DNA from: Halichondria panicea
Lineage: Eukaryota; Porifera; Demospongiae; Suberitida; Halichondriidae
DNA: 64,000 nucleotides
Direction of reading: 5' to 3'
NCBI RefSeq assembly: GCF_963675165.1
Contig: NC_087377.1
Location: 15,868,198-15,932,197 of the forward strand
Within the stretch, counting starts at the first letter, position 1. Each line of letters begins with the position of its first letter. The notes below the pieces were generated by a model. The model had not been told where the DNA came from. It ran no database searches and saw nothing but the letters and a program-made list of their open reading frames with translations. This document shows, in pieces, positions 1 to 64,000 of the stretch. Made by a program: the position numbers and the translations under genes.

Positions 1-3000
1 AGCTCTGAGCAAGTGGTCAAACTATTTGTCTGTATTGGTGGAGGCTGAAGACATGAGTCCATGGACAGGGACTACTGAGGAACCTTCATCAAGAACATTA
101 ACAAGGTACAGTTATTCATAAATATTAAATTACAAAGCGAGAGGTCATTTCTTTTTGGAGGTTGAGAAAAATTCCTGGTGTCGCATATTTAGAGGGTTGC
201 ATCTAATTGGAGGTTACTCTACTATCCTCGATTATACGATGCTTAAAATTATATTGTTTTTAGCGGCCTGGAATCGATCGAGGCTGTGGTTTGACCTCTA
301 TTTAGGATGCGACATAAAAAAATAATTGTCACACACAGCAGTCGCTACTTTTAGAGGTCAGAATATTACCTAAGATCGAGGGTGTCGCATATTTGGAGGG
401 TGGCCTTAAATTGAACAAGTACGGTACTTGTGTATAATGTGTAGTTGGTTATAATGTGGGCCCTAACTTTGGTCTTGTGCATGATACCCAGGTATGTACC
501 CACACAGAGTTCACACCAAGTAACATAAAAGCAAACACTTAAAAACTGTTTTAATACAGAGATACTACACATAGGAACAGAGCCGACCGACGTGGAGACG
601 GTTACTATCGCTACTGAAGAGGTGGTACCCAGTTCACAGTTTGAGATAGAGATAAGTCAGAGTGATGATGGGGAGAGTGTGGAGCAGCTACAGGCCAGTG
701 ACTTGGGCCCTAACTTTGGCCTGTGCATGATACCCAGGTAACACACACACACACAGTTCATACCAAGTAACATATAAAAACTAGCACTTAAAAACGCTTT
801 TTTAAAGGTATCCGGCTTCTAAGACGTTTCGTTTTCGTATTATTTTCGCTTTCGTATTACATGGTTAGAATTTGCATGATGGTAACTACCTCCCAAATAA
901 CAAACACACACACACACACACACACACACTTGTTGTTCCCGCCCACTCACACAGGAGGTCCACACGCTAACTAGCGATGATGGTTTGCCCTCTGACATGA
1001 CCTCTGAGGATGGCTCCACCCTCAATGCTAATAGGCCACGCCCTCATCCAGATGCAGCAAGGTGGACAGACCACCTCATCACTAGGAGCACCTCATCTGG
1101 TTCAGAGTCTGGCCAAAATGGTGAGTAATGGAGGCCAAATTTATCAGTGTGACGATACATTTTTTGGGGCAAATCCAAAAGTTATAGGCTTCGATAAGTT
1201 ATCCAAGTGCTTGTACTTACTAATTACATGTAGAACCATGAGTATTATTGCTAATGTTTGATATAAAATAATTATAAAATAAGGTTTCTTGGAAGTGGTG
1301 TTGAAAAATAGTCAGTTTTTACTATGTTGTTGTGTGTGTTGAGGTCCTCTGTATGTGATGATCCCACCATCCAGTAGTGCTGAGATACTGCATGCAATGG
1401 GTCGACCTATAGCACCCAAGATGAGAGGGATATCAACTATGGATTATCACACGGCCGACCCCATCGTTCAAATGCAGTTGTGAGTACACAGTTCATGTGA
1501 TTGCCTACCTCTGCATAACATGTATGACAGTATGTTAGGAAAAGCATCATTCTTGCTACATACACAGGGTTCTGCCTACAGTGGTCGTTTAGGTAAGCTG
1601 CGACCACCACTAGGTATTTTCCGACCACCACTTAGCCTTTCCGACCACTGCTTTACATTCTACAAGTACTGGCTAGTCCAGTTTAGCTGCTAGTCTTCGC
1701 TTACCAGTTTTACTGTCTTGATGTGCCTTATATAGAGCTAACTATTAATTGAACTCTACTGCATGACCAGAACAATTAATTGAAGCTGCAGCATGGCTTT
1801 GTTGAGTTCGAGGAGTACTGCAGCTAGCTAGCTAGCTATACTCTGCTTTAAAACAGGGAGTTGGACCACCTGCTAAGGAAAAGACAAGCTAGAGAGTGAG
1901 CAACTGGGTGCAGTTAACACTTCCAAGTACTGATTATGACCCGGCCTGTGATGAAGAAATCTTAGTATAGCACCATACTGTACTGATGCAAGTACAACAA
2001 TGTACATATATAATTATGTCAGCTACAGTACCCATCAATAAAAAGTTCCCGTTCCGTTTGCGTAAAACGCACAATTCCGGTTTAAACGCATAAAAAAAAA
2101 CCGCATAGTTGAACACATTGTATTATGCAAAACGCTACCGTTTTCACGCATGTGCAGAAAAATTGCTGAGTAAGCAGATTCGTTAACTTGTGATCGTGCG
2201 TACAGTGTAGCAGTAGCTAGCTAGCTAGCTTGTGTACTACAGTATAGCTGATTGTCTAGCGCTTTAATCCTCTTAGTTAGCTTATAGGTGCTATTTTGCA
2301 ACAGTGGACCGTTTCCCCAGTTGTTCTCGGTCTCGCATCAGCCCCAAGACTAAGTTGCCCTCCATGCAAGTTATTTGTGACTTGGAATGACCGTTTTTGA
2401 AGACCATCGTCTCTTCTCCAGTATGTCTGACTGCATACTTTATAATAACTAGCTAGCTAGCTCATTGTACTACAAATCATACAGTATCATTGTCAGGGTT
2501 CTATCTAGAAGAAATATTTTTAGGGGGGGGGGGGGGGGGGAGATATTTTGTGGGGGGAAGCCTAAGGGGGGTCCAGGGGTCCTCCCCCGGAAAATTTTTT
2601 ATTCTAGATGGCCAGATACGCAATTTGAGCCCAATAAGGTGGAAGGTTTGGGGGGGGGGAAGTTGGATAGTTTGGGGGGGGGAAGTTGGGTAGTTTGGGG
2701 GGGAAGCTTCCCCCCTGCCCCCCCCACTAGATAGAACCCTGATTGTGTAAGTAATTTCAATTTTTCATGATGACGTCACCATTTTAATTTATAATGAGAA
2801 ATTGGTCGCGTTGTGCATCCAGTTTAACGCTACCGTTTATACGTGCGTTTTTAGAAACGGAACGGAAACTTTTTATTGATGTGTACTGTATATACTTACA
2901 TGGCTTACAACACATGCTTGTTCAAATTTGTGTCCCCCATCATTTTTAACCACCTCTCAAAATTCCTAGCAGAACCCTGCATACCGTATTACTAGAATAC

Positions 3001-4318
3001 TTTGCTGTTGGTGAAAAACCTTTGCGAATCAGCCAAATCGGCAACCCTTTGCGATCTAACTATTGCGTTCTGGCAAGGATCGTGTGTATTTACCCAAAAT
3101 TAGGTTTTGCAATTTTATTGTTTAAAAATTTGCATAATTATGCTCGTAAAACATTCTAGTAATACAGTAACTGTGAGGAGTGTTGTTATTATGGTGGTTG
3201 GTTTGCAGGTCTGGGGATATGGCCACCAACAGGGAAGCTCAGAGGAAAGCTACACACAATGAAGGTGATGCAAATTCAATACTGAAAGTTAGAAGTGTAC
3301 AACAGATGTACATGTACGTACGTGGTCATAATCAAATAGAAGCATTTCCCACAAAGTACAGTTACGAAGCTTTAACATCAAATCTGCCACTTTCAAAACT
3401 AATAACTTATTTGTTGTGTAGAGGCTATCTAATGCTGTAAACGCATTATTGTCCATCTTAATTATTAATTATGCCTTGGTTTTTATACTGTACAGTAGGT
3501 GTACGTGTGTGTGTGTGAGGTCAAGGTTCATTCATTTTGCCAATTGGCTCAGCTTCATTGTACATGTCCTAAACACGATGATTACCAGTTGTTGTTGTTC
3601 TTCCCACGCCCAGTTGAGCGTCGGCGTCGGGACAGGATCAACGAGCTCATCAAGGTACTGGCTCAGATAGTGCCTGCTTGTCAGAAGAAAGACGCAACTG
3701 CTGGTTCCATTGTCGGGGTGAGTGTGTGTACTAAAGTACTATTGGAAAAACCATCGAAATATCTACTAACTTGGTTTTTTTAAAGAGTAAAATTACTATT
3801 ATTGCTAAGCATGCATTAGTGTAGAGCCCAGTGTTACGTTAGTTACTAGTAGCATAGAATCCAGCAGAGTTCATCGTATATAACACATGTAGTTAGTTGC
3901 TCATAAAGTAAAATTGCTATTTTTTAACAGCAACTAAGCATGTTTTTTTGTTATCTCCACGTACATGTCTCACCCTCACGTCATGTTTCCCTGGCTTCAG
4001 TATGTGTACAGCAAGGGAACGGTACTGGACAAGACAGTGGACTACTTGAAAGAGCTCGTGTTTCAAAACGAACAACTCACAGCCAGTGCCAAAATCGCAG
4101 AGAAATCAACCAAAGCTTTGAACCAAATCCTAGTCCTAGAGAAAGAGAACGCATTTCTTCGAGCACAGATTATCCAGTTCGGAATCGATGGAGCTGCCTC
4201 CTCTGGTCAGAAGCAACCTAACCAGCAACTTCTAAACTCTCCTCTGGCCAGAATCTCTCCTTCACTTACTATAGCTACATTGTCAGTATTATTATGTATA
4301 CATAGTTTTTATACATGA
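1..4318 (+). pseudogene. USF-like bHLH-leucine zipper gene, copy A (frameshifted upstream, bHLH-ZIP intact)
   Basis: Candidate exons are 53-105, 560-737, 955-1120, 1344-1479, 3209-3264, 3614-3717 and 4001-4318; the window starts within exon 1. Exon 1344-1479 encodes the USF-specific region (PLYVMIPPSS ... RPIAPK). Exon 3209-3264 gives REAQRKATHNE, 3614-3717 gives VERRRRDRINEL and the first helix, and 4001-4318 gives helix 2 plus a leucine zipper (LKELVFQNEQL ... LEKENAFLRAQI). The last four exons join in frame. USF factors bind CACGTG E-boxes as dimers in the nucleus; that is family knowledge. Two lesions sit upstream: exon 560-737 reads GGCCTGTGC where copy B has GGCCTTGTGC, and exon 955-1120 reads GCTAATAGG for GCTATAGG. 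The first shift meets TAA just inside the next exon. Exon 1 also joins exon 2 out of phase, so the true start is unclear. A truncated protein from an internal start is possible. Confidence 0.75.
1565..2979. mobile_element. Nested TIR elements in USF copy A intron
   Basis: The element begins CAGGGTTCTGCCTA and ends CTAGCAGAACCCTG, flanked by CATACA and CATACC; the insertion-free sequence in copy E reads CATACAGTATTAC. Inside lies a second inverted pair (about 2028-2065 with about 2855-2890, around CAATAAAAAGTTCCC). Within that, 2493-2742 is a third element with TIR TCAGGGTTCTATCTAG and G-rich contents. No transposase is visible, so all three look non-autonomous. The outer and innermost termini are related (CAGGGTTCT), which is hAT-like in style. 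Confidence 0.7.
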
Positions 4319-4487
4319 TATTTGTGTTATTGAACCCGAGCATAATAAATTTAGAAAAAATGTTGTGAACATAGCTACGCCCATTATAATTATGTGCAGT
4401 CTAGCCTCCATCTCAAGCCGCACTTCCTAGAAAGTTGGCCTGGTAGTATAGACTGCTTGGGCATGCGCTAACCATTAGCTACTGAAC

Positions 4488-5354
4488 ATGAAACTGCTGA
4501 TGATGAACCTTTATCGAGAACAAGGTACGTGCATGTGTATAATGTGTAGTTATGCAGTGCAATGAGTTGACTGTGTACTATTGAATGTACAGTACACAGA
4601 ATGGGAACCTAGCATGCTTACTAGTCTGTATGTACATGCACTTGTATACAAGGTATGCTTCAATGTATGCAGTTTAGGTGTGTACAGGGAAACGTGTGTC
4701 AATTGAGAACACTAGCTCACAATATTTGTACATGACATTGTACAGTACGTGTACCAGACCCTTCATCACACTACCAGTTTGAATGTGTCCATGTGTTGTT
4801 TATCCTGGCTACAGGACACTGCCGAGGGTAGCACTTCAGTGCTCTAGTTCTAATTGTAGATTGACTGATCGATTTGTCTTCTGTACTATTGTTTGATTTT
4901 TCCGCCCCTCATCTTTTCCGGCCTCCACTTATGCGGCCATTTTGCAGCCCGGCCAAGTGTTGAGGAGACAAGAAGAGGCACTGAGAATGGAGGTAGAGGT
5001 ACAGAGTACATTAGCTGGAAAATGCATTTGTGTCATACTTTGTAGAGTCCCTTAAAGTCATTCAAGGTCAGCTATAGTGTGTCCTATTTGAAGGTGTGCA
5101 ATGTACAATCATGTACGACCCCCCCCCCCCACACACACACACCTTTAGGCCTACTATGCTGCTAAGAAAGAGAGGGGCCTCACGTAAACTGGCCACTCAG
5201 TGTGACTATGACCATGTGACTCTTTAACCCCTCAGTTCCCGAGCCCCACCCCTCACTGTCTGACTCGGAAGAGGAGATAGTCTTTGGATTCTGGGAGAAG
5301 GCGTCCACCCTACCCTCGGACAAGACCCCAACCAAGGACCTGAACTTGTTATGA
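4488..5354 (+). pseudogene. Gene X tail, copy A (unidentified gene)
   Basis: I do not recognise this gene. Its 3' end recurs five times in the window. Here a possible first exon (4488-4524, MKLLMMNL) precedes an exon around 4930-5010 (FQPGQVLRRQEEALRMEVE in one frame) and a terminal exon 5236-5354 ending DKTPTKDLNLL and stop, with an acidic stretch SDSEEEI. In copy A the acceptor before the middle exon reads CCAC instead of the CCAG of other copies. Reading phase between middle and last exon does not give a single clean frame, so this may be a relic or may lack a linking exon. It ends about 200 nt from the convergent stop of gene 1. Confidence 0.4.
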
Positions 5355-5557
5355 GACTGTTACATATTATTTTGTCTGTTTTTGTACTATTTTCTGGCAA
5401 TGTAATTATGTATGTACCACTTCATGTCATCATAATAACTATAATTATATGCGATAAAATTCGATCTGTTGCAACTTAATTTTCTCAACATGATAAAAAA
5501 AATATCAATATCGTTATAAACTCATCGCACAATTAAAGAGAAACAATAACAAAATAA

Positions 5558-8283
5558 CTAATTAGCACTTATAGAGAAGAAATAAACGGTTTGAGTATAT
5601 GCACTTGTCCGTTCTCCGGCTACAATGACCTCTCCACTAGGAAGTACTGAGCATGTGCAGTAGTATCGTGCAGTAGGCAGGTCTCCCACTTTCACCCACC
5701 TCCTGGTGTCAGGCTGGTAGAGGTGGATCGATGATCTTGGGTTGCGTCTGTCGTCTCGTCCACCAACGGCTAATAGTGACCTCCCAATACTGAGAGGAAC
5801 TGACCACACGAATGGTACTTCCTGTAAGGTCTGCCAGAGAGTGGGTGTGTCCAGGTTCGAATGGGCCTTTGCAATCAGTTCATTGAGGTCGACGTGGTGC
5901 ACTGTCTTGGTTGCATACCCAGTGTGATCGTCCCCTCCCATTAGGTAGAGGGTGTTTCCTATGAGAGTCGATTTAAGTCCTGATCGTGGGTTAGGTAGTG
6001 ACTGAGCAATGTACCATCTTCTCGATGCCACGTCCAACACCTCCACAGAGGAGGTAGGTTCTTCATTACTCCCACCAGCTACAATGATGTGGTTGTTGAA
6101 GGAGACAGCTGTTGAGGAATGACGAGCAATGTTCATTGGTGGGTACGGGTGAGTCCATTCCCCTGACCCAAACACTGCAAGTTGATTGGTGTGTTCGTTG
6201 TTTCTTGAATCAAGTCCTCCCACCAGCACTAGTTGATTAGCGAGTGATGTCATAGCGAACCACTTGGCAGTGTACTCTGGTAGTTTGGTCCATTGATCTT
6301 GCTCGAGCTTCATCACTGTACACCTATTACGATCATCGCCTGCATCACCTCCACCAACATATACTGCGTCACCGATAACAACACTCTGTACCGTGTAGCC
6401 CATTTGAATTGGCATGTCTTTTCCTTTTCTCCATTTCAGAGTGAGTGGAGGTCTCAACTCTCTGGGAGGGGGACCCTGAATAATGAAGAGTGTAATTAGG
6501 ATAGTGTCTACTAACAAGCGAGTGTTACTTGTAGCAATAATTGCATGCACACTAAATCACTTTCTCTAATTAGCTTAAGAAGCCACGCCCACCAGTCTAA
6601 TAGAATGTACAGTACGATTATAAGAGATCAAAGCTTCTACTATAGCTCTGCAATAATATAATGGTGCATTTCGTCTCACCTGTCTCTGCTGTTGAATGAT
6701 GGCGTCTCTCCTGACCAGCTCAGCATCTTTGTGCTCAACCTGTTCCCTGTGTGCCTGTACAGAGGAACGTTGGTGAATTTTGAATTAAAACACAGACGTG
6801 AATATCATTAGTGGAAATTCTACAACAGAACGAGACAATCTTCACTAAAGGAAGTACATAATTATAGGCACACTCAAACGGATGTGTAGTTACGGCTTAA
6901 CACATGAGACAGCATCCATGCATGTTAAGGTACAATACTATTGTTGCTGTGGGAATCTCATTATCACACTACATGTACGCACCTTCTTGACTTGTTCAGT
7001 GTCCTTTGACTCCTTCTTTGTTGCCTCCACTGGGTCCGAGCCACTTTTCAGGTCAACATCTGCAGTCAAGTTATTATCTGGTTGAGTGTCCTCCCGAGGT
7101 TGTATCTGTAGAAACTTCACTAGATGATCAATTTCTCTGGGTTGAACTTCAAACTGTTCTTGTTGAGGAGTGGTCACTTCTTCTAGTCCATAAACTTGCT
7201 CAGCTTGAAGCCGATCGATAGATGCTTGTGAATGAGTGTCTTTCTCAGATACTTGATGTAAAAGTTGATTTACTTGAGTGTCCTTGGACTCCCTCTTTGT
7301 TGCCTCCACTGTGTCAGAGTCGCTTGTCAGTGAAGCATCTAAAGTAAAAGTTAAATCTTCAATAAGGAACTTTTTCCGAATAAAATTTCGGAATCGTACA
7401 AGACACAATTGACTCACAAATTATTTGCGGTAAAATGTAAAACACATTAATTATTTAATTAACTCACAGATGTCCCTGGCAGATGGTCTCCTCCTCATGT
7501 CTTCTTGCAAACAACTGTCGATAAGCTTCCTCAACCTGTGTGTGTGAGGGACCTGGGCAACATGGTCTAATCGATCTTCCACAGATTTGACTGTCTTCAG
7601 CTTGCAAACGATCTGTACCATAATCGCCCCAAGGGAAAACACATCCACGCTATTATCGTAAGTCTCCTTGTCCAATCGAATAGCCTCGAGAGGTAGATAC
7701 CCCATACGGTGACCAATGGCTGTGAGGGTGTGGCTAAGCTTGGAGGGATCGTATAGCCGTGACATGCCAAAGTCGGATATCTTTGCGACAGGCACTGGTC
7801 GTGTAAGCTTCAGCAAGACGTTATCACCACAGAGGTCACGGTGGATAATCTGCTTGCTGTGAATGTAGGCCAGACCACAAGCCATGTCTTTGGACAGGCT
7901 AATTTCACATTCGCTAGTGATAGACTCTTCATCAAGGCCGGAGAAATAGGATCTCAGATTGCAATCCATCAGCTCAACAACGAGGATTGTACCACCTGAT
8001 TTGGGGTGCTTGGCAGTCGACAAATACAGAACAACGTTTGGGTGCTGGAGTGACTGGAGATACTCACACTCACGATCAAATGCTTTGCTGGCTTCTTCAC
8101 TTTTACCGGCTGGGAAACCTGTCTGCATTTCTACAGCCTCGTAAATCAGAAGTTTGACCGCACAAATCTCGCTCCTGTAGCTGCCTTTGAAGACTGCTCC
8201 AAATGCACCTTTACCGAGAGGTTCGTCTAAGAAAACAGTCAAATCATCGTTGATCTTCTGGCGGTTTTGGTCAACTGTAAAAC

Positions 8284-8339
<56 letters not shown>

Positions 8340-8741
8340 GGGGGGGGGTGAATATTATAGCAGCTAACGAACTAAGCATTATGACTGTATGATTCCTGTG
8401 CTGAGCTAGTGCTTACCCTCTGACTTCACATCAGTAGGATTGCTTGCATCAGTAGACTGTAGATGATTTTTCTCGATGGTCCTGGCTATGTCACTGTGGC
8501 CCACAATAGGACTTGACAAAGCTTTGACAACATCTTCCCAGCTTCTCTCACCACCTTTCAGCCATTCTTTCAAACCCTCACGATAGCATTCATCAGGATT
8601 GTCTCGCCATTTCGTACCAATACTGTCGATGGTATCCGAGGGTACGTCAAGAATAAGCAAGATGTTTCGCCACTTAATTCGAGCATCAAACGTGACGAGG
8701 TACAATTTCTTTAGATCTGCTATTGTGAGATAGTCAGACAT
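5558..8741 (-). CDS. Death domain - protein kinase - kelch protein, gene 1 (intact)
   Basis: Five exons join in frame for 826 aa: 8741-8417, 8274-7468, 7338-6983, 6754-6680 and 6475-5558. The start MSDYLT is conserved in genes 2 and 4. Residues 1-108 form a Death-fold domain (RIKWRNILLIL, CYREGLKEWL). The kinase is at about 120-377, with glycine loop GKGAFGAV, Lys149 in CAVKLL, HRDLCGDN (Asp255, Asn260), DFG Asp276 and PLEA in place of APE. All catalytic residues are present, so an active TKL or tyrosine-like kinase is likely. Residues 378-496 are an acidic linker with two related units. A 25-residue charged coil (497-521) follows, then a kelch propeller (522-826) with VGG/AGG repeats. No signal peptide or membrane segment is seen, so it is probably a cytosolic adaptor kinase acting through Death-domain partners and a kelch-bound ligand. 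That role is inferred. The last kelch motif reads AGE rather than AGG. Confidence 0.88.
8286..8347. repeat. (TG)n microsatellite in intron 1 of gene 1
   Basis: About 25 TG dinucleotides followed by a G run lie between the Death and kinase exons. The same tract is present at 48417-48446 (gene 4) and 56987-57058 (gene 5) but is absent in gene 2, whose intron is only 58 nt. It marks genes 1, 4 and 5 as a subgroup. Confidence 0.9.
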
Positions 8742-8981
8742 CTTCTCTGTTGAGTGTGGAATAAGATAAGCAATGATATTGAAGGTCATGTAATTATGTA
8801 TCAATATTTGGTGTGTGCAAATTATATCATCAAAACCATGTATATGCAGAAAATAAAACAGTGCTGTCTGCACTTACTGATAATAATCCAGAGCTACAGT
8901 ATCTTCACAGCTTGATACCAGGCACGATACAGAAATACAGGACACAGCTAGCTCAGCTACAACATTAACAAGATCAGACCC

Positions 8982-10051
8982 GTTGTCATAAAATTTTAGG
9001 CCCCCCATGAGATTGGGCCCCCCCGGGCCTAGAATTTTAACATTTTAGGCCCCCTCTTAAAATTTTAGGCCCCCCATTAACAGCACAACAGCGGTAACAT
9101 TATGTGACAGTGCATTCTCAAAATACACCAATACAGTCTTCTCTATGGTCTTCACAGTCTATGCAGTGCCAGTTACTGAATGCAGCTCTCCTCACACACA
9201 CACATTTCATGCATGTACAGTAGTATACCACTGGTCTCACAGCCATCACACTGCACCATGTCATTCTATGAATCAGGCCTCATGCAGCACGAAGCACATA
9301 GGTGCCAACTGTCCCGAATTGGTCAGGACTGTCCAAGATTACCATTGTTCCGAAAGGAAACTGCTATTGTGATTCCACCATGATACAACAGTTCCTCTCT
9401 TGACTTCTATCTGTGATTCCACATTACTTGAGAGCTGAGCCAGTGATGCTATTGGAGCATCCCCACAACAATTTACATCTTCTATGTATAGGAAAACATG
9501 GAGGAAGATATGAATTGTTGTCTTTGCACTGAAATTGTGGGTTTTATACTTTTTTGTCCTGAAATTTGGCTGAGAAAGTAAGCACGAAGTTGCAAATATG
9601 GCGATAGCTATACAACAACATCGATTGTCTTACAAGCAGATCCAACATTGCAGAGCTGCATCAAAGCATTTAACTCTTATAGGTAAAGCATGAGTAACTT
9701 GAAAGGTAAATCTTCCTTCACTTTGAATTCCATGATAGAATAATAATGCAAACATTTTTGCTACTTTGATACAGAGTCTTTGCATGCATGCATGCAGTCT
9801 CTTTGATGCTTTGTCAACTAATAGAGCTAACCTTACCATACTATTATATCTCTTTGACTTCGTTCTATCGTGCAGAAAAGGATAGCAGAAGAGGGGGGCC
9901 TAATCTCACAGTGGGGGGCCTAGAATGTTAACAGTTTGGACCCCCTGGGGGGCCTAAACTGTTAACATTCTAGGCCCGGGGGCTCAAAATTTTAAAATTC
10001 TAGGCCCGGGGGAGGCCTAAACATGGGGGGCCCAAAATTTTATGACACCGT
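8982..10051. mobile_element. TIR element with GGCCCCC-rich ends
   Basis: The left end reads GTCATAAAATTTTAGGCCCC and the right end is its near-perfect complement (GGGGGGCCCAAAATTTTATG). Subterminal copies of GGCCTAGAATGTTAACA occur at both ends. The element interrupts the divergent promoter between gene 1 and USF copy B; the same promoter in unit D is uninterrupted. No coding frame of note is seen inside. Confidence 0.75.
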
Positions 10052-10082
10052 ACCCACTCTCTCTGCAGAATGAACAATAGCT

Positions 10083-10113
10083 GTCACGTGCGATAACATT
10101 GCTAAACCACGTG
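10083..10113. promoter_or_regulatory. Paired E-boxes in the gene 1 / USF-B divergent promoter
   Basis: CACGTG occurs at 10085-10090 and 10108-10113, about 100 nt upstream of the USF exon 1 ATG. CACGTG is the canonical USF site. The spacing is the same in unit D. The 1-kb element at 8982-10051 now separates these boxes from the gene 1 start. Confidence 0.55.
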
Positions 10114-11054
10114 GCTGGTCTTTCACTTCCGAGAAGAAGTAATTGTGCTGTCAATTTTGAAGCTCTGAGCAAGTGGTCAAACTATTTGTCTGTATTGGTG
10201 GAGGCTGAAGACATGAGTCCATGGACAGGGACTACTGAGGAACCTTCATCAAGAACATTAACAAGGTACAGTTATTCATAAATATTAAATTACAAAGCGA
10301 GAGGTCATTTCTTTTTGGAGGTTGAGAAAAATTCCTGGTGTCGCATATTTAGAGGGTTGCATCTAATTGGAGGTTACTCTACTATCCTCGATTATAGGCT
10401 GCTCAAAATTATATTGTTTCTAGCGGCCTGGAATCGAGGCTGTGGTTTGACCTCTATTTAGGACGCCACATAAAAAAAATAATTGTCACACGCAGCAGTC
10501 GCTACTTTTAGAGGTCAGAAAATTACCTAAGATCGAGGGTGTCGCATATTTGGAGGGTCGCCTTAAATTGAACAAGTACGGTACTTGTGTATAATGTGTA
10601 GTTGGTTATAATGTGGGCCCTAACTTTGGTCTTGTGCTTGATACCCAGGTATGTACCCACACAGAGTTCACACCAAGTAACATAAAAGCAAACACTTAAA
10701 AACTGTTTTAATACAGAGATACTACACGTAGGGACAGAGCCGACCGACGTGGAGACGGTTACTATCGCTACTGAAGAGGTGGTACCCAGTTCACAGTTTG
10801 AGATAGAGATAAGTCAGAGTGATGATGGGGAGAGTGTGGAGCAGCTACAGGCCAGTGACTTGGGCCCTAACTTTGGCCTTGTGCATGATACCCAGGTAAC
10901 ACACACACACACAGTTCACACCAAGTAACATATAAAAACTAGCACTTAAAAACGCTTTTTTAAAGGTCTCCTAGGACGTTTCGTTTTCGTACTATTTTTG
11001 CTTTCGTATTACATAGTTAGAATTTGCATGATGGTAACTACCTCCCAAATAACG

Positions 11055-11088
<34 letters not shown>

Positions 11089-11648
11089 TGTTGTTCCCGC
11101 CCACTCACACAGGAGATCCACACGCTCACTAGCGATGATGGTTTGCCCTCTGACATGACCTCTGAGGATGACTCCACCCTCAACGCTATAGGCCACGCCC
11201 TCATCCAGATGCAGCAAGGTGGACAGACCACCCCCTCATCTCAGTTCCTCATCACTAGGAGCACCTCATCTGGTTCAGAGTCTGGCCAAAAATTAATGGT
11301 GAATAAAGAATACCAAATTTATCAGTGTGACGATTGCTTTTTTGCCAAATCCAAAAGTTATAGGCCTCGATAAGTTATCCAAGTGCTTGTACGTACTAAT
11401 TACATGTAGAACCATGAGTATTATTGCTAATGTTTGATATAAAATAATTATAAAATAAGGTTTCTTGGAAGTGGTGTTGAAAAATAGTCAGTTTTTACTA
11501 TGTTGTTGTGTGTGTTGAGGTCCTCTGTATGTGATGATCCCACCATCCAGTAGTGCTGAGATACTGCATGCAATGGGTCGACCTATAGCACCCAAGATGA
11601 GCAGGATATCAACTATGGATTATCACACGGCCGACCCCATCGTTCAAA

Positions 11649-12193
11649 CTCAGGTATATTAAGGACTGGGACCTTCAATTATTGCTGAATCAGCTAAAAC
11701 GCAACCACGCCCACGATTTTTAATATGTTTTGTGTGTAAAAATTTTGTGCAGCTACTTATCTTTTTTAGTTCTAAAAACGGTGTTCTAAACCTTCCTTTT
11801 AGCTCTTAATTCTTAGTGTAGTAGGTAGTTCAAAGGCTTAAGCAGACATATCCGCTGGGAGAGAGCATCATGTTCTATTTAGAGTAAGTCATTAGCCTAT
11901 AAAAATAAAAATGTCACTTATTGTCAGCTGTAAGACTAAGTTTTGTGCAAAATCTCACCTTTGGCCAAAGAAGTGGCTCTCTCCCAGCAGATATGTCTGC
12001 TTAAGCCTTTGAACTACCTACTACACTAAGAATTAAGAGCTAAAAGGAAGGTTTAGAACACCATTTTTAGAACTAAAAAAGATTAGTAGCTGCACAAAAT
12101 TTTTACACACAAAACATATTAAAAATCGTGGGCGTGGCTGCGTTTTAGCTGATTCAGCAATAATTGAAGGTCCCAGTCCTTAATATACCTGAG
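11649..12193. mobile_element. 545-bp foldback (long-inverted-repeat) element
   Basis: The arms begin CTCAGGTATATTAAGGACTG and end with its exact complement; each arm is roughly 220 nt with a central unpaired region of about 100 nt (around 11870-11975). A 2-bp AA target duplication is suggested (11647-11648 and 12194-12195), since uninterrupted copies read CAAATGCAG at this site. No coding capacity. It sits inside a coding exon, so the insertion postdates the duplication that made copy B. Confidence 0.88.
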
Positions 12194-13112
12194 AATGCAG
12201 TTGTGAGTACACAGTTTATGTGATTGCCTACCTCTGCATAACATGTATGACAGTGTGTTAGGGAAAGCATCATTCTTGCTACATACAGAATACTTTGCTG
12301 TTGGTGAAAAACCTTTGCGAATCAGCCAAATCGGCAACCCTTTGCGATCTAACTATTGCGTTCTGGCAAGAATCGTGTGTATTTACCCAAAATTAGGTTT
12401 TGCAATTTTATTGTTTAAAAATTCGCATATGCTCGTAAAACATTCTAGTAATACGGTAACTGTGAGGAGTGTTGTTATTATGGTGGTTTGCAGGTCTGGG
12501 GATATGGCCGCCAACAGGGAAGCTCAGAGGAAGGCTACACACATGAAGGTGCTGCAAATTCAATACTGAAAGTTAGAGTGTGCAACAGATGTACATGTAC
12601 GTACGTGGTCATAATCAAATAGAAGCATTTCCCACAAAGTACAGTTACGAAGCTTTAACATCAAATCTGCCAGTTTCAAAACTAATAACTTGTTGTGTAG
12701 AGGCTATCTAATGCTGTAAACGCATTATTGTCCATCTTAATTATTAATTATGCCTTGGTTTTTATACTGTACAGTAGGTGTACGTGTGTGTGTGTGAGGT
12801 CAAGGTTCATTCATTTTGCCAATTGGCTCAGCTTCATTGTACATGCCCTAAACACGATAATTACCAGTTGTTGTTGTTCTTCCCACGCCCAGTTGAGCGT
12901 CGGCGTCGGGACAGGATCAACGAGCTCATCAAGGTGCTGGCTCAGATAGTGCCTGCTTGTCAGAAGAAAGACGCAACTACTGGTTCCATTGTCGGGGTGA
13001 GTGTGTGTGTCTGTGAGTGTGTGTACTAAAGTACTTTTGGAAAAGCCATCGAAATATCACCAACTTGGTTTTTTTAAGTCTAAAAATGTACCATTGCTTA
13101 TGCTATAGTGTT

Positions 13113-13494
13113 ACCGTATATCTTCTAATTTATCGGACACTTCTAATTACCCCGGACACTCTTTTGGGCAATTTTCGTTGTTCTAATACAACGGACACTC
13201 CAGTGCTTTAATATTACTAAATATTCGAACAATACCTTGAAAAGTTGGGTTACATTCATAGACGGCCAGTAAGACTTAGAGTGCTGCAGTTAGATAGCTT
13301 TGAGTAGCTAGTTTTAGATAGCTAGTGCAACTATTCAGTCGTACCTTGTTCTATTAAACTTAGCTAGCTCGCATGCAGCTGCTTGCTTGTTCTAATTATT
13401 CCGGACACTTCGCATGCTCTATAAAAATCTGTTCCAATTATACCTAGACAATTTCCATTTTTTGCTATCCAATAAATTAGAAGATATACAGTAA
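13113..13494. mobile_element. MITE-like element in USF copy B intron
   Basis: Ends pair as ACCGTATATCTTCTAATTTA and its complement TAAATTAGAAGATATACAGT. It is absent from the corresponding intron of copies A and D. Internal motif CGGACACT recurs several times. No ORF of interest. Confidence 0.7.
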
Positions 13495-14189
13495 CTTGGT
13501 TTTTAAGCCTAAATTTCCTATTATTGCTAAGCATGCACAGTGTGTAGAGCACAGTGAATCCAGCAGAGTTCATTGTGTATACACATGTAGTTAGTTGGAT
13601 ATAAAATTAATGATCTATGATATTTTTTAATAGCAACTAAGCATGTTTTTTGTTATCTCCACGTACATGTCTCACCCTCATGTCATGTTTCCCTGACTGC
13701 AGTATGTGTACAGCAAGGGAACGGTACTGGACAAGACAGTGGACTACTTGAAAGAATAGGAACACAAGCATGAAAAAGCGCTCTGTGTACCTCTAGCTAC
13801 TTCACGACAATCGAGATTATATTTTCTTTGTTTCCGATTGATACCTACTATCAGGGGGCATGTGTTTCAGTAATGGGGGTAGTAGCTCTGAGATGTATGC
13901 TTTGGACACAATAAGTTTCCTGGGCTTTTGCGGGAGTTATGAGGAGATACACGGATGGTCCCAGTAGCCTCGTTCCCAGGCCTTACTTTTTCTTGCTGTT
14001 GTCACTGTTCATCCATAAATCATAGAAAGACATAGTGAGGCAGCAAAGAAAGAAATGGGCGTACAGTTAAGAAAAGTAAGAGGCCTGGTTTGGGAAATCG
14101 CGTGATCCACAAGGATTTTTATGAACGTGGGCGATATGTCGCCCACAATCGTGACGTAAGATATTCTCCCACGCATTCAGAGTTTTAAT

Positions 14190-15130
14190 AAGACTGTACT
14201 GAGACAACCACCAAGCTGTGCTGCAAGTCTGATCAGAGAACCAGCGTGGCCAGCTCCAGAGGAAGTTAGAATTCAGTTCCTTGATAAAGAAGACCAAGAC
14301 AGTGCTAGTGACTCTCCTGTTGTAATGATGGATGCCTTCATCAGAGCTGATCCCGAGCTAGACAAAATAGTACCTCCTTTCACTATTCAACTCAAAGATT
14401 ACTGCTTCGTATCGGTAAGAATTCCGTCCACTACATTAAACTGATATAGTGCTAGTGATCATACAAACTATAATTATAGAGAGGCATAATTATATGAAAT
14501 TGTGTACATCATACATATAGTTTATAGTACAAATAATTATTCCGAATGTAGGTGGAAGAGTTTTGCAAATGTGTGTACGTCAAACACCTTGAATCTACAC
14601 CAGATGGACTCTTCATTATCTGGGGATGGACAGAAGAGAGTATGGATGAGAAAAATGCCTCTGATGACGATCCAGCGTTGATGTCTGACAGTTTGTCAAC
14701 AGAATCAGATAAAAGTGATGACGAGTGTGCAGTCTCAAAAGAAATTAGCACCGTTAATGTTAAGTGTGTTGGTGTCACTCGTGACCCCTTGTATCAAGAA
14801 ACTTTGAAGCTAGCATTTGATATGTTGATCAACGAAAAAAAGATGTTCCAGTGAGATTAAATCCCGAACCTAACAATCCGTATGATTCTCATGGCATTTG
14901 AGTGTAAGATAATTTTGCTGGCTGTTGGAAGGTGTTTGGGTATGTACCCAAGGAACTGTGTGATTTTGTATTGAGTGCTATCGACAAGGGGGACATTCTT
15001 AACGTTGAATTTTCATGGATTAAATACTGTATAAATTATTCGAAGTACCACTCTAGCTCTATCAGTATGTGCACTGCAACTTCTGTCAGATCTACTTCCA
15101 TTCCCAGTTCTTCTGCGTTTAGTTCTGTTC
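14190..15130 (+). pseudogene. HIRAN-like domain protein relic inside the inverted-repeat element
   Basis: An open segment from about 14190 to 14413 (PAWPAPEEVRIQFLDKEDQD ... KDYCFVS) ends at a GTAAGA donor. It joins in phase to a second exon starting 14552 (VEEFCKCVYVKHLES). Downstream the pattern CVGVTRDPLYQ, PVRLNPEPNNPYDS, GYVPKELCDFV and EFSWIKY resembles HIRAN-type domains found in many cnidarian and sponge transposon-linked proteins (from memory, not searched). Two frame breaks, near 14852 and 14905, show decay. Its position between inverted-repeat blocks suggests it was the coding cargo of the element. Confidence 0.5.
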
Positions 15131-15817
15131 ATTGCACTGTTTATTTCAGAGGTTATTTGGGGTTAATCTCTCCAAGTGTGTTGTTAGTAGAAGTACTTGC
15201 TTAGTACCAAATATCAACTGCTAATTGTGTACCGTATTGAAGTAATACAAGAGCCAAATCCAATATGTAAAAACAGAGAAACAAAACTAATTAAAATGGA
15301 TCTCGTGACCTTGTCGCACCTCCTCTGGGCCAGCTCTGGTGGCAGTAGCTACCTGCTATATGATAATGATGACTAAGCTATTCTTGATCTAACCTGTATA
15401 TATAGACTATAGCATGTAGAAAGACACAAGAAAAGGTGATAGTCTGATAGAATAGGATAGAATCTGAACACACAATCTAGACTAGTAGATCATCTAGCTA
15501 AGCCTAAGGTATAGCTAGCTCTAATGCTTGCAAACTTCCAGTTCCAAGTCCATGTCCAGCTTGCTGCAGGCAAAGTTTTATTAGTCATAGATCTCTGCGT
15601 GGGCAGTCCAACTATGGCGCAATATTAGTGCCAAAATTAGAGTATATACGTATTTGTATCTAGGGGGTACTCTTTTTGTAAACTGGTATAGAAAATAAAC
15701 ATTCAGGGGTACACTTTTTATCACTTGGGGATACTCTTATCAGTTTAGGTACACAAATAATTCTTTTGAGGGTACCTACTCTTCCATATTATAATGACCT
15801 GAAGAGTACTGAACTAA

Positions 15818-15945
15818 AAAGAGTACCCTCAAATAAAAAGAGTATATACCCTCAAATAAAAAGAGTACCCTCAAATAAAAAGAGTACCATCAAATAAAAA
15901 GAGTACCCCCAAATAAAAAGAGTACCCCCAAATAATTTCTAAGGT
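15818..15945. repeat. 19-bp minisatellite GAGTACCCTCAAATAAAAA
   Basis: About six imperfect tandem units of GAGTACCCTCAAATAAAAA lie at the end of block C; the inverted copy at 18360-18430 carries fewer units. The repeat keeps no frame. Confidence 0.85.
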
Positions 15946-16035
15946 TAAAGTACACGCACTTTAACCTCTACTTAGAGGTGTGGCTTGTATTTCTATTTAG
16001 AGCGCCCCTTAGAATTGTGAGCAATATATTAATCA

Positions 16036-16154
16036 TTGAACAGTCCCTTGGAAGTCTGGTGTATTAAACTACGCTGGAAGCTGCTGATATTAATCTTTAT
16101 GGTTATTGAACAGTCCCTTGGAAGTCTGGTGTAACTACGCTGGAAGCTGCTGAT
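16036..16154. repeat. Two direct copies of a 50-bp unit
   Basis: GAACAGTCCCTTGGAAGTCT begins both units (near 16039 and 16108), each running to GGAAGCTGCTGAT. This is a local duplication in otherwise featureless AT-rich sequence between block C and the RecQ-like relic. Confidence 0.8.
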
Positions 16155-16612
16155 AGCTGATTTATAGAGAACTGTTGACTGATATTGTTGATGGCTCGTT
16201 GAGTCAAACAGAGGCAGAAGCCCTGGGCTATGTAGCACACGCTATCTTTAGAGGACATGCTGGTGGCGAGACCATACAGTTGCGAGTAGATTTTGTACAC
16301 CTACCTTAGCTTCTGAAGAAGTGGGAAGGCCTTCATCAGATCCCTTATGATATTATTAATTTTTATGAGACTAGATAAAAAAATTATAATTATGGTGCTT
16401 TTATTATAGCCTCTACACTAGCCTCGATTCCAAGCCGCTGAGAAAGACGGCCTGGTATACACACGCATGCGCCAGAATTACCCAGAATCTGGGTAATCGT
16501 AAATTGCAGTATATTTATCAGTATTCTTATTCCACATTAGTTTGTAAAACATTGATATCCGTTTCATTTATAATGATGTCATTGAAAAAAGAAATCTAGT
16601 CCAAGTTGTGTA

Positions 16613-17000
16613 ATGGCTGCTACCTTCTCTTCTGCTCTCGCGTACGCGTTATCCTGTGTTGGAAAACCAGGTCTAGTCTTGAAAGACAAGCAGCTGGAGG
16701 CATTAAAGTGTCTGTACGCTGGTGTTTATGTGGGTACCGTACCGACCGGCTATGGCAAGTCCCAGAGCAAGTCCATCTGCTTTCCAGACACTCCCTTTCT
16801 TGATTGATGTGAAGCTTGACAGGACCAGTGCACCTCTCTCTGAAAGAAGTGTTGTGATGGTGATTTCTCCTCTTGTTTCTCTGAGTGAAGCCATCTTCAA
16901 AGTGTTGGTGTGTCTGTTCGACGTTCAGTGCCATTCTCTCTGGAAGGAAGTATTGTTGTGACATTTGCCGAAAATTGGTCACAGAGTAAGTACGTGGTAT
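16613..17000 (+). pseudogene. RecQ-like DNA helicase N-terminal fragment
   Basis: From an ATG at 16613 the frame reads MAATFSSALAYALSC ... LKDKQLEALKCLY and reaches a Walker A-like PTGYGKS. An insertion-like disturbance (QSKS) and a frameshift follow, and the next frame continues LPFLIDVKLD ... VVMVISPLVSL. That order (Q motif, Walker A, motif Ia) matches RecQ-type helicase proteins dispersed in many invertebrate genomes. The remainder of the helicase core is missing. It lies within the inverted-repeat complex, so transposon capture or association is likely. A domain search would settle the family. Confidence 0.6.
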
Positions 17001-17489
17001 CTGATCCGAGAACTGTGTGGCCTGAATGTGTTTACAATCCGAGGGACTTGTGTGTATCCGATCCGAGGGACTTGTTGCTTGAGTGTGTATTAATGGATAG
17101 TGCTTTCAATGGTAAATCTATTGTGTAAATCAATAAGTTAGTCCTCACATTATGTTACGTCACAGCCACTGTACTTATCCACATTTATTTTTTACCCACA
17201 GGTTTAACTAATTTCTTATGAGATTAACTTGTCGCCTGAGTGTGTATCCAATCCGAGCCTCAAGTTAATGAATAAATCTACAGAGCTGATGTTTTACTTA
17301 GCTGTCTCTGTCTACAGTATATACAGAGAGGTAGCCTCTTCTTTTTCTTTTTTCTGTTCTTTATCATATCACAATAAGATAAAATACTGTTTTAACGTTC
17401 AATGAGATAAAATACGGTAAATAATAAATTAATTGTCCACCCACGCCCCAACAGTAAATACCAGGCCCACTATTCAAGGGGCTGGAGTC

Positions 17490-19808
17490 GAGGCTACCTC
17501 TACACAGGCTCTCCTTTTTCTGTTCTTTATCACGATCGTTCAATAAGATAAAATACTGTCTTAATCGTTCAATGAGATAAAATACGGTATTAATTGGAGG
17601 AATAAAGAAAGAAATAGACGTAGAGTTAGGAAAAAGGAGAGCCTGTATCGGGAAGTCGCGTGAGGGTAGAAGGGTGAAAATGAGCGTGGGCATGCTGAGC
17701 TAGAGATGTTGGACTGCCCACGCAGATATCTATGACTAATAAAACTTTGCCTGCAGCGAGCTGGACATGGACTTGGAACTGGAAGTTTGCAAGCACTATA
17801 GCTAGCTAGCTATATACTTTAGGGTTAGCTAGCCTAGATGATCTACTAGTCTAGATTGTGTGTTCAGATTCTATCAGACTATTACCTTTTCTTGTGTCTT
17901 TCTACATGCTAGTATAGATCAAGAATAGCTTAGTCATCATTATCATATAGCAGGTAGCTACTGCCACCAGAGCTGGCCACGCTGGTTCTCTGATCTGACT
18001 TGCAGCACAGCTTGGGTGGTTGTCTCAGTACAGTTTTATTAACTCTGAATGCGTGGGAGAATACCTTACGTCACAATTGTGGGCTACATATCGCCCACGT
18101 TCATAAAAATCCTTGTGGATCACGCGATTTCCCAAACCAGGCCTTACTTTTTCTTAACTGTACGCCCATTTCTTTCTTTGCTGCCTCACTATGACTTTCT
18201 TGTGATTTATGGATGAACAGTGACAACAGAAAGAAAAAGTAAGGCCTGGGAACGAGGCTACTTTTATTACATGGACAAAACGTACTCAAGTCTAAGGATG
18301 CGCTCTAAATAGAAATACACGTAGAGGTTAAAGTACGTGAACTTTAACCTTAGAAATTATTTGGGGGTACTCTTTTTATTTGAGGGTACTCTTTTTAGTT
18401 CAGTATGGAAAATAATAATATTTGAGGGTACTCTTCAGATCATTATAATATGGAAGAGTAGGTACCCTCAAAAGAATTATTTGTGTACCTAAACTGACAA
18501 GAGTATCCCCAAGTGATAAAAAGTGTACCCCTGAATGTTTATTTTCTATACCAGTTTACAAAAAGAGTACCCCCTAGATACAAATACGTATATACTCTAA
18601 TTTTGGCACTAATAATGCGCCATAGTCCAACATCTCTAGCTCAGCATGCCCACGCTCATTTTCACCCTTCTACCACCCTTCTACCGTCACGCGACTTCCC
18701 GATACAGGCTCTCCTTTTTCCTAACTTTACGTTTATTTCTTTCTTTATTCCTCCAATTAATACCGTATTTTATCTCATTGAACGATAATACTATGATATT
18801 ATCCTATGGATACTGAAGATTATCACGAGTCTGTGCCAGTAACTGCACGAGTGCCTGCAAGGCACGAGTGACAGTTACTAGGCACGGACGAGTGATAATC
18901 ATCAGTATCCATGGGATAATGCATTTATTGCTTGGCAACCAAAATGCAGGTTGAATCTGCGCATGCGCAACATGCGGTTGCTTTATCAACCAGAAGAATG
19001 CGTAGCAACAAAATTGATTTCTCCCAGTTGAAGACGAGTTTAAGAGAAAGAAAACAGCTAGAAAGACAAAGAAATAAGACTCTAGAACACCAAGAGAGCT
19101 TGCAGAAGGCTACTTAAAGATTTTGTAGAGAACAGACAAGAAAAAAGACAAGAAAAACGTTGACAACCAGCAACCCTTTTTGAAAATGGATAGTTCTGAA
19201 GGATAAACAGCATGTGCTTGCTTTCTATCATGCTCCAGTGTATCAGAAGAGGAAACATGCACCGCTATAACTGAAGAAAAGTGTGACAACTGTTTTTGAA
19301 GCCAAAACGACTTTATACAAGCCTGAACAGGCTTATATGGTGGTGCAGTACACTTCTACATGTGCAATACTCCGCTCAAAGCACCCACTTCCAACACTGA
19401 TGCCTGTTTGATGCGTTAAATATGAACACTGACAACCTCCTGACCCTCAGCTTCACTGCAAAAAGAGCACAGAAGTGATACAGAGCATCAGAAAACAAGA
19501 AAAGAGACTGATAAACATTGCAATGCATAATTATAAGTGTGTAAACTATGTTTTTCTTGTTCTCTCACTGCTGAAAACGTTTTATTCCAAATAAGAATCA
19601 CTTCCTAGTGTGCAATAACAAGTGTGCAATAATACTTCCGGGTGTGCAATATGGAAAAATATCTGCACAGTCGGTGATGAGTCGCTTCCTGTGCAATTTG
19701 AATGTAAAACGCTGATGTCAGCACTTATTAAAAAGCAATAAAGTATTTTATCTTATTGAACGATTGTGATAAAGAACAGAAAAAGGAGAGCCTGTGTAGA
19801 GGCTAGGT
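17490..19808. mobile_element. TIR element overlapping the inverted-repeat complex
   Basis: The left end GGCTACCTCTACACAGGCTC and the right end GAGCCTGTGTAGAGGCTAGG pair over roughly 70 bp, including AAAAAGGAGAG and TGATAAAGAACAG. It encloses blocks B', A', C' and D' and a hairpin at 18797-18918, so the elements are nested. A 61-aa frame at 18932-19117 is unrecognised and may be noise. Confidence 0.6.
18797..18918. repeat. Palindromic hairpin with CACGAG/GTGCC motifs
   Basis: GATTATCACGAG(T) on the left pairs with CGAGTGATAATC on the right, with CAGTAACTG/CAGTTACT and GTGCCTGCAAGGCAC inside. The whole 120 nt can fold back nearly end to end. Probably a foldback MITE. Confidence 0.7.
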
Positions 19809-21230
19809 CCCAGAGCCACTATGTAGACTTCATTGTAAAACATCACGTGAATCACTTCAGTTTCCAATCCCTCTTCTACTCTCATCTATGATGCAATCAA
19901 CCGAATAGTGGGTAATGATCAACCATGATTGTTGTTAAAAACGATGGATGCCAAACGTTCAAGTCAAAAATTGAGCCTTGCAGCTCTCTTCTCACTCTTG
20001 CAGCTACCAATAGTTAGAGTTCTAATGCAGAGCTAACTACTAAGTAGAGTAGTAACACTCGGTAAATAAGTTTTGCTACGGACTCTTCTGAAAAGGCTGC
20101 AATAGCATTCCAAGTAAGCAAAACTAGGCATAACTAGAGAAAGAAGCATTATTTTGCAAATCCATGAATTTAAATCCAAGTAAACATAACTAGAAGCCTA
20201 TAGAAACTCTTACTTGCACTTGATTCATCCTTGAGCAGCTGTAGCGGTCTACACACACAGACACACAAACACACTACCGTATACGTACCTCGCTTGCAGC
20301 TTGAGCATGGGCACAGACGCATAACAACTACAGTGCAACAACCTAAGAGAGTAGATTTTTTTTATTTTTCACATTATTTTGTGGCATATCTTCTGAAGTA
20401 AAAGTGATATGATCTATTTGAGTGCAGGTACTGAAAGTTCAACTATTGGCGCTTCCATTGGACCACCACCTGTTACATCATATGACATCATCACTATGAA
20501 ATGGCTGTCTGAAGATGTGTACCTCCAAAAATATGTTAGGAATAGAAGTAGCTTATTTGTTTGAGTTAAGATCTGAAATTTGTTGTGTATGTACCTGAGT
20601 ATATTGCTCATCTTTTGAGCTTCAACGGAAGTCTGGGCTACTAGTAAGTTCTGAGAAATACTGCATTTTGTTGTTTTTTGCTGGCAAATATGTTAGGAAT
20701 ACAACTTTCGATTTTATGCTAGTTAAGGTCTGATTTTTGAGAAGGATGTACTACAATAGTGTAAAATTCATTTGCACTAACTTACAGGAGCTAAACAAGT
20801 ATCTTCTTTGCTAGAGCGGCCCTTCTTGTCAAAAATGGTGATTTTGCTCCGTTTTGCTACTTTTGCGACGTATGCAATGATATTCATTGATTTGTGACAT
20901 CACAAATCATCTTCTTGTTATTTGCTACATCCAAAGGTCATTGATGTCTACCTGCAAATACACAGTTGGTGCTGGTCATTCCGTGTCACAGGGGCGTGGC
21001 AATTGAGCTTACTACGTAGCCACGCCCCAAAAGTCAAGTCATCTTGTGTTGCAAACCTCCGATTTTATCGTATTTAATAGCATCTTTATAATAGTGCTGC
21101 AATAATTATAGTGTGCTTAGATCAATAATAGTATTTATTTCAGGCCCAAATTGCAAATTGTACTTGAAAATAACCAGCTAAGCTATAACCTTCATAGTAT
21201 GTGTTTGGACCACCACCTACTGTTTCATTA
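19809..21230. other. Repeat-derived spacer with no gene seen
   Basis: The start resembles the termini of the family at 59834-61374 (CACGTGA ... TTTCCAATCCCTCTTCTACT near 19850). The segment around 20010-20160 is related to 63100-63260, an insertion in USF copy E. A perfect 10-bp inverted repeat GGGGCGTGGC/GCCACGCCCC occurs at 20991-21000 and 21019-21028. From about 21048 the sequence is homologous to the gene X region. No coding exon can be supported. Confidence 0.5.
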
Positions 21231-22111
21231 TAATATTAGTATCAACCAGGTGAGGTGGACTTTTTACTGCCAACATTTTCACTGTTCTGTTTGAAACTAG
21301 TATGTTGAAGAGTGCGCCAGTAGACTACCGTCATGTAGCAAGCTCTGACAAGGGCTCTAATGACACGAGTATTTGACCTTATAGCCAGGGGTCGTGTTAT
21401 GGTGAAGTTGCTTGAGACTATTATAGCCATTGCCTTGGTTACATGTGCAGTGTTTGAAGACGTGCTTGTGTGTGTACAGTTATTATTGTTTGGCCATAAT
21501 TCGTAGTAACACGTGTTTTCTCCCTACTAGACCTGAGGATTTGTATCAACCAGGTGAGGTGGACTTTGACCCCAATGAGGAGAGCTTACTAGCGGAGCTT
21601 CACGCAACGAAAAATTAATGCTGGAGAAGTGAGTGATAGCATGTCAGACAACTACACACATTGTAGGTCTCTTTCTGAGAGCTTTGTTGACTTGTGTAGT
21701 CATCTGGTGTTGCAAACCTCCGATTTTATCGTATTTAATAGCATCTTTAATAGTGCTGCAATAATTATAGTGTGCTTAGATCAATAATAGTATTTATTTC
21801 AGGCCCAAATTGCAAATTGTACTTAATTGAAAATAACCAGCTAATCTATAACCTTCATAGTATGTGTTTGGACCTGTGCCATCACCTACTGTTTCATTAT
21901 AATATTAGTGCAATAAAGTACGTGTCTATGATGCTATGCTAAAACTCCTTTCTCACCTCTAGTCTAGTTTTTTTATTGCTCCCGTTACTTGCTGCTTAGC
22001 CAGATCATAAAAAAAAAAAATTATATACTATTGTATAACACTCCTCTGGTTTCTATAGATCTTTATTATTTATGTCAACAGCCGAGGGTAGCACTTCAGT
22101 GCTCTAGTTCT

Positions 22112-22565
22112 AATTAGAAAATGCTTGTAGTAATACTGCAATCTGATAGGTCACTGAGAGGTCCATTATTTCACTTATGGACCTGAGGTCTTCTAAGTAG
22201 GTCTATTATACTGATTATGCCTACAGGCAAGATGATGTCAAGATTAACTTGTATGGAACATGGCAACATCACACAGTTTATGTTGAAGTCATAGTAACGA
22301 TGATACAGTGCATCATTAAAAGATTGCAGTATTACTACAAGCATTTTCTAATTAGAATTAGAAAATGCTTGTAGTAATACTGCAATCTGATAGGTCACTG
22401 AGAGGTCCATTATTTCACTTATTGACCTGAGGTCTTCTAAGTAGGTCTATTATACTGATTATGCCTACAGGCAAGATGATGTCAAGATTAACTTGTATGG
22501 AACATGGCAACATCACACAGTTTATGTTGAAGTCATAGTAACGATGATACAGTGCATCATTAAAA
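22112..22565. repeat. Tandem pair of ~240-bp MITE copies
   Basis: TTAGAAAATGCTTGTAGTAA begins units near 22114 and 22355 that are almost identical over about 205 nt. The first unit ends with the inverted complement of its start (TTACTACAAGCATTTTCTAA, near 22330). The second lacks that end and stops at an A/T run. It looks like one intact MITE plus a 3'-truncated copy inserted at its edge. Confidence 0.8.
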
Positions 22566-22879
22566 ATTAATTTTTTTTTAAGTTTTGCGTTCTGCAGTGC
22601 TGCTTTGCAGCTTTATCTCTCTTATGCAGCTACAATAGCTAGTGCTCTAGTGCAGAGCTAACTACTATGACAATAGCAACTTTTTATTTGCAATGCGTGA
22701 TTCTCAAGAAACAGAAACTGCCTTCATCAATGTGAGTTTTTTTATGTAGACTAGCCAGAGCAAAGCTTTAACGTTGCTTGAGGCTTGTAGAAACTCTTGG
22801 TTTCAGAGTCTTCTTTGTGTTAATATAGCCTAGCTTGCTTAGCACTATTCTAAATCAGTTATAGGCCTCGTCAACGGTC

Positions 22880-22975
22880 ACTATGGAGTTTTGAGACCCT
22901 CAGGCCCTTAGTAGCACCCTCGCTACGCTCGAGATGCTACAGCCTCGGGCCTTCAGGTCTCAAAACCCCATAGAG
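22880..22975. repeat. Hairpin with TGAGACC/GGTCTCA arms
   Basis: CTATGGAGTTTTGAGACC pairs with GGTCTCAAAACCCCATAG with about 55 nt between, itself partly self-complementary (CCTCAGGCCC ... CGGGCCTTCAGG). A small foldback repeat in the gene X region of unit B only. Confidence 0.75.
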
Positions 22976-23698
22976 ACCTTGGACTCAGTCTATAACTATT
23001 ATTTGTAGATTGACTGATTGATTTGTCTTCTGTACTATTGTTTGATTTTTCCACCCCTCATCTTTTCCGGCCCCCAGTTATGCAGCCATTTTTCAGCCCG
23101 GCCAAGTGTTGAGGAGACAAGAAGAGGCACTGAGAATGGAGGTAGAGGTACAGAGTACATTAGCTGGAAAATGCATTTATGTCATACTTTGTAGAGTCCC
23201 TTAAAGTCATTCAAGGTCAGCTATAGTGTGTACTATTGGAAGGTGTGCAATGTACAATCATGTACGACCCCCCCCCCCACACACACACACCTTTAGGCCT
23301 ACTATGCTGCTAAGAAAGAGGGGCCCCACGTAAACTGGTCCCTCAGTGTGACTATGACCATGTGACTCTTTAACCCCTCAGTTCCCGAGCCCCACCCCTC
23401 ACTGTCTGTCTCGGAAGAGGAGACACACTTTGTATTCTGGGAGAAGGTGTCCACCCTACCCTCGGACAAGACCCCAACCAAGGACCTGAACTTGTTATGA
23501 GACTGTTAAATATTATTTTGTCTGTTTTTGTACTATTTTCTGGCAATGTAATTATGTATGTACCACTTCATGTCATCATAATAACTATAATTATGCGATA
23601 AAATTCTGTTGCAACTTAATTGTCTCAACATAATAAAAAGAATATCAATATCGTTATAAACTCATCGCACAATTAAAGAGAAACAATTAACAAAATAA

Positions 23699-26567
23699 CT
23701 AATTAGCACTTATAGAGAAGAAATCAACAGTTTGAATATAAGCAAACGGTTTTGTCTGTCCTCCGGCTACAATGACCTCTCCACTAGGAAGTACTGAGCA
23801 TGTGCACCAGAATCGTGTAGTAGGTAGGTCTCCCACTTTCACCCACCTCCTGGTGTCAGGCTGGTAGAGGTGGATCGATGAACTTGAGTTGAATCTGTCG
23901 TCCGCTCCACCAACGGCTAATAGTGACCTCCCAATACTGAGAGGAGCTGACAGCATGAGTGGTACTTCCTGTAAGGTCTGCCAGAGAGTGGGTGTGTCCA
24001 GGTTGGAAAGGGCCTTTGCAATGAGTTCATCGAGGTCGACGTAGTACACTGTCTTGGTTGCCCTAGTCTGATCGCACTCTCCCATTAGGTAGAGGGTGTT
24101 TCCTATGAGAGTCGATTTCAGATCTGATCGTGGGTTGGGTAGTGACTGAGCAATGTACCATCTTCTTGATGCCACGTCCAACACCTCCACAGAGGAGATA
24201 CGTACTTTATCATCCTCCCCACCAGCTACAATGATGTGGTTGTTGAAGGAGACAGCTGTTGAGGAATAACGAGCAATGTTCATTGGTGGGTACGGGTGAG
24301 TCCATTCCCCTGACTCAAACACTGCAAGTTGATTGGTGCATTTTTTGCTTCTTGGATTATGTCCTCCCACCAGCACTAGTCGATTAGCGAGTGATGTCAT
24401 AGCGAACCACATGGCAGTGTACTCTAGTAGTTTGGTCCATTGATCTTGCTCGAGCTTCATCACTGTACACCTGTCACGATCATTGTCTGCACTGCCTCCA
24501 CCAACATACACCGTGTCACCGATAACAACACTCTGTACCGTGATACCCATCTTGATTGGCATATCTTTTCCTCTTCTCCATTTCAAAGTGAGTGGAGGTC
24601 TCAAGTCTCTCGGAGGGGGACCCTGAATAATGAATGAGTGTAATTAGGATAGTGTCTACTAACAAGCGAGTGTTACTTGTAGCAATAATTGCATGCACAC
24701 TAAATCACTTTCTTAAATTAGCTTAAGAGGCCACACCCACCAGTCTAATAGTACGATTATAAGAGATCAAAGCTTCTACTATAGCTCTGCAATAATATAA
24801 TGGTGCATTTTGTCTCACCTGTCTCTGCTGTTGAATGATGGCGTCTCTCCTGACCAGCTCAGCATCTTTGTGCTTGATCTGTTCCCTACGTGCCTGTACA
24901 GGGGAATGTTGGTGGAAATCTTTGAATTAAAACACAGACGTGAATATCATTAGTGGAAATTCTACAACAGAACAAGTAACAATCTTCACTAAAGGAAGTA
25001 CATAATTATAGGCACACTCAAACGGATGTGTAGTTACGGCTTAACACATGAGACAGCATCCATGTATGTATGCATGTTAAGGTACAATACTATTGTTGCT
25101 ATGGGAATCTCCTTCACACATTACATGTACACACCTTCTTGACTGGTTGAGGGTCCTTTGACTCCCTCTTTGTTGCCTCCACTGGGTCCGAGCTTGTTGT
25201 CAGGTAAGCATCTAAAGTAAAAGAAAATAGATACCAACATAAAACGATTTTTCTGTTAGAGTTAGAGGTCAGCATCTAAAATGGAACCAACAGTTTGAAC
25301 AAACATATATGATTTTTCCATTTGGTTTAGAGTTAATGTTAGCTGAAACGTAAAACACATTCTTATATTTGACTCACAGATGTTCCTGGCAGATGGTCTC
25401 CTCCTCATGTCTTCTTGCAAGCAACTGTCGATAAGCTTCCTTAACCTGTGTGTGTGAGGGATCTGGGCAACATGGAATGATCGATCCTTGGCTGATTTGA
25501 TCGTCTCCAGCTTGCAAATAATCTGCGTCACAATCACCCCATAAGAAAACACATCCAGGCTACTATCGTATTTCTCCTCTTCCAATCGAATAGCCTCGAG
25601 AGGCAGATACCCCATACGGTGACCAATGGCTGTGAGGGTGTGGCTAAGCTTGGAGGAATCATATAGCCGTGACATGCCAAAGTCGGAAATCTTTGCGACA
25701 GGCACTGGTCGTGTAAGTTTCAGCAAGATGTTATCGCCACAGAGGTCACGGTGGATAATCTTCTTGCTGTGAATGTAGGCCAGACCACAAGCCATGTCTT
25801 TGGAGAGGCTAATTTCACATTCGCTAGTGAGAGACTCTTCATCAAGGCCAGAGAAATAGGATCTCAAATTGCAATCCATCAGCTCAACAACAAGGATTGT
25901 ACCACCCGATTTTGGATGCTTGGCAGTCGATAAATACTGAACAACATTTGGGTGCTGGAACGACTTGAGAAAATCACTCTCACGATCAATTGCATCGCTA
26001 GCTTCTTTGTTTTTACCGACTGGAATACTTGCCTGCATCTCCATAGCAATCTGATGTAGAAGTTTGATAGCACAAGGATTGCCCTTGAAGCTGCCTTTGA
26101 AGACTGCTCCAAATGCACCACTACCAAGTGGTTCGTCTAGGAAAACAGTTAGTTCATCGTTGATCAACTGGCGATCTTGGTCAACTGTAGAATATTGTGC
26201 GGGGTAAAATATTATGTATTAACGTGCCTAATTAGTACTTACCCTGTAATTTTAGTTTTTTAGGATTGCTTGGACCAGTAGACTGTAGATGATCTCTTTC
26301 GATGGTCTGGGCTATGTGAGCTTCACCCACGATGGGACTGGTCAATGCCTCCACCATCTCTTTCCAGCTCTTCCCTCCTTCATTCAGCCATTCTTTCAAA
26401 CCCTCACGATAGCAGTCATCAGGATTATTGCTCCATTCTTTCCCGATGCTGTCAATTGTAGCTGAGGGTACGTCAAGAATAAGCAAGATGTTTCGCCACT
26501 TAATTCGAGCATCAAACGTGACGAGATACAATCTCTTTAGATCTGCTATTGTGAGATAGTCAGACAT
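23699..26567 (-). CDS. Death domain - protein kinase - kelch protein, gene 2 (intact, short linker)
   Basis: Exons 26567-26243, 26184-25378, 25211-25135, 24893-24819 and 24622-23699 join in frame for 735 aa. The Death-fold domain is residues 1-108 and the kinase about 120-377, with glycine loop GSGAFGAV, CAIKLL lysine, HRDLCGDN, DFG and PLEA all conserved. The linker exon is only 77 nt (26 aa) against 356 nt in gene 1, with a single VEATKRESKD unit. The coil exon (404-428) and kelch exon (429-735) follow. Intron 1 is 58 nt. The kinase N-lobe differs most from the other copies (HQIAMEMQASIPVGKNKEA for YEAVEMQTGFPAGKSEEA), while the kelch face loops after each GG also vary. Predicted role is as for gene 1. 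One kelch motif reads MGE for MGG. Expression is not shown by sequence alone. Confidence 0.88.
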
Positions 26568-26909
26568 CTTCTCTGTAGAATAATTATGGTTATTAGAATT
26601 ATGTGATAAAATAATATTTGGTGTGTGCAAACTAAATCATGTACATACAGTAAAAACAGTACTGTCTGCACTTACTGATAATAATCCAGAGGCTACAGTG
26701 CTAGTAGTGCAGTCAGTGCAGTATCTTCCACTCACAGTGCAGTGCAGTGTAACAGTTCAGTTTGACAGTTGTACAATGACAAGACACGCCCTTTTTCCTC
26801 TGCAGAATAAACAATATCTTGTCACGTGATAAACCACATGGATTCAGTCAGTTTTGAAGCTCTGAGCAAGTGATCAAACTATTTGTCTGTATTGGTGGAG
26901 GCTGAAGAC
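26568..26909. promoter_or_regulatory. Divergent promoter of unit C, single E-box
   Basis: The 342 nt between the gene 2 ATG and USF remnant C exon 1 contain CACGTG at 26823-26828; the second box seen in units B and D is CACATG here. Tandem CAGTGCAG motifs lie at 26708-26750. No TATA element is convincing. Confidence 0.45.
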
Positions 26910-27345
26910 ATGAGTCCATGGACAGGGACTACTGAGGAACCTTCATCAAGAACAAGGTAATGTACTTATTCGTAAATAATTACAAAACGAGAGGTCATTT
27001 CTTTTGGAGGTTGAGAAAAATTCCTGGTGTTGCATATTTATAGGGTCGCATCTAATTGGAGGTTACTCTACTATCCTCGATTACAGGCTGCTTAAAATTA
27101 CTTCTAGCGGCCTGGAATCGAGGTCAGAAAATTGCCTAAGATCGAGGGTGTCGCATATTTGGAGGGTCACCTTAAATTGAACAAGTACGGTACTTGTGTA
27201 TAATGTGTAGTTGGTTATAATGTGGGCCCTAACTTTGGACGTTTCGTTTTCGTATTATTTTCGCTTTCGTATTACATGGTTAGAATTTGCATGATGGTAA
27301 CTACCTCCCAAATAACGAACACACACACACACACACACACTTGTT
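26910..27345 (+). pseudogene. USF-like gene remnant, copy C
   Basis: Exon 1 (26910-26955, MSPWTGTTEEPSSR) is followed by shortened intron sequence. Near 27235 the sequence jumps from GGGCCCTAACTTTGG straight to the intron before exon 3 (ACGTTTCGTTTTCG), deleting exon 2. After the CA repeat at 27318-27340 homology ends before exon 3 at TTGTTGTTCCCGCCCA. Nothing downstream of this is USF. Confidence 0.75.
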
Positions 27346-27960
27346 GTTCCCGCCCATACTTGTACTCAGAGATGTGCTCACAGAATAAGGCCTATAGTTT
27401 ACTAGGATCATTTATGAGATGGAGGATTGAGATATTTCGGGCACACCACTGTCAGTGTGTACTGCATACCGTATAGCGGGTAGGGTATAAACTTTCATAG
27501 AATGACCGTTGAAAGGTTTTCGCGGATTTAATTTTCATGGAATAGCAGCCTTTCTGCAGCATGCATGCATGCGATATTAAATTCTAAACCTGTGTAGGGT
27601 ACCAGCTACATAGTCTTGTACATGGCTTGTAATAATAATTATTATACGTGTATAATTATGATGATATCCCAGTTTGTACTACATCAGGAGTGCATGAACT
27701 CCTGGTACTATAATAATTATTATCGGGTTTAAAATACAGCGACTTTTCAATTACGAATTACGAAATTCGCTCAATAGATTGGTCATGCAATTTCCCATTT
27801 ATAGTTACAACACAATCAAGCTTGTACAGTGTCATTCACAATCCATTAACCTCTCATTGGATAGTACTGTCCCTATTCCTGTGTTGTACACTACTGTCTA
27901 TTTAATTGTAGATTGTGTTATTTATGTTTATGTATCAATTTCCTGAACCAATTTTCCCTC
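27346..27960. other. AT-rich spacer without a recognised gene
   Basis: The sequence includes an ATACCGTATAGCGGGTA motif near 27468, one end of a MITE family found complete at 34665 and 41684, and a short hairpin around 27690-27715. No exon is supported. Confidence 0.5.
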
Positions 27961-27969
27961 CCCCCACAG

Positions 27970-28170
27970 TCTCGTGCATGGACAAAGATGATGTGTACAG
28001 TTTTGGAGTGCTTGCTTGTGAAGTGGTGAATGCCAGATTTCCTGAAGCTGCTGTATTTCTTGGTCTGCTATCGAGTATGGAAGGTGTATGGCGGGAGCTC
28101 CACCCACTCATCACCTCAGGACAGACCCTCCATGGACACTGTGTTACACCACATCAAACAATTGGACTCT
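27970..28170 (+). pseudogene. Protein kinase C-lobe fragment
   Basis: After a CCCCCCACAG acceptor the frame reads SCMDKDDVYSFGVLACEVV, which is the kinase subdomain IX pattern (DVYSFGVL). It continues to a stop near 28172. There are no other kinase exons next to it, and it is on the opposite strand to the kinase genes of the array and not close in sequence to them (they read DVFSLGVIM). It is an isolated exon fragment of another tyrosine-like kinase. Confidence 0.6.
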
Positions 28171-28341
28171 GAGTCTTAGTATTGGTGCATGAGTGTGTTA
28201 TTAAAGAATATGAAGATTTAATAATTATTCTTGCAAACAAAGTGGGGGAGGGGCTGCTCAAGATGAGGGGGTGTTGCATATGGGGTCAGAGATCAGAAAG
28301 CCATGTGGACTCACTGAAAACTGTACTAGATATCATGCAAG

Positions 28342-28511
28342 ATGAAGGCAGCCTTGATAGCAGCCACGATCCTCACACTCTTCTGCTCCCTTCATAAAGC
28401 CAGCTCTCTGGGGAAGCTGAAGGTACCGGTGGTTTTACTTCCCTATGTCCCCTCCAGCACTGGAGTCAAGATCAACTTCACTCTGAGCTCCCCTCAAGGT
28501 TGCTTCTTTTG
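28342..28511 (+). pseudogene. NUP210-like first-exon fragment
   Basis: The frame starts MKAALIAATILTLFC, a signal peptide, followed by KLKVPVVLLPYVP and VKINFTLSSPQGCFFW, ending at a TTTTG/GTCAGT donor. This matches the N-terminus of the nuclear pore membrane glycoprotein gp210 (signal peptide, then KLNVPxVLLP ... VNFTLEASEGCYRW in vertebrates, from memory). No second exon can be found, so this is an isolated copy of exon 1. Confidence 0.6.
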
Positions 28512-28858
28512 GTCAGTGTACCTACTGTGTGTGTGTAGGGGAGGGGGGATACTGGTGTAAGCTGTGACCCTGAGTTACAGTCAATAGTTAATTAAGCTTG
28601 GTGCAAAGATTTAGGCCTAAAAATAATTTTAACGTGGCTTAATATTGCTCGGTGAATTCCAGCGTCCAATAATTATTATATAATTATAGTGCAATAAAAA
28701 TAATTAATGATTACGTATAATTATTATGCCACGTTCACACACAGGTTGAGCATTAAACCAGACATAGTGTCAGATATCTAACCATGCAGCTAGCATACTT
28801 GTAGTGATACATGTGTGTCTCTCCCCTGCCCTAACCACACCCCCTCACACACGTGCAG

Positions 28859-29511
28859 GTGTTGGCAAGTCCACCCTCCTCCGCTCTATGGCGTGTCATG
28901 AGCTGCGTCTACCAGCTGGTGTGAATGTACTACACGTGGAGCAAGAGGTCACCGGGGACAACACATTAGCACTGGATAGTGTACTCGAGTGTGACACTGA
29001 GAGAGTGCAGCTGCTCGCTAGAGAGGGGGAGCTACTTCATGGCCTCAGGGGACAAGAACACAGCAGCAGGCAGGTCTGTATACTAGGGGTGGGGGGAGGT
29101 GTTTTAAGTACAGTAAAATTAGAATTTTATTACCAAATTTGTGTCCAGCTATAATTAGGGTTACCAGTGTGTAGGTGTCCTAGTGTGTAGTGTACTGTGT
29201 GTTTGACTGCTAGTCAGCATTCGTATGATTATGGTTTGTGTGTATATTTTCAGTAGTTATTTTCAGTACTTTATTTACCTTTCATCTGCCCCTCTCTCTG
29301 TATGTGTAGCGCTTCTGATGAGCTGGCTGAGGTATACCTTCCACTACAGGAGATAGACGCTGACAAAGCACCAGCAAGGTAACTGTACCCAGTACAAGTA
29401 CCATCTTACACACTGTGCTCACTCACTCACAGAGCTGGCTGTATTCTGGCTGGTCTGGGGTTCACTCCACAGAAGAATGAGATTTTATCTGGCTAAGACA
29501 CTATTTGCAAG
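28859..29511 (+). pseudogene. ABCF3-like (GCN20 family) ATPase fragment
   Basis: Three exons (28859-29073, 29310-29378, 29433-29511) read GVGKSTLLRSMACHELRLP (Walker A), NVLHVEQEVTGDNTLALDSV, DELAEVYLPLQEIDADKAPA and GCILAGLGFTPQKNEILSG. This matches ABCF3, a cytosolic ABC ATPase without membrane segments. The ABC signature (SGGWRMRLALA) is broken: LSG is followed at once by sequence for AKTLFAR in another frame, so about two dozen bases are missing and a TAA appears. The upstream N-terminal half and the downstream second ABC domain are absent. It is a relic of the middle of the gene. Confidence 0.72.
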
Positions 29512-29569
29512 GTAAGTAGTTTTTGAGAGACGGAAGTGCTGACATTAATTAATCTTCTGTTTTCTAGGG

Positions 29570-30010
29570 GAAGGCGTGGGTGTTTTTTCAGAATCAGGCT
29601 CGTTTTCAGAGCTATCTTTTAGCTGCCATAACTTGAATTCCGTGGATACAATTTCAATGATTTTCTGATTTTCTGAAAGCTTAGAAAGAGACCTTTCAAA
29701 TGGTGTCATCAAAGTTTATATTTGAGAGATAAAAGTATTTGCCAATTTGGCCATACCATGGTCCAAGGCGGAAAAATTACAAATTAGGGCACCAACAAAA
29801 TTTTGGATCGAAACTCATCATTTGAAAGGTCTCTTTCTAAGCTTTCAGAAAGTCATAACATGTTTGACATTGGATCAACGGTATTAAAGTTAATGGCTGT
29901 TGAAAAATCAGGTTTGTTTTTAGAGCTATCTTTTAGAGGCCATAACTTGTGTTAGGAACGTCCTATCAAAGACGCATTCTGTAGCTCTGAGAAAGCACTA
30001 TTGTATACAA
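29570..30010. repeat. Dispersed repeat with GCCATAACTT arms
   Basis: GAGCTATCTTTTAG(C/A)TGCCATAACTT-type sequence and AAGCTTAGAAAGAGACCTTT with its complement occur twice in opposite orientation, giving an imperfect palindrome. Related copies are at 30900-31180, 40170-40440 and near 43930. No coding content. Confidence 0.65.
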
Positions 30011-30080
30011 TTAAAGTGTCTTAAAACCGCTAATTGCTCGCAGTGCCAAAGCTCACTAATTTGTGTGTCCTATGCTGTAG

Positions 30081-30549
30081 ATGTGGGAACACGAAACCAT
30101 CGTCGGTTGTGTGCAGTGTATTGTAGTCGTACCCCCGGGTTTGAAGTGATCCATGGACTACTGGACCGTGTCATGCAGCTGCTGGAGGTGTCCTTCACCA
30201 AAGATGGCAGTAGATACTTTCTCAAGGCAGCTAAAGGTGAGGGTTGCATAAGCACAGCTGTGTATGTGTGTTAGGGACTTGTGAAGGAACTACTGTATAT
30301 GCATTCAGTCCAGTTTGTTGGGATTAGTGGCCGTGAGGTTTTTGAAGTGTATGTGTTGAATCCACTGGAAGATTATTTTGTCATAAAATTTATTCCTACA
30401 ACTACACTTGCTCACTGCCCACACTTCTGCACTGCTTGTGTTTACCGCCCCCTCCCCTGCACACACAGACTCTACCTAGTTCCCGGGCCGTTGTGCGGAG
30501 GTGTGTGTACGTGGGAAGGTGATTGGGAAACTGGGCGTGCTCCATCCTG
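30081..30549 (+). pseudogene. FARSB-like (phenylalanyl-tRNA synthetase beta) C-terminal fragment
   Basis: Exon 30081-30236 reads DVGTRNHRRLCAVYCSRTPG and FEVIHGLLDRVMQLLEV, typical of the cytosolic PheRS beta subunit C-terminal region. Exon 30469-30549 joins in phase and reads [20 protein letters not shown], but the codon before FPGRC is TAG where Tyr or Phe is expected, so the fragment carries a premature stop. The final exon of the gene is not recognised downstream. Upstream PheRS exons are absent. Identification is from memory of the family. Confidence 0.7.
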
Positions 30550-30849
30550 GTGTGTCTGTTGTGCAGCTCTAGTGTGTGTGAGACTGGGAGGTGTGTCTGG
30601 TGCAGCTGTTCTCACGGCCTCCTCCAACCAGTACCTGCCCTCCGTACTCTCCAGGGAGAACCTATCTCCTCAGGTTAGTGTGTGTTCATCATGACCTCCT
30701 TGACAGTATGTACCCAGGTGTGTGTTTAGGGTCAATACTGCAAGGTCATGTACTGTACATAATTATGTCATGTACATATAATTATAGCCTGGATCCCAGG
30801 GTAGGCCGGTGAACGAGGCTAGTACATATAATCCTTTTGTTTGTAGTTA

Positions 30850-31200
30850 GGGTGCTTTAGTAACCATTAAAGATCTAACATACTCTTCTTGAGGGGAGGG
30901 GTAGTTAAACACATTATTTTAAACAGCCATAACTTTAATACCGTTGATCCAATGTCAAAATTTATATTATTTGCTTAAAGCTTAGAAACAGACTTTCAAA
31001 TAATGTGCTTCAATCCAAAATTTCTTTGGTGTAATTTTTCGGCCTTGGACCATCAGCTATTATCCTTGGTTGTGTCCAAATTAGTTTTGTAGCTCAAAAT
31101 AATATGAACTTTGATGGCGACGTTTGAAAGGTATATCTTATATACCATTCGATTCCTTGTTAAAAAACGCTTCTATCTATATATGCTGTAGAGCTGGTAA
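30850..31200. repeat. Second copy of the GCCATAACTT repeat
   Basis: CAGCCATAACTTTAATACCG near 30927 and GCTTAGAAACAGACTTTCAA near 30981 match the repeat at 29570-30010. It separates the FARSB-like fragment from the next small exon. Confidence 0.6.
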
Positions 31201-31414
31201 GCTCCACATTTTGTGATCTTGTGTGTGTGCATTGGGTGCATGATGTGAGATCAATTTCAACATGGTATGGAGTGTTGTTAACATGGAGGGTGACATTGTA
31301 TGAGTGTAATAACGTAAATTAGTGTTCATGCAATCAAAGGCTAATACATACTAACACTGTGTATTTGTACTAACAATGTTAGTTGATTAATAATAATGTT
31401 TCTCTGTTGCACAG

Positions 31415-31475
31415 GATGAGTGCTGACTCGGCTTTGTTTAAGTCCAAGAGCAAGAAATCAAAGTGGCTCGACTAG
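31415..31475 (+). pseudogene. Isolated terminal exon, unknown gene
   Basis: After a TGTTGCACAG acceptor the frame reads MSADSALFKSKSKKSKWLD and stop. Lysine-rich C-terminus; I do not recognise the gene. It is another stand-alone plus-strand exon in the patchwork that begins at 27.9 kb. It could also be chance. Confidence 0.3.
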
Positions 31476-31629
31476 TGAGTTGTGTCACGTCAGTTAGTGT
31501 GTAGAGTTGTAGTGAAGGTTTTCTTATTCTAGTCACTCTATAGAGATTATTATAGAATACAGTCAGGTTAATTAATGGACTCCATAGCGGACCTATGCCA
31601 CCTCTAGAGTACAGCTATACTGTTTCACT

Positions 31630-32616
31630 GTATATCTTGAAGTAAGATTATAATCTAGTGCAATAAGATACTATTAGTGTTATGATTCTACTAAAACTCA
31701 TTCTCAAAAGTTTCAGCCTATAGTCTAGGTTTATTTTATTGCTCCCGTTACTTGCTGCTTAGCCAGATCATATATACTATTGTTAACACTCCTCTGGTTT
31801 CTATAGATCTTTATTATTTATGTCAACAGCCAAGGGTAGCACTTTAGTGCTCTAGTTCTAATTGTAGATTGACTGATCGATTGTCTTCTGTACTATTGTT
31901 TGATTTTTCCACCCCTCATCTTTTCTGGCCCCCAGTTATGCGGCCATTTTTCAGCCCGGCCAAGTGTTGAGGAGACAAGAAGAGGCACTGAGAATGGAGG
32001 TAGAGGTACAGAGTATAATAGCTGGAAAATGCATTTGTGTCATACTTTGTAGCGTCCCTTAAAGTCATTCAAGGTCAATTATAGCAGGAGCCCATAAATA
32101 AGAGAAGGAGCGGCTGACTACGGGGATCACGTTTCGTAAGTGGTTATGACCGCATTTCCTTATATGCAGAGTCACTTGTGGTTGAATCCCTACACGTGTT
32201 ATACAGGGCTGCGGTTTGCAAGCACTTAGTCGCTTCCAAACAAGGAAGTGCGGTTTCACTGGCAATTACGAGATGTGATCCCCGAGTATACGTTGAAGTT
32301 AGCCGCTCCTTCTCTTATTTATGGGTTCCTGGTTATAGTGTGTCCTATTTGAAGGTGTGCAATGTACAATCATGTACGACCCCCCCCCCCCCCACACACA
32401 CACACCTTTAGACCTACTATGCTGCTAAGAAAGAGAGGGTCTCACGTAAACTGGCCACTCAGTGTGACTATGACCATGTGACTCTTTTACCCCTCAGTTC
32501 CCGAGCCCCATCCCTCACTACCTGACTCGGAAGAGGAGATAGACTTTGGATTCTGGGAGAAGGCGTCCACCCTACCCTCGGACAAGACCCCAACCAAGGA
32601 CCTGAACTTGTTATGA
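31630..32616 (+). pseudogene. Gene X tail, copy C
   Basis: Homology to the other X copies resumes at about 31640. Exons 31936-32005 and 32498-32616 end DLNLL and stop. The EDLYQPG exon is missing in this copy. The intron carries a MITE at 32085-32331. It ends 333 nt from the convergent stop of gene 3, farther than in the other units because of a duplicated kelch tail. Confidence 0.45.
32085..32331. mobile_element. 247-bp MITE, CAGG/CCTG ends
   Basis: The ends CAGGAGCCCATAAATAAGAG and the near complement CTCTTATTTATGGGTTCCTG are flanked by TTATAG on both sides, consistent with a short target duplication. The other X copies read GCTATAGTGTG with no insertion here. No coding content; hAT-like termini. 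Confidence 0.8.
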
Positions 32617-32814
32617 GACTGTTAAATATTATTTATCTCTGTTTTTGTACTATTTTCTGGCAATGTAATTATGTATGTACCACTTCATGTCATCATAATA
32701 ACTATAATTATTTGCGATAAAATTCTGTTGCAACTTAATTTTCTCAACATGATAAAAAGAATATCAATATCGTTATAAACTCATCGCACAATTAAAGAGA
32801 AACAATTAACAAAA

Positions 32815-32860
32815 TAACTAATTAGCACTTATAGTGAAGAAATCAACAGTTTGAATAATA
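32815..32860 (-). pseudogene. Orphan duplicate of the kelch C-terminal end
   Basis: Reading leftward, the bases encode QTVDFFTISAN and stop, the usual end of the kelch exon in genes 1 and 2. The live stop of gene 3 lies 90 nt upstream at 32949. An AT-rich spacer separates the two tails. It marks a recombination or conversion breakpoint at the 3' end of gene 3. Confidence 0.7.
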
Positions 32861-32948
32861 TTATAAAAATAAACGAAATATGCAAACTTCATTAGAAAAC
32901 TTTTTTCAAAAAGATTGTTAACAATGCACAACATATTACAATAACTAA

Positions 32949-35900
32949 TTAATCGCTTATACAAAAGAAATCAACTGTTTGAACATAATTACCATAAAAT
33001 GGTTTTGTCTCTCCTCCGGCTACAATGACCTCTCCACTAGGAAGTACTGAGCATGTGCAGCGGTATCGTGCAGTAGGCAGGTCTCCTACTTTCACCCACC
33101 TCCTGGTGTCAGGCTGGTAGAGGTGGATCGATGATCTTGGGTTGCGTCTGTCGTCCCGTCCACCAACGGCTAATAGTGACCTCCCAATACTGAGAGGAGC
33201 TGAATACACGAGTGGTACTTCCGGTAAGGTCTGCCAGAGAGTGGGTGTGTCCAGGTTGGAAAGGGCCTTTGCAATGAGTTCATTGAGGTCGACGTGGTGC
33301 ACTGTCTTGATTGAACTCCAAGTGTGATCCATCCCTCCCATTAGGTAGAGGGTGTTTCCCATGAGAGTCGATTTCAGCATTGATCGTGGGCTAGGTAGTG
33401 ACTGAGCAATGTACCATCTTCTTGATGCCACGTCCAACACCTCCACAGAGGAGGTACGTCCTTTATCATCATTCCCACCAGCTACAATGATGTGGTTGTT
33501 GAAGGAGACAGCTGTTGAGGAATCACGAGCAATGTTCATTGGTGGGTACGGGTGAGTCCATTCCCCTGCTTCAAAAACTGCAAGTTGATTGGTGCGTTTG
33601 TTGTTTCTTAGATCAAGTCCTCCCACCAGCACTAGTCGATTAGCGAGTGATGTCATAGCGAAGTACATGGCAGTGTACTCTGGTAGTTTGGTCCATTGAT
33701 CTTGCTCGAGCTTCATCACTGTACACCTGTCACGACCATTGTCTGCAAACCCTCCACCAACATACACCGTGTCACCGATAACAACACTCTGTGCCGTGGC
33801 ACCCATCTTGATTGGCATGTCTTTTCCTCTTCTCCATTTCAGAGTGAGTGGAGGTCTCAACTCTCTGGGAGGGGGACCCTGAATAATGAATGAGTGTAAT
33901 TAGGATAGTGTCTACTAACAAGCGAGTGTTACTTGTAGCAATAATTGCATGCACACTAAATCACTTTCTCTAATTAGCTTAAGAGGCCACGCCCACCAGT
34001 CTAATAGAATGTACAGTACGATTATAAGAGATCAAAGCTTCTACTATAGCTCTGCAATAATATAATGGTGCATTTTGTCTCACCAGTCTCAGCTGTTGAA
34101 TGATGGCGTCTCTCCTGACCAGCTCAGCATCTTTGTGCCCAATTTGTTCCCTGTGTGCCTGTACAGGGGAACGTTGGTGGAAATCAAACACAGACATGAA
34201 TAACATTAGAGAAAATTCTACAACAGAACGAGAACAAACAACAATTTCTGCTAAAGGAAGTACATAATTATAGGCACACTCAAACGGATGTGTAGTTACG
34301 GCTTAACACATGAGACAGCATCCATGCATGTTAAGGTACAATACTATTGTTGCTGTGGGAATCTCATTATCACACTACATGTACGCACCTTCTTGACTGG
34401 TTGAGTGTCCTTTGACTCCCTCTTTGTTGCCTCCACTGGGTCCGAGTCTCTTGTATCTAAAAGAGAGATTATAGGAAATCAAGTTGGCCAAATACTCACC
34501 TTTAGTGTCCTTCATTTGAGTGAAGGTTGTCGTGCTCGTTCTTGTGTCTTTAGACATCTCCTCAACACCTTCTAGTTTGAGTTTGTTCAGATCCCTGTAC
34601 GTGACATGTACATACTTGTAATTATTATAATAATACGAATATTATATTCATGTAATTTAAATTATATACCGTATAGTGTGAAATTTTCGAGGATTTCGTG
34701 GGTTAGAATTCTACACGAAAATTAAATATTGTTCTTTAATTAGAATTACCTGCTATCATGCAAATATTTAAAGGCGTGGCTTCCGGTAAGCAGTCATTCC
34801 GCGAACATTGCACAACGAAATGGCTTTTAGAGGCCAATCCACGAAATATAAGTGCCTCGAAAATTTCGCGCTATACGGTATATAGGGCCCATGCTTGTTA
34901 CGGTATAATTATTATAATTATGCCAGGAGTACGGGTATAATTATAGTGCCTCTTCAAGAACTTACTGTTCCAGCAGAAATGTCTCCACCTCATCCGTACT
35001 TCCACAGGTGAGAACTTTGACCCCCATCGCACTGAGAGCTGCCTGTACAGTAGGGGACACTGGGTAGATACACTTGGCAACAGCTACAGTGACGAGAAAG
35101 TGGAGCTCCAAGCAGCCTTGTTTGATTGAACAGAGTTGTAGCGCTGCTCTTTGTAGACCAAGGGCTTCAGCAATTCTTCGTGTCAGCCTTCTTACATACT
35201 CCAGTGTGGTTACTCGCGATCGCTCAGTGAGCTTGAGAACAAACACTTTAGCCGTTTTGATACGAGATTTTGAAGAGAAAGCTTCGGCCGGAACTTCAAA
35301 CACATTTCGCTTACAGAACTGATCAAGTGCAGAGCAATACTCACGCAGTTGTGTTTGGTCGTCTGGTGATCCCAGCAGCTCGATGAGGTACTGCACTATC
35401 TCATAGTTGAAGAAGGAGATGTAATCACGTAGAGTCATGAAGACCTGGGCCAAATTTTTGGCATTTTTGATTTCTTGCTTATCTTGTGGATCAAGCACTT
35501 TGACTCCAATCCCGTTGTTGAAAGCGTCGAGGCTGAGAACAAAATCTTTAATCTTATCCAATGGGATACGTTTTTCAAATGACTCTTGTATAATTAGAGT
35601 AAAAGCAGTGAACCTAATCATCATTTTCGTTGTATCCGCTATGAGCCGATCCTCCATTTCAATTCTATCATCCTCATCAAGGCTAGAGGTGTCAAGGTAC
35701 GGGAAACTGAAGGACGTCGGAGCCTCTGGTGGAGGTTGCTGGTGTGTGGGTGGAGAGAGTTGCGGCTGTTCAACACGGCTGGTCGCAGTCTTGTGACGCT
35801 CGTAACTATCGTGTAGCTTCTTGACAACATCGTCAGTAGAAGGGCCAGCGATGGCAGCAATAAAGCCGTGGAATACACTGGGATTGAGCTTAATTCGATG

Positions 35901-36113
35901 GATGATAGTATCCAGAATCTTTCGAGATTTATCCGAGTCCATAACTCCATTCAGTCTAGAGTACTCGAGAACTTCATCTGGTATGTAGCCATTGGAGAAG
36001 AGGCTATCAGCGTATGCAGCAGGTTGAGCTTTGAATGTGGACACCAATGCTTCAAAGTTATCTTGGAAGGACAGATACTCTGGAGAATGGTCGGGGGTTG
36101 CTTGAGTGGCCAT
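32949..36113 (-). CDS. CARD-like - helical domain - coil - kelch fusion protein, gene 3
   Basis: Exons 36113-34966, 34594-34500, 34456-34389, 34158-34084 and 33878-32949 join in frame for 771 aa. Exon 1 has no Death domain or kinase. Residues 1-100 look like a CARD-type helical bundle (EYLSFQDNFEALVSTF, IPDEVLEYSRLNG), and 118-138 is proline-rich. Residues 150-300 are a helical module (YISFFNYEIVQYLIELLG, YCSALDQFCKRNVFEVP), followed by a conserved block (LGLQRAALQLCSIKQGCLEL). I associate the last two with many sponge and cnidarian proteins of unknown function. A 32-residue exon links this to the same VEATKRESKD linker, 25-residue coil and kelch propeller (463-771) as genes 1 and 2. The kelch exon is close to gene 1 and keeps all GG motifs. 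It is probably a cytosolic adaptor recruiting a CARD partner. The start MATQATP is the first ATG of the open frame. Confidence 0.82.
34665..34880. mobile_element. MITE with ATACCGTATAG ends in gene 3 intron 1
   Basis: ATACCGTATAGTGTGAAATT pairs with AATTTCGCGCTATACGGTAT, and TTTTCGAGG repeats internally. A sister copy lies at 41684-41877, and single ends occur near 27468 and 43325. It sits in the intron that joins the CARD-like exon to the kelch half. Confidence 0.8.
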
Positions 36114-36513
36114 TGACAGTTAGCCTGTGAGTGGACCAGGGCATTTCATACAATTGTACAATGGCATATGGTGCACATCAATTTTAGCATGTACAATCTA
36201 AAATATTACTCAGTGAAGTTAAACTGAGACTAGACTATTGCAACTTTGAGATGGGCTATAGAATGAGATATGAATCACGCACTCACCTTGGTGGCTACTC
36301 ACTCCTTAACCTTATACACTTATAGGCCGGCCCTAGCTAGCTCTATATAAAGTCATGTGATTAGATAGGAAGTGTGAAGGACCAACAAAACCACTGATAA
36401 TCTCCCTATTATCTGCTGTATTATCAGCACATCTCTACCGAGATACTCCCCCTTTTCTGCAATAACAATGCTGAATCAGCAAATCACGTTTGAAGCGTGG
36501 CCAAAATCTATTG

Positions 36514-36594
36514 CCTGGATCTTGGAGGCTTTGTCCAGTGTCATTGTGGGCCACAGTGACATAGCCAGGACCATGGAGAGAGACCATTGCTGAG
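36514..36594 (+). pseudogene. Inverted fragment of a Death-domain exon
   Basis: The plus strand reads LEALSSVIVGHSDIARTMER and DHC followed by TGA, matching the end of the Death exon of genes 1-5 (KALSSPIVGHSDIARTIEK in gene 1), which all lie on the minus strand. Only about 27 codons remain. It sits 400 nt upstream of gene 3, where the lost Death-kinase half or a divergent partner might have been. Confidence 0.75.
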
Positions 36595-36819
36595 GAGGTG
36601 GGAATGGCAAGTTCCTGGCCAATCAGATGATCCTACATGACGAAGCTGCTCGTAAAGATGCAAGTCTGATGACAAACTCAGGATGATGAGTGAGTGATAG
36701 TGTTGTTATTTAATAGCCTGATAGGATATACCTACTGCCAACATTTTCATGTACACTGTTCCTATAGGACGCATTTAATTTTGTTTGGATGGTCCGGAAA
36801 GCTGTTTGAAACTTTTAAA

Positions 36820-38169
36820 TAGTATGTTGAAGAGTGCGCCAGTAGACTACCATCATGTAGCAAGCTCTGACAAGGGCTCTAATGACACGAGTATTTGACC
36901 TTATAGCCAGGGGTCGTGTTATGGTGAAGTTGCTTGAGACTATTATAGCCATTGCCTTGGCTACATGTGCAGTGTTTGAAGACGTGCTTGTGTGTGTACA
37001 GTTATTATTGTTTGGCCATAATTCGTAGTAAGTACTGTTCACGTGTTTTCTCCCTACTAGACCTGAGGATTTGTACCGACCAGGTGAGGTGGACTTTGAC
37101 CCCAATGAGGAGAGCTTACTAGCGGAGCTCCACCTAGCAACCAGCGGTAGCAACGCACCCGGAGTGGATCAGATCATTATAGACAATGAGAAACTAATGC
37201 TGGAGAAGTGAGTGATAGCATGTCAGACAACTACACACATTGTAGGTCTCTTTCTGAGAGCTTTGTTGACTTGTGTAGTCATCTTGTGTTGCAAACCTCT
37301 GATTTTATCGTATTTAATAGCATCTTTAATAGTGCTGCAATAATTATAGTGTGCTTAGATCAATAATAGTATTTATTTCAGGCCCAAATTGTACTTGAAA
37401 ATAACCAGCTAAGCTATAACCTTCATAGTATGTGTTTGGACCTGTGCCACCACCTACTGTTTCATTATAATATTAGTGCAATAAAGTACGTGTCTATGAT
37501 GTTATGCTAACACTCCCTTCTCACCTCTAGTCTGGTTTTATTTTATTGCTCCCGTTACTTGCTGCTTAGCCAGATCATATATACTATTGTATAACACTCC
37601 TCTGGTTTCTATAGATCTTTATTATTTATGTCAACAGCCGAGGGTAGCACTTCAGTGCTCTAGTTCTAATTGTAGATTGACTGATTGATTTGTCTTCTGT
37701 ACTATTGTTTGATTTTTCCACCCCTCATCTTTTCCGGCCCCCAGTTATGCGGCCATTTTTCAGCCCGGCCAAGTGTTGAGGAGACAAGAAGAGGCACTGA
37801 GAATGGAGGTAGAGGTACAGAGTACATTAGCTGGAAATTGCATTTGTGTCATACTTTGTAGAGTCCCTTAAAGTCATTCAAGGTCAGCTATAGTGTGTCC
37901 TATTTGAAGGTGTGCAATGTACAATCATGTACGACCCCCCCCCCACACACACACATCTTTAGGCCTACTATGCTGCTAAAAAAGAGAGGGGCCTCACGTA
38001 AACTGGCCACTCAGTGTGACTATGACCATGTGACTGTTTAACCCCTCAGTTCCCGAGCCCTACCCCTCACTGGTCTGACTCGGAAGAGGAGATAGACTTT
38101 GTATTCTGGGAGAAGGCGTCTACCCTACCCGAGGACAAGACCCCAACCAAGGACCTGAACTTGTTATGA
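36820..38169 (+). pseudogene. Gene X tail, copy D (most complete)
   Basis: This copy has the fullest exon: 37061-37207 encodes EDLYRPGEVDFDPNEESLLA and SGSNAPGVDQIIIDNEKLML. Upstream, an open frame from about 36889 is hydrophobic (LLETIIAIALATCAVFED) and could be a membrane segment. Exons 37745-37814 and 38050-38169 follow. The last exon has an extra G (CACTGGTCTG for CACTGTCTG) that shifts the acidic SDSEEEIDF frame. No kelch gene converges on it; only a scrap of kelch terminus remains near 38350-38375. Confidence 0.45.
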
Positions 38170-38379
38170 GACTGTTAAATATTATTTTGTCTGTTTTTAT
38201 ACTATTTTCTGGCAATGTAATTATGTATGTACCACTTCATGTCATCATAATAACTATAATTATATGCAATAAAATTTTGTTGCAACTCAACACGATAAAA
38301 AATATCAATATCGTTATAAACTCTTCGCACAATTACAATTAACAAAATAACTAATTAGCACTCCACAGTTTGAATATTG

Positions 38380-39190
38380 GTAAAGTGCTGAGCTTGCAAT
38401 AAACTTTTTGTGCACTAATAATTATAATGGCAGTTTATGCTAAACTAAAAGCTTACGATCATGCATAGACAACAATGAACAATCAATAAAAGGTATAAGC
38501 ATGGTCTAAACATAATTATACATGAATTTTTATCTATCAATGTTCTTCCAGTGATTTCTCAGTCCAAGTTCTTGCCACACATCGACACTGCGGTGACAAA
38601 ATCAGAGCATGAATAGTGATTTTCAAAATCTAATGGATTGGAAGCAATAATATGGACATTGATCTTTAATATTGCCGAGTCTCTAATATAAACTCAGCTT
38701 AGTTATGGAGATACTACCCCGCAAAGATGGCTAGTGGAAATCAACATATCGGCCAACTTCCAATATACAGCTGAAGCAATAAAATACCATCATATACTAC
38801 TACTGTGACCACCATTCATTTACAATAGATGCAATTCATATGTCAGTTCTTACCCCACAAAAAAAAAGCTAAGTGTTGTAAAATCTTCAAATTTTGTGTG
38901 CTACCAGAGTGAACATGACTTCTAGCTAGTAATAATGTTTCATTTTGTACCTAGCCATACCTCAAGACAAATTTTAGGGCTATTTATACATTTACTTACC
39001 TAGTATCCTCTCATTTGTTTCTTTTCAAAAGCTTCTCTTGACCTCAAAACCAGTAAAATCACACCTCAAGGTTTCTATTGGTTGCAACGCGCACGGTCCC
39101 AGAGGCCTCACGTTGCAAGTATAAGCTCACGTGATCCCGTTTCCAATCCCTTCCTCTACTATCTATGATAAAAACAATGCAATAAGTTTG
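38380..39190. other. AT-rich intergenic stretch
   Basis: No exon is supported. Near 39121-39170 lies CACGTGATCCCGTTTCCAAT followed by CCTTCCTCTACTATCTATG, one terminus of the TIR family found complete at 59834-61374. Confidence 0.5.
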
Positions 39191-39195
39191 TGCTA

Positions 39196-42100
39196 TTATT
39201 TTTCTGATGATTTCCTAGAATTGTGTTCCGAGCTTTCACCTTTGACCCTCAGCGAGTCCCCAACCAACTTGCCATGGTGACTATGGGACGGACTTTGACC
39301 TGGGCTTGATACTGATTTCATCTCTGTCGGGTTGTCATAGTGACTGTAGTCTGGAAACTCGGTAATAGTTTTAGAGAACTTGACTTTCGGAGCCGATCTC
39401 CTAGCGTCTCTACAGTGCGTGGGCGTGTGTGGGTGGGGGTAATTTATAAAGAACAGAAATAATGCTACAACTAAAGTGACTGCTACAGTGTACACACACG
39501 ATTGGTAATACACAGTGACACTAGCAAGTGTATGCAATCGCCGAGTGGTCTCCCAGTAAAGTGTAGGGATAACTCACTCTGTGTGTCTCTGGCTCCTGGA
39601 GGACCTCTCACTCTTGCTATCAGCCTGGGCACAGAAATCAAACAATGTAGGTGGCTATACTAAAGTCTATACTGTTGGCTACATTGAAACCTGTCTATAC
39701 CCTACAAGTACATGCAGCCTCTATAATACAGCCAGGTTAATGGACCCCAAAGTCTCCATAGCATGTGTCCCACTATAATACAGCCAGGTTAATGAGCCCC
39801 CAAACCTCTGCCTGGTGCATGGCCACTACCAAACAGGTATGATACAGTGCGTACGTAACTCTACTGTATTGCACACAAGCTACACACATGTACAGTGTCT
39901 CTCACCTCATCTGACTTGCTGTAGAGGCGCTGTATGATAGGAGTGAGGGGGGAGAAGGTTCGGGTCATACCACCACCACGTTTACGAGCCTCTCCATTAG
40001 CATTCATACGCTGAGCTACTGACGTCATCTGCTTCCTGTGTGTCGTGGGAGGGTGTGTGTGTGTGTGGGGGGGGGGGTGCAGTCATAGTGTGTGTGTGTG
40101 TGTGTGTGTGTGTGGGGGGGGGGTGCAGTCATAGTGTGTGTATAGGTACCTAGTTATAATTCAAGCACGGACATGTTACAGTAGTTGAACATCTTTCAGC
40201 AGCCATAACTTTAGTACCGTGACCCCAATTTCAAAAATTTGATGATTTTCAGAAAGAAATGATGTATTTCAATCCAGATGTGGCCATAATTCAACTTTGA
40301 ACCATGGGCTATTATTACATGGTATCGTGCTAAATCTGTTATCTCCCAAATATCTGGTACCATTTGAAAGGTCTTTTTTTCTAAGCTTTCTGGGAGAATC
40401 ATAAAATTGGATCCATGGAATTCAAGTTATGGCGACTGAACGAGTCCACTAACCAATTGATTAAACGGGGGACATGTACATGTAGTACATACCTGCACAT
40501 TAATTTATACTATTCACTCACTCTAACACTTCTTGGGGGGTGGCTGTTCAATAGTCAATGGTATTATGGTCCTCCCCTTTATCTGCCGCCTCATGACCTC
40601 TGTCCTTTGACCCTCGCGACCTCTTCTTAGCGGCAGGATCCGGGGGTACAGGGGGACGATTGGAGGATCGTTGAGGGGTAGTGGGTGGTTCAGGGGGCGC
40701 CTTCCGCACAGGTACTTGACCCCTGCTGGGGGGAGGGGGTTGATAATTCACTTTTCGCATCATTTGATAGGATATAAAGAGAGCTGCTACAGAAAACGAC
40801 AATTACCATATATGCTTGATCAGGAGCCGCGGCTACTAAATGTTTCATTTTGCTGGAAGAGGAGGCTACAATTCAAGAGAGGACACGTACTGTTCAAGAG
40901 CGGCGTTTATTAGCTCCAAAAAATTTTGTTTGACATTAAATTGTTGTTTATAAACTTGAACTCTAGCTGCCATGAGAAAGTCTTTGTGAAGCACTAACAA
41001 GCTGCTACTTGTAGCTACGTACATGTAGCTAGCTGCTAGTAATAATTTTTTTTGGCTGCCACGTGCAGAAATGCTAGAGCCAAAGTTCACTGAGGCTACT
41101 ATTTGAGAGCGGCTACTAAATGTTCATTTTGCTAGCAAGGGAGGCTACTATTTGAGTACGTCCTTTATACCAGAGCGGCCTCTGATCGAGCATATACGGT
41201 AATACAAGAGTGCTCTTGTTTGATAAAATTGGGTCAAACGGACCACGGATAATTACTAACTTTGGGCACAAAATAATTTCTGAGATACACCCACAGATAT
41301 ATATACGAACACAAGGAAATAATTACGTGTGTAGAATAATCATTACAGAGTGATTGCACTTACTTCTTATTGGCTGATGGTGCAGTAGCCCCTCCCCCTC
41401 CAGTGGGCGGAGTGTCCTGGTTCATGTGCAGTATTGATGCCATGAGGTCGACGTGATGTTCCCTCATCTTAGTCAGTCTCTCCTCGTGACTAGTCAGCAG
41501 TTTAGTAATGGCAGATTCATGCTCTTTCTCTAGACTGGAGAATGCATCTCGTAACTGTCCATTCTCCTTCTGTACACTGAGGGGGTGGGGTGGGTGTGGC
41601 AAGGGGGAGGGGCTTATTACAGTAACAGTGCAGACAATTGAGTGGTGTAGTTAGGTTATCAACAATTAAATATCTAATACCGTATAGCGGGTAATTTTCG
41701 TGGGGCAAAATATTCGTGGTTTTCGTGGTTGAACACTATAGCTGGACCACCAATATTTTACCCACGAATGAAGCGACCTTGACCACCTTTACCTGCAGTG
41801 AAAGCAGCAACTACGAACATACTATCCACAAAGTGACTAAATATTGCTCAACCCCGAAAATTACCGGCTATACGGTAGACACTAGCAGTAGCAATTCTCC
41901 CAGTGACACACTCTCATACAGACTTGCACACCACCACCATACACACACACTACACAATCACTAATTAAAGGCCCTCCACTTACATAGCGAGCTGCTCGGC
42001 CATGTGTGTCAGTTCTCCGGAGAGTGCCCAACAAGTCTCGTACATCATGAGATAGCGGACACAGATATTCTGACCCATAGCATCGGCCCAATCCACCGGC

Positions 42101-44420
42101 TTCTGGTTCTCCCTGTCCGTGTGGACCATGCTGTAGCCAAAGTCCATGAGCAGCTGTGTGTGGGTGTGGGTGTGTGTGTGGGTGGTGTGTGTGAGCGGTT
42201 GTGTGTGGTGTGTGTGGGCATAGATTGAAAAGGAAGGGGATTGGAAACGAAAATGTTTGCGTGAAACACTCCGCGTTATATAGGGTGTGGCTAAAACTAC
42301 AAAGGATTAAATTTATAGTCAGCATGCTCATTACCTGTCTTGCTGCCATACAATGTGTTGTACATAGAAATGGTGAAATTGATCACTTTTAATGTTGATT
42401 ATTCTAAAAAGTAAAGAGAATCTAGCTCGACTAAGCAACGCAGCCACTCTCACTAAACAAATAAATGCTATAAAAGAAGGAATAGCTCTTACTATGAAGT
42501 CGTGGGAGGTCAAGGCCCGTGGTGTGTCTAAAAGTATACTAAAGCAGTTTAAAGGACTATACTGCAAACGTTTATGAACAGTACAGCTTATCCATAGCAT
42601 GAAACCATCCTATATAGCACTTAGATACATAATAACCAAGTCAAGCAATGTCAAGCAATGTCCTTTGCTGTTTCGGCTTCACAGCAGGGAAAGAGAAAAG
42701 TTGACATGGAGTATTTCAAGCTAAACTCAACAAAAAGTAAAAACAAAGTAAAGACAAGGGACTTGGAGCTTGTCAGTGGTGTAAACTTACTTCTCTAGAG
42801 TACCTCCCAGCTCCTGAGTGATTGCTAGTGGATAGGATAGCTAGAAACACAACCTGAGTACGGTAAATATTTGCGAGCGCGAAATCATAACGCGGAGTGT
42901 TTCACCAGTTTACACAGGGCGGCCTGGTCATTTCCAATCCCCTTCCTTTTCAATCTATGGTGTGGGGTAGGGGAGTGATACAGCTAGACTTAGAAACTAA
43001 ATATCTAAAAACCAACAATATGACAGCATTATTTTCAGTTATCGTTGCTACAGTAGCTAATGCGATACACACATTTTAGACTTGAGCAAGCACTTATTAC
43101 ACTAACAGCACACATCCACCCACCCACTCACACATCCGCCCACCCCTATAACGCAGCGTGATGCATGAGAGTCTCTCCCCCAGTGTCCCTCACTTGGAAG
43201 GGGATCTTAGCTTCCTCCACTAGCCATTGGAGACATAGTGGAGGGGGCAATGGTAGTCAATTATTAGGAGACTGAACGTAAAATTGCAAAATAATATTCT
43301 CAATTTTCAAACACAATTAATTTTATGATAGCGGGTTATTTTCAAGGCATTAATTTATCACAGATTGCCCAAACTAAACATTTCGGGATTTTCGACGATA
43401 TACAGAAATGTCAGTGTCAAACGGACAACCAGTAACTGCCTATTAGTAAGTGTTCCCTGTACCTGTATAGCGAGCATGGCGGGTGTGGTGAATGAGTCAT
43501 CTGATATCTGCAGTGCGGAGGAGGGCAGTCCACTCTCCACTAGGAACTGTATGATGGGCAGGCGGCCATGGAGGGCAGTCTTGTGGGCCATACTGAAGTG
43601 GTGCTCGTTACTACCGTACGTGTCCACCTCGTGACTGCTCAACATGTGATACTATGTAGGGGTAGGACCATTTCCAGTCCAACAAAACACGAGAGAATAG
43701 TGAAATCCTCAAGCTCTTTGAGAGGACAGGCATCCAGTTTAGCCCTCATACCTGCAGTGGGAAAACAAGAGTCTCAATTAAAGTGGATTAATCAATACAT
43801 GTATAGGTACAGTGTAGGCAGGCCTTCATACTTGTGTACTAAGCAAAGCAATTAGTGAAGGAGCTTGTACATTAATTAAAGAGCCCTAACAGATATTTAA
43901 CGCATGGAACCATTGTCTAGTGTAGCGTCTTCAGACGCCCATAACTTGTTACAATGATCTAATTTCAACCACTTTTGGAAAGCTATATAAAAGGAGCACT
44001 GTTTAACGTCACACACATGTACATTAATAAAGAGCCCTAAACTGAGCTACTACAATTAAGACAACTATCATCACCTGACAGCAACTCCCTGGCGGTGTAG
44101 AGGGAGCGAAATGGTTCCTCTGATGGATCTCTCTTACTCTCCTCCATCCTGAGTTGAGTGACAGTCGTCCAATCGGCTGCTAGATGGTCCGCTATCCACT
44201 CCTAGAGGTCACTGTGAAGATCACTCTCTATAACTTAGGTCAAATGAACACGACTGTCTATAATTAAGATGTGACTGATTAGTGGGCTCACTCTCGAGTA
44301 GTGGTTCCCTCTACGTCTCCTCAATCTGACGGGCGCTCAGGTTGTCTTGGTGAAGTTTTTCCTCACCCACACCCTCTGGTAATGGTAGCTCGTATGTAGG
44401 TACCTCAATGTCCACCACTG
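39196..44420 (-). CDS. Synphilin-1-like ankyrin-repeat/coiled-coil protein (partly decayed or incompletely resolved)
   Basis: The 3' half forms a fully in-phase chain: 42153-41984, 41576-41364, 40725-40612 (or 40621), 40035-39906, 39624-39578 and 39409-39196. It encodes the end of an ankyrin repeat (KPVDWADAMGQNICVRYLMM), a coiled coil (QKENGQLRDAFSSLEKEHES), a proline-rich segment, basic MTRTFSPLTPIIQRLYSK, and a serine-rich tail with APKVKFSKTITEF. The DWAxAxG...CxRYL motif followed by a coiled coil recalls vertebrate SNCAIP. Upstream ankyrin-type exons are 43634-43463 (MAHKTALHGRLPIIQFLVES), about 43240-43160 (QWLVEEAKIPFQVRD), 43751-43669, 44211-44088 and about 44420-44330. Phases between these upstream exons do not all match and one lacks an obvious acceptor, so the N-terminal half may be damaged or I have missed exons. 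The gene is unrelated to the array and separates units 3 and 4. Intron insertions include a 743-bp TIR element. Confidence 0.55.
40170..40440. repeat. Third copy of the GCCATAACTT repeat
   Basis: AGCAGCCATAACTTTAGTACC near 40200 is mirrored by GAATTCAAGTTATGGCGACT near 40419, with AAAGGTCTTTTTTTCTAAGC between. Imperfect palindrome in an intron of the ankyrin gene; CA/TG and G-run microsatellites at 40054-40140 precede it. Confidence 0.65.
41684..41877. mobile_element. MITE with ATACCGTATAG ends
   Basis: ATACCGTATAGCGGGTAATT pairs with AATTACCGGCTATACGGTAG, about 194 nt. Same family as 34665-34880. Located in an intron of the ankyrin gene. Confidence 0.8.
42218..42960. mobile_element. 743-bp TIR element
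   Basis: AGATTGAAAAGGAAGGGGAT pairs with ATCCCCTTCCTTTTCAATCT, and further in TGAAACACTCCGCGTTATA is mirrored by TAACGCGGAGTGTTTCA. It carries a 61-aa plus-strand frame at 42392-42577 with no family resemblance. The termini are related to the family at 59834-61374. Confidence 0.8.
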
Positions 44421-44687
44421 GAAGCCTGCACACGAGGATCACATGATCATTACTATACATACGGACATTGAACAAACGCACACACAACATAGAATGTTTA
44501 GGGTAGGTGTGATTGTGCTATAATGAAGGAGCTGCTTTCACCTGTCTTTTCTCAAGGCCTTGTCCAAAACTCTCTCCAGGAGCCCAGAATTACGGTGTGC
44601 ATATTAAAGACAACTTGCTGTCCATGTGTTCAGTCCTGTTATTAGATTTGAAGGTGTCTCAGTAATATTGAAACAAGCATTGACCTT

Positions 44688-44742
44688 TGAACTCCAGTTG
44701 ATTGTGTGGGTGTTGAACTCCAGTTGATTGTGTGGGTGTTGC
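44688..44742. repeat. 27-bp direct repeat GAACTCCAGTTGATTGTGTG
   Basis: Two adjacent identical copies of GAACTCCAGTTGATTGTGTG plus GGTGTT, 3' of gene 4. No inferred function. Confidence 0.85.
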
Positions 44743-44886
44743 TAAGTACTTGTACATACTGCGCATGCTCAGTTCAACTTTTCACAGACTACCACGAAAA
44801 AAACAGCATCAATAAAAAGCTCACACATTATAATTACAGAGACACAAACAACATCAAAGTAAAGATCAGTTAATTATTGATCAGTT

Positions 44887-47800
44887 TCAGTTTCGGTCTG
44901 TATTGTCTACAATGAATCTACAAATGTCTGTAGCAGTGTCTCCTCTTCTCAGTCCTATGGTAATTTCCACCAAGGCCCTGAAGGTAGCTCTGGAAGGATT
45001 AACTCTTTGCCACGCTCTCAATGCATGAGCCACTCCAGCTTGATTGCCATAACGACTTGTAACATCAGTTACATCACCGAGGTCGGCTGGGGTGAGGTTG
45101 AGTCGATCCAGCAGGTTAGGAGTTGTGGATTGATTCACTGCATGAAGAAATAAAGAAATCAATAAAATGACAATTTACAATTTTCGTGATAGTCTTATTA
45201 AAAATGACACACAGGCGAATAAAAAAAATGCACACTGAAAATAGTTACCTACAATTTTCTTGGTAGTTTATATCAATCACTAAAAATGGCGAATAAAAAA
45301 AATGCACAAAGAGTTACCTGTGATGCTGTCAGCCAAATTGATGAGATCCACAGTGGGCTTTTTGAGAGCGTCTGACAGGAGACTCCATGTTACATGTTGT
45401 GTACTCAGGAGCTCAGCCAACATTTCACGAAAGCACAACCAATTATCTTCACGATACTTGATATTGATATTGGTGAGAACAGGATGAGTTATACCTAGAG
45501 CCAATCCCAGATTGAACCAGTGAGGGCTGGCACTTTCATGTAGTTTCTCGTAAACATGTTGTAGATCATTAATATTCAAAGCCTGTACAAAAACAACAAT
45601 CAACAAGGTTTCATTTGGTGAGGGTACCCCCTCGGAAATACATTCTAGAAGAAACTCAATGGGAATACAATTGAGGGGTTTCTGGTGAATAATATTCTTA
45701 ACAGGGCAGATATAGTAATGAATTCCTGGGGGTCGAACCCTCTAGATATATACATGTCATCAACACCCTAATATCATGCACGTGCACCATTAGCCTCAAT
45801 CCCAGGCCGCTCTTCCTCGACTGTTTGCGCATGCGCCACATAATCCCCAGAAATTGGGGACTCCGGATATTATCGTATAATGATCAGTAAAACAATGACG
45901 TCACAACAAACAAAAGTGGATTGAAGAAAGTGGATAGAAGTGTGATTGTGAAGGCTTCTAGCTCCTGTGATAGCATTCTGATAGCTATACCCTTAGCCTG
46001 CTATGTTAACAAAGAACTCACAGCCTGCAACAGTGTGGATGACAATCGTCTGAATGGAGGGAAGGCTGACAATAGCCTATATGGACAGGCCACGCCCATC
46101 TGACATTAACCTTGGTGAAAGTCTACATGTAGGCTCTATCAGAAGAAATAGCTGCTGTAACCAAACGTGTACAGCTCTGTCTCTAGCTAGCTAGCTAGCT
46201 ATATAGCTCTGTGTATGTAGTATTCTTTGTGTGTATTATGTTATTCAGGATATTTTTCGGGTAATATTTCAGAAACATTACGGGGAAATTATCCAATTAT
46301 TTTGCGCATGCGCAAACAGTCAGTAGCAGGCCTCCTTTTTGAGGCCTTGTGAAGGAGGCTAGTGCACCATTTGCTCCCCTTGCCAAAATGTCAGGAGGAT
46401 AAGTAGATACAAGATTTAGAGTACTGCCTACCTTGTGCACGTTCAGCAGGTGAGGAAATTTATCCGCGATTAGAATGATGTCACTCTCAGGGATTTCTTG
46501 ATCTAGTTGTTGGTCCCTCACTCCAGTCTTCTTACACACATCTTCCATTACTGTAACAGAGGACAATTCACCTCAAGAAAAATATTGGGCCAAAAAGTAA
46601 AAGTATTCTTTATAAGCGACATAAAAAACCAACCATTGCATGGAGATATTATAAACTGTTAAGTCTGAGTTGGTGCTACAATTACATCAACTACACAGTA
46701 TCAACTACACAGGCACTGAATTATACACGAGGATTAACATGATCAGGCACAGGACAAATTAATGATCATAACCTGTCGACCAAACGGCACTTTCTTACTG
46801 GTATGTTGATGTTGAATGATGGCGTCTCTCCTGACCAGCTCAGCATCTTTGTGCTCAATCCGTTCCCTGTATGCCTGTACAGGGGAACGTTGGTGGAAAT
46901 CTTTGAATTAAAACACTGACGTTAATATCGAAATTCTACAACAGGACGAGAACTGAAGAAACAATTTTTACTAAAGGAAGTACATAATTATAAGCACACT
47001 CAAACGGATGTGTAGTTACGGCTTAACACATGAGACAGCATCCATGCATGTTAAGGCACAATACTATTGTTGCTGTGGGAATCTCATTCACACACTACAT
47101 GTACGCACCTTCTTGACTGGTTGAGTGTCCTTTGACTCCCTCTTTGTTGCCTCCACTGTGTCCGAGCCACTTGTCAGGTCAACATCTGCAGTCAAGTTAT
47201 TATCTGGTTGAGTGTCCTCCAAAGGTTGTATCTGTAGAGACTTCACTAGATGATTAATTTCTCTGGGTTGAACTTCAAACTGTTCTTGTTGAGGAGTGAT
47301 CACTTCTTCTAGTCCACAAACTTGCTTAGCTTGAAGCCGATCGATAGTCATAGATGCTTGTGAATGAGTGTCTTTCTCAGATACTTGATGTTTTACTTGA
47401 GTGTCCTTGGACTCCCTCCTTGCTGCCTCCACTGTGTCAGAGTCACTTGTCAGTGAAGCATCTAAAGTAAAAGTTAAATCTTCAATAAGGAACTTTTTCT
47501 GAACAAAATTTCGAAATCGTACAAGATACAATTGACTCACAAATTATTTGCGGTATTATTATAATGTAAAACACATTAATTATTTAATTAACTCACAGAT
47601 GTCCCTGGCAGATGGTCTCCTCCTCATGTCTTCTTGCAAGCAACTGTCGATAAGCTTCCTCAACCTGTGTGTGTGAGGTATCTGGGCAACATGGAATGAT
47701 CGATCTTCCACAGATTTGATCGTCTTCAGCTTGCAAACAATCTGTACCATAATCACCCCAAGGGAAAAAACATCGACGCTATTATCGTAATTCTCCTTGC

Positions 47801-48413
47801 CCAATCGAATAGCCTCGAGAGGTAGATACCCCATACGGTGACCAATGGCTGTGAGGGTGTGGCTAAACTTGGAGGGATCGTATAGCCGTGACATGCCAAA
47901 GTCGGATATCTTTGCAACAGGCACTGGTCGTGTAAGCTTCAGCAAGACGTTATCACCACAGAGGTCACGGTGGATAATCTTCTTGCTGTGAATGTAGGCC
48001 AGACCACAAGCCATGTCTTTGGAGAGGCTAATTTCCCATTTGCTAGTGAGAGACTCTTCATCAAGGCTAGAGAAATAGGATCTCAGATTGCAATCCATCA
48101 GCTCAACAACGAGGATTGTACCACCTGATTTGGGATGCTTGGCAGTCGATAAATACAGAACAACGTTTGGGTGCTGGAGTGACTGGAGATACTCACACTC
48201 ACGATCAAATGCTTTGCTGGCTTCTTCACTTTTTCCTGTTGGGAAACCTGTCTGCATTTCTACAGCCTCGTAAATTAGAAGTTTGACTGCACAAATCTCT
48301 CCCTTGTAGCTACCTTTGAAGACTGCTCCAAATGCACCTTTACCTAGTAGCTCGTCTAGGAAAACAGTCAAATCATCGTTGATCTTCTGGTGATTTTCGT
48401 CAACTGTAAAAAC

Positions 48414-48448
<35 letters not shown>

Positions 48449-48865
48449 ATGAGAGGGACCCGGGTGAATATTATAGTAGCTAGCTAATAAACTAAGCATC
48501 ATGTATGAGATATGCATTCCTGTGCTGAACTAGTGCTCACCCTCTGACTTCACATCAGTAGGATTGCTTGGACCAGTAGACTGTAGATGATCTTTCTCGA
48601 TGGTCTTGGCTAAGTGAACGTGGCCTACGATAGGACTTGACAAAGCTTTGATAACATCTTCCCAGCTTCTCTCTTCACCCTTCAGCCATTCTTTCAAACC
48701 CTCACGATAGCAGTCATCAGGATTGTTGCTCCAATCTTTCCCAATTCTGTCAATGATATCCGAGGGTATTTTAAGAACTAGCAAGAAGTTTCTCCACTTG
48801 ATTCGAGCATCAAACGTAGCTATGTATAGTTTTCCTAGATCTGCTATTGTGAGATAGTCAGACAT
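44887..48865 (-). CDS. Death domain - kinase - coil - Death domain tail, gene 4 (kelch replaced)
   Basis: Seven exons join in frame for 731 aa: 48865-48541, 48403-47597, 47461-47109, 46874-46799, 46550-46432, 45582-45318 and 45137-44887. The Death domain (1-108), kinase (about 120-377, with glycine loop GKGAFGAV, CAVKLL, HRDLCGDN and DFG) and two-unit linker match gene 1. The coil exon uses a different donor (CATACCA/GTAAGA), because its end has diverged from the CAGCAGAGACAG/GTGAGA of genes 1 and 2. This shifts the phase so that it fits the next exon. Residues 521-560 (VRDQQLDQEIPESDIILIAD) begin one Death-type domain, and 649-731 (LTPADLGDV ... NPSRATFRALVEI) look like its second half. Between them, 561-648 encode another Death domain (SPHWFNLGLALGI). 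No kelch exon follows. It is likely a kinase adaptor with Death folds at both ends. The C-terminal part could be a separate gene, though the matching phases argue against it. Confidence 0.75.
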
Positions 48866-49285
48866 CTTATCTGTAGAGTGTGGAATAAGATAAACAATGA
48901 TATGAAGGTACATGTAATTATGTATAAATATTTGGTGTGTGCAAATTATATCATCAAAACCATAAATACCGTAGATCTATATGCAGAAAATAAAACAGTG
49001 CTGTCTGCACTTACTGATAATAATCCAGAGCTACAGTATCTTCACAGCTTGATACCAGGCACGATACAGAAATACAGGACAACAGCTAGCTCAGCTACAA
49101 CGAGACCCTCCCTCTTTCTCTGCAGAATAAACAATAGCTGTCACGTGTGATAACATTGCTAAACCACGTGGCTGGTCTTTCACTTCCATAGCTAGCTAGC
49201 TAGAGAGAAGAAGAAATTGCGCTGTCAATCTTGAAGCTCTGAGCAAGTGGTCAAACTATTTGTCTGTATTGGTGGAGGCTGAAGA
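48866..49285. promoter_or_regulatory. Divergent promoter of gene 4 and USF copy D, two E-boxes
   Basis: This 420-nt interval is the least disturbed copy of the shared promoter. CACGTG occurs at 49142-49147 and 49165-49170, 23 nt apart (about two helical turns), roughly 120 nt before the USF-D ATG. An (AGCT)n run follows at 49190-49203. USF factors bind CACGTG, so auto- or cross-regulation is a reasonable inference. Confidence 0.55.
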
Positions 49286-52200
49286 CATGAGTCCATGGAC
49301 AGGGACTACTGAGGAACCTTCATCAAGAACATTAACAAGGTACAGTTATTCATAAATATTAAATTACAAAGCGAGAGGTCATTTCTTTTGGAGGTTTAGA
49401 AAAATTCCTTGTGTCGCATATTTAGAGGGTCGCATCTAATTGGAGGTTACTCTACTATCCTCGATTATAGGATGCTTAAAATTATATTGTTTCTAGCGGC
49501 CTGGAATCGAGGGTGTGGTTTGACCTCTATTTAGGATGCGACATAAAAAACAATTGTCACACGCAGCAGTCGCTACTTTTAGAGGTCAGAATATTACCTA
49601 AGATCGGAGGGTGTCGCATATTTGGAGGGTCGCCTTAAATTGAACAAGTACGGTACTTGTGTATAATGTGTAGTTGGTTATGATGTGCGGCCTAACTTTG
49701 GTCTTGTGCATGATACCCAGGTATGTACCCACACAGAGTTCACACCAAGTAACATAAAAGCAAACACTTAAAAACTGTTTTAATACAGAGATACTACACA
49801 TAGGAACAGAGCCGACCGACGTGGAGACGGTTACTATCGCTACTGAAGAGGTGGTACCCAGTTCACAGTTTGAGATAGAGATAAGTCAGAGTGATGATGG
49901 GGAGAGTGTGGAGCAGCTACAGGCCAGTGACTTGGGCCCTAACTTTGGCCTGTGCATGATACCCAGGTAACACACACACACACAGTTCATACCAAGTAAC
50001 ATATAAAAACTAGCACTTAAAAACGCTTTTTTAAAGGTATCCGGCTTCTAAGACGTTTCGTTTTCGTATTATTTTCGCTTTCGTATTACATGGTTAGAAT
50101 TTGCATGATGGTAACTACCTCCCAAATAACAAACACACACACACACACACACACACACTTGTTGTTCCCGCCCACTCACACAGGAGGTCCACACGCTAAC
50201 TAGCGATGATGGTTTGCCCTCTGACATGACCTCTGAGGATGGCTCCACCCTCAATGCTAATAGGCCACGCCCTCATCCAGATGCAGCAAGGTGGACAGAC
50301 CACCCCCTCATCACTAGGAGCACCTCATCTGGTTCAGAGTCTGGCCAAAATGGTGAGTAATGGAGGCCAAATTTATCAGTGTGACGATACATTTTTTTTG
50401 CCAAATCCAAAAGTTATAGGTTTCGATAAGTTATCCAAGTGCTTGTACGTACTAATTACATGTAGAACCATGAGTATTATTGCTAATGTTTGATATAAAA
50501 TAATGGAAGTGGTGTTGAAAAATAGTCAGTTTTTACTATGTTGTTGTGTGTGTTGAGGTCCTCTGTATGTGATGATCCCACCATCCAGTAGTGCTGAGAT
50601 ACTGCATGCAATGGGTCGACCTATAGCACCCAAGATGAGAGGGATATCAACTATGGATTATCACACGGCCGACCCCATCGTTCAAATGCAGTTGTGAGTA
50701 CACAGTTCATGTGATTGCCTACCTCTGCATAACATGTATGACAGTATGTTAGGAAAAGCATCATTCTTGCTACATACACAGGGTTCTGCCTACAGTGGTC
50801 GTTTAGGTAAGCTGCGACCACCACTAGGTATTTTCCGACCACCACTTAGCCTTTCCGACCACTGCTTTACATTCTACAAGTACTGGCTAGTCCAGTTTAG
50901 CTGCTAGTCTTCGCTTACCAGTTTTACTGTCTTGATGTGCCTTATATAGAGCTAACTATTAATTGAACTCTACTGCATGACCAGAACAATTAATTGAATT
51001 AATTGAAGCTGCAGCATGGCTTTGTTGAGTTCGAGGAGTACTGCAGCTAGCTAGCTAGCTATACTCTGCCTTAAAACAGGGAGTTGGACCACCTGCTAAG
51101 GAAAAGACAAGCTAGAGAGTGAGCAACTGGGTGCAGTTAACACTTTCAAGTACTGATTATGACCCGGCCTGTGATGAAGAAATCTTAGTATAGCACCATA
51201 CTGTACTGATGCAAGTACAACAATGTACATATATAATTATGTCAGCTACAGTACCCATCAATAAAAAGTTCCCGTTCCGTTTGCGTAAAACGCACAATTC
51301 CGGTTTAAACACATAAAAAAAAACGCATAGTTGAACGCATTGTATTATGCAAAACGCTACCGTTTTCACGCATGTGCAGAAAAATTGCTGAGTAAGCAGA
51401 TTCGTTAACTTGTGATCGTGCGTACAGTGTAGCAGTAGCTAGCTAGCTAGCTTGTGTACTACAGTATAGCTGATTGTCTAGCGCTTTAATCCTCTCAGTT
51501 AGCTTAGTAGGCTGAAAGGGGGGTCCAGGGGTCCTTCCCCGGAAAATTTTTTATTCTAGATGGCCAGAGACGCAAATAAGGTGGAAGGTTTGGGGGGAAA
51601 ATTGGATAGTTTGGGGGGGAAGTTGGGTAGTTTGGGGGGGAAGCTTCCCCCCTGCCCCCCCCCCCCCACTAGATAGAACCCTGATTGTGTAAGTAATTTC
51701 AATTTTTCATGATGACGTCACCATTTTAATTTATAATGAGAAATTGGTCGCGTTGTGCATCCAGTTTAACGCTACCGTTTATACGTGCGTTTTTAGAAAC
51801 GGAACGGGAACTTTTTATTGATGTATACTGTATATACTTACATGGCTTACAACACATGCTAGTTCAAATTTGTGTCCCCCTTCTCGTACACACCCCCTGC
51901 ATGGGCAAATTTTCCCCCATCATTTTTAACCACCTCTCAAAATTCCTAGGCAGAACCCTGCATACCGTATTACTAGAATACTTTGCTGTTGGTGAAAAAC
52001 CTTTGCAAATCAGCCGAATCGGCAACCCTTTGCGATCTAACTATTGCGTTCTGGCAAGGATCGTGTGTATTTACCCAAAATTAGGTTTTGCTGTTTAAAA
52101 ATTCGCATAATTATGCTCGTAAAACGTTCTAGTAATACGGTAACTGTGAGGAGTGTTGTTATTATGGTGGTTGGTTTGCAGGTCTGGGGATATGGCCACC

Positions 52201-53250
52201 AACAGGGAAGCTCAGAGGAAGGCTACACACAATGAAGGTGATACAAATTCAATACTGAAAGTTAGAAGTGTACAACAGATGTACATGTACGTACGTGGTC
52301 ATAATCAAATAGAAGCATTTCCCACAAAGTACAGTTACGAAGCTTTAACATCAAATCTGCCACTTTCAAAACTAATAACTTATTTGTTGTGTAGAGGCTA
52401 TCTAATGCTGTAAACGCATTATTGTCTATCTTAATTATTAATTATGCCTTGGTTTTTATACTGGTGTACCTGTGTGTGTGTGAGGTCAAGGTTCATTCAT
52501 TTTGCCAATTGGCTCAGCTTCATTGTACATGCCCTAAACACGATAATTACCAGTTGTTGTTGTTCTTCCCACGCCCAGTTGAGCGTTGTTGGCGTCGGGA
52601 CAGGATCAACGAGCTCATCAAGATACTGGCTCAGATAGTGCCTGCTTGTCAGAAGAAAGACGCAACTACTGGTTCCATTGTCGGGGTGAGTGTGTGTGTC
52701 TGTGAGTGTGTGTACTAAAGTACTATTGGAAAAACCATCGAAATATCACTAACCTGGTTTTTTTTTAAAGGTAAAATTACTATTATTGCTAAGCATGCAT
52801 TTAGTGCAGAGCACAGTGTTATGTTAGTTACTAGAATCCAGCAGAGGCCATCGTATATAACACATGTAGTTAGTTACACATAAAATAAAATTGCTATTTT
52901 TTTAACAGCAACTAAGCATGTTTTTTTGTTATATCCACGTACATGTCTCACCCTCACGTCATGTTTCCCTGACTGCAGTATGTGTACAGCAAGGGAACGG
53001 TACTGGACCAGACAGTGGACTACTTGAAAGAGCTCGTGTTTCAAACTAACAACTCACAGCCAGTGCCAAAATCGCAGAGAAATCAACCAAAGCTTTGAAC
53101 CAAATCCTAGTCCTAGAGAAAGAGAACGCATTTCTTCGAGCACAGATTATCCAGTTCGGAATCGATGGAGCTGCCTCCTCTGGTCAGAAGCAACCTAACC
53201 AGCAACTTCTAAACTCTCCTCTGGCCAGAAAATCTCCCCTTCACTTACTA
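49286..53250 (+). pseudogene. USF-like bHLH-leucine zipper gene, copy D
   Basis: Exons 49286-49339, 49789-49966, 50184-50352, 50558-50693, 52182-52237, 52579-52685 and 52979 to about 53250. It shares both upstream frame lesions of copy A (GGCCTGTGC and GCTAATAGG), so the two copies descend from an already broken gene. New lesions: a three-base insertion in the basic region turns VERRRRDRIN into VERCWRRDRIN, and the zipper exon reads CAAACTAAC for CAAAACGAAC, shifting frame just before the leucine repeat. The USF-specific region exon is intact. A product able to dimerise is unlikely. Confidence 0.8.
50779..51960. mobile_element. Nested TIR elements in USF copy D intron
   Basis: Same outer element as 1565-2979, with ends CAGGGTTCTGCCTA and TAGGCAGAACCCTG. 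The innermost element has lost its left terminus here (around 51505-51520), while its right end CTAGATAGAACCCTGA is kept. About 230 nt shorter than the copy A version, with small further indels. Confidence 0.75.
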
Positions 53251-53464
53251 TAGCTACATTGTCAGTATTATTATGTATACATAGTTTTTATACATGATAT
53301 TTGTGTTATTGAACCAGAACATAATAAATTTAGAAAAAAAATGTTGTGAACATAGCTACGCCCATTATAATTATGTGCAGCCTAGCCTCCATCTCAAGCT
53401 GCACTTCCTCGAAAGTTGGCCTGGTAGTGTAGACTGCTTGCGCATGCGCTAACCATTAGCTACT

Positions 53465-54439
53465 GAACATGAAACTGTGCTGATGATGAACCTTCATCAA
53501 GAACAAGGTACGTGTGTATAATGTGTAGTTATGCAGTGCAATGAGTTGACTGTGTACTATTGAATGTACAGTACAAAGAATGGGAACCTAGCATGCTTAC
53601 TAGTCTGTATGTACATGCACTTGTATACAAGGTATGCTTCAATGTATGCAGTTTAGGTGTGTACAGGGAAACGTGTGTCAATTGAGAACACTAGCTCACA
53701 ATATTTGTACATGACATTGTACAGTACGTGTACCAGACCCTTCATCACACTACCAGTTTGAATGTGTCCATGTGTTGTTTATCCTGGCTACAGGACACTG
53801 CCGAGGGTAGCACTTCAGTGCTCTAGTTCTAATTGTAGATTGACTGATCGATTTGTCTTCTGTACTATTGTTTGATTTTTCCGCCCCTCATCTTTTCCGG
53901 CCCCCAGTTATGCGGCCATTTTTCAGCCCGGCCAAGTGTTGAGGAGACAAGAAGAGGCACTGAGAATGGAGGTAGAGGTACAGAGTACATTAGCTGGAAA
54001 ATGCATTTGTGTCATACTTTGTAGAGTCCCTTAAAGTCATTCAAGGTCAGCTATAGTGTGTCCTATTTGAGGTGTGCAATGTACAATCATGTACGACCCC
54101 CCCCCCCACACACACACACACACACACACCTTTAGGCGTACTATGCTGCTAAGAAGGCCACTCAGTGTGACTATGACCGTGTGACTCTTTAACCCCTCAG
54201 TTCCATTAGGATAACTGGGGGCTGGAAAGATAAGCCTACTATGCTGCTAAGAAAGAGAGGGGCCTCACGTAAACTGGCCACTCAGTGTGACTATGATCAT
54301 GTGACTCTTTAACCCCTCAGTTCCCAAGCCCCACCCCTCACTGTCTGACTTGGAAGAGGAGATAGACTTTGTATTCTGGGAGAAGGCGTCCACCCTACCC
54401 TCGGACAAGACCCCAACCAAGGACCTGAACTTGTTATGA
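53465..54439 (+). pseudogene. Gene X tail, copy E
   Basis: Exon 53908-53977 (FQPGQVLRRQEEALRMEVE in one frame) has an intact acceptor. The terminal exon 54321-54439 ends DLNLL and stop with SDLEEEIDFVFWEK. A 120-nt duplication of the intron end and acceptor (54136-54205 repeated at 54235-54322) places a decoy acceptor before TTCCATTAGG. The candidate first exon near 53468 carries a GT insertion relative to copy A (CTGTGCTGATG for CTGCTGATG). Confidence 0.45.
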
Positions 54440-54598
54440 GACTGTTAAATATTATTTTGTCTGTTTTTGTACTATTTTCTGGCAATGTAATTATGTATGT
54501 ACCACTTCATGTCATCATAATAACTATAATTATATGCGATAAAATTCTGTTGCAACTTAATTGTCTCAACATAATAAAAAGAATATCAATATCGTTAA

Positions 54599-56985
54599 TT
54601 GTCAGTCCTCCGGCTACAATGACCTCTCCACTAGGAAGTACTGAGCATGTACAGCAGTATCGTGCAGTGGGCAGGTCTCCCACTTTCACCCACCTCCTGG
54701 TGTCAGGCTGGTAGAGGTAGATCGATGAACTTGGGTTGGCTCTGTCGTCTCGTCCACCAACGGCTAATAGTGACCTCCCAATACTGAGAGGAGCTGACCA
54801 CTCGAGTGGTGCTTCCTGTAAGGTCTGCCAGAGAGTGGGTGTGTCCAGGTTCGAATGGGCCTTTGCAACGAGTTCATTGAGGTCGACGTGGTACACTGTC
54901 TTGGTTGCACTCAGAGTGTGATCGAACCCTCCCATTAGGTAGAGGGTGTTTCCTATGAGAGTTGATTTCAGTTTTGATCGTTGGTTAGGTAGTGACTGAG
55001 CAATGTACCATCTTCTTGATGCCACATCCAACACCTCCACATGCAGAGGAGGAGGCACGTCTTTTATCATCATACCCACCAGCTACAATGATGTGGTTGT
55101 TGAAGGAGACAGCTGTTGAGGAAGAACGAGCAATGTTCATTGGTGGGTACGGGTGAGTCCATTCCCCTGATTCAAACACTGCAAGCTGATTGGTACGTTT
55201 GTTGTTTTTTGGATTACTTCCTCCCACCAACACTAGTCGATTAGTGAGTGATGTCATAGCGAAGTACTTGGCAGTGTACTCTGGTAGTTTGGTCCATTGA
55301 TCTTGCTCGAGCTTCAACACTGTATATATGTCACGATCATTGACTGCAAACCCTCCACCAACATACACCGTGTCACCGATAACAACACTCTGTACCGAGT
55401 CACCCATGTGGATTGGCATGTCTTTTCCTCTTCTCCATTTCAGAGTGAGTGGAGGTCTCAACTCTCTGGGAGGGGGACCCTGAATAATGAATGAGTGTAA
55501 TTAGGATAGTGTCTACTAACAAGCGAGTGTTACTTGCAGCAATAATTGCATGCACACTAAATCACTTTCTCTAATTAGCTTAAGAGGCCACGCCCACCAG
55601 TCTAATAGAATGTACAGTACGATTATAAGAGATCAAAGCTTCTATTATAGCTCTGCAATAATATAATGGTGCATTTTGTCTCATCTGTCTCTGCTGTTGA
55701 ATGATGGCGTCTCTCCTGACCAGCTCAGAATCTTTGTGTTCCCTGTGAGCCTGTACAGGGGAACGTTGGTGAATTTTGAATTAAAACACAGACGTGAATA
55801 TCATTAGTGGAAATTCTACAACAGAATGAGAACAAACAACAATTTCCGCTAAAGGAAGTACATAATTATAGGCACACTCAAACGGATGTGTAGTTACGGC
55901 TTAACACATGAGACAGCATCCATGCATGTTAAGGTACAATACTATTGTTGCTGTGGGAATCTCATTATCACACTACATGTACGCACCTTCTTGACTGGTT
56001 GAGTGTCCTTTGACTCCCTCTTTGTTGCCTCCACTGTGTCTAAGCCCCTCGTCAGGTCCACATCTAAAGTAAAAGAAAATCCATATCAACATTAATAGAC
56101 GGATACGATTTTTTCGTTAGGGTTACGGTTAGCTAAAACGTAAAACACATACTTATCATTGACTCACAGATGTCCCTGGCAGATGGTCTCCTCCTCATGT
56201 CTTCTTGCAAACAACTGTCGATAAGCTTCCTCAACCTGTGTGTGTGAGGTATCTGGGCAACATGGAATGATCGATCTTCCACAGATTTGATCGTCTTCAG
56301 CTTGCAAACAATCTGCATCATAATCGCCCCAAGAGAGAACACATCCAAGCTATTATCGTAATTATCCTTGTCCAATCGAATAGCCTCGAGAGGTAGATAC
56401 CCCATACGGTGACCAACGGCCGTGAGGGTGTGGCTAAGCTTGGAGGGATCGTATAGCCGTGACATGCCAAAGTCAGAAATCTTTGCAACAGGCACTGGTC
56501 GTGTAAGCTTCAGCAAGACGTTATCGCCACAGAGGTCACGATGGATAATCTGCTTGCTGTGAATGTAGGCCAGACCACAAGCCATGTCTTTGGACAGGCT
56601 AATTTCATATTCGCTAGTGATAGACTCTTCACCAAGGCCGGAGAAATAGGATCTCAGATTGCAATCCATCAGCTCAACAACGAGGATTGTACCACCTGAT
56701 TTGGGATGCTTAGTAGTCGACAAATACAGAACAACGTTTAGGTGCTGGAGTGACTGGAGATACTCACACTCACGATCAAATGCTTTGCTAGCTTCTTCAC
56801 TTTTACCGGCTGGGAAACCTGTCTGCATTTCTACAGCCTCGTAAATCAAAAGTTTGACCGCACAAATCTCGCCCCTGTAGCTGCCTTTGAAGACTGCTCC
56901 AAATGCACCTTTACCGAGAGGTTCGTCTAAGAAAACAGTTAAATCATCGTTGATCTTCTGGCGGTTTTGGTCAACTGTAGAACAT

Positions 56986-57049
<64 letters not shown>

Positions 57050-57450
57050 GGGGGGGGGTGAATATTATAGCAGCTAACGAACTAAGCATTATGACTGTAT
57101 GATTCCTGTGCTGAACTAGTGCTTACCCTCTGTCTTCACATCAGTAGGATTGCTTGCATCAGTAGACTGTAGATGATCTTTCTCGATGGTCCTGGCTATG
57201 TGAACTTCACTCACGATGGGACTTGACAAAGCCTCCACCATCTCTTTCCAGCTCTTCCCTCCTTCATTAAGCCATTTAATCAAACCCTCACGATAGCAGT
57301 CATCAGGATTGTTGCTCCATTCTTTCCCGATGCTGTGGATTGTAGCCTGGGGTACGTCAAGAATAAGCAAGATGTTTCGCCACTTAATTCGAGCATCAAA
57401 CGTGACGAGGTACAATCTCTTTAGATCTGCTATTTGAGATAGTCAGACAT
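54599..57450 (-). pseudogene. Death domain - kinase - kelch gene 5, pseudogene
   Basis: The exon order equals gene 2: 57450-57127, 56974-56168, 56063-55987, 55750-55685, 55479-54599. The kinase exon is fully open with HRDLCGDN and DFG, but four other lesions exist. One base is missing after MSDYL (CTATTTGAG for CTATTGTGAG), giving a stop after MSDYLK. The coil exon has lost nine bases and its donor reads AT for GT (55684-55683). A net seven-base insertion near 55040 shifts the kelch frame. About 105 nt covering the kelch stop are deleted at 54598, so the frame runs into foreign sequence. A kinase-only protein from a downstream Met (57415) is conceivable but unlikely. Confidence 0.85.
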
Positions 57451-57651
57451 CTTCTCTGTAGAATAATTATGGTTATAATTCAGAATTTGTCAGAATTATG
57501 TGATAAAATAATATTTGGTGTGTGCAAACTATAATTATCAAAATCATAGTAGGTACTGTCTGCACTTACTGATAATAATCCAGAGGCTACAGTGCTAGTA
57601 TATAGTAGTGCAGTCAGTGCACGTACGTTAGTATCTTCACAACATTCATAT

Positions 57652-59565
57652 CACAGCCAAAAATCCACGGGCCGTTTCATGCCTGTTACGGGCCCGTTAC
57701 AGGCATGAAACCACATGGCGTATTCAACTGTTTGGTTAGATACTGCTTAGCAGCCTGTGGATTTCAGCATGTAATCAGCCGTGGAACGGGCTGTAAGCAG
57801 TCTGAGCACGGCCTGTAAGCAGCCCTGTGTTCTCAGTTAGTTCCGGTTTGCTTTTATACAGTTAAAAGCTGAGTTTGGCATGAATAATTCAACAAAGTGT
57901 TAACATTTTTAAGAAACAAACATAGCCAGACAGTTTGACAGTTTACAACACTAATAGGACTGTTTCTTCTAGCGCTTGTGCTGCTCGAGTGTGTCACTGT
58001 GTGTATAAAGAAGACATGTGAATAATGGTTGCAAAGAAAATAATGTTTCTTACCGTTTGCTCGACTGTTTGTACTACCAGCCATGTCCTCTGTTTGTCAA
58101 TCATGTTTGCTCGACTGTTTGTACTACCAGCCATGTCCTCTGTCTCTGTGTGTATAAAGAAGACATGTGAATATTGTTGCAAAGAAAATGTTTCTTACCA
58201 ATATAATGTGTTGTTCGACTGTTCGTACTGTCCACAGACCAGCCATGTCCTCCGTCACTGTGTATATATAATATAATTATAGTCTTACCATATACATTTT
58301 TTGTTCGACTGTTTGTACTGTCACAGACCAGCCATGTCCACAGCCAGTAACTTAACTAAAGCAAAACACAAACAAAGTTTTTATAATTATTATGAATGAT
58401 TGCTTACCTGCCAAATTCTAAAGTATAGGTGTGTCCACGATGCTGTAATTAGACCAATCAATGTAAACGACAATAATTATTATTGTAAAATACCTTCTGG
58501 GGTCATGATGGGTTGAAATCATTGATGGCATGAGCATTCCAATTTATATATGTACATCTGTATGTGTGCATCAGTACACGAGTTTAAAGTGATATTAATT
58601 GGCTCACATTCTCAAGTAGTGTGACAAGGAATCTCAATCTCTCGAGCTCAATCAGTACAGCAATGATGACATATCACATAGACACAGGTACATCTGTATG
58701 TGTGCATATGTAAACGAGTTCGAGTAAGTGAGTCAATAATAGAACCTGAATCTCGAGCTCGTAAAGTAATGATGACACAGACAACTGTAGATAATATCAT
58801 AGGTATACATTTACATGCATTTTATATACCTCGTACTCACCTATTTAGTAGCTGTTGTAGAGGTGCATATCCTCCTTTTTAGTTGTGTATTCCTATACAT
58901 AAGCAGCATATGGACCAACATTTTAAACACCAGCTGAACACTCACTTATAACATTGTAGAAGAAGTCAACAACCTGCGTCGCGTCAGGGCAACCAGATCT
59001 GCAATATGAAATAACTCCGTCAACATAATTATTTATACATGACCACATAAGCACACCTTGTAGCCTATAGAGCTAGACTCCTAGAGACAGTGAGAGAAGA
59101 ATTGCAGAGACATCTAGCAGCTGATAAATGGACAGAAGTGAGTATTAATTAGACCTACTATACTAGCTCCTCTACTTACTTCCTCTCTCTCTCTCTTTTT
59201 CTTGCTAGCTGGCCTTGGCAGTCAGCTCCATAAATAATATAATTACTCCATCCATTCTTTAAAGCTGCAACTGAACCAGAAGATCAAACTGAAGCACCTT
59301 TTCAGTCTCTTGGTGGATTTCGTAGCTAAGCAACTTTCTATCTGCGCATGCGCATACACTGGCTGCACGTGGGTGGTACAGCCTGAAACAGGCCCGTTAT
59401 TTACGGTCCGTATTCAGGACAGGATGTACGTGCTGTAACGGGCCTGTGGTTCCAGGATGTAAGCAGGCCGTGGGCGATTACATCTGCATACAGGCCCGTA
59501 TTCCGGCCTGTATTCAGCTGATTTTCCCCACGGGCCTGAAACGTTCCCGTGGATTTTTGGCTGTG
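57652..59565. mobile_element. 1.9-kb TIR element, CACAGCCAAAAATCCACGGG ends
   Basis: Perfect 20-bp terminal inverted repeats CACAGCCAAAAATCCACGGG at 57652-57671 and 59546-59565. The subterminal regions are rich in GGGCCTG/CAGGCCC and CTGTAAGCAG motifs, up to 170 nt from each end. No transposase frame is recognised, so it is probably non-autonomous. It is inserted in the divergent promoter between gene 5 and USF copy E. Confidence 0.85.
57990..58345. repeat. Minisatellite inside the 1.9-kb element
   Basis: Variant units containing TGCTCGACTGTTTGTAC, CCAGCCATGTCCTCTGT and GTATAAAGAAGACATGTGAA recur about four times. Small frames through it are products of the repeat. Confidence 0.75.
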
Positions 59566-59623
59566 TAACTGATAACATTACAAGACACGCCCTTTTTCCT
59601 CTGCAGAATAAACAATATCTTGT

Positions 59624-59629
59624 CACGTG
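59624..59629. promoter_or_regulatory. E-box upstream of USF copy E
   Basis: CACGTG within CTTGTCACGTGATAAACCAC; the second site is degraded to CACATG, as in unit C. The 1.9-kb element now separates it from gene 5. Confidence 0.45.
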
Positions 59630-59833
59630 ATAAACCACATGGATTGAAATTGTGCAGTCAGTTTTGAAGCTCTGAGCAAGTGGTCAAACTATTTGTCTGT
59701 ATTGGTGGAGGCTGAAGACATGAGTCCATGGACAGGGCTACTGAGGAACCTTCATCAAGAACGAGGTACATGTTAATATTAATGTGTAGTTAACTTTGGC
59801 CTTGTGCATGATACCGTACCCAGGTAACACACA

Positions 59834-61374
59834 CCATAGATAGTAGAGGAAGGGGATTGTGAACGAGATCACGTGAACTCAATTTCATGGACTGTCCGTG
59901 TTAGACGGAAGCATTAGCAGAATGGCCGGAAGTAGACAGGAAGTATATAGATCTGTGTTGCTGGGTATGGTTGCAGCCTCCTCTGTGGGCCCTCCTGCTA
60001 GTGAAGACATATCAAGGAAGTAGGGACTCTGAGCTATGTGTGTATGCAAGCTTTTAGTTTTGAAATTCTTTTTTTTGTAGGTTCTTTCTACTCTGGAAAT
60101 GTGTCTATGCTCTACAATTATACAATATAAAATATCCATGACAACTCATCATCTATATAACATTATTATGAACTGCAGACAAGCCATGACATTGTAAAGA
60201 TACACGTATATTATGAACGATATGAGTCAGAATGTGTTGTCAGAGTCCGGTCTTCTGCGTTTGGGTAACGGTTCGTGAACAATTTTTTGACAGAACTTAC
60301 CTGATCAACTATATAATAAGTGTAGAAGAGTGATGCTTTCACAAATCTAATTAAACATTTAAGGCCAGGATTTTCATCACAAAAGTTCAGGGAATCGATG
60401 TATCTCAATCAAAATAGCACAGCACGCTGGTAACTTAGGTTGAAAGAACTGGAGTGATGAGGAGAGAGGGGGTGTAAGGGTATATTCAGAACGTACTGAC
60501 AAATTCCAAATGAGCTGGCACTGAACACACGAGGTGACGATGACATCAACTCTTGGCAGCTTGACAATGGTGAGCACGTTCTTGACGGCAATTAGTTCAA
60601 CACTGACTTGGCAACCAAGAAGTGGAGAGATTCAAGAGTTGCTGGTCGACTCAGGTAAAGGCTGATGAGAGCAGACGGGGGATGTCTGCTGCTTCTTGCT
60701 TTTCTTTTGCTGAAAAAAACGCAATTTCTGACTTCCCATGCCCATTGTTTACAATCACACCTGTGTGGGAAAAGAGCAACATGACATTTTCACACTTTTT
60801 CATTGAGGAAAAATTCTTCTTTCGAGTTAGTACAGCTACTATGTAATAGCTATTCTCATAGAGTAAAGCTAAAAGAATCAGAAAATTCACACTAAAACTT
60901 TCAATTGTGAACAGTCAGATCAGGACACCCCACACAAAGAAGGCACCCCATTCGACTTATTTCACAACACTGGAGAACAACAAAAAGCTTACATATCAAA
61001 AAAAGGGGCTATCCTGTTAAAGCTCAAGTCAAGGAAACAGCCAATATGCTTACTAGCTTCTAAAAGTGTATCAGAAACTAGATTCTCCCCAAACAGTGCT
61101 AAAAACAGGTAAATGGTGAGTCATAGCTAACTTGTAGCTCAACAGGTATATCTTATTACTTAAAACGCTCAAAATATTGTTAGTATAGATTACTACTGAC
61201 ATTAAAGCTCTTAGATAGTCGTTTCTTACCTTTAGAACCGAGTAAAACTCTGAAAAGTCTTTAGCCCGCTCAAAATTAGTCAATTCGCGGTCTAACGCGG
61301 ATAGACCTCAGCTCTCATGTATGATCTATAGCGCACGTGATCTCGTTCACAATCCCCTTCCTCTACTATCTATG
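59834..61374. mobile_element. 1.54-kb TIR element with an E-box in each terminus
   Basis: CATAGATAGTAGAGGAAGGG at 59834 is matched by CCCTTCCTCTACTATCTATG ending at 61374, and the paired region extends to GAACGAGATCACGTG. CA-rich sequence flanks both sides. Frames inside are short and unrecognised. Solo ends occur near 19850 and 39121. It replaces most of USF exon 2 in copy E. Confidence 0.82.
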
Positions 61375-62606
61375 CACACACACACACAGTTCCAAGTAAC
61401 ATATAAAGCTAGCATTTAAAAACAAGGTCTCCTAGGACGTTTCGTTTTCGTTTGCTTTCGTATTACATGGTTAGAATTTGCATGATGGTAACTACCTCCC
61501 AAATAACGAACACACACACACACACTTGTTGTTCCCGCCCACTCACACAGGAGGTCCACACGCTAACTAGCGATGATGGTTTGCCCTCTGACATGACCTC
61601 TGAGGATGGCTCCACCCTCAACGCTATAGGCCACGCCCTCATCCAGATACAGCAAGGTGGACAGACCACCCCCTCATCTCAGTTCCTCATCACTAGGAGC
61701 ACCTCATCTGGTTCAGAGTCTGGACAAAATGGTGAGTATTGGAGGCCAAATTTATCAGTGTGACGATACATTTTTTGAGGCAAATCCAAAAGTTATAGGC
61801 CTCGATAAGTTATCCAAGTGCTTGTACGTACTAATTACATGTAAAACCATGAGTATTATTGCTAATGTTTGATATAAAATAATCATAAAATAAGGTTTCT
61901 TGGAAGTGGTGTTGAAAAATAGTCAGTTTTTACTATGTTGTTGTGTGTGTTGAGGTCCTCTGTATGTGATGATCCCACCATCCAGTAGTGCTGAGATACT
62001 GCATGCAATGGGTCGACCTATAGCACCCAAGATGAGCGGGATATCAACTATGGATTATCACACGGCCGACCCCATCGTTCAAATGCAGTTGTGAGTACAC
62101 AGTTCATGTGATTGCCTACCTCTGCATAACATGTATGACAGTATGTTAGGAAAAGCATCATTCTTGCTACATACAGTATTACTAGAATATTTTGCTGGTG
62201 AAAAACCTTTGCCAATCAGCAACAAAGTTGATCCTTTGCGATTGTGCTAACTATTGCGTTCTGGCAAGGATCGTGTGTATTTATAATCACTTTAGGTTTT
62301 GCGATTTTATTGTTGCAAATTGATCAACCCTCGCAAAATTTGCATATGCTTGCAAAACATTCTAGTAATACGGTAACTGTGAGGAGTGTTGTTATTATGG
62401 TGGTTGGTTTGCAGGTCTGGGGATATGGCTGCCAACAGGGAAGCTCAGAGGAAGGCTACACTCAATGAAGGTGATGCAAATTCAATACTGAAAGTTAGAG
62501 TGTACAACAGATGTACATGTACTTACGTGGTCATAATCAAATAGAAGCATTTCCCACAAAGTACAGTTACGAAGCTTTAACATCAAATCTGCCACTTCTA
62601 AAACTA

Positions 62607-63422
62607 GTGTTCAAGCTGGCGCTGTGCTAATGCCTCTCGCCATGTTTTTGCTTTCGCTCAAAAGTATTAGAGTGTTATCTATAATGAATTTTATATTAAA
62701 GTTAGCTTATCTATATAAAGTCACTGAGAAGAAAAGACTTATTTACATGCATCTATTGTTATTATTTATTGTATTATGTGGCTTACCAGGACCTCAAGAA
62801 AGAAGAAAATTGATTCTTCCAGGATCTGTAGTTCAGTGTATATAATATCTAAGAAGAAAAGACCTGTGTACATGCATATTGTTATCTATATAGTTATATG
62901 GTAGTGTTTTGTGGCTAATACCAGGCCCTCAAGACAAAGATGATTCTGCCAGGAGGATCTGGATCTTGGATATCACACATGGGGAATGAGCGCGCATGCG
63001 CATTACATCCACAGGAATAATTAAAGGGTGTGTCCAAAGAGATAAATGGCTGCTGCTAGCTAGCTGTTTTAACAGATATTTTCTGAGTATTGTAGCTAAC
63101 AAAAAGCTAGCGCTTTAGTGCAAGGCTAACTCATATATTGAATAGAAAGTTTGTGAGGACAGATGATGCTATGAAAGATTCTGAAGAGACTGCAACAGCC
63201 TTCAATGTGAGTCAAACTAGCCATAACTGGAGAAAGAAGCTTTAGTTTGCTAATCCAAGATCATAATCCAAGAGAACGTGGCTAGAAGCCTATAGAAGCT
63301 GTTAGTTTTCGTCGCATTGCAACCGTTGAGCAGTTATAGCTGGAATACACAGACAGACAGACAGACAGACACACACACAGTCAGCTTTACCGTATCTCTC
63401 GTGCGGCTACGCCTCGAGGCAT
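62607..63422. mobile_element. Insertion in USF copy E intron
   Basis: Uninterrupted copies read AAAACTAATAACTTATTTG; here AAAACTAGT is followed by about 815 nt before ATAACTAATAACTTG resumes, suggesting a target duplication near AACTAA. The segment 63100-63260 resembles 20010-20160. An (ACAG)n/(AC)n run is at 63352-63380. A 73-aa frame at 62624-62845 is not recognised. Confidence 0.65.
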
Positions 63423-64000
63423 AACTAATAACTTGTTTTGTAGAGGCTATCTAATGCTGTAAACGCATTCTTAATTATTAATTATGCCTTGGTTTTTATA
63501 CTGTACAGTGGTGTACGTGTGTGTGTGTGAGGTCAAGGTTCATTCATTTTGCCAATTGGCTCAGCTTCATTGTACATGCCCTAAACACGATAATTACCAG
63601 TTGTTGTTGTTCTTCCCACGCCCAGTTGAGCGTTGTTGGCGTCGGGACAGGATCAACGAGCTCATCAAGATACTGGCTCAGATAGTGCCTGCTTGTCAGA
63701 AGAAAGACGCAACTATACTGGTTCCATTGTCGGGGTGAGTGTGTGTGTCTGTTCATGTGTATACTAAAGTACTATTGAAAGCCATCGAAATAACTACTAA
63801 CTTGGTTTTTTTTAAGCCTAAATTTCTTAATAATATTGCTAAGCTTTTTTAAGCATGCATTAGTGTAGAGCCCAGTGTTACGTTAGTTACTAGTAGCATA
63901 GAATCCAGCAGAGTTCATCGTATATAACACATGTAGTTAGTTGTACATAAAATATAATTGCTATTTTTTAACAGCAATTAAGCATGTTTTTTTGTTATCT

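Follow-up and report, generated by a model that had tools for sequence, protein, structure and literature searches.

Organization of gene 3

The window, i.e. the whole stretch of 64,000 nucleotides of Halichondria panicea DNA that was analysed, corresponds to C1:15,868,198-15,932,197, and the assembly searched comprises 131 Mb in 39 contigs. A silicatein-type pattern gave one exact match and its reversed control 0, a weak sign of a sponge genome. Gene 3 is located on the minus strand (36113-32949) and consists of five exons, which join to 2316 nt and encode 771 amino acids followed by a stop codon. All introns are bordered by GT-AG and the spliced frame is open; the intron phases given in an earlier, sequence-only reading of this DNA (CA/G, G/AT, then twice phase 0, in frame over 771 aa) agree with this structure. 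The following parts of gene 3 were distinguished (positions in the window):

34966..36113, minus strand: exon 1 (382 codons and 2 nt), with a CARD-like domain, a helical FFNY region and a TRADD-N-like domain
35778..36113, minus strand: CARD-like domain, residues 1-112, assigned by profile comparison; dN/dS 0.09, without Pfam match
35013..35246, minus strand: TRADD-N-like domain, residues ~290-367, assigned by a published motif; Gly-Cys invariant at residues 333-334
34500..34594, minus strand: exon 2, linker of 95 nt, seen only beside a first exon of the gene 3 type (window and 20 loci)
34389..34456, minus strand: exon 3, linker of 68 nt, common to the Death-like-kinase genes
34084..34158, minus strand: exon 4, coil of 75 nt, common to the Death-like-kinase genes
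32949..33878, minus strand: exon 5, six-bladed kelch propeller of 309 aa, including the stop codon, with matches to Pfam and to solved propellers
33060..33800, minus strand: stretch with the hypervariable kelch codons 27 to 273, including the GG+1 codons 44, 88, 136, 183 and 241; the sixth (290) lies just outside

The kelch exon was identified with Pfam Kelch_1 (3.5e-28), and a profile search against solved kelch-type propellers gave a best E of 8e-21. It contains six GG motifs, and its assignment as a six-bladed propeller is based on the sequence. The Pfam scan of gene 3 covered the frames of exon 1 and of the kelch exon (exons 2-4 comprise only 95, 68 and 75 nt), and in these frames neither NACHT or LRR nor BTB or BACK was matched.

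The linker, coil and kelch exons had been described as common to gene 3 and the neighbouring genes 1 and 2, and this was borne out by nucleotide identities of 90-94.5% in the matched stretches. Exons 3, 4 and 5 are 92, 94.5 and 92% identical to those of gene 1, and 94, 90 and 91% identical to those of gene 2. Since exon 2 was found, within the window and 20 loci, only in pieces which also hold a first exon of the gene 3 type, the switch between the two classes of genes is located between exons 2 and 3.

Copies of exon 1 in the C1 array

Gene 3 is part of a long tandem array on C1. When the best-scoring 126 of 459 kelch exon candidates were considered, 104 were located between 15.48 and 17.39 Mb of C1 and none on C4; 123 of the 126 are free of internal stop codons. 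The search of the genome with exon 1 yielded at least 118 matches (108 of 258 candidates scored). Twelve full-length copies of exon 1 with amino acid identities of 87-100% are present in the array, and each of them is followed on the same strand by a kelch exon 0.84-2.6 kb downstream. The spliced frame, 742-771 aa long, is open in all 12 copies, and all introns have GT/AG borders; two copies gave no exon 4, and there exon 3 continues in frame into exon 5. These observations confirm the exon structure of gene 3 and the joining of exon 1 to the kelch exon at the genome level. As the 12 copies are recent duplicates, they demonstrate maintenance of this arrangement and not 12 independent origins. 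Six more places with at least 68% identity to exon 1 exist outside the array (C1 near 10.99 Mb, C6 and C3). An open full-length exon 1 occurs in one of these six (C6:2609118), and the kelch exon nearby contains an internal stop.

It could be argued that the kelch exon is spliced from kinase exons only and that exon 1 represents a stand-alone gene, the TAA of which overlaps the donor GTAAGT. The frame of exon 1 indeed terminates within 4 bp of the exon border, so that a complete protein would likewise result without splicing. However, the donor GTAAGT is kept in all 12 array copies, and exon 2 is alignable over its full 95 nt in every one of them. Furthermore, among the best 125 of 757 kinase candidates, none precedes the CARD-type kelch exon by 6 kb or less in 11 of the 12 cases, and in the twelfth the kinase exon is 5.9 kb off, beyond the CARD exon. 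Such a stand-alone gene is therefore very unlikely.

Two classes of genes with one kelch cassette

Twelve of the 104 array kelch exons are situated behind a CARD-type exon and 61 behind a kinase exon, whereas 31 have neither of them within 6 kb; these numbers refer to the best 126 of 459 kelch candidates, the best 125 of 757 kinase candidates and 15 of the 118 exon-1 matches. The proposal that one propeller cassette serves two classes of proteins in the same cluster is thereby supported. For the 31 kelch exons with neither exon upstream among these matches, a third class of first exon is possible.

The kinase of a neighbouring gene was clearly identified with Pfam (4.4e-37). A Death domain had been assigned to the neighbours of the type of genes 1 and 2 as well; of two such exons scanned, one showed a Death match below the threshold (E=0.22), whereas the other gave no Pfam match, and the term Death-like is used here.

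The framework distance amounts to 0.038 within the CARD-type kelch exons, 0.044 within the kinase-type kelch exons and 0.044 between both classes. A single clade for the CARD-type kelch exons was rejected with all codons (p-AU 0.011) and was not rejected with the framework codons alone (p-AU 0.133). Only one of 500 shuffles clustered the CARD label on the kelch tree at least as strongly, and clustering of this kind can be caused by near-copies. Exon shuffling, by which the origin of gene 3 had been explained, is plausible for the founding event; the data presented here bear more directly on the later sharing of kelch sequences between the classes.

The CARD-like domain

The open reading frame of exon 1 (P0001) matched no Pfam family at E<=1, and CARD was not among the 11 Pfam families matched by the 12 rows of an alignment of module relatives (A1), some of which are without the CARD-like region. 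A remote homologue (L076), whose locus matches residues 11-361 of exon 1, showed a CARD match below the Pfam threshold and was for this reason put into a further alignment (A4). When A4 was compared with four CARDs of this genome that Pfam recognises, hhalign gave E=7e-4 over 70 columns at an HH probability of only 26%, and none of 150 column shuffles scored as high. The comparison of A4 with Death-like domains resulted in E=0.086 over 21 columns, and two of 150 shuffles were as high. Without L076 (alignment A2), the match to the CARDs was weak (E=0.059; 7 of 150 shuffles as high). Searches with exon 1 against profiles of solved structures yielded matches at chance level only, with no death-fold or TRADD chain.

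Residues 1-112 of gene 3 may be CARD-like, by a remote assignment below the Pfam cut-offs; the CARD-like N-terminus of the sequence-only reading is supported by the transitive profile test via L076, but not by a Pfam match. This N-terminus is conserved, with a dN/dS of 0.09 among the 11 distinct of the 12 copies.

The TRADD-N-like domain

The helical module of the FFNY type that had been described previously is present in exon 1, but its C-terminal part is better read as TRADD-N-like. Gly333-Cys334 is invariant in all 12 rows of A1. In TRADD-N domains, the turn between beta2 and beta3 carries a small residue and behind it Ser or, occasionally, Cys (Kaur 2021, PMC8195603), and Gly333-Cys334 agrees with this published motif at the presumed strand positions.

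Neither PF20694 (TRADD-like_N) nor PF13820 matched P0001. PF20694 was detected in the homologue L036 with E=0.019, below the cut-off, and the genome-wide search gave eight matches (best E 0.04), all below the cut-off as well. Seven of these eight fall inside homologues of the exon-1 module, near its C-terminal end; they are mostly C5 paralogues and do not count as seven independent matches. Among 14 control genomes, a sub-cut-off match occurred in one. The genome search with PF13820, carried out with no positive control, found nothing, and Pfam scans of the relatives of the exon-1 module gave no match above the cut-off to the module. The FFNY/TRADD-N part of exon 1 exhibits a dN/dS of 0.48 (11 distinct of 12 copies). 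The invariant Gly-Cys pair and the position of the PF20694 matches suggest that the C-terminal part of the FFNY module resembles TRADD-N, remotely and below Pfam cut-offs.

Many relatives of the exon-1 module are distributed across the genome. Elsewhere in the genome, in unspliced models of neighbouring reading frames, a Death-like ORF (Pfam Death E=0.015, below the cut-off) lies in front of a module of this type, and behind the module lies either an ORF which is ankyrin-like by eye or SH2 (E=2.5e-14). With the order CARD-like, TRADD-N-like and kelch, gene 3 itself exhibits the layout death-fold, TRADD-N, variable C-terminus.

The putative variable face of the propeller

For the comparison of the propellers, 30 kelch exons (28 distinct) were used, consisting of 12 of the CARD-type and 18 of the kinase-type (2 from the window and 16 chosen by position); the split exon of the window (54599-55479) was omitted, as were copies that lie elsewhere than in the array (L051, L052, L053 and L055). 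Of the 309 aligned positions, 125 are invariant and 185 have an entropy under 0.3 bit. In contrast to this uniform framework, the residue following the GG motif (GG+1) is hypervariable in all six blades (codons 44, 88, 136, 183, 241 and 290, with ranks 1, 2, 3, 18, 21 and 29 of 309), and adjoining loop sites are also variable. The occurrence of all six GG+1 sites in the top 30 has a probability of P=5e-7 and the rank test gave p=2e-5; the pattern was spotted by eye before testing and the top-30 cut-off was set afterwards.

In an independent test, the variable sites were related to a known ligand-binding face. For the complex of KLHL12 and DVL1, nine substrate contacts are named (PMC7333892). 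Six of these nine are located in the aligned stretch and correspond to kelch columns ranked 2, 3, 4, 5, 18 and 38 of 309, with an offset of 266 which was deduced from the residue types (6 of 6 agree). The mean of these six contacts was reached by none of 200,000 random sets from the aligned stretch. Among the 28 distinct kelch exons, 26 different combinations of 18 residues occur. The variation is hence concentrated in the putative ligand-contact register, the face being predicted from KLHL12.

This location of the variable sites could also be explained by a diversified family of ubiquitin ligases or adaptors, in which the kelch face, like that of KLHL proteins, picks internal substrates and the differences reflect divergence of the substrates instead of recognition of non-self. 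The variable sites do include degron-binding sites of KLHL12 (PMC7333892). In KEAP1, KLHL2, KLHL3, KLHL12 and K13, however, the positions of highest conservation are grouped in the pocket (PMC6650413), which is the opposite of the situation found here, and neither BTB nor BACK was matched in the frames of exon 1 and the kelch exon. A function of this kind is accordingly considered quite unlikely, slightly more so than the two alternatives treated in the following section.

Selection and probable mode of diversification

Selection was estimated with a split sample: 25 sites were picked from the exons of each class and evaluated in those of the opposite class (10 and 18 distinct exons). At the variable kelch sites dN/dS was 3.0 and 3.6, in comparison to 0.57 and 0.66 elsewhere; these ratios come from a simple counting method, applied to sequences that are related and recombine. 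The dN at the variable sites (0.60 and 0.61) is approximately ninefold higher than the dS elsewhere (0.067 and 0.069). As dS is likewise raised at the variable codons (0.20 and 0.17 vs about 0.07), a local effect of mutation or conversion adds to selection.

These values are relevant for an alternative explanation, an ordinary tandem expansion, in which exon 1 and the kelch exon were fused once and carried along by duplication, and in which the variation reflects relaxed surface loops with no role in recognition. This would be in accordance with the recent segmental duplication of the 12 intact copies, which are not 12 independent events, and with the presence of an open full-length exon 1 in only one of the six places outside the array. 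Relaxed constraint, however, cannot give a dN of 0.60, which exceeds the rate of synonymous change in the remainder of the exon (0.067) about ninefold, and it cannot focus the change on the ligand-contact register. The absence of internal stops in 123 of the 126 best-scoring kelch exons also argues against it. We regard mere expansion with relaxed loops as unlikely.

Close pairs of copies provide insight into how the kelch exons change. L039 (gene 3) and L040 (C1:17236123) are without substitution in the 3758 bp aligned in front of the kelch exon. The kelch exons of this pair differ in 25 bases, which are clustered (codons 28, 43-48, 136, 140, 264, 273 and 290-309), and the sequences that follow are unrelated. 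Nine codons are changed before codon 289, and six of them belong to the 40 most variable ones when the pair is left out (P=3e-4). The patch of six substitutions of L040 (codons 43-48) is present as a whole in L062 of the kinase class, where the match spans codons 34 to 66. Similarly, the L039 version at codons 136-140 is present in L060, also of the kinase class (match from codon 121 to 162). Patches of kelch sequence are thus common to both classes. Among the kelch exons compared, no donor was found for codon 28 or for the changes at 264-273.

The pair L043/L044 differs by 0.26% in exon 1 and by 8.5% in the kelch exon. Altogether, the change in the kelch exon greatly exceeds that in exon 1 in two of six close pairs (L039/L040 and L043/L044), whereas L045/L046, L046/L047, L047/L048 and L049/L050 show no such contrast. 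These patterns fit short-tract gene conversion together with selection, and fall short of proof of templated exchange.

Near-identical pairs may also result from the assembly. The array consists of two halves of opposite orientation on one contig (54 of the 104 listed kelch exons on the minus and 50 on the plus strand), and with some pairs being nearly identical, part of the array might represent unmerged haplotypes or mis-joined arms, so that the pairs would be alleles. The mid-points of the pairs differ, though (L039/L040 16.57, L047/L048 16.25 and L043/L044 16.69 Mb), by which a palindromic mis-join of the two halves is ruled out, and the close pairs L045/L046 and L049/L050 are each located within one half. 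We thus assign a low probability to an artefact, much as to a mere tandem expansion. If the pairs were alleles, the finding would be a polymorphism of pocket codons, which would even strengthen an interpretation as recognition molecules.

Proposed function

Gene 3 probably encodes an intracellular recognition receptor, in which a diversifying kelch sensor is carried by one of two signalling classes. A conserved signalling end (CARD-like and TRADD-N-like) would be joined via a short linker and a coil to the kelch sensor. The pocket of the propeller may bind ligands that vary among the genes, for example peptides of microbes or viruses, effectors, or markers of self or allo-identity. Binding would lead to clustering through the coil, the CARD-like and the TRADD-N-like parts and, subsequently, to the formation of a death-fold signalling complex. 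In the sister genes, the same sensor would be connected to a Death-like and kinase end, which we take to be RIPK/IRAK-like by analogy. The pool of sensors would be diversified by selection on pocket residues and by short-tract exchange among the many kelch exons, across both classes. Such a role presupposes that the genes of the family are expressed, and their products would be expected to bind ligands, to oligomerise and to act in immunity or allorecognition.

Foreign tissue is rejected by sponges, which also harbour microbes in high density; to our knowledge, their intracellular recognition molecules are poorly known. A more far-reaching interpretation, which we put forward tentatively and hold to be rather doubtful at present, would be a system for non-self or allorecognition with about 100 or more kelch sensors on one framework. 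These sensors would be variable in the pocket and swapped by short-tract gene conversion between CARD/TRADD-N and Death/kinase ends, and the system would be an independent animal counterpart, on another propeller, of the HET-D/HET-E repertoire of fungi. If the proposed recognition role is correct, candidate receptors would be at hand by name, their variable pocket and two outputs would be defined and the way in which they diversify would be visible, so that recognition in an early-branching animal could be tested directly. Kelch would then join the beta-propellers that serve as diversifying recognition faces.

Comparison with known systems

The propeller of gene 3 is of the same type as those of KLHL12 and KEAP1 and has the same contact register (KLHL12 tested). 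It differs from these proteins in that BTB and BACK were not matched and in that the pocket is the most variable part, whereas it is highly conserved there, as described in PMC6650413.

With the bona fide NLRs of the sponge Dysidea avara, as they are presented in PMC12909245, gene 3 has in common the N-terminal death fold (putative in gene 3), the membership in an expanded family and a C-terminus with a presumed sensing function. Unlike these NLRs, gene 3 gave no match to NACHT or LRR, and the words 'kelch' and 'TRADD' are absent from the main text of that study. A 'Kelch motif containing gene' is included in two tables of sponge genes responding to microbial patterns, in which its architecture is not given (PMC6208332).

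The closest counterparts in layout are proteins of the NCOA6 clade of the sponge Amphimedon, which combine a death fold, TRADD-N and a variable C-terminus and have undergone a large lineage-specific expansion (Kaur 2021, eLife, PMC8195603). Gene 3 likewise possesses a putative N-terminal death fold, a TRADD-N-like domain and a variable C-terminus, and SH2 (Pfam) and ankyrin-like (by eye) C-termini are found beside the module in this genome, as in the Amphimedon family. In contrast to this family, the C-terminus of gene 3 is a kelch propeller, which is common to the kinase class and in which the variation is focused on the pocket; 'kelch' does not occur in the main text of PMC8195603. In the open-licence PMC literature searched, mostly at the level of titles and openings of abstracts, a kelch version of the death-fold and TRADD-N combination was not found. 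The suggestion that these genes constitute an undescribed family therefore has to be narrowed: as a kind, gene 3 is not new, since its combination of parts is already known from a sponge (PMC8195603), but the kelch branch with its hypervariable face was not encountered in print within that literature.

A propeller in the C-terminal position is known from Branchiostoma, where proteins with DED, TRADD-N and WD40 carry a highly variable propeller, for which the authors suggest recombination (PMC8195603). Gene 3 corresponds to these proteins in the succession of death fold, TRADD-N-like domain, linker and beta-propeller, but is CARD-like instead of DED and kelch instead of WD40, and belongs to another animal group. 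The pocket sites were analysed here, whereas the section of PMC8195603 covered contains no such analysis for the Branchiostoma proteins.

With regard to the mode of diversification, the fungal NLRs HET-D and HET-E (hnwd) are most instructive. According to PMC1805685 (Paoletti et al. 2007), the sequence of their WD40 propeller is exchanged among the family members, and one face is under diversifying selection at residues of the d-a loop and of the b-c turn. The kelch exons likewise show an excess of amino acid change at the sites of the contact register (split-sample dN/dS 3.0 and 3.6). HET-D and HET-E are fungal proteins with NACHT and HET domains and a proven non-self function, whereas gene 3 is CARD-like and TRADD-N-like and has a proposed role in recognition. 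Furthermore, HET-D and HET-E swap whole WD repeats (PMC1805685), while the kelch array changes in patches within one exon that encodes all six blades.

Organization of the kelch array

The tandem array of kelch-exon genes on contig C1, which also contains gene 3, consists of two halves (15.48-16.14 Mb and 16.71-17.39 Mb). Among the matches listed, all kelch exons of one half (54/54) lie on the minus strand and all of the other (50/50) on the plus strand. For 31 kelch exons of this array, neither a CARD-type exon, i.e. one of the kind of gene 3 exon 1, nor a kinase exon was present within 6 kb upstream among the matches listed. It is possible that these carry a third signalling end.

Further features of the window:

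6983-7327, minus strand: two matches to the shared linker exon (exon 3) in a Death-like-kinase gene
46810-48976, minus strand: a Death-like and a kinase exon, together with exons of the linker/coil type
47109-47450, minus strand: again two exon 3 matches in a Death-like-kinase gene
54599-55479, minus strand: kelch exon broken by a frame change into two overlapping open reading frames

No kelch exon was found between the gene at 46810-48976 and the next kelch exon at 33.9 kb, and this gene is possibly truncated or of another class. A second, different Death-like open reading frame was recognized by eye at 45280-45741. In the split kelch exon the frame changes near 55040-55048, which reflects either a decayed copy or an assembly error.

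Putative other C-termini and neighbours of the TRADD-N-like module

Two of the loci with relatives of the gene 3 exon-1 module stand out:

C14:252000-261900 (L057): two CARD-TRADD-N-like genes in tandem, one of them short
C7:79500-88500 (L058): Death-like open reading frame, TRADD-N-like module and SH2 domain, in this order on one strand

At L058, the SH2 domain (Pfam, E=2.5e-14) is a putative further C-terminus on the same TRADD-N-like module; the Death-like frame matched Pfam Death below the cut-off (E=0.015). At L057, caspase-like frames recognized by eye follow the gene pair on the same strand; one of the two was scanned and gave no Pfam match at E<=1.

On contig C2, a single locus (L059, C2:659062) exactly matched a silicatein-type motif with Ser replacing the cathepsin Cys, a weak hint of sponge origin; by eye, the gene is cathepsin-like.
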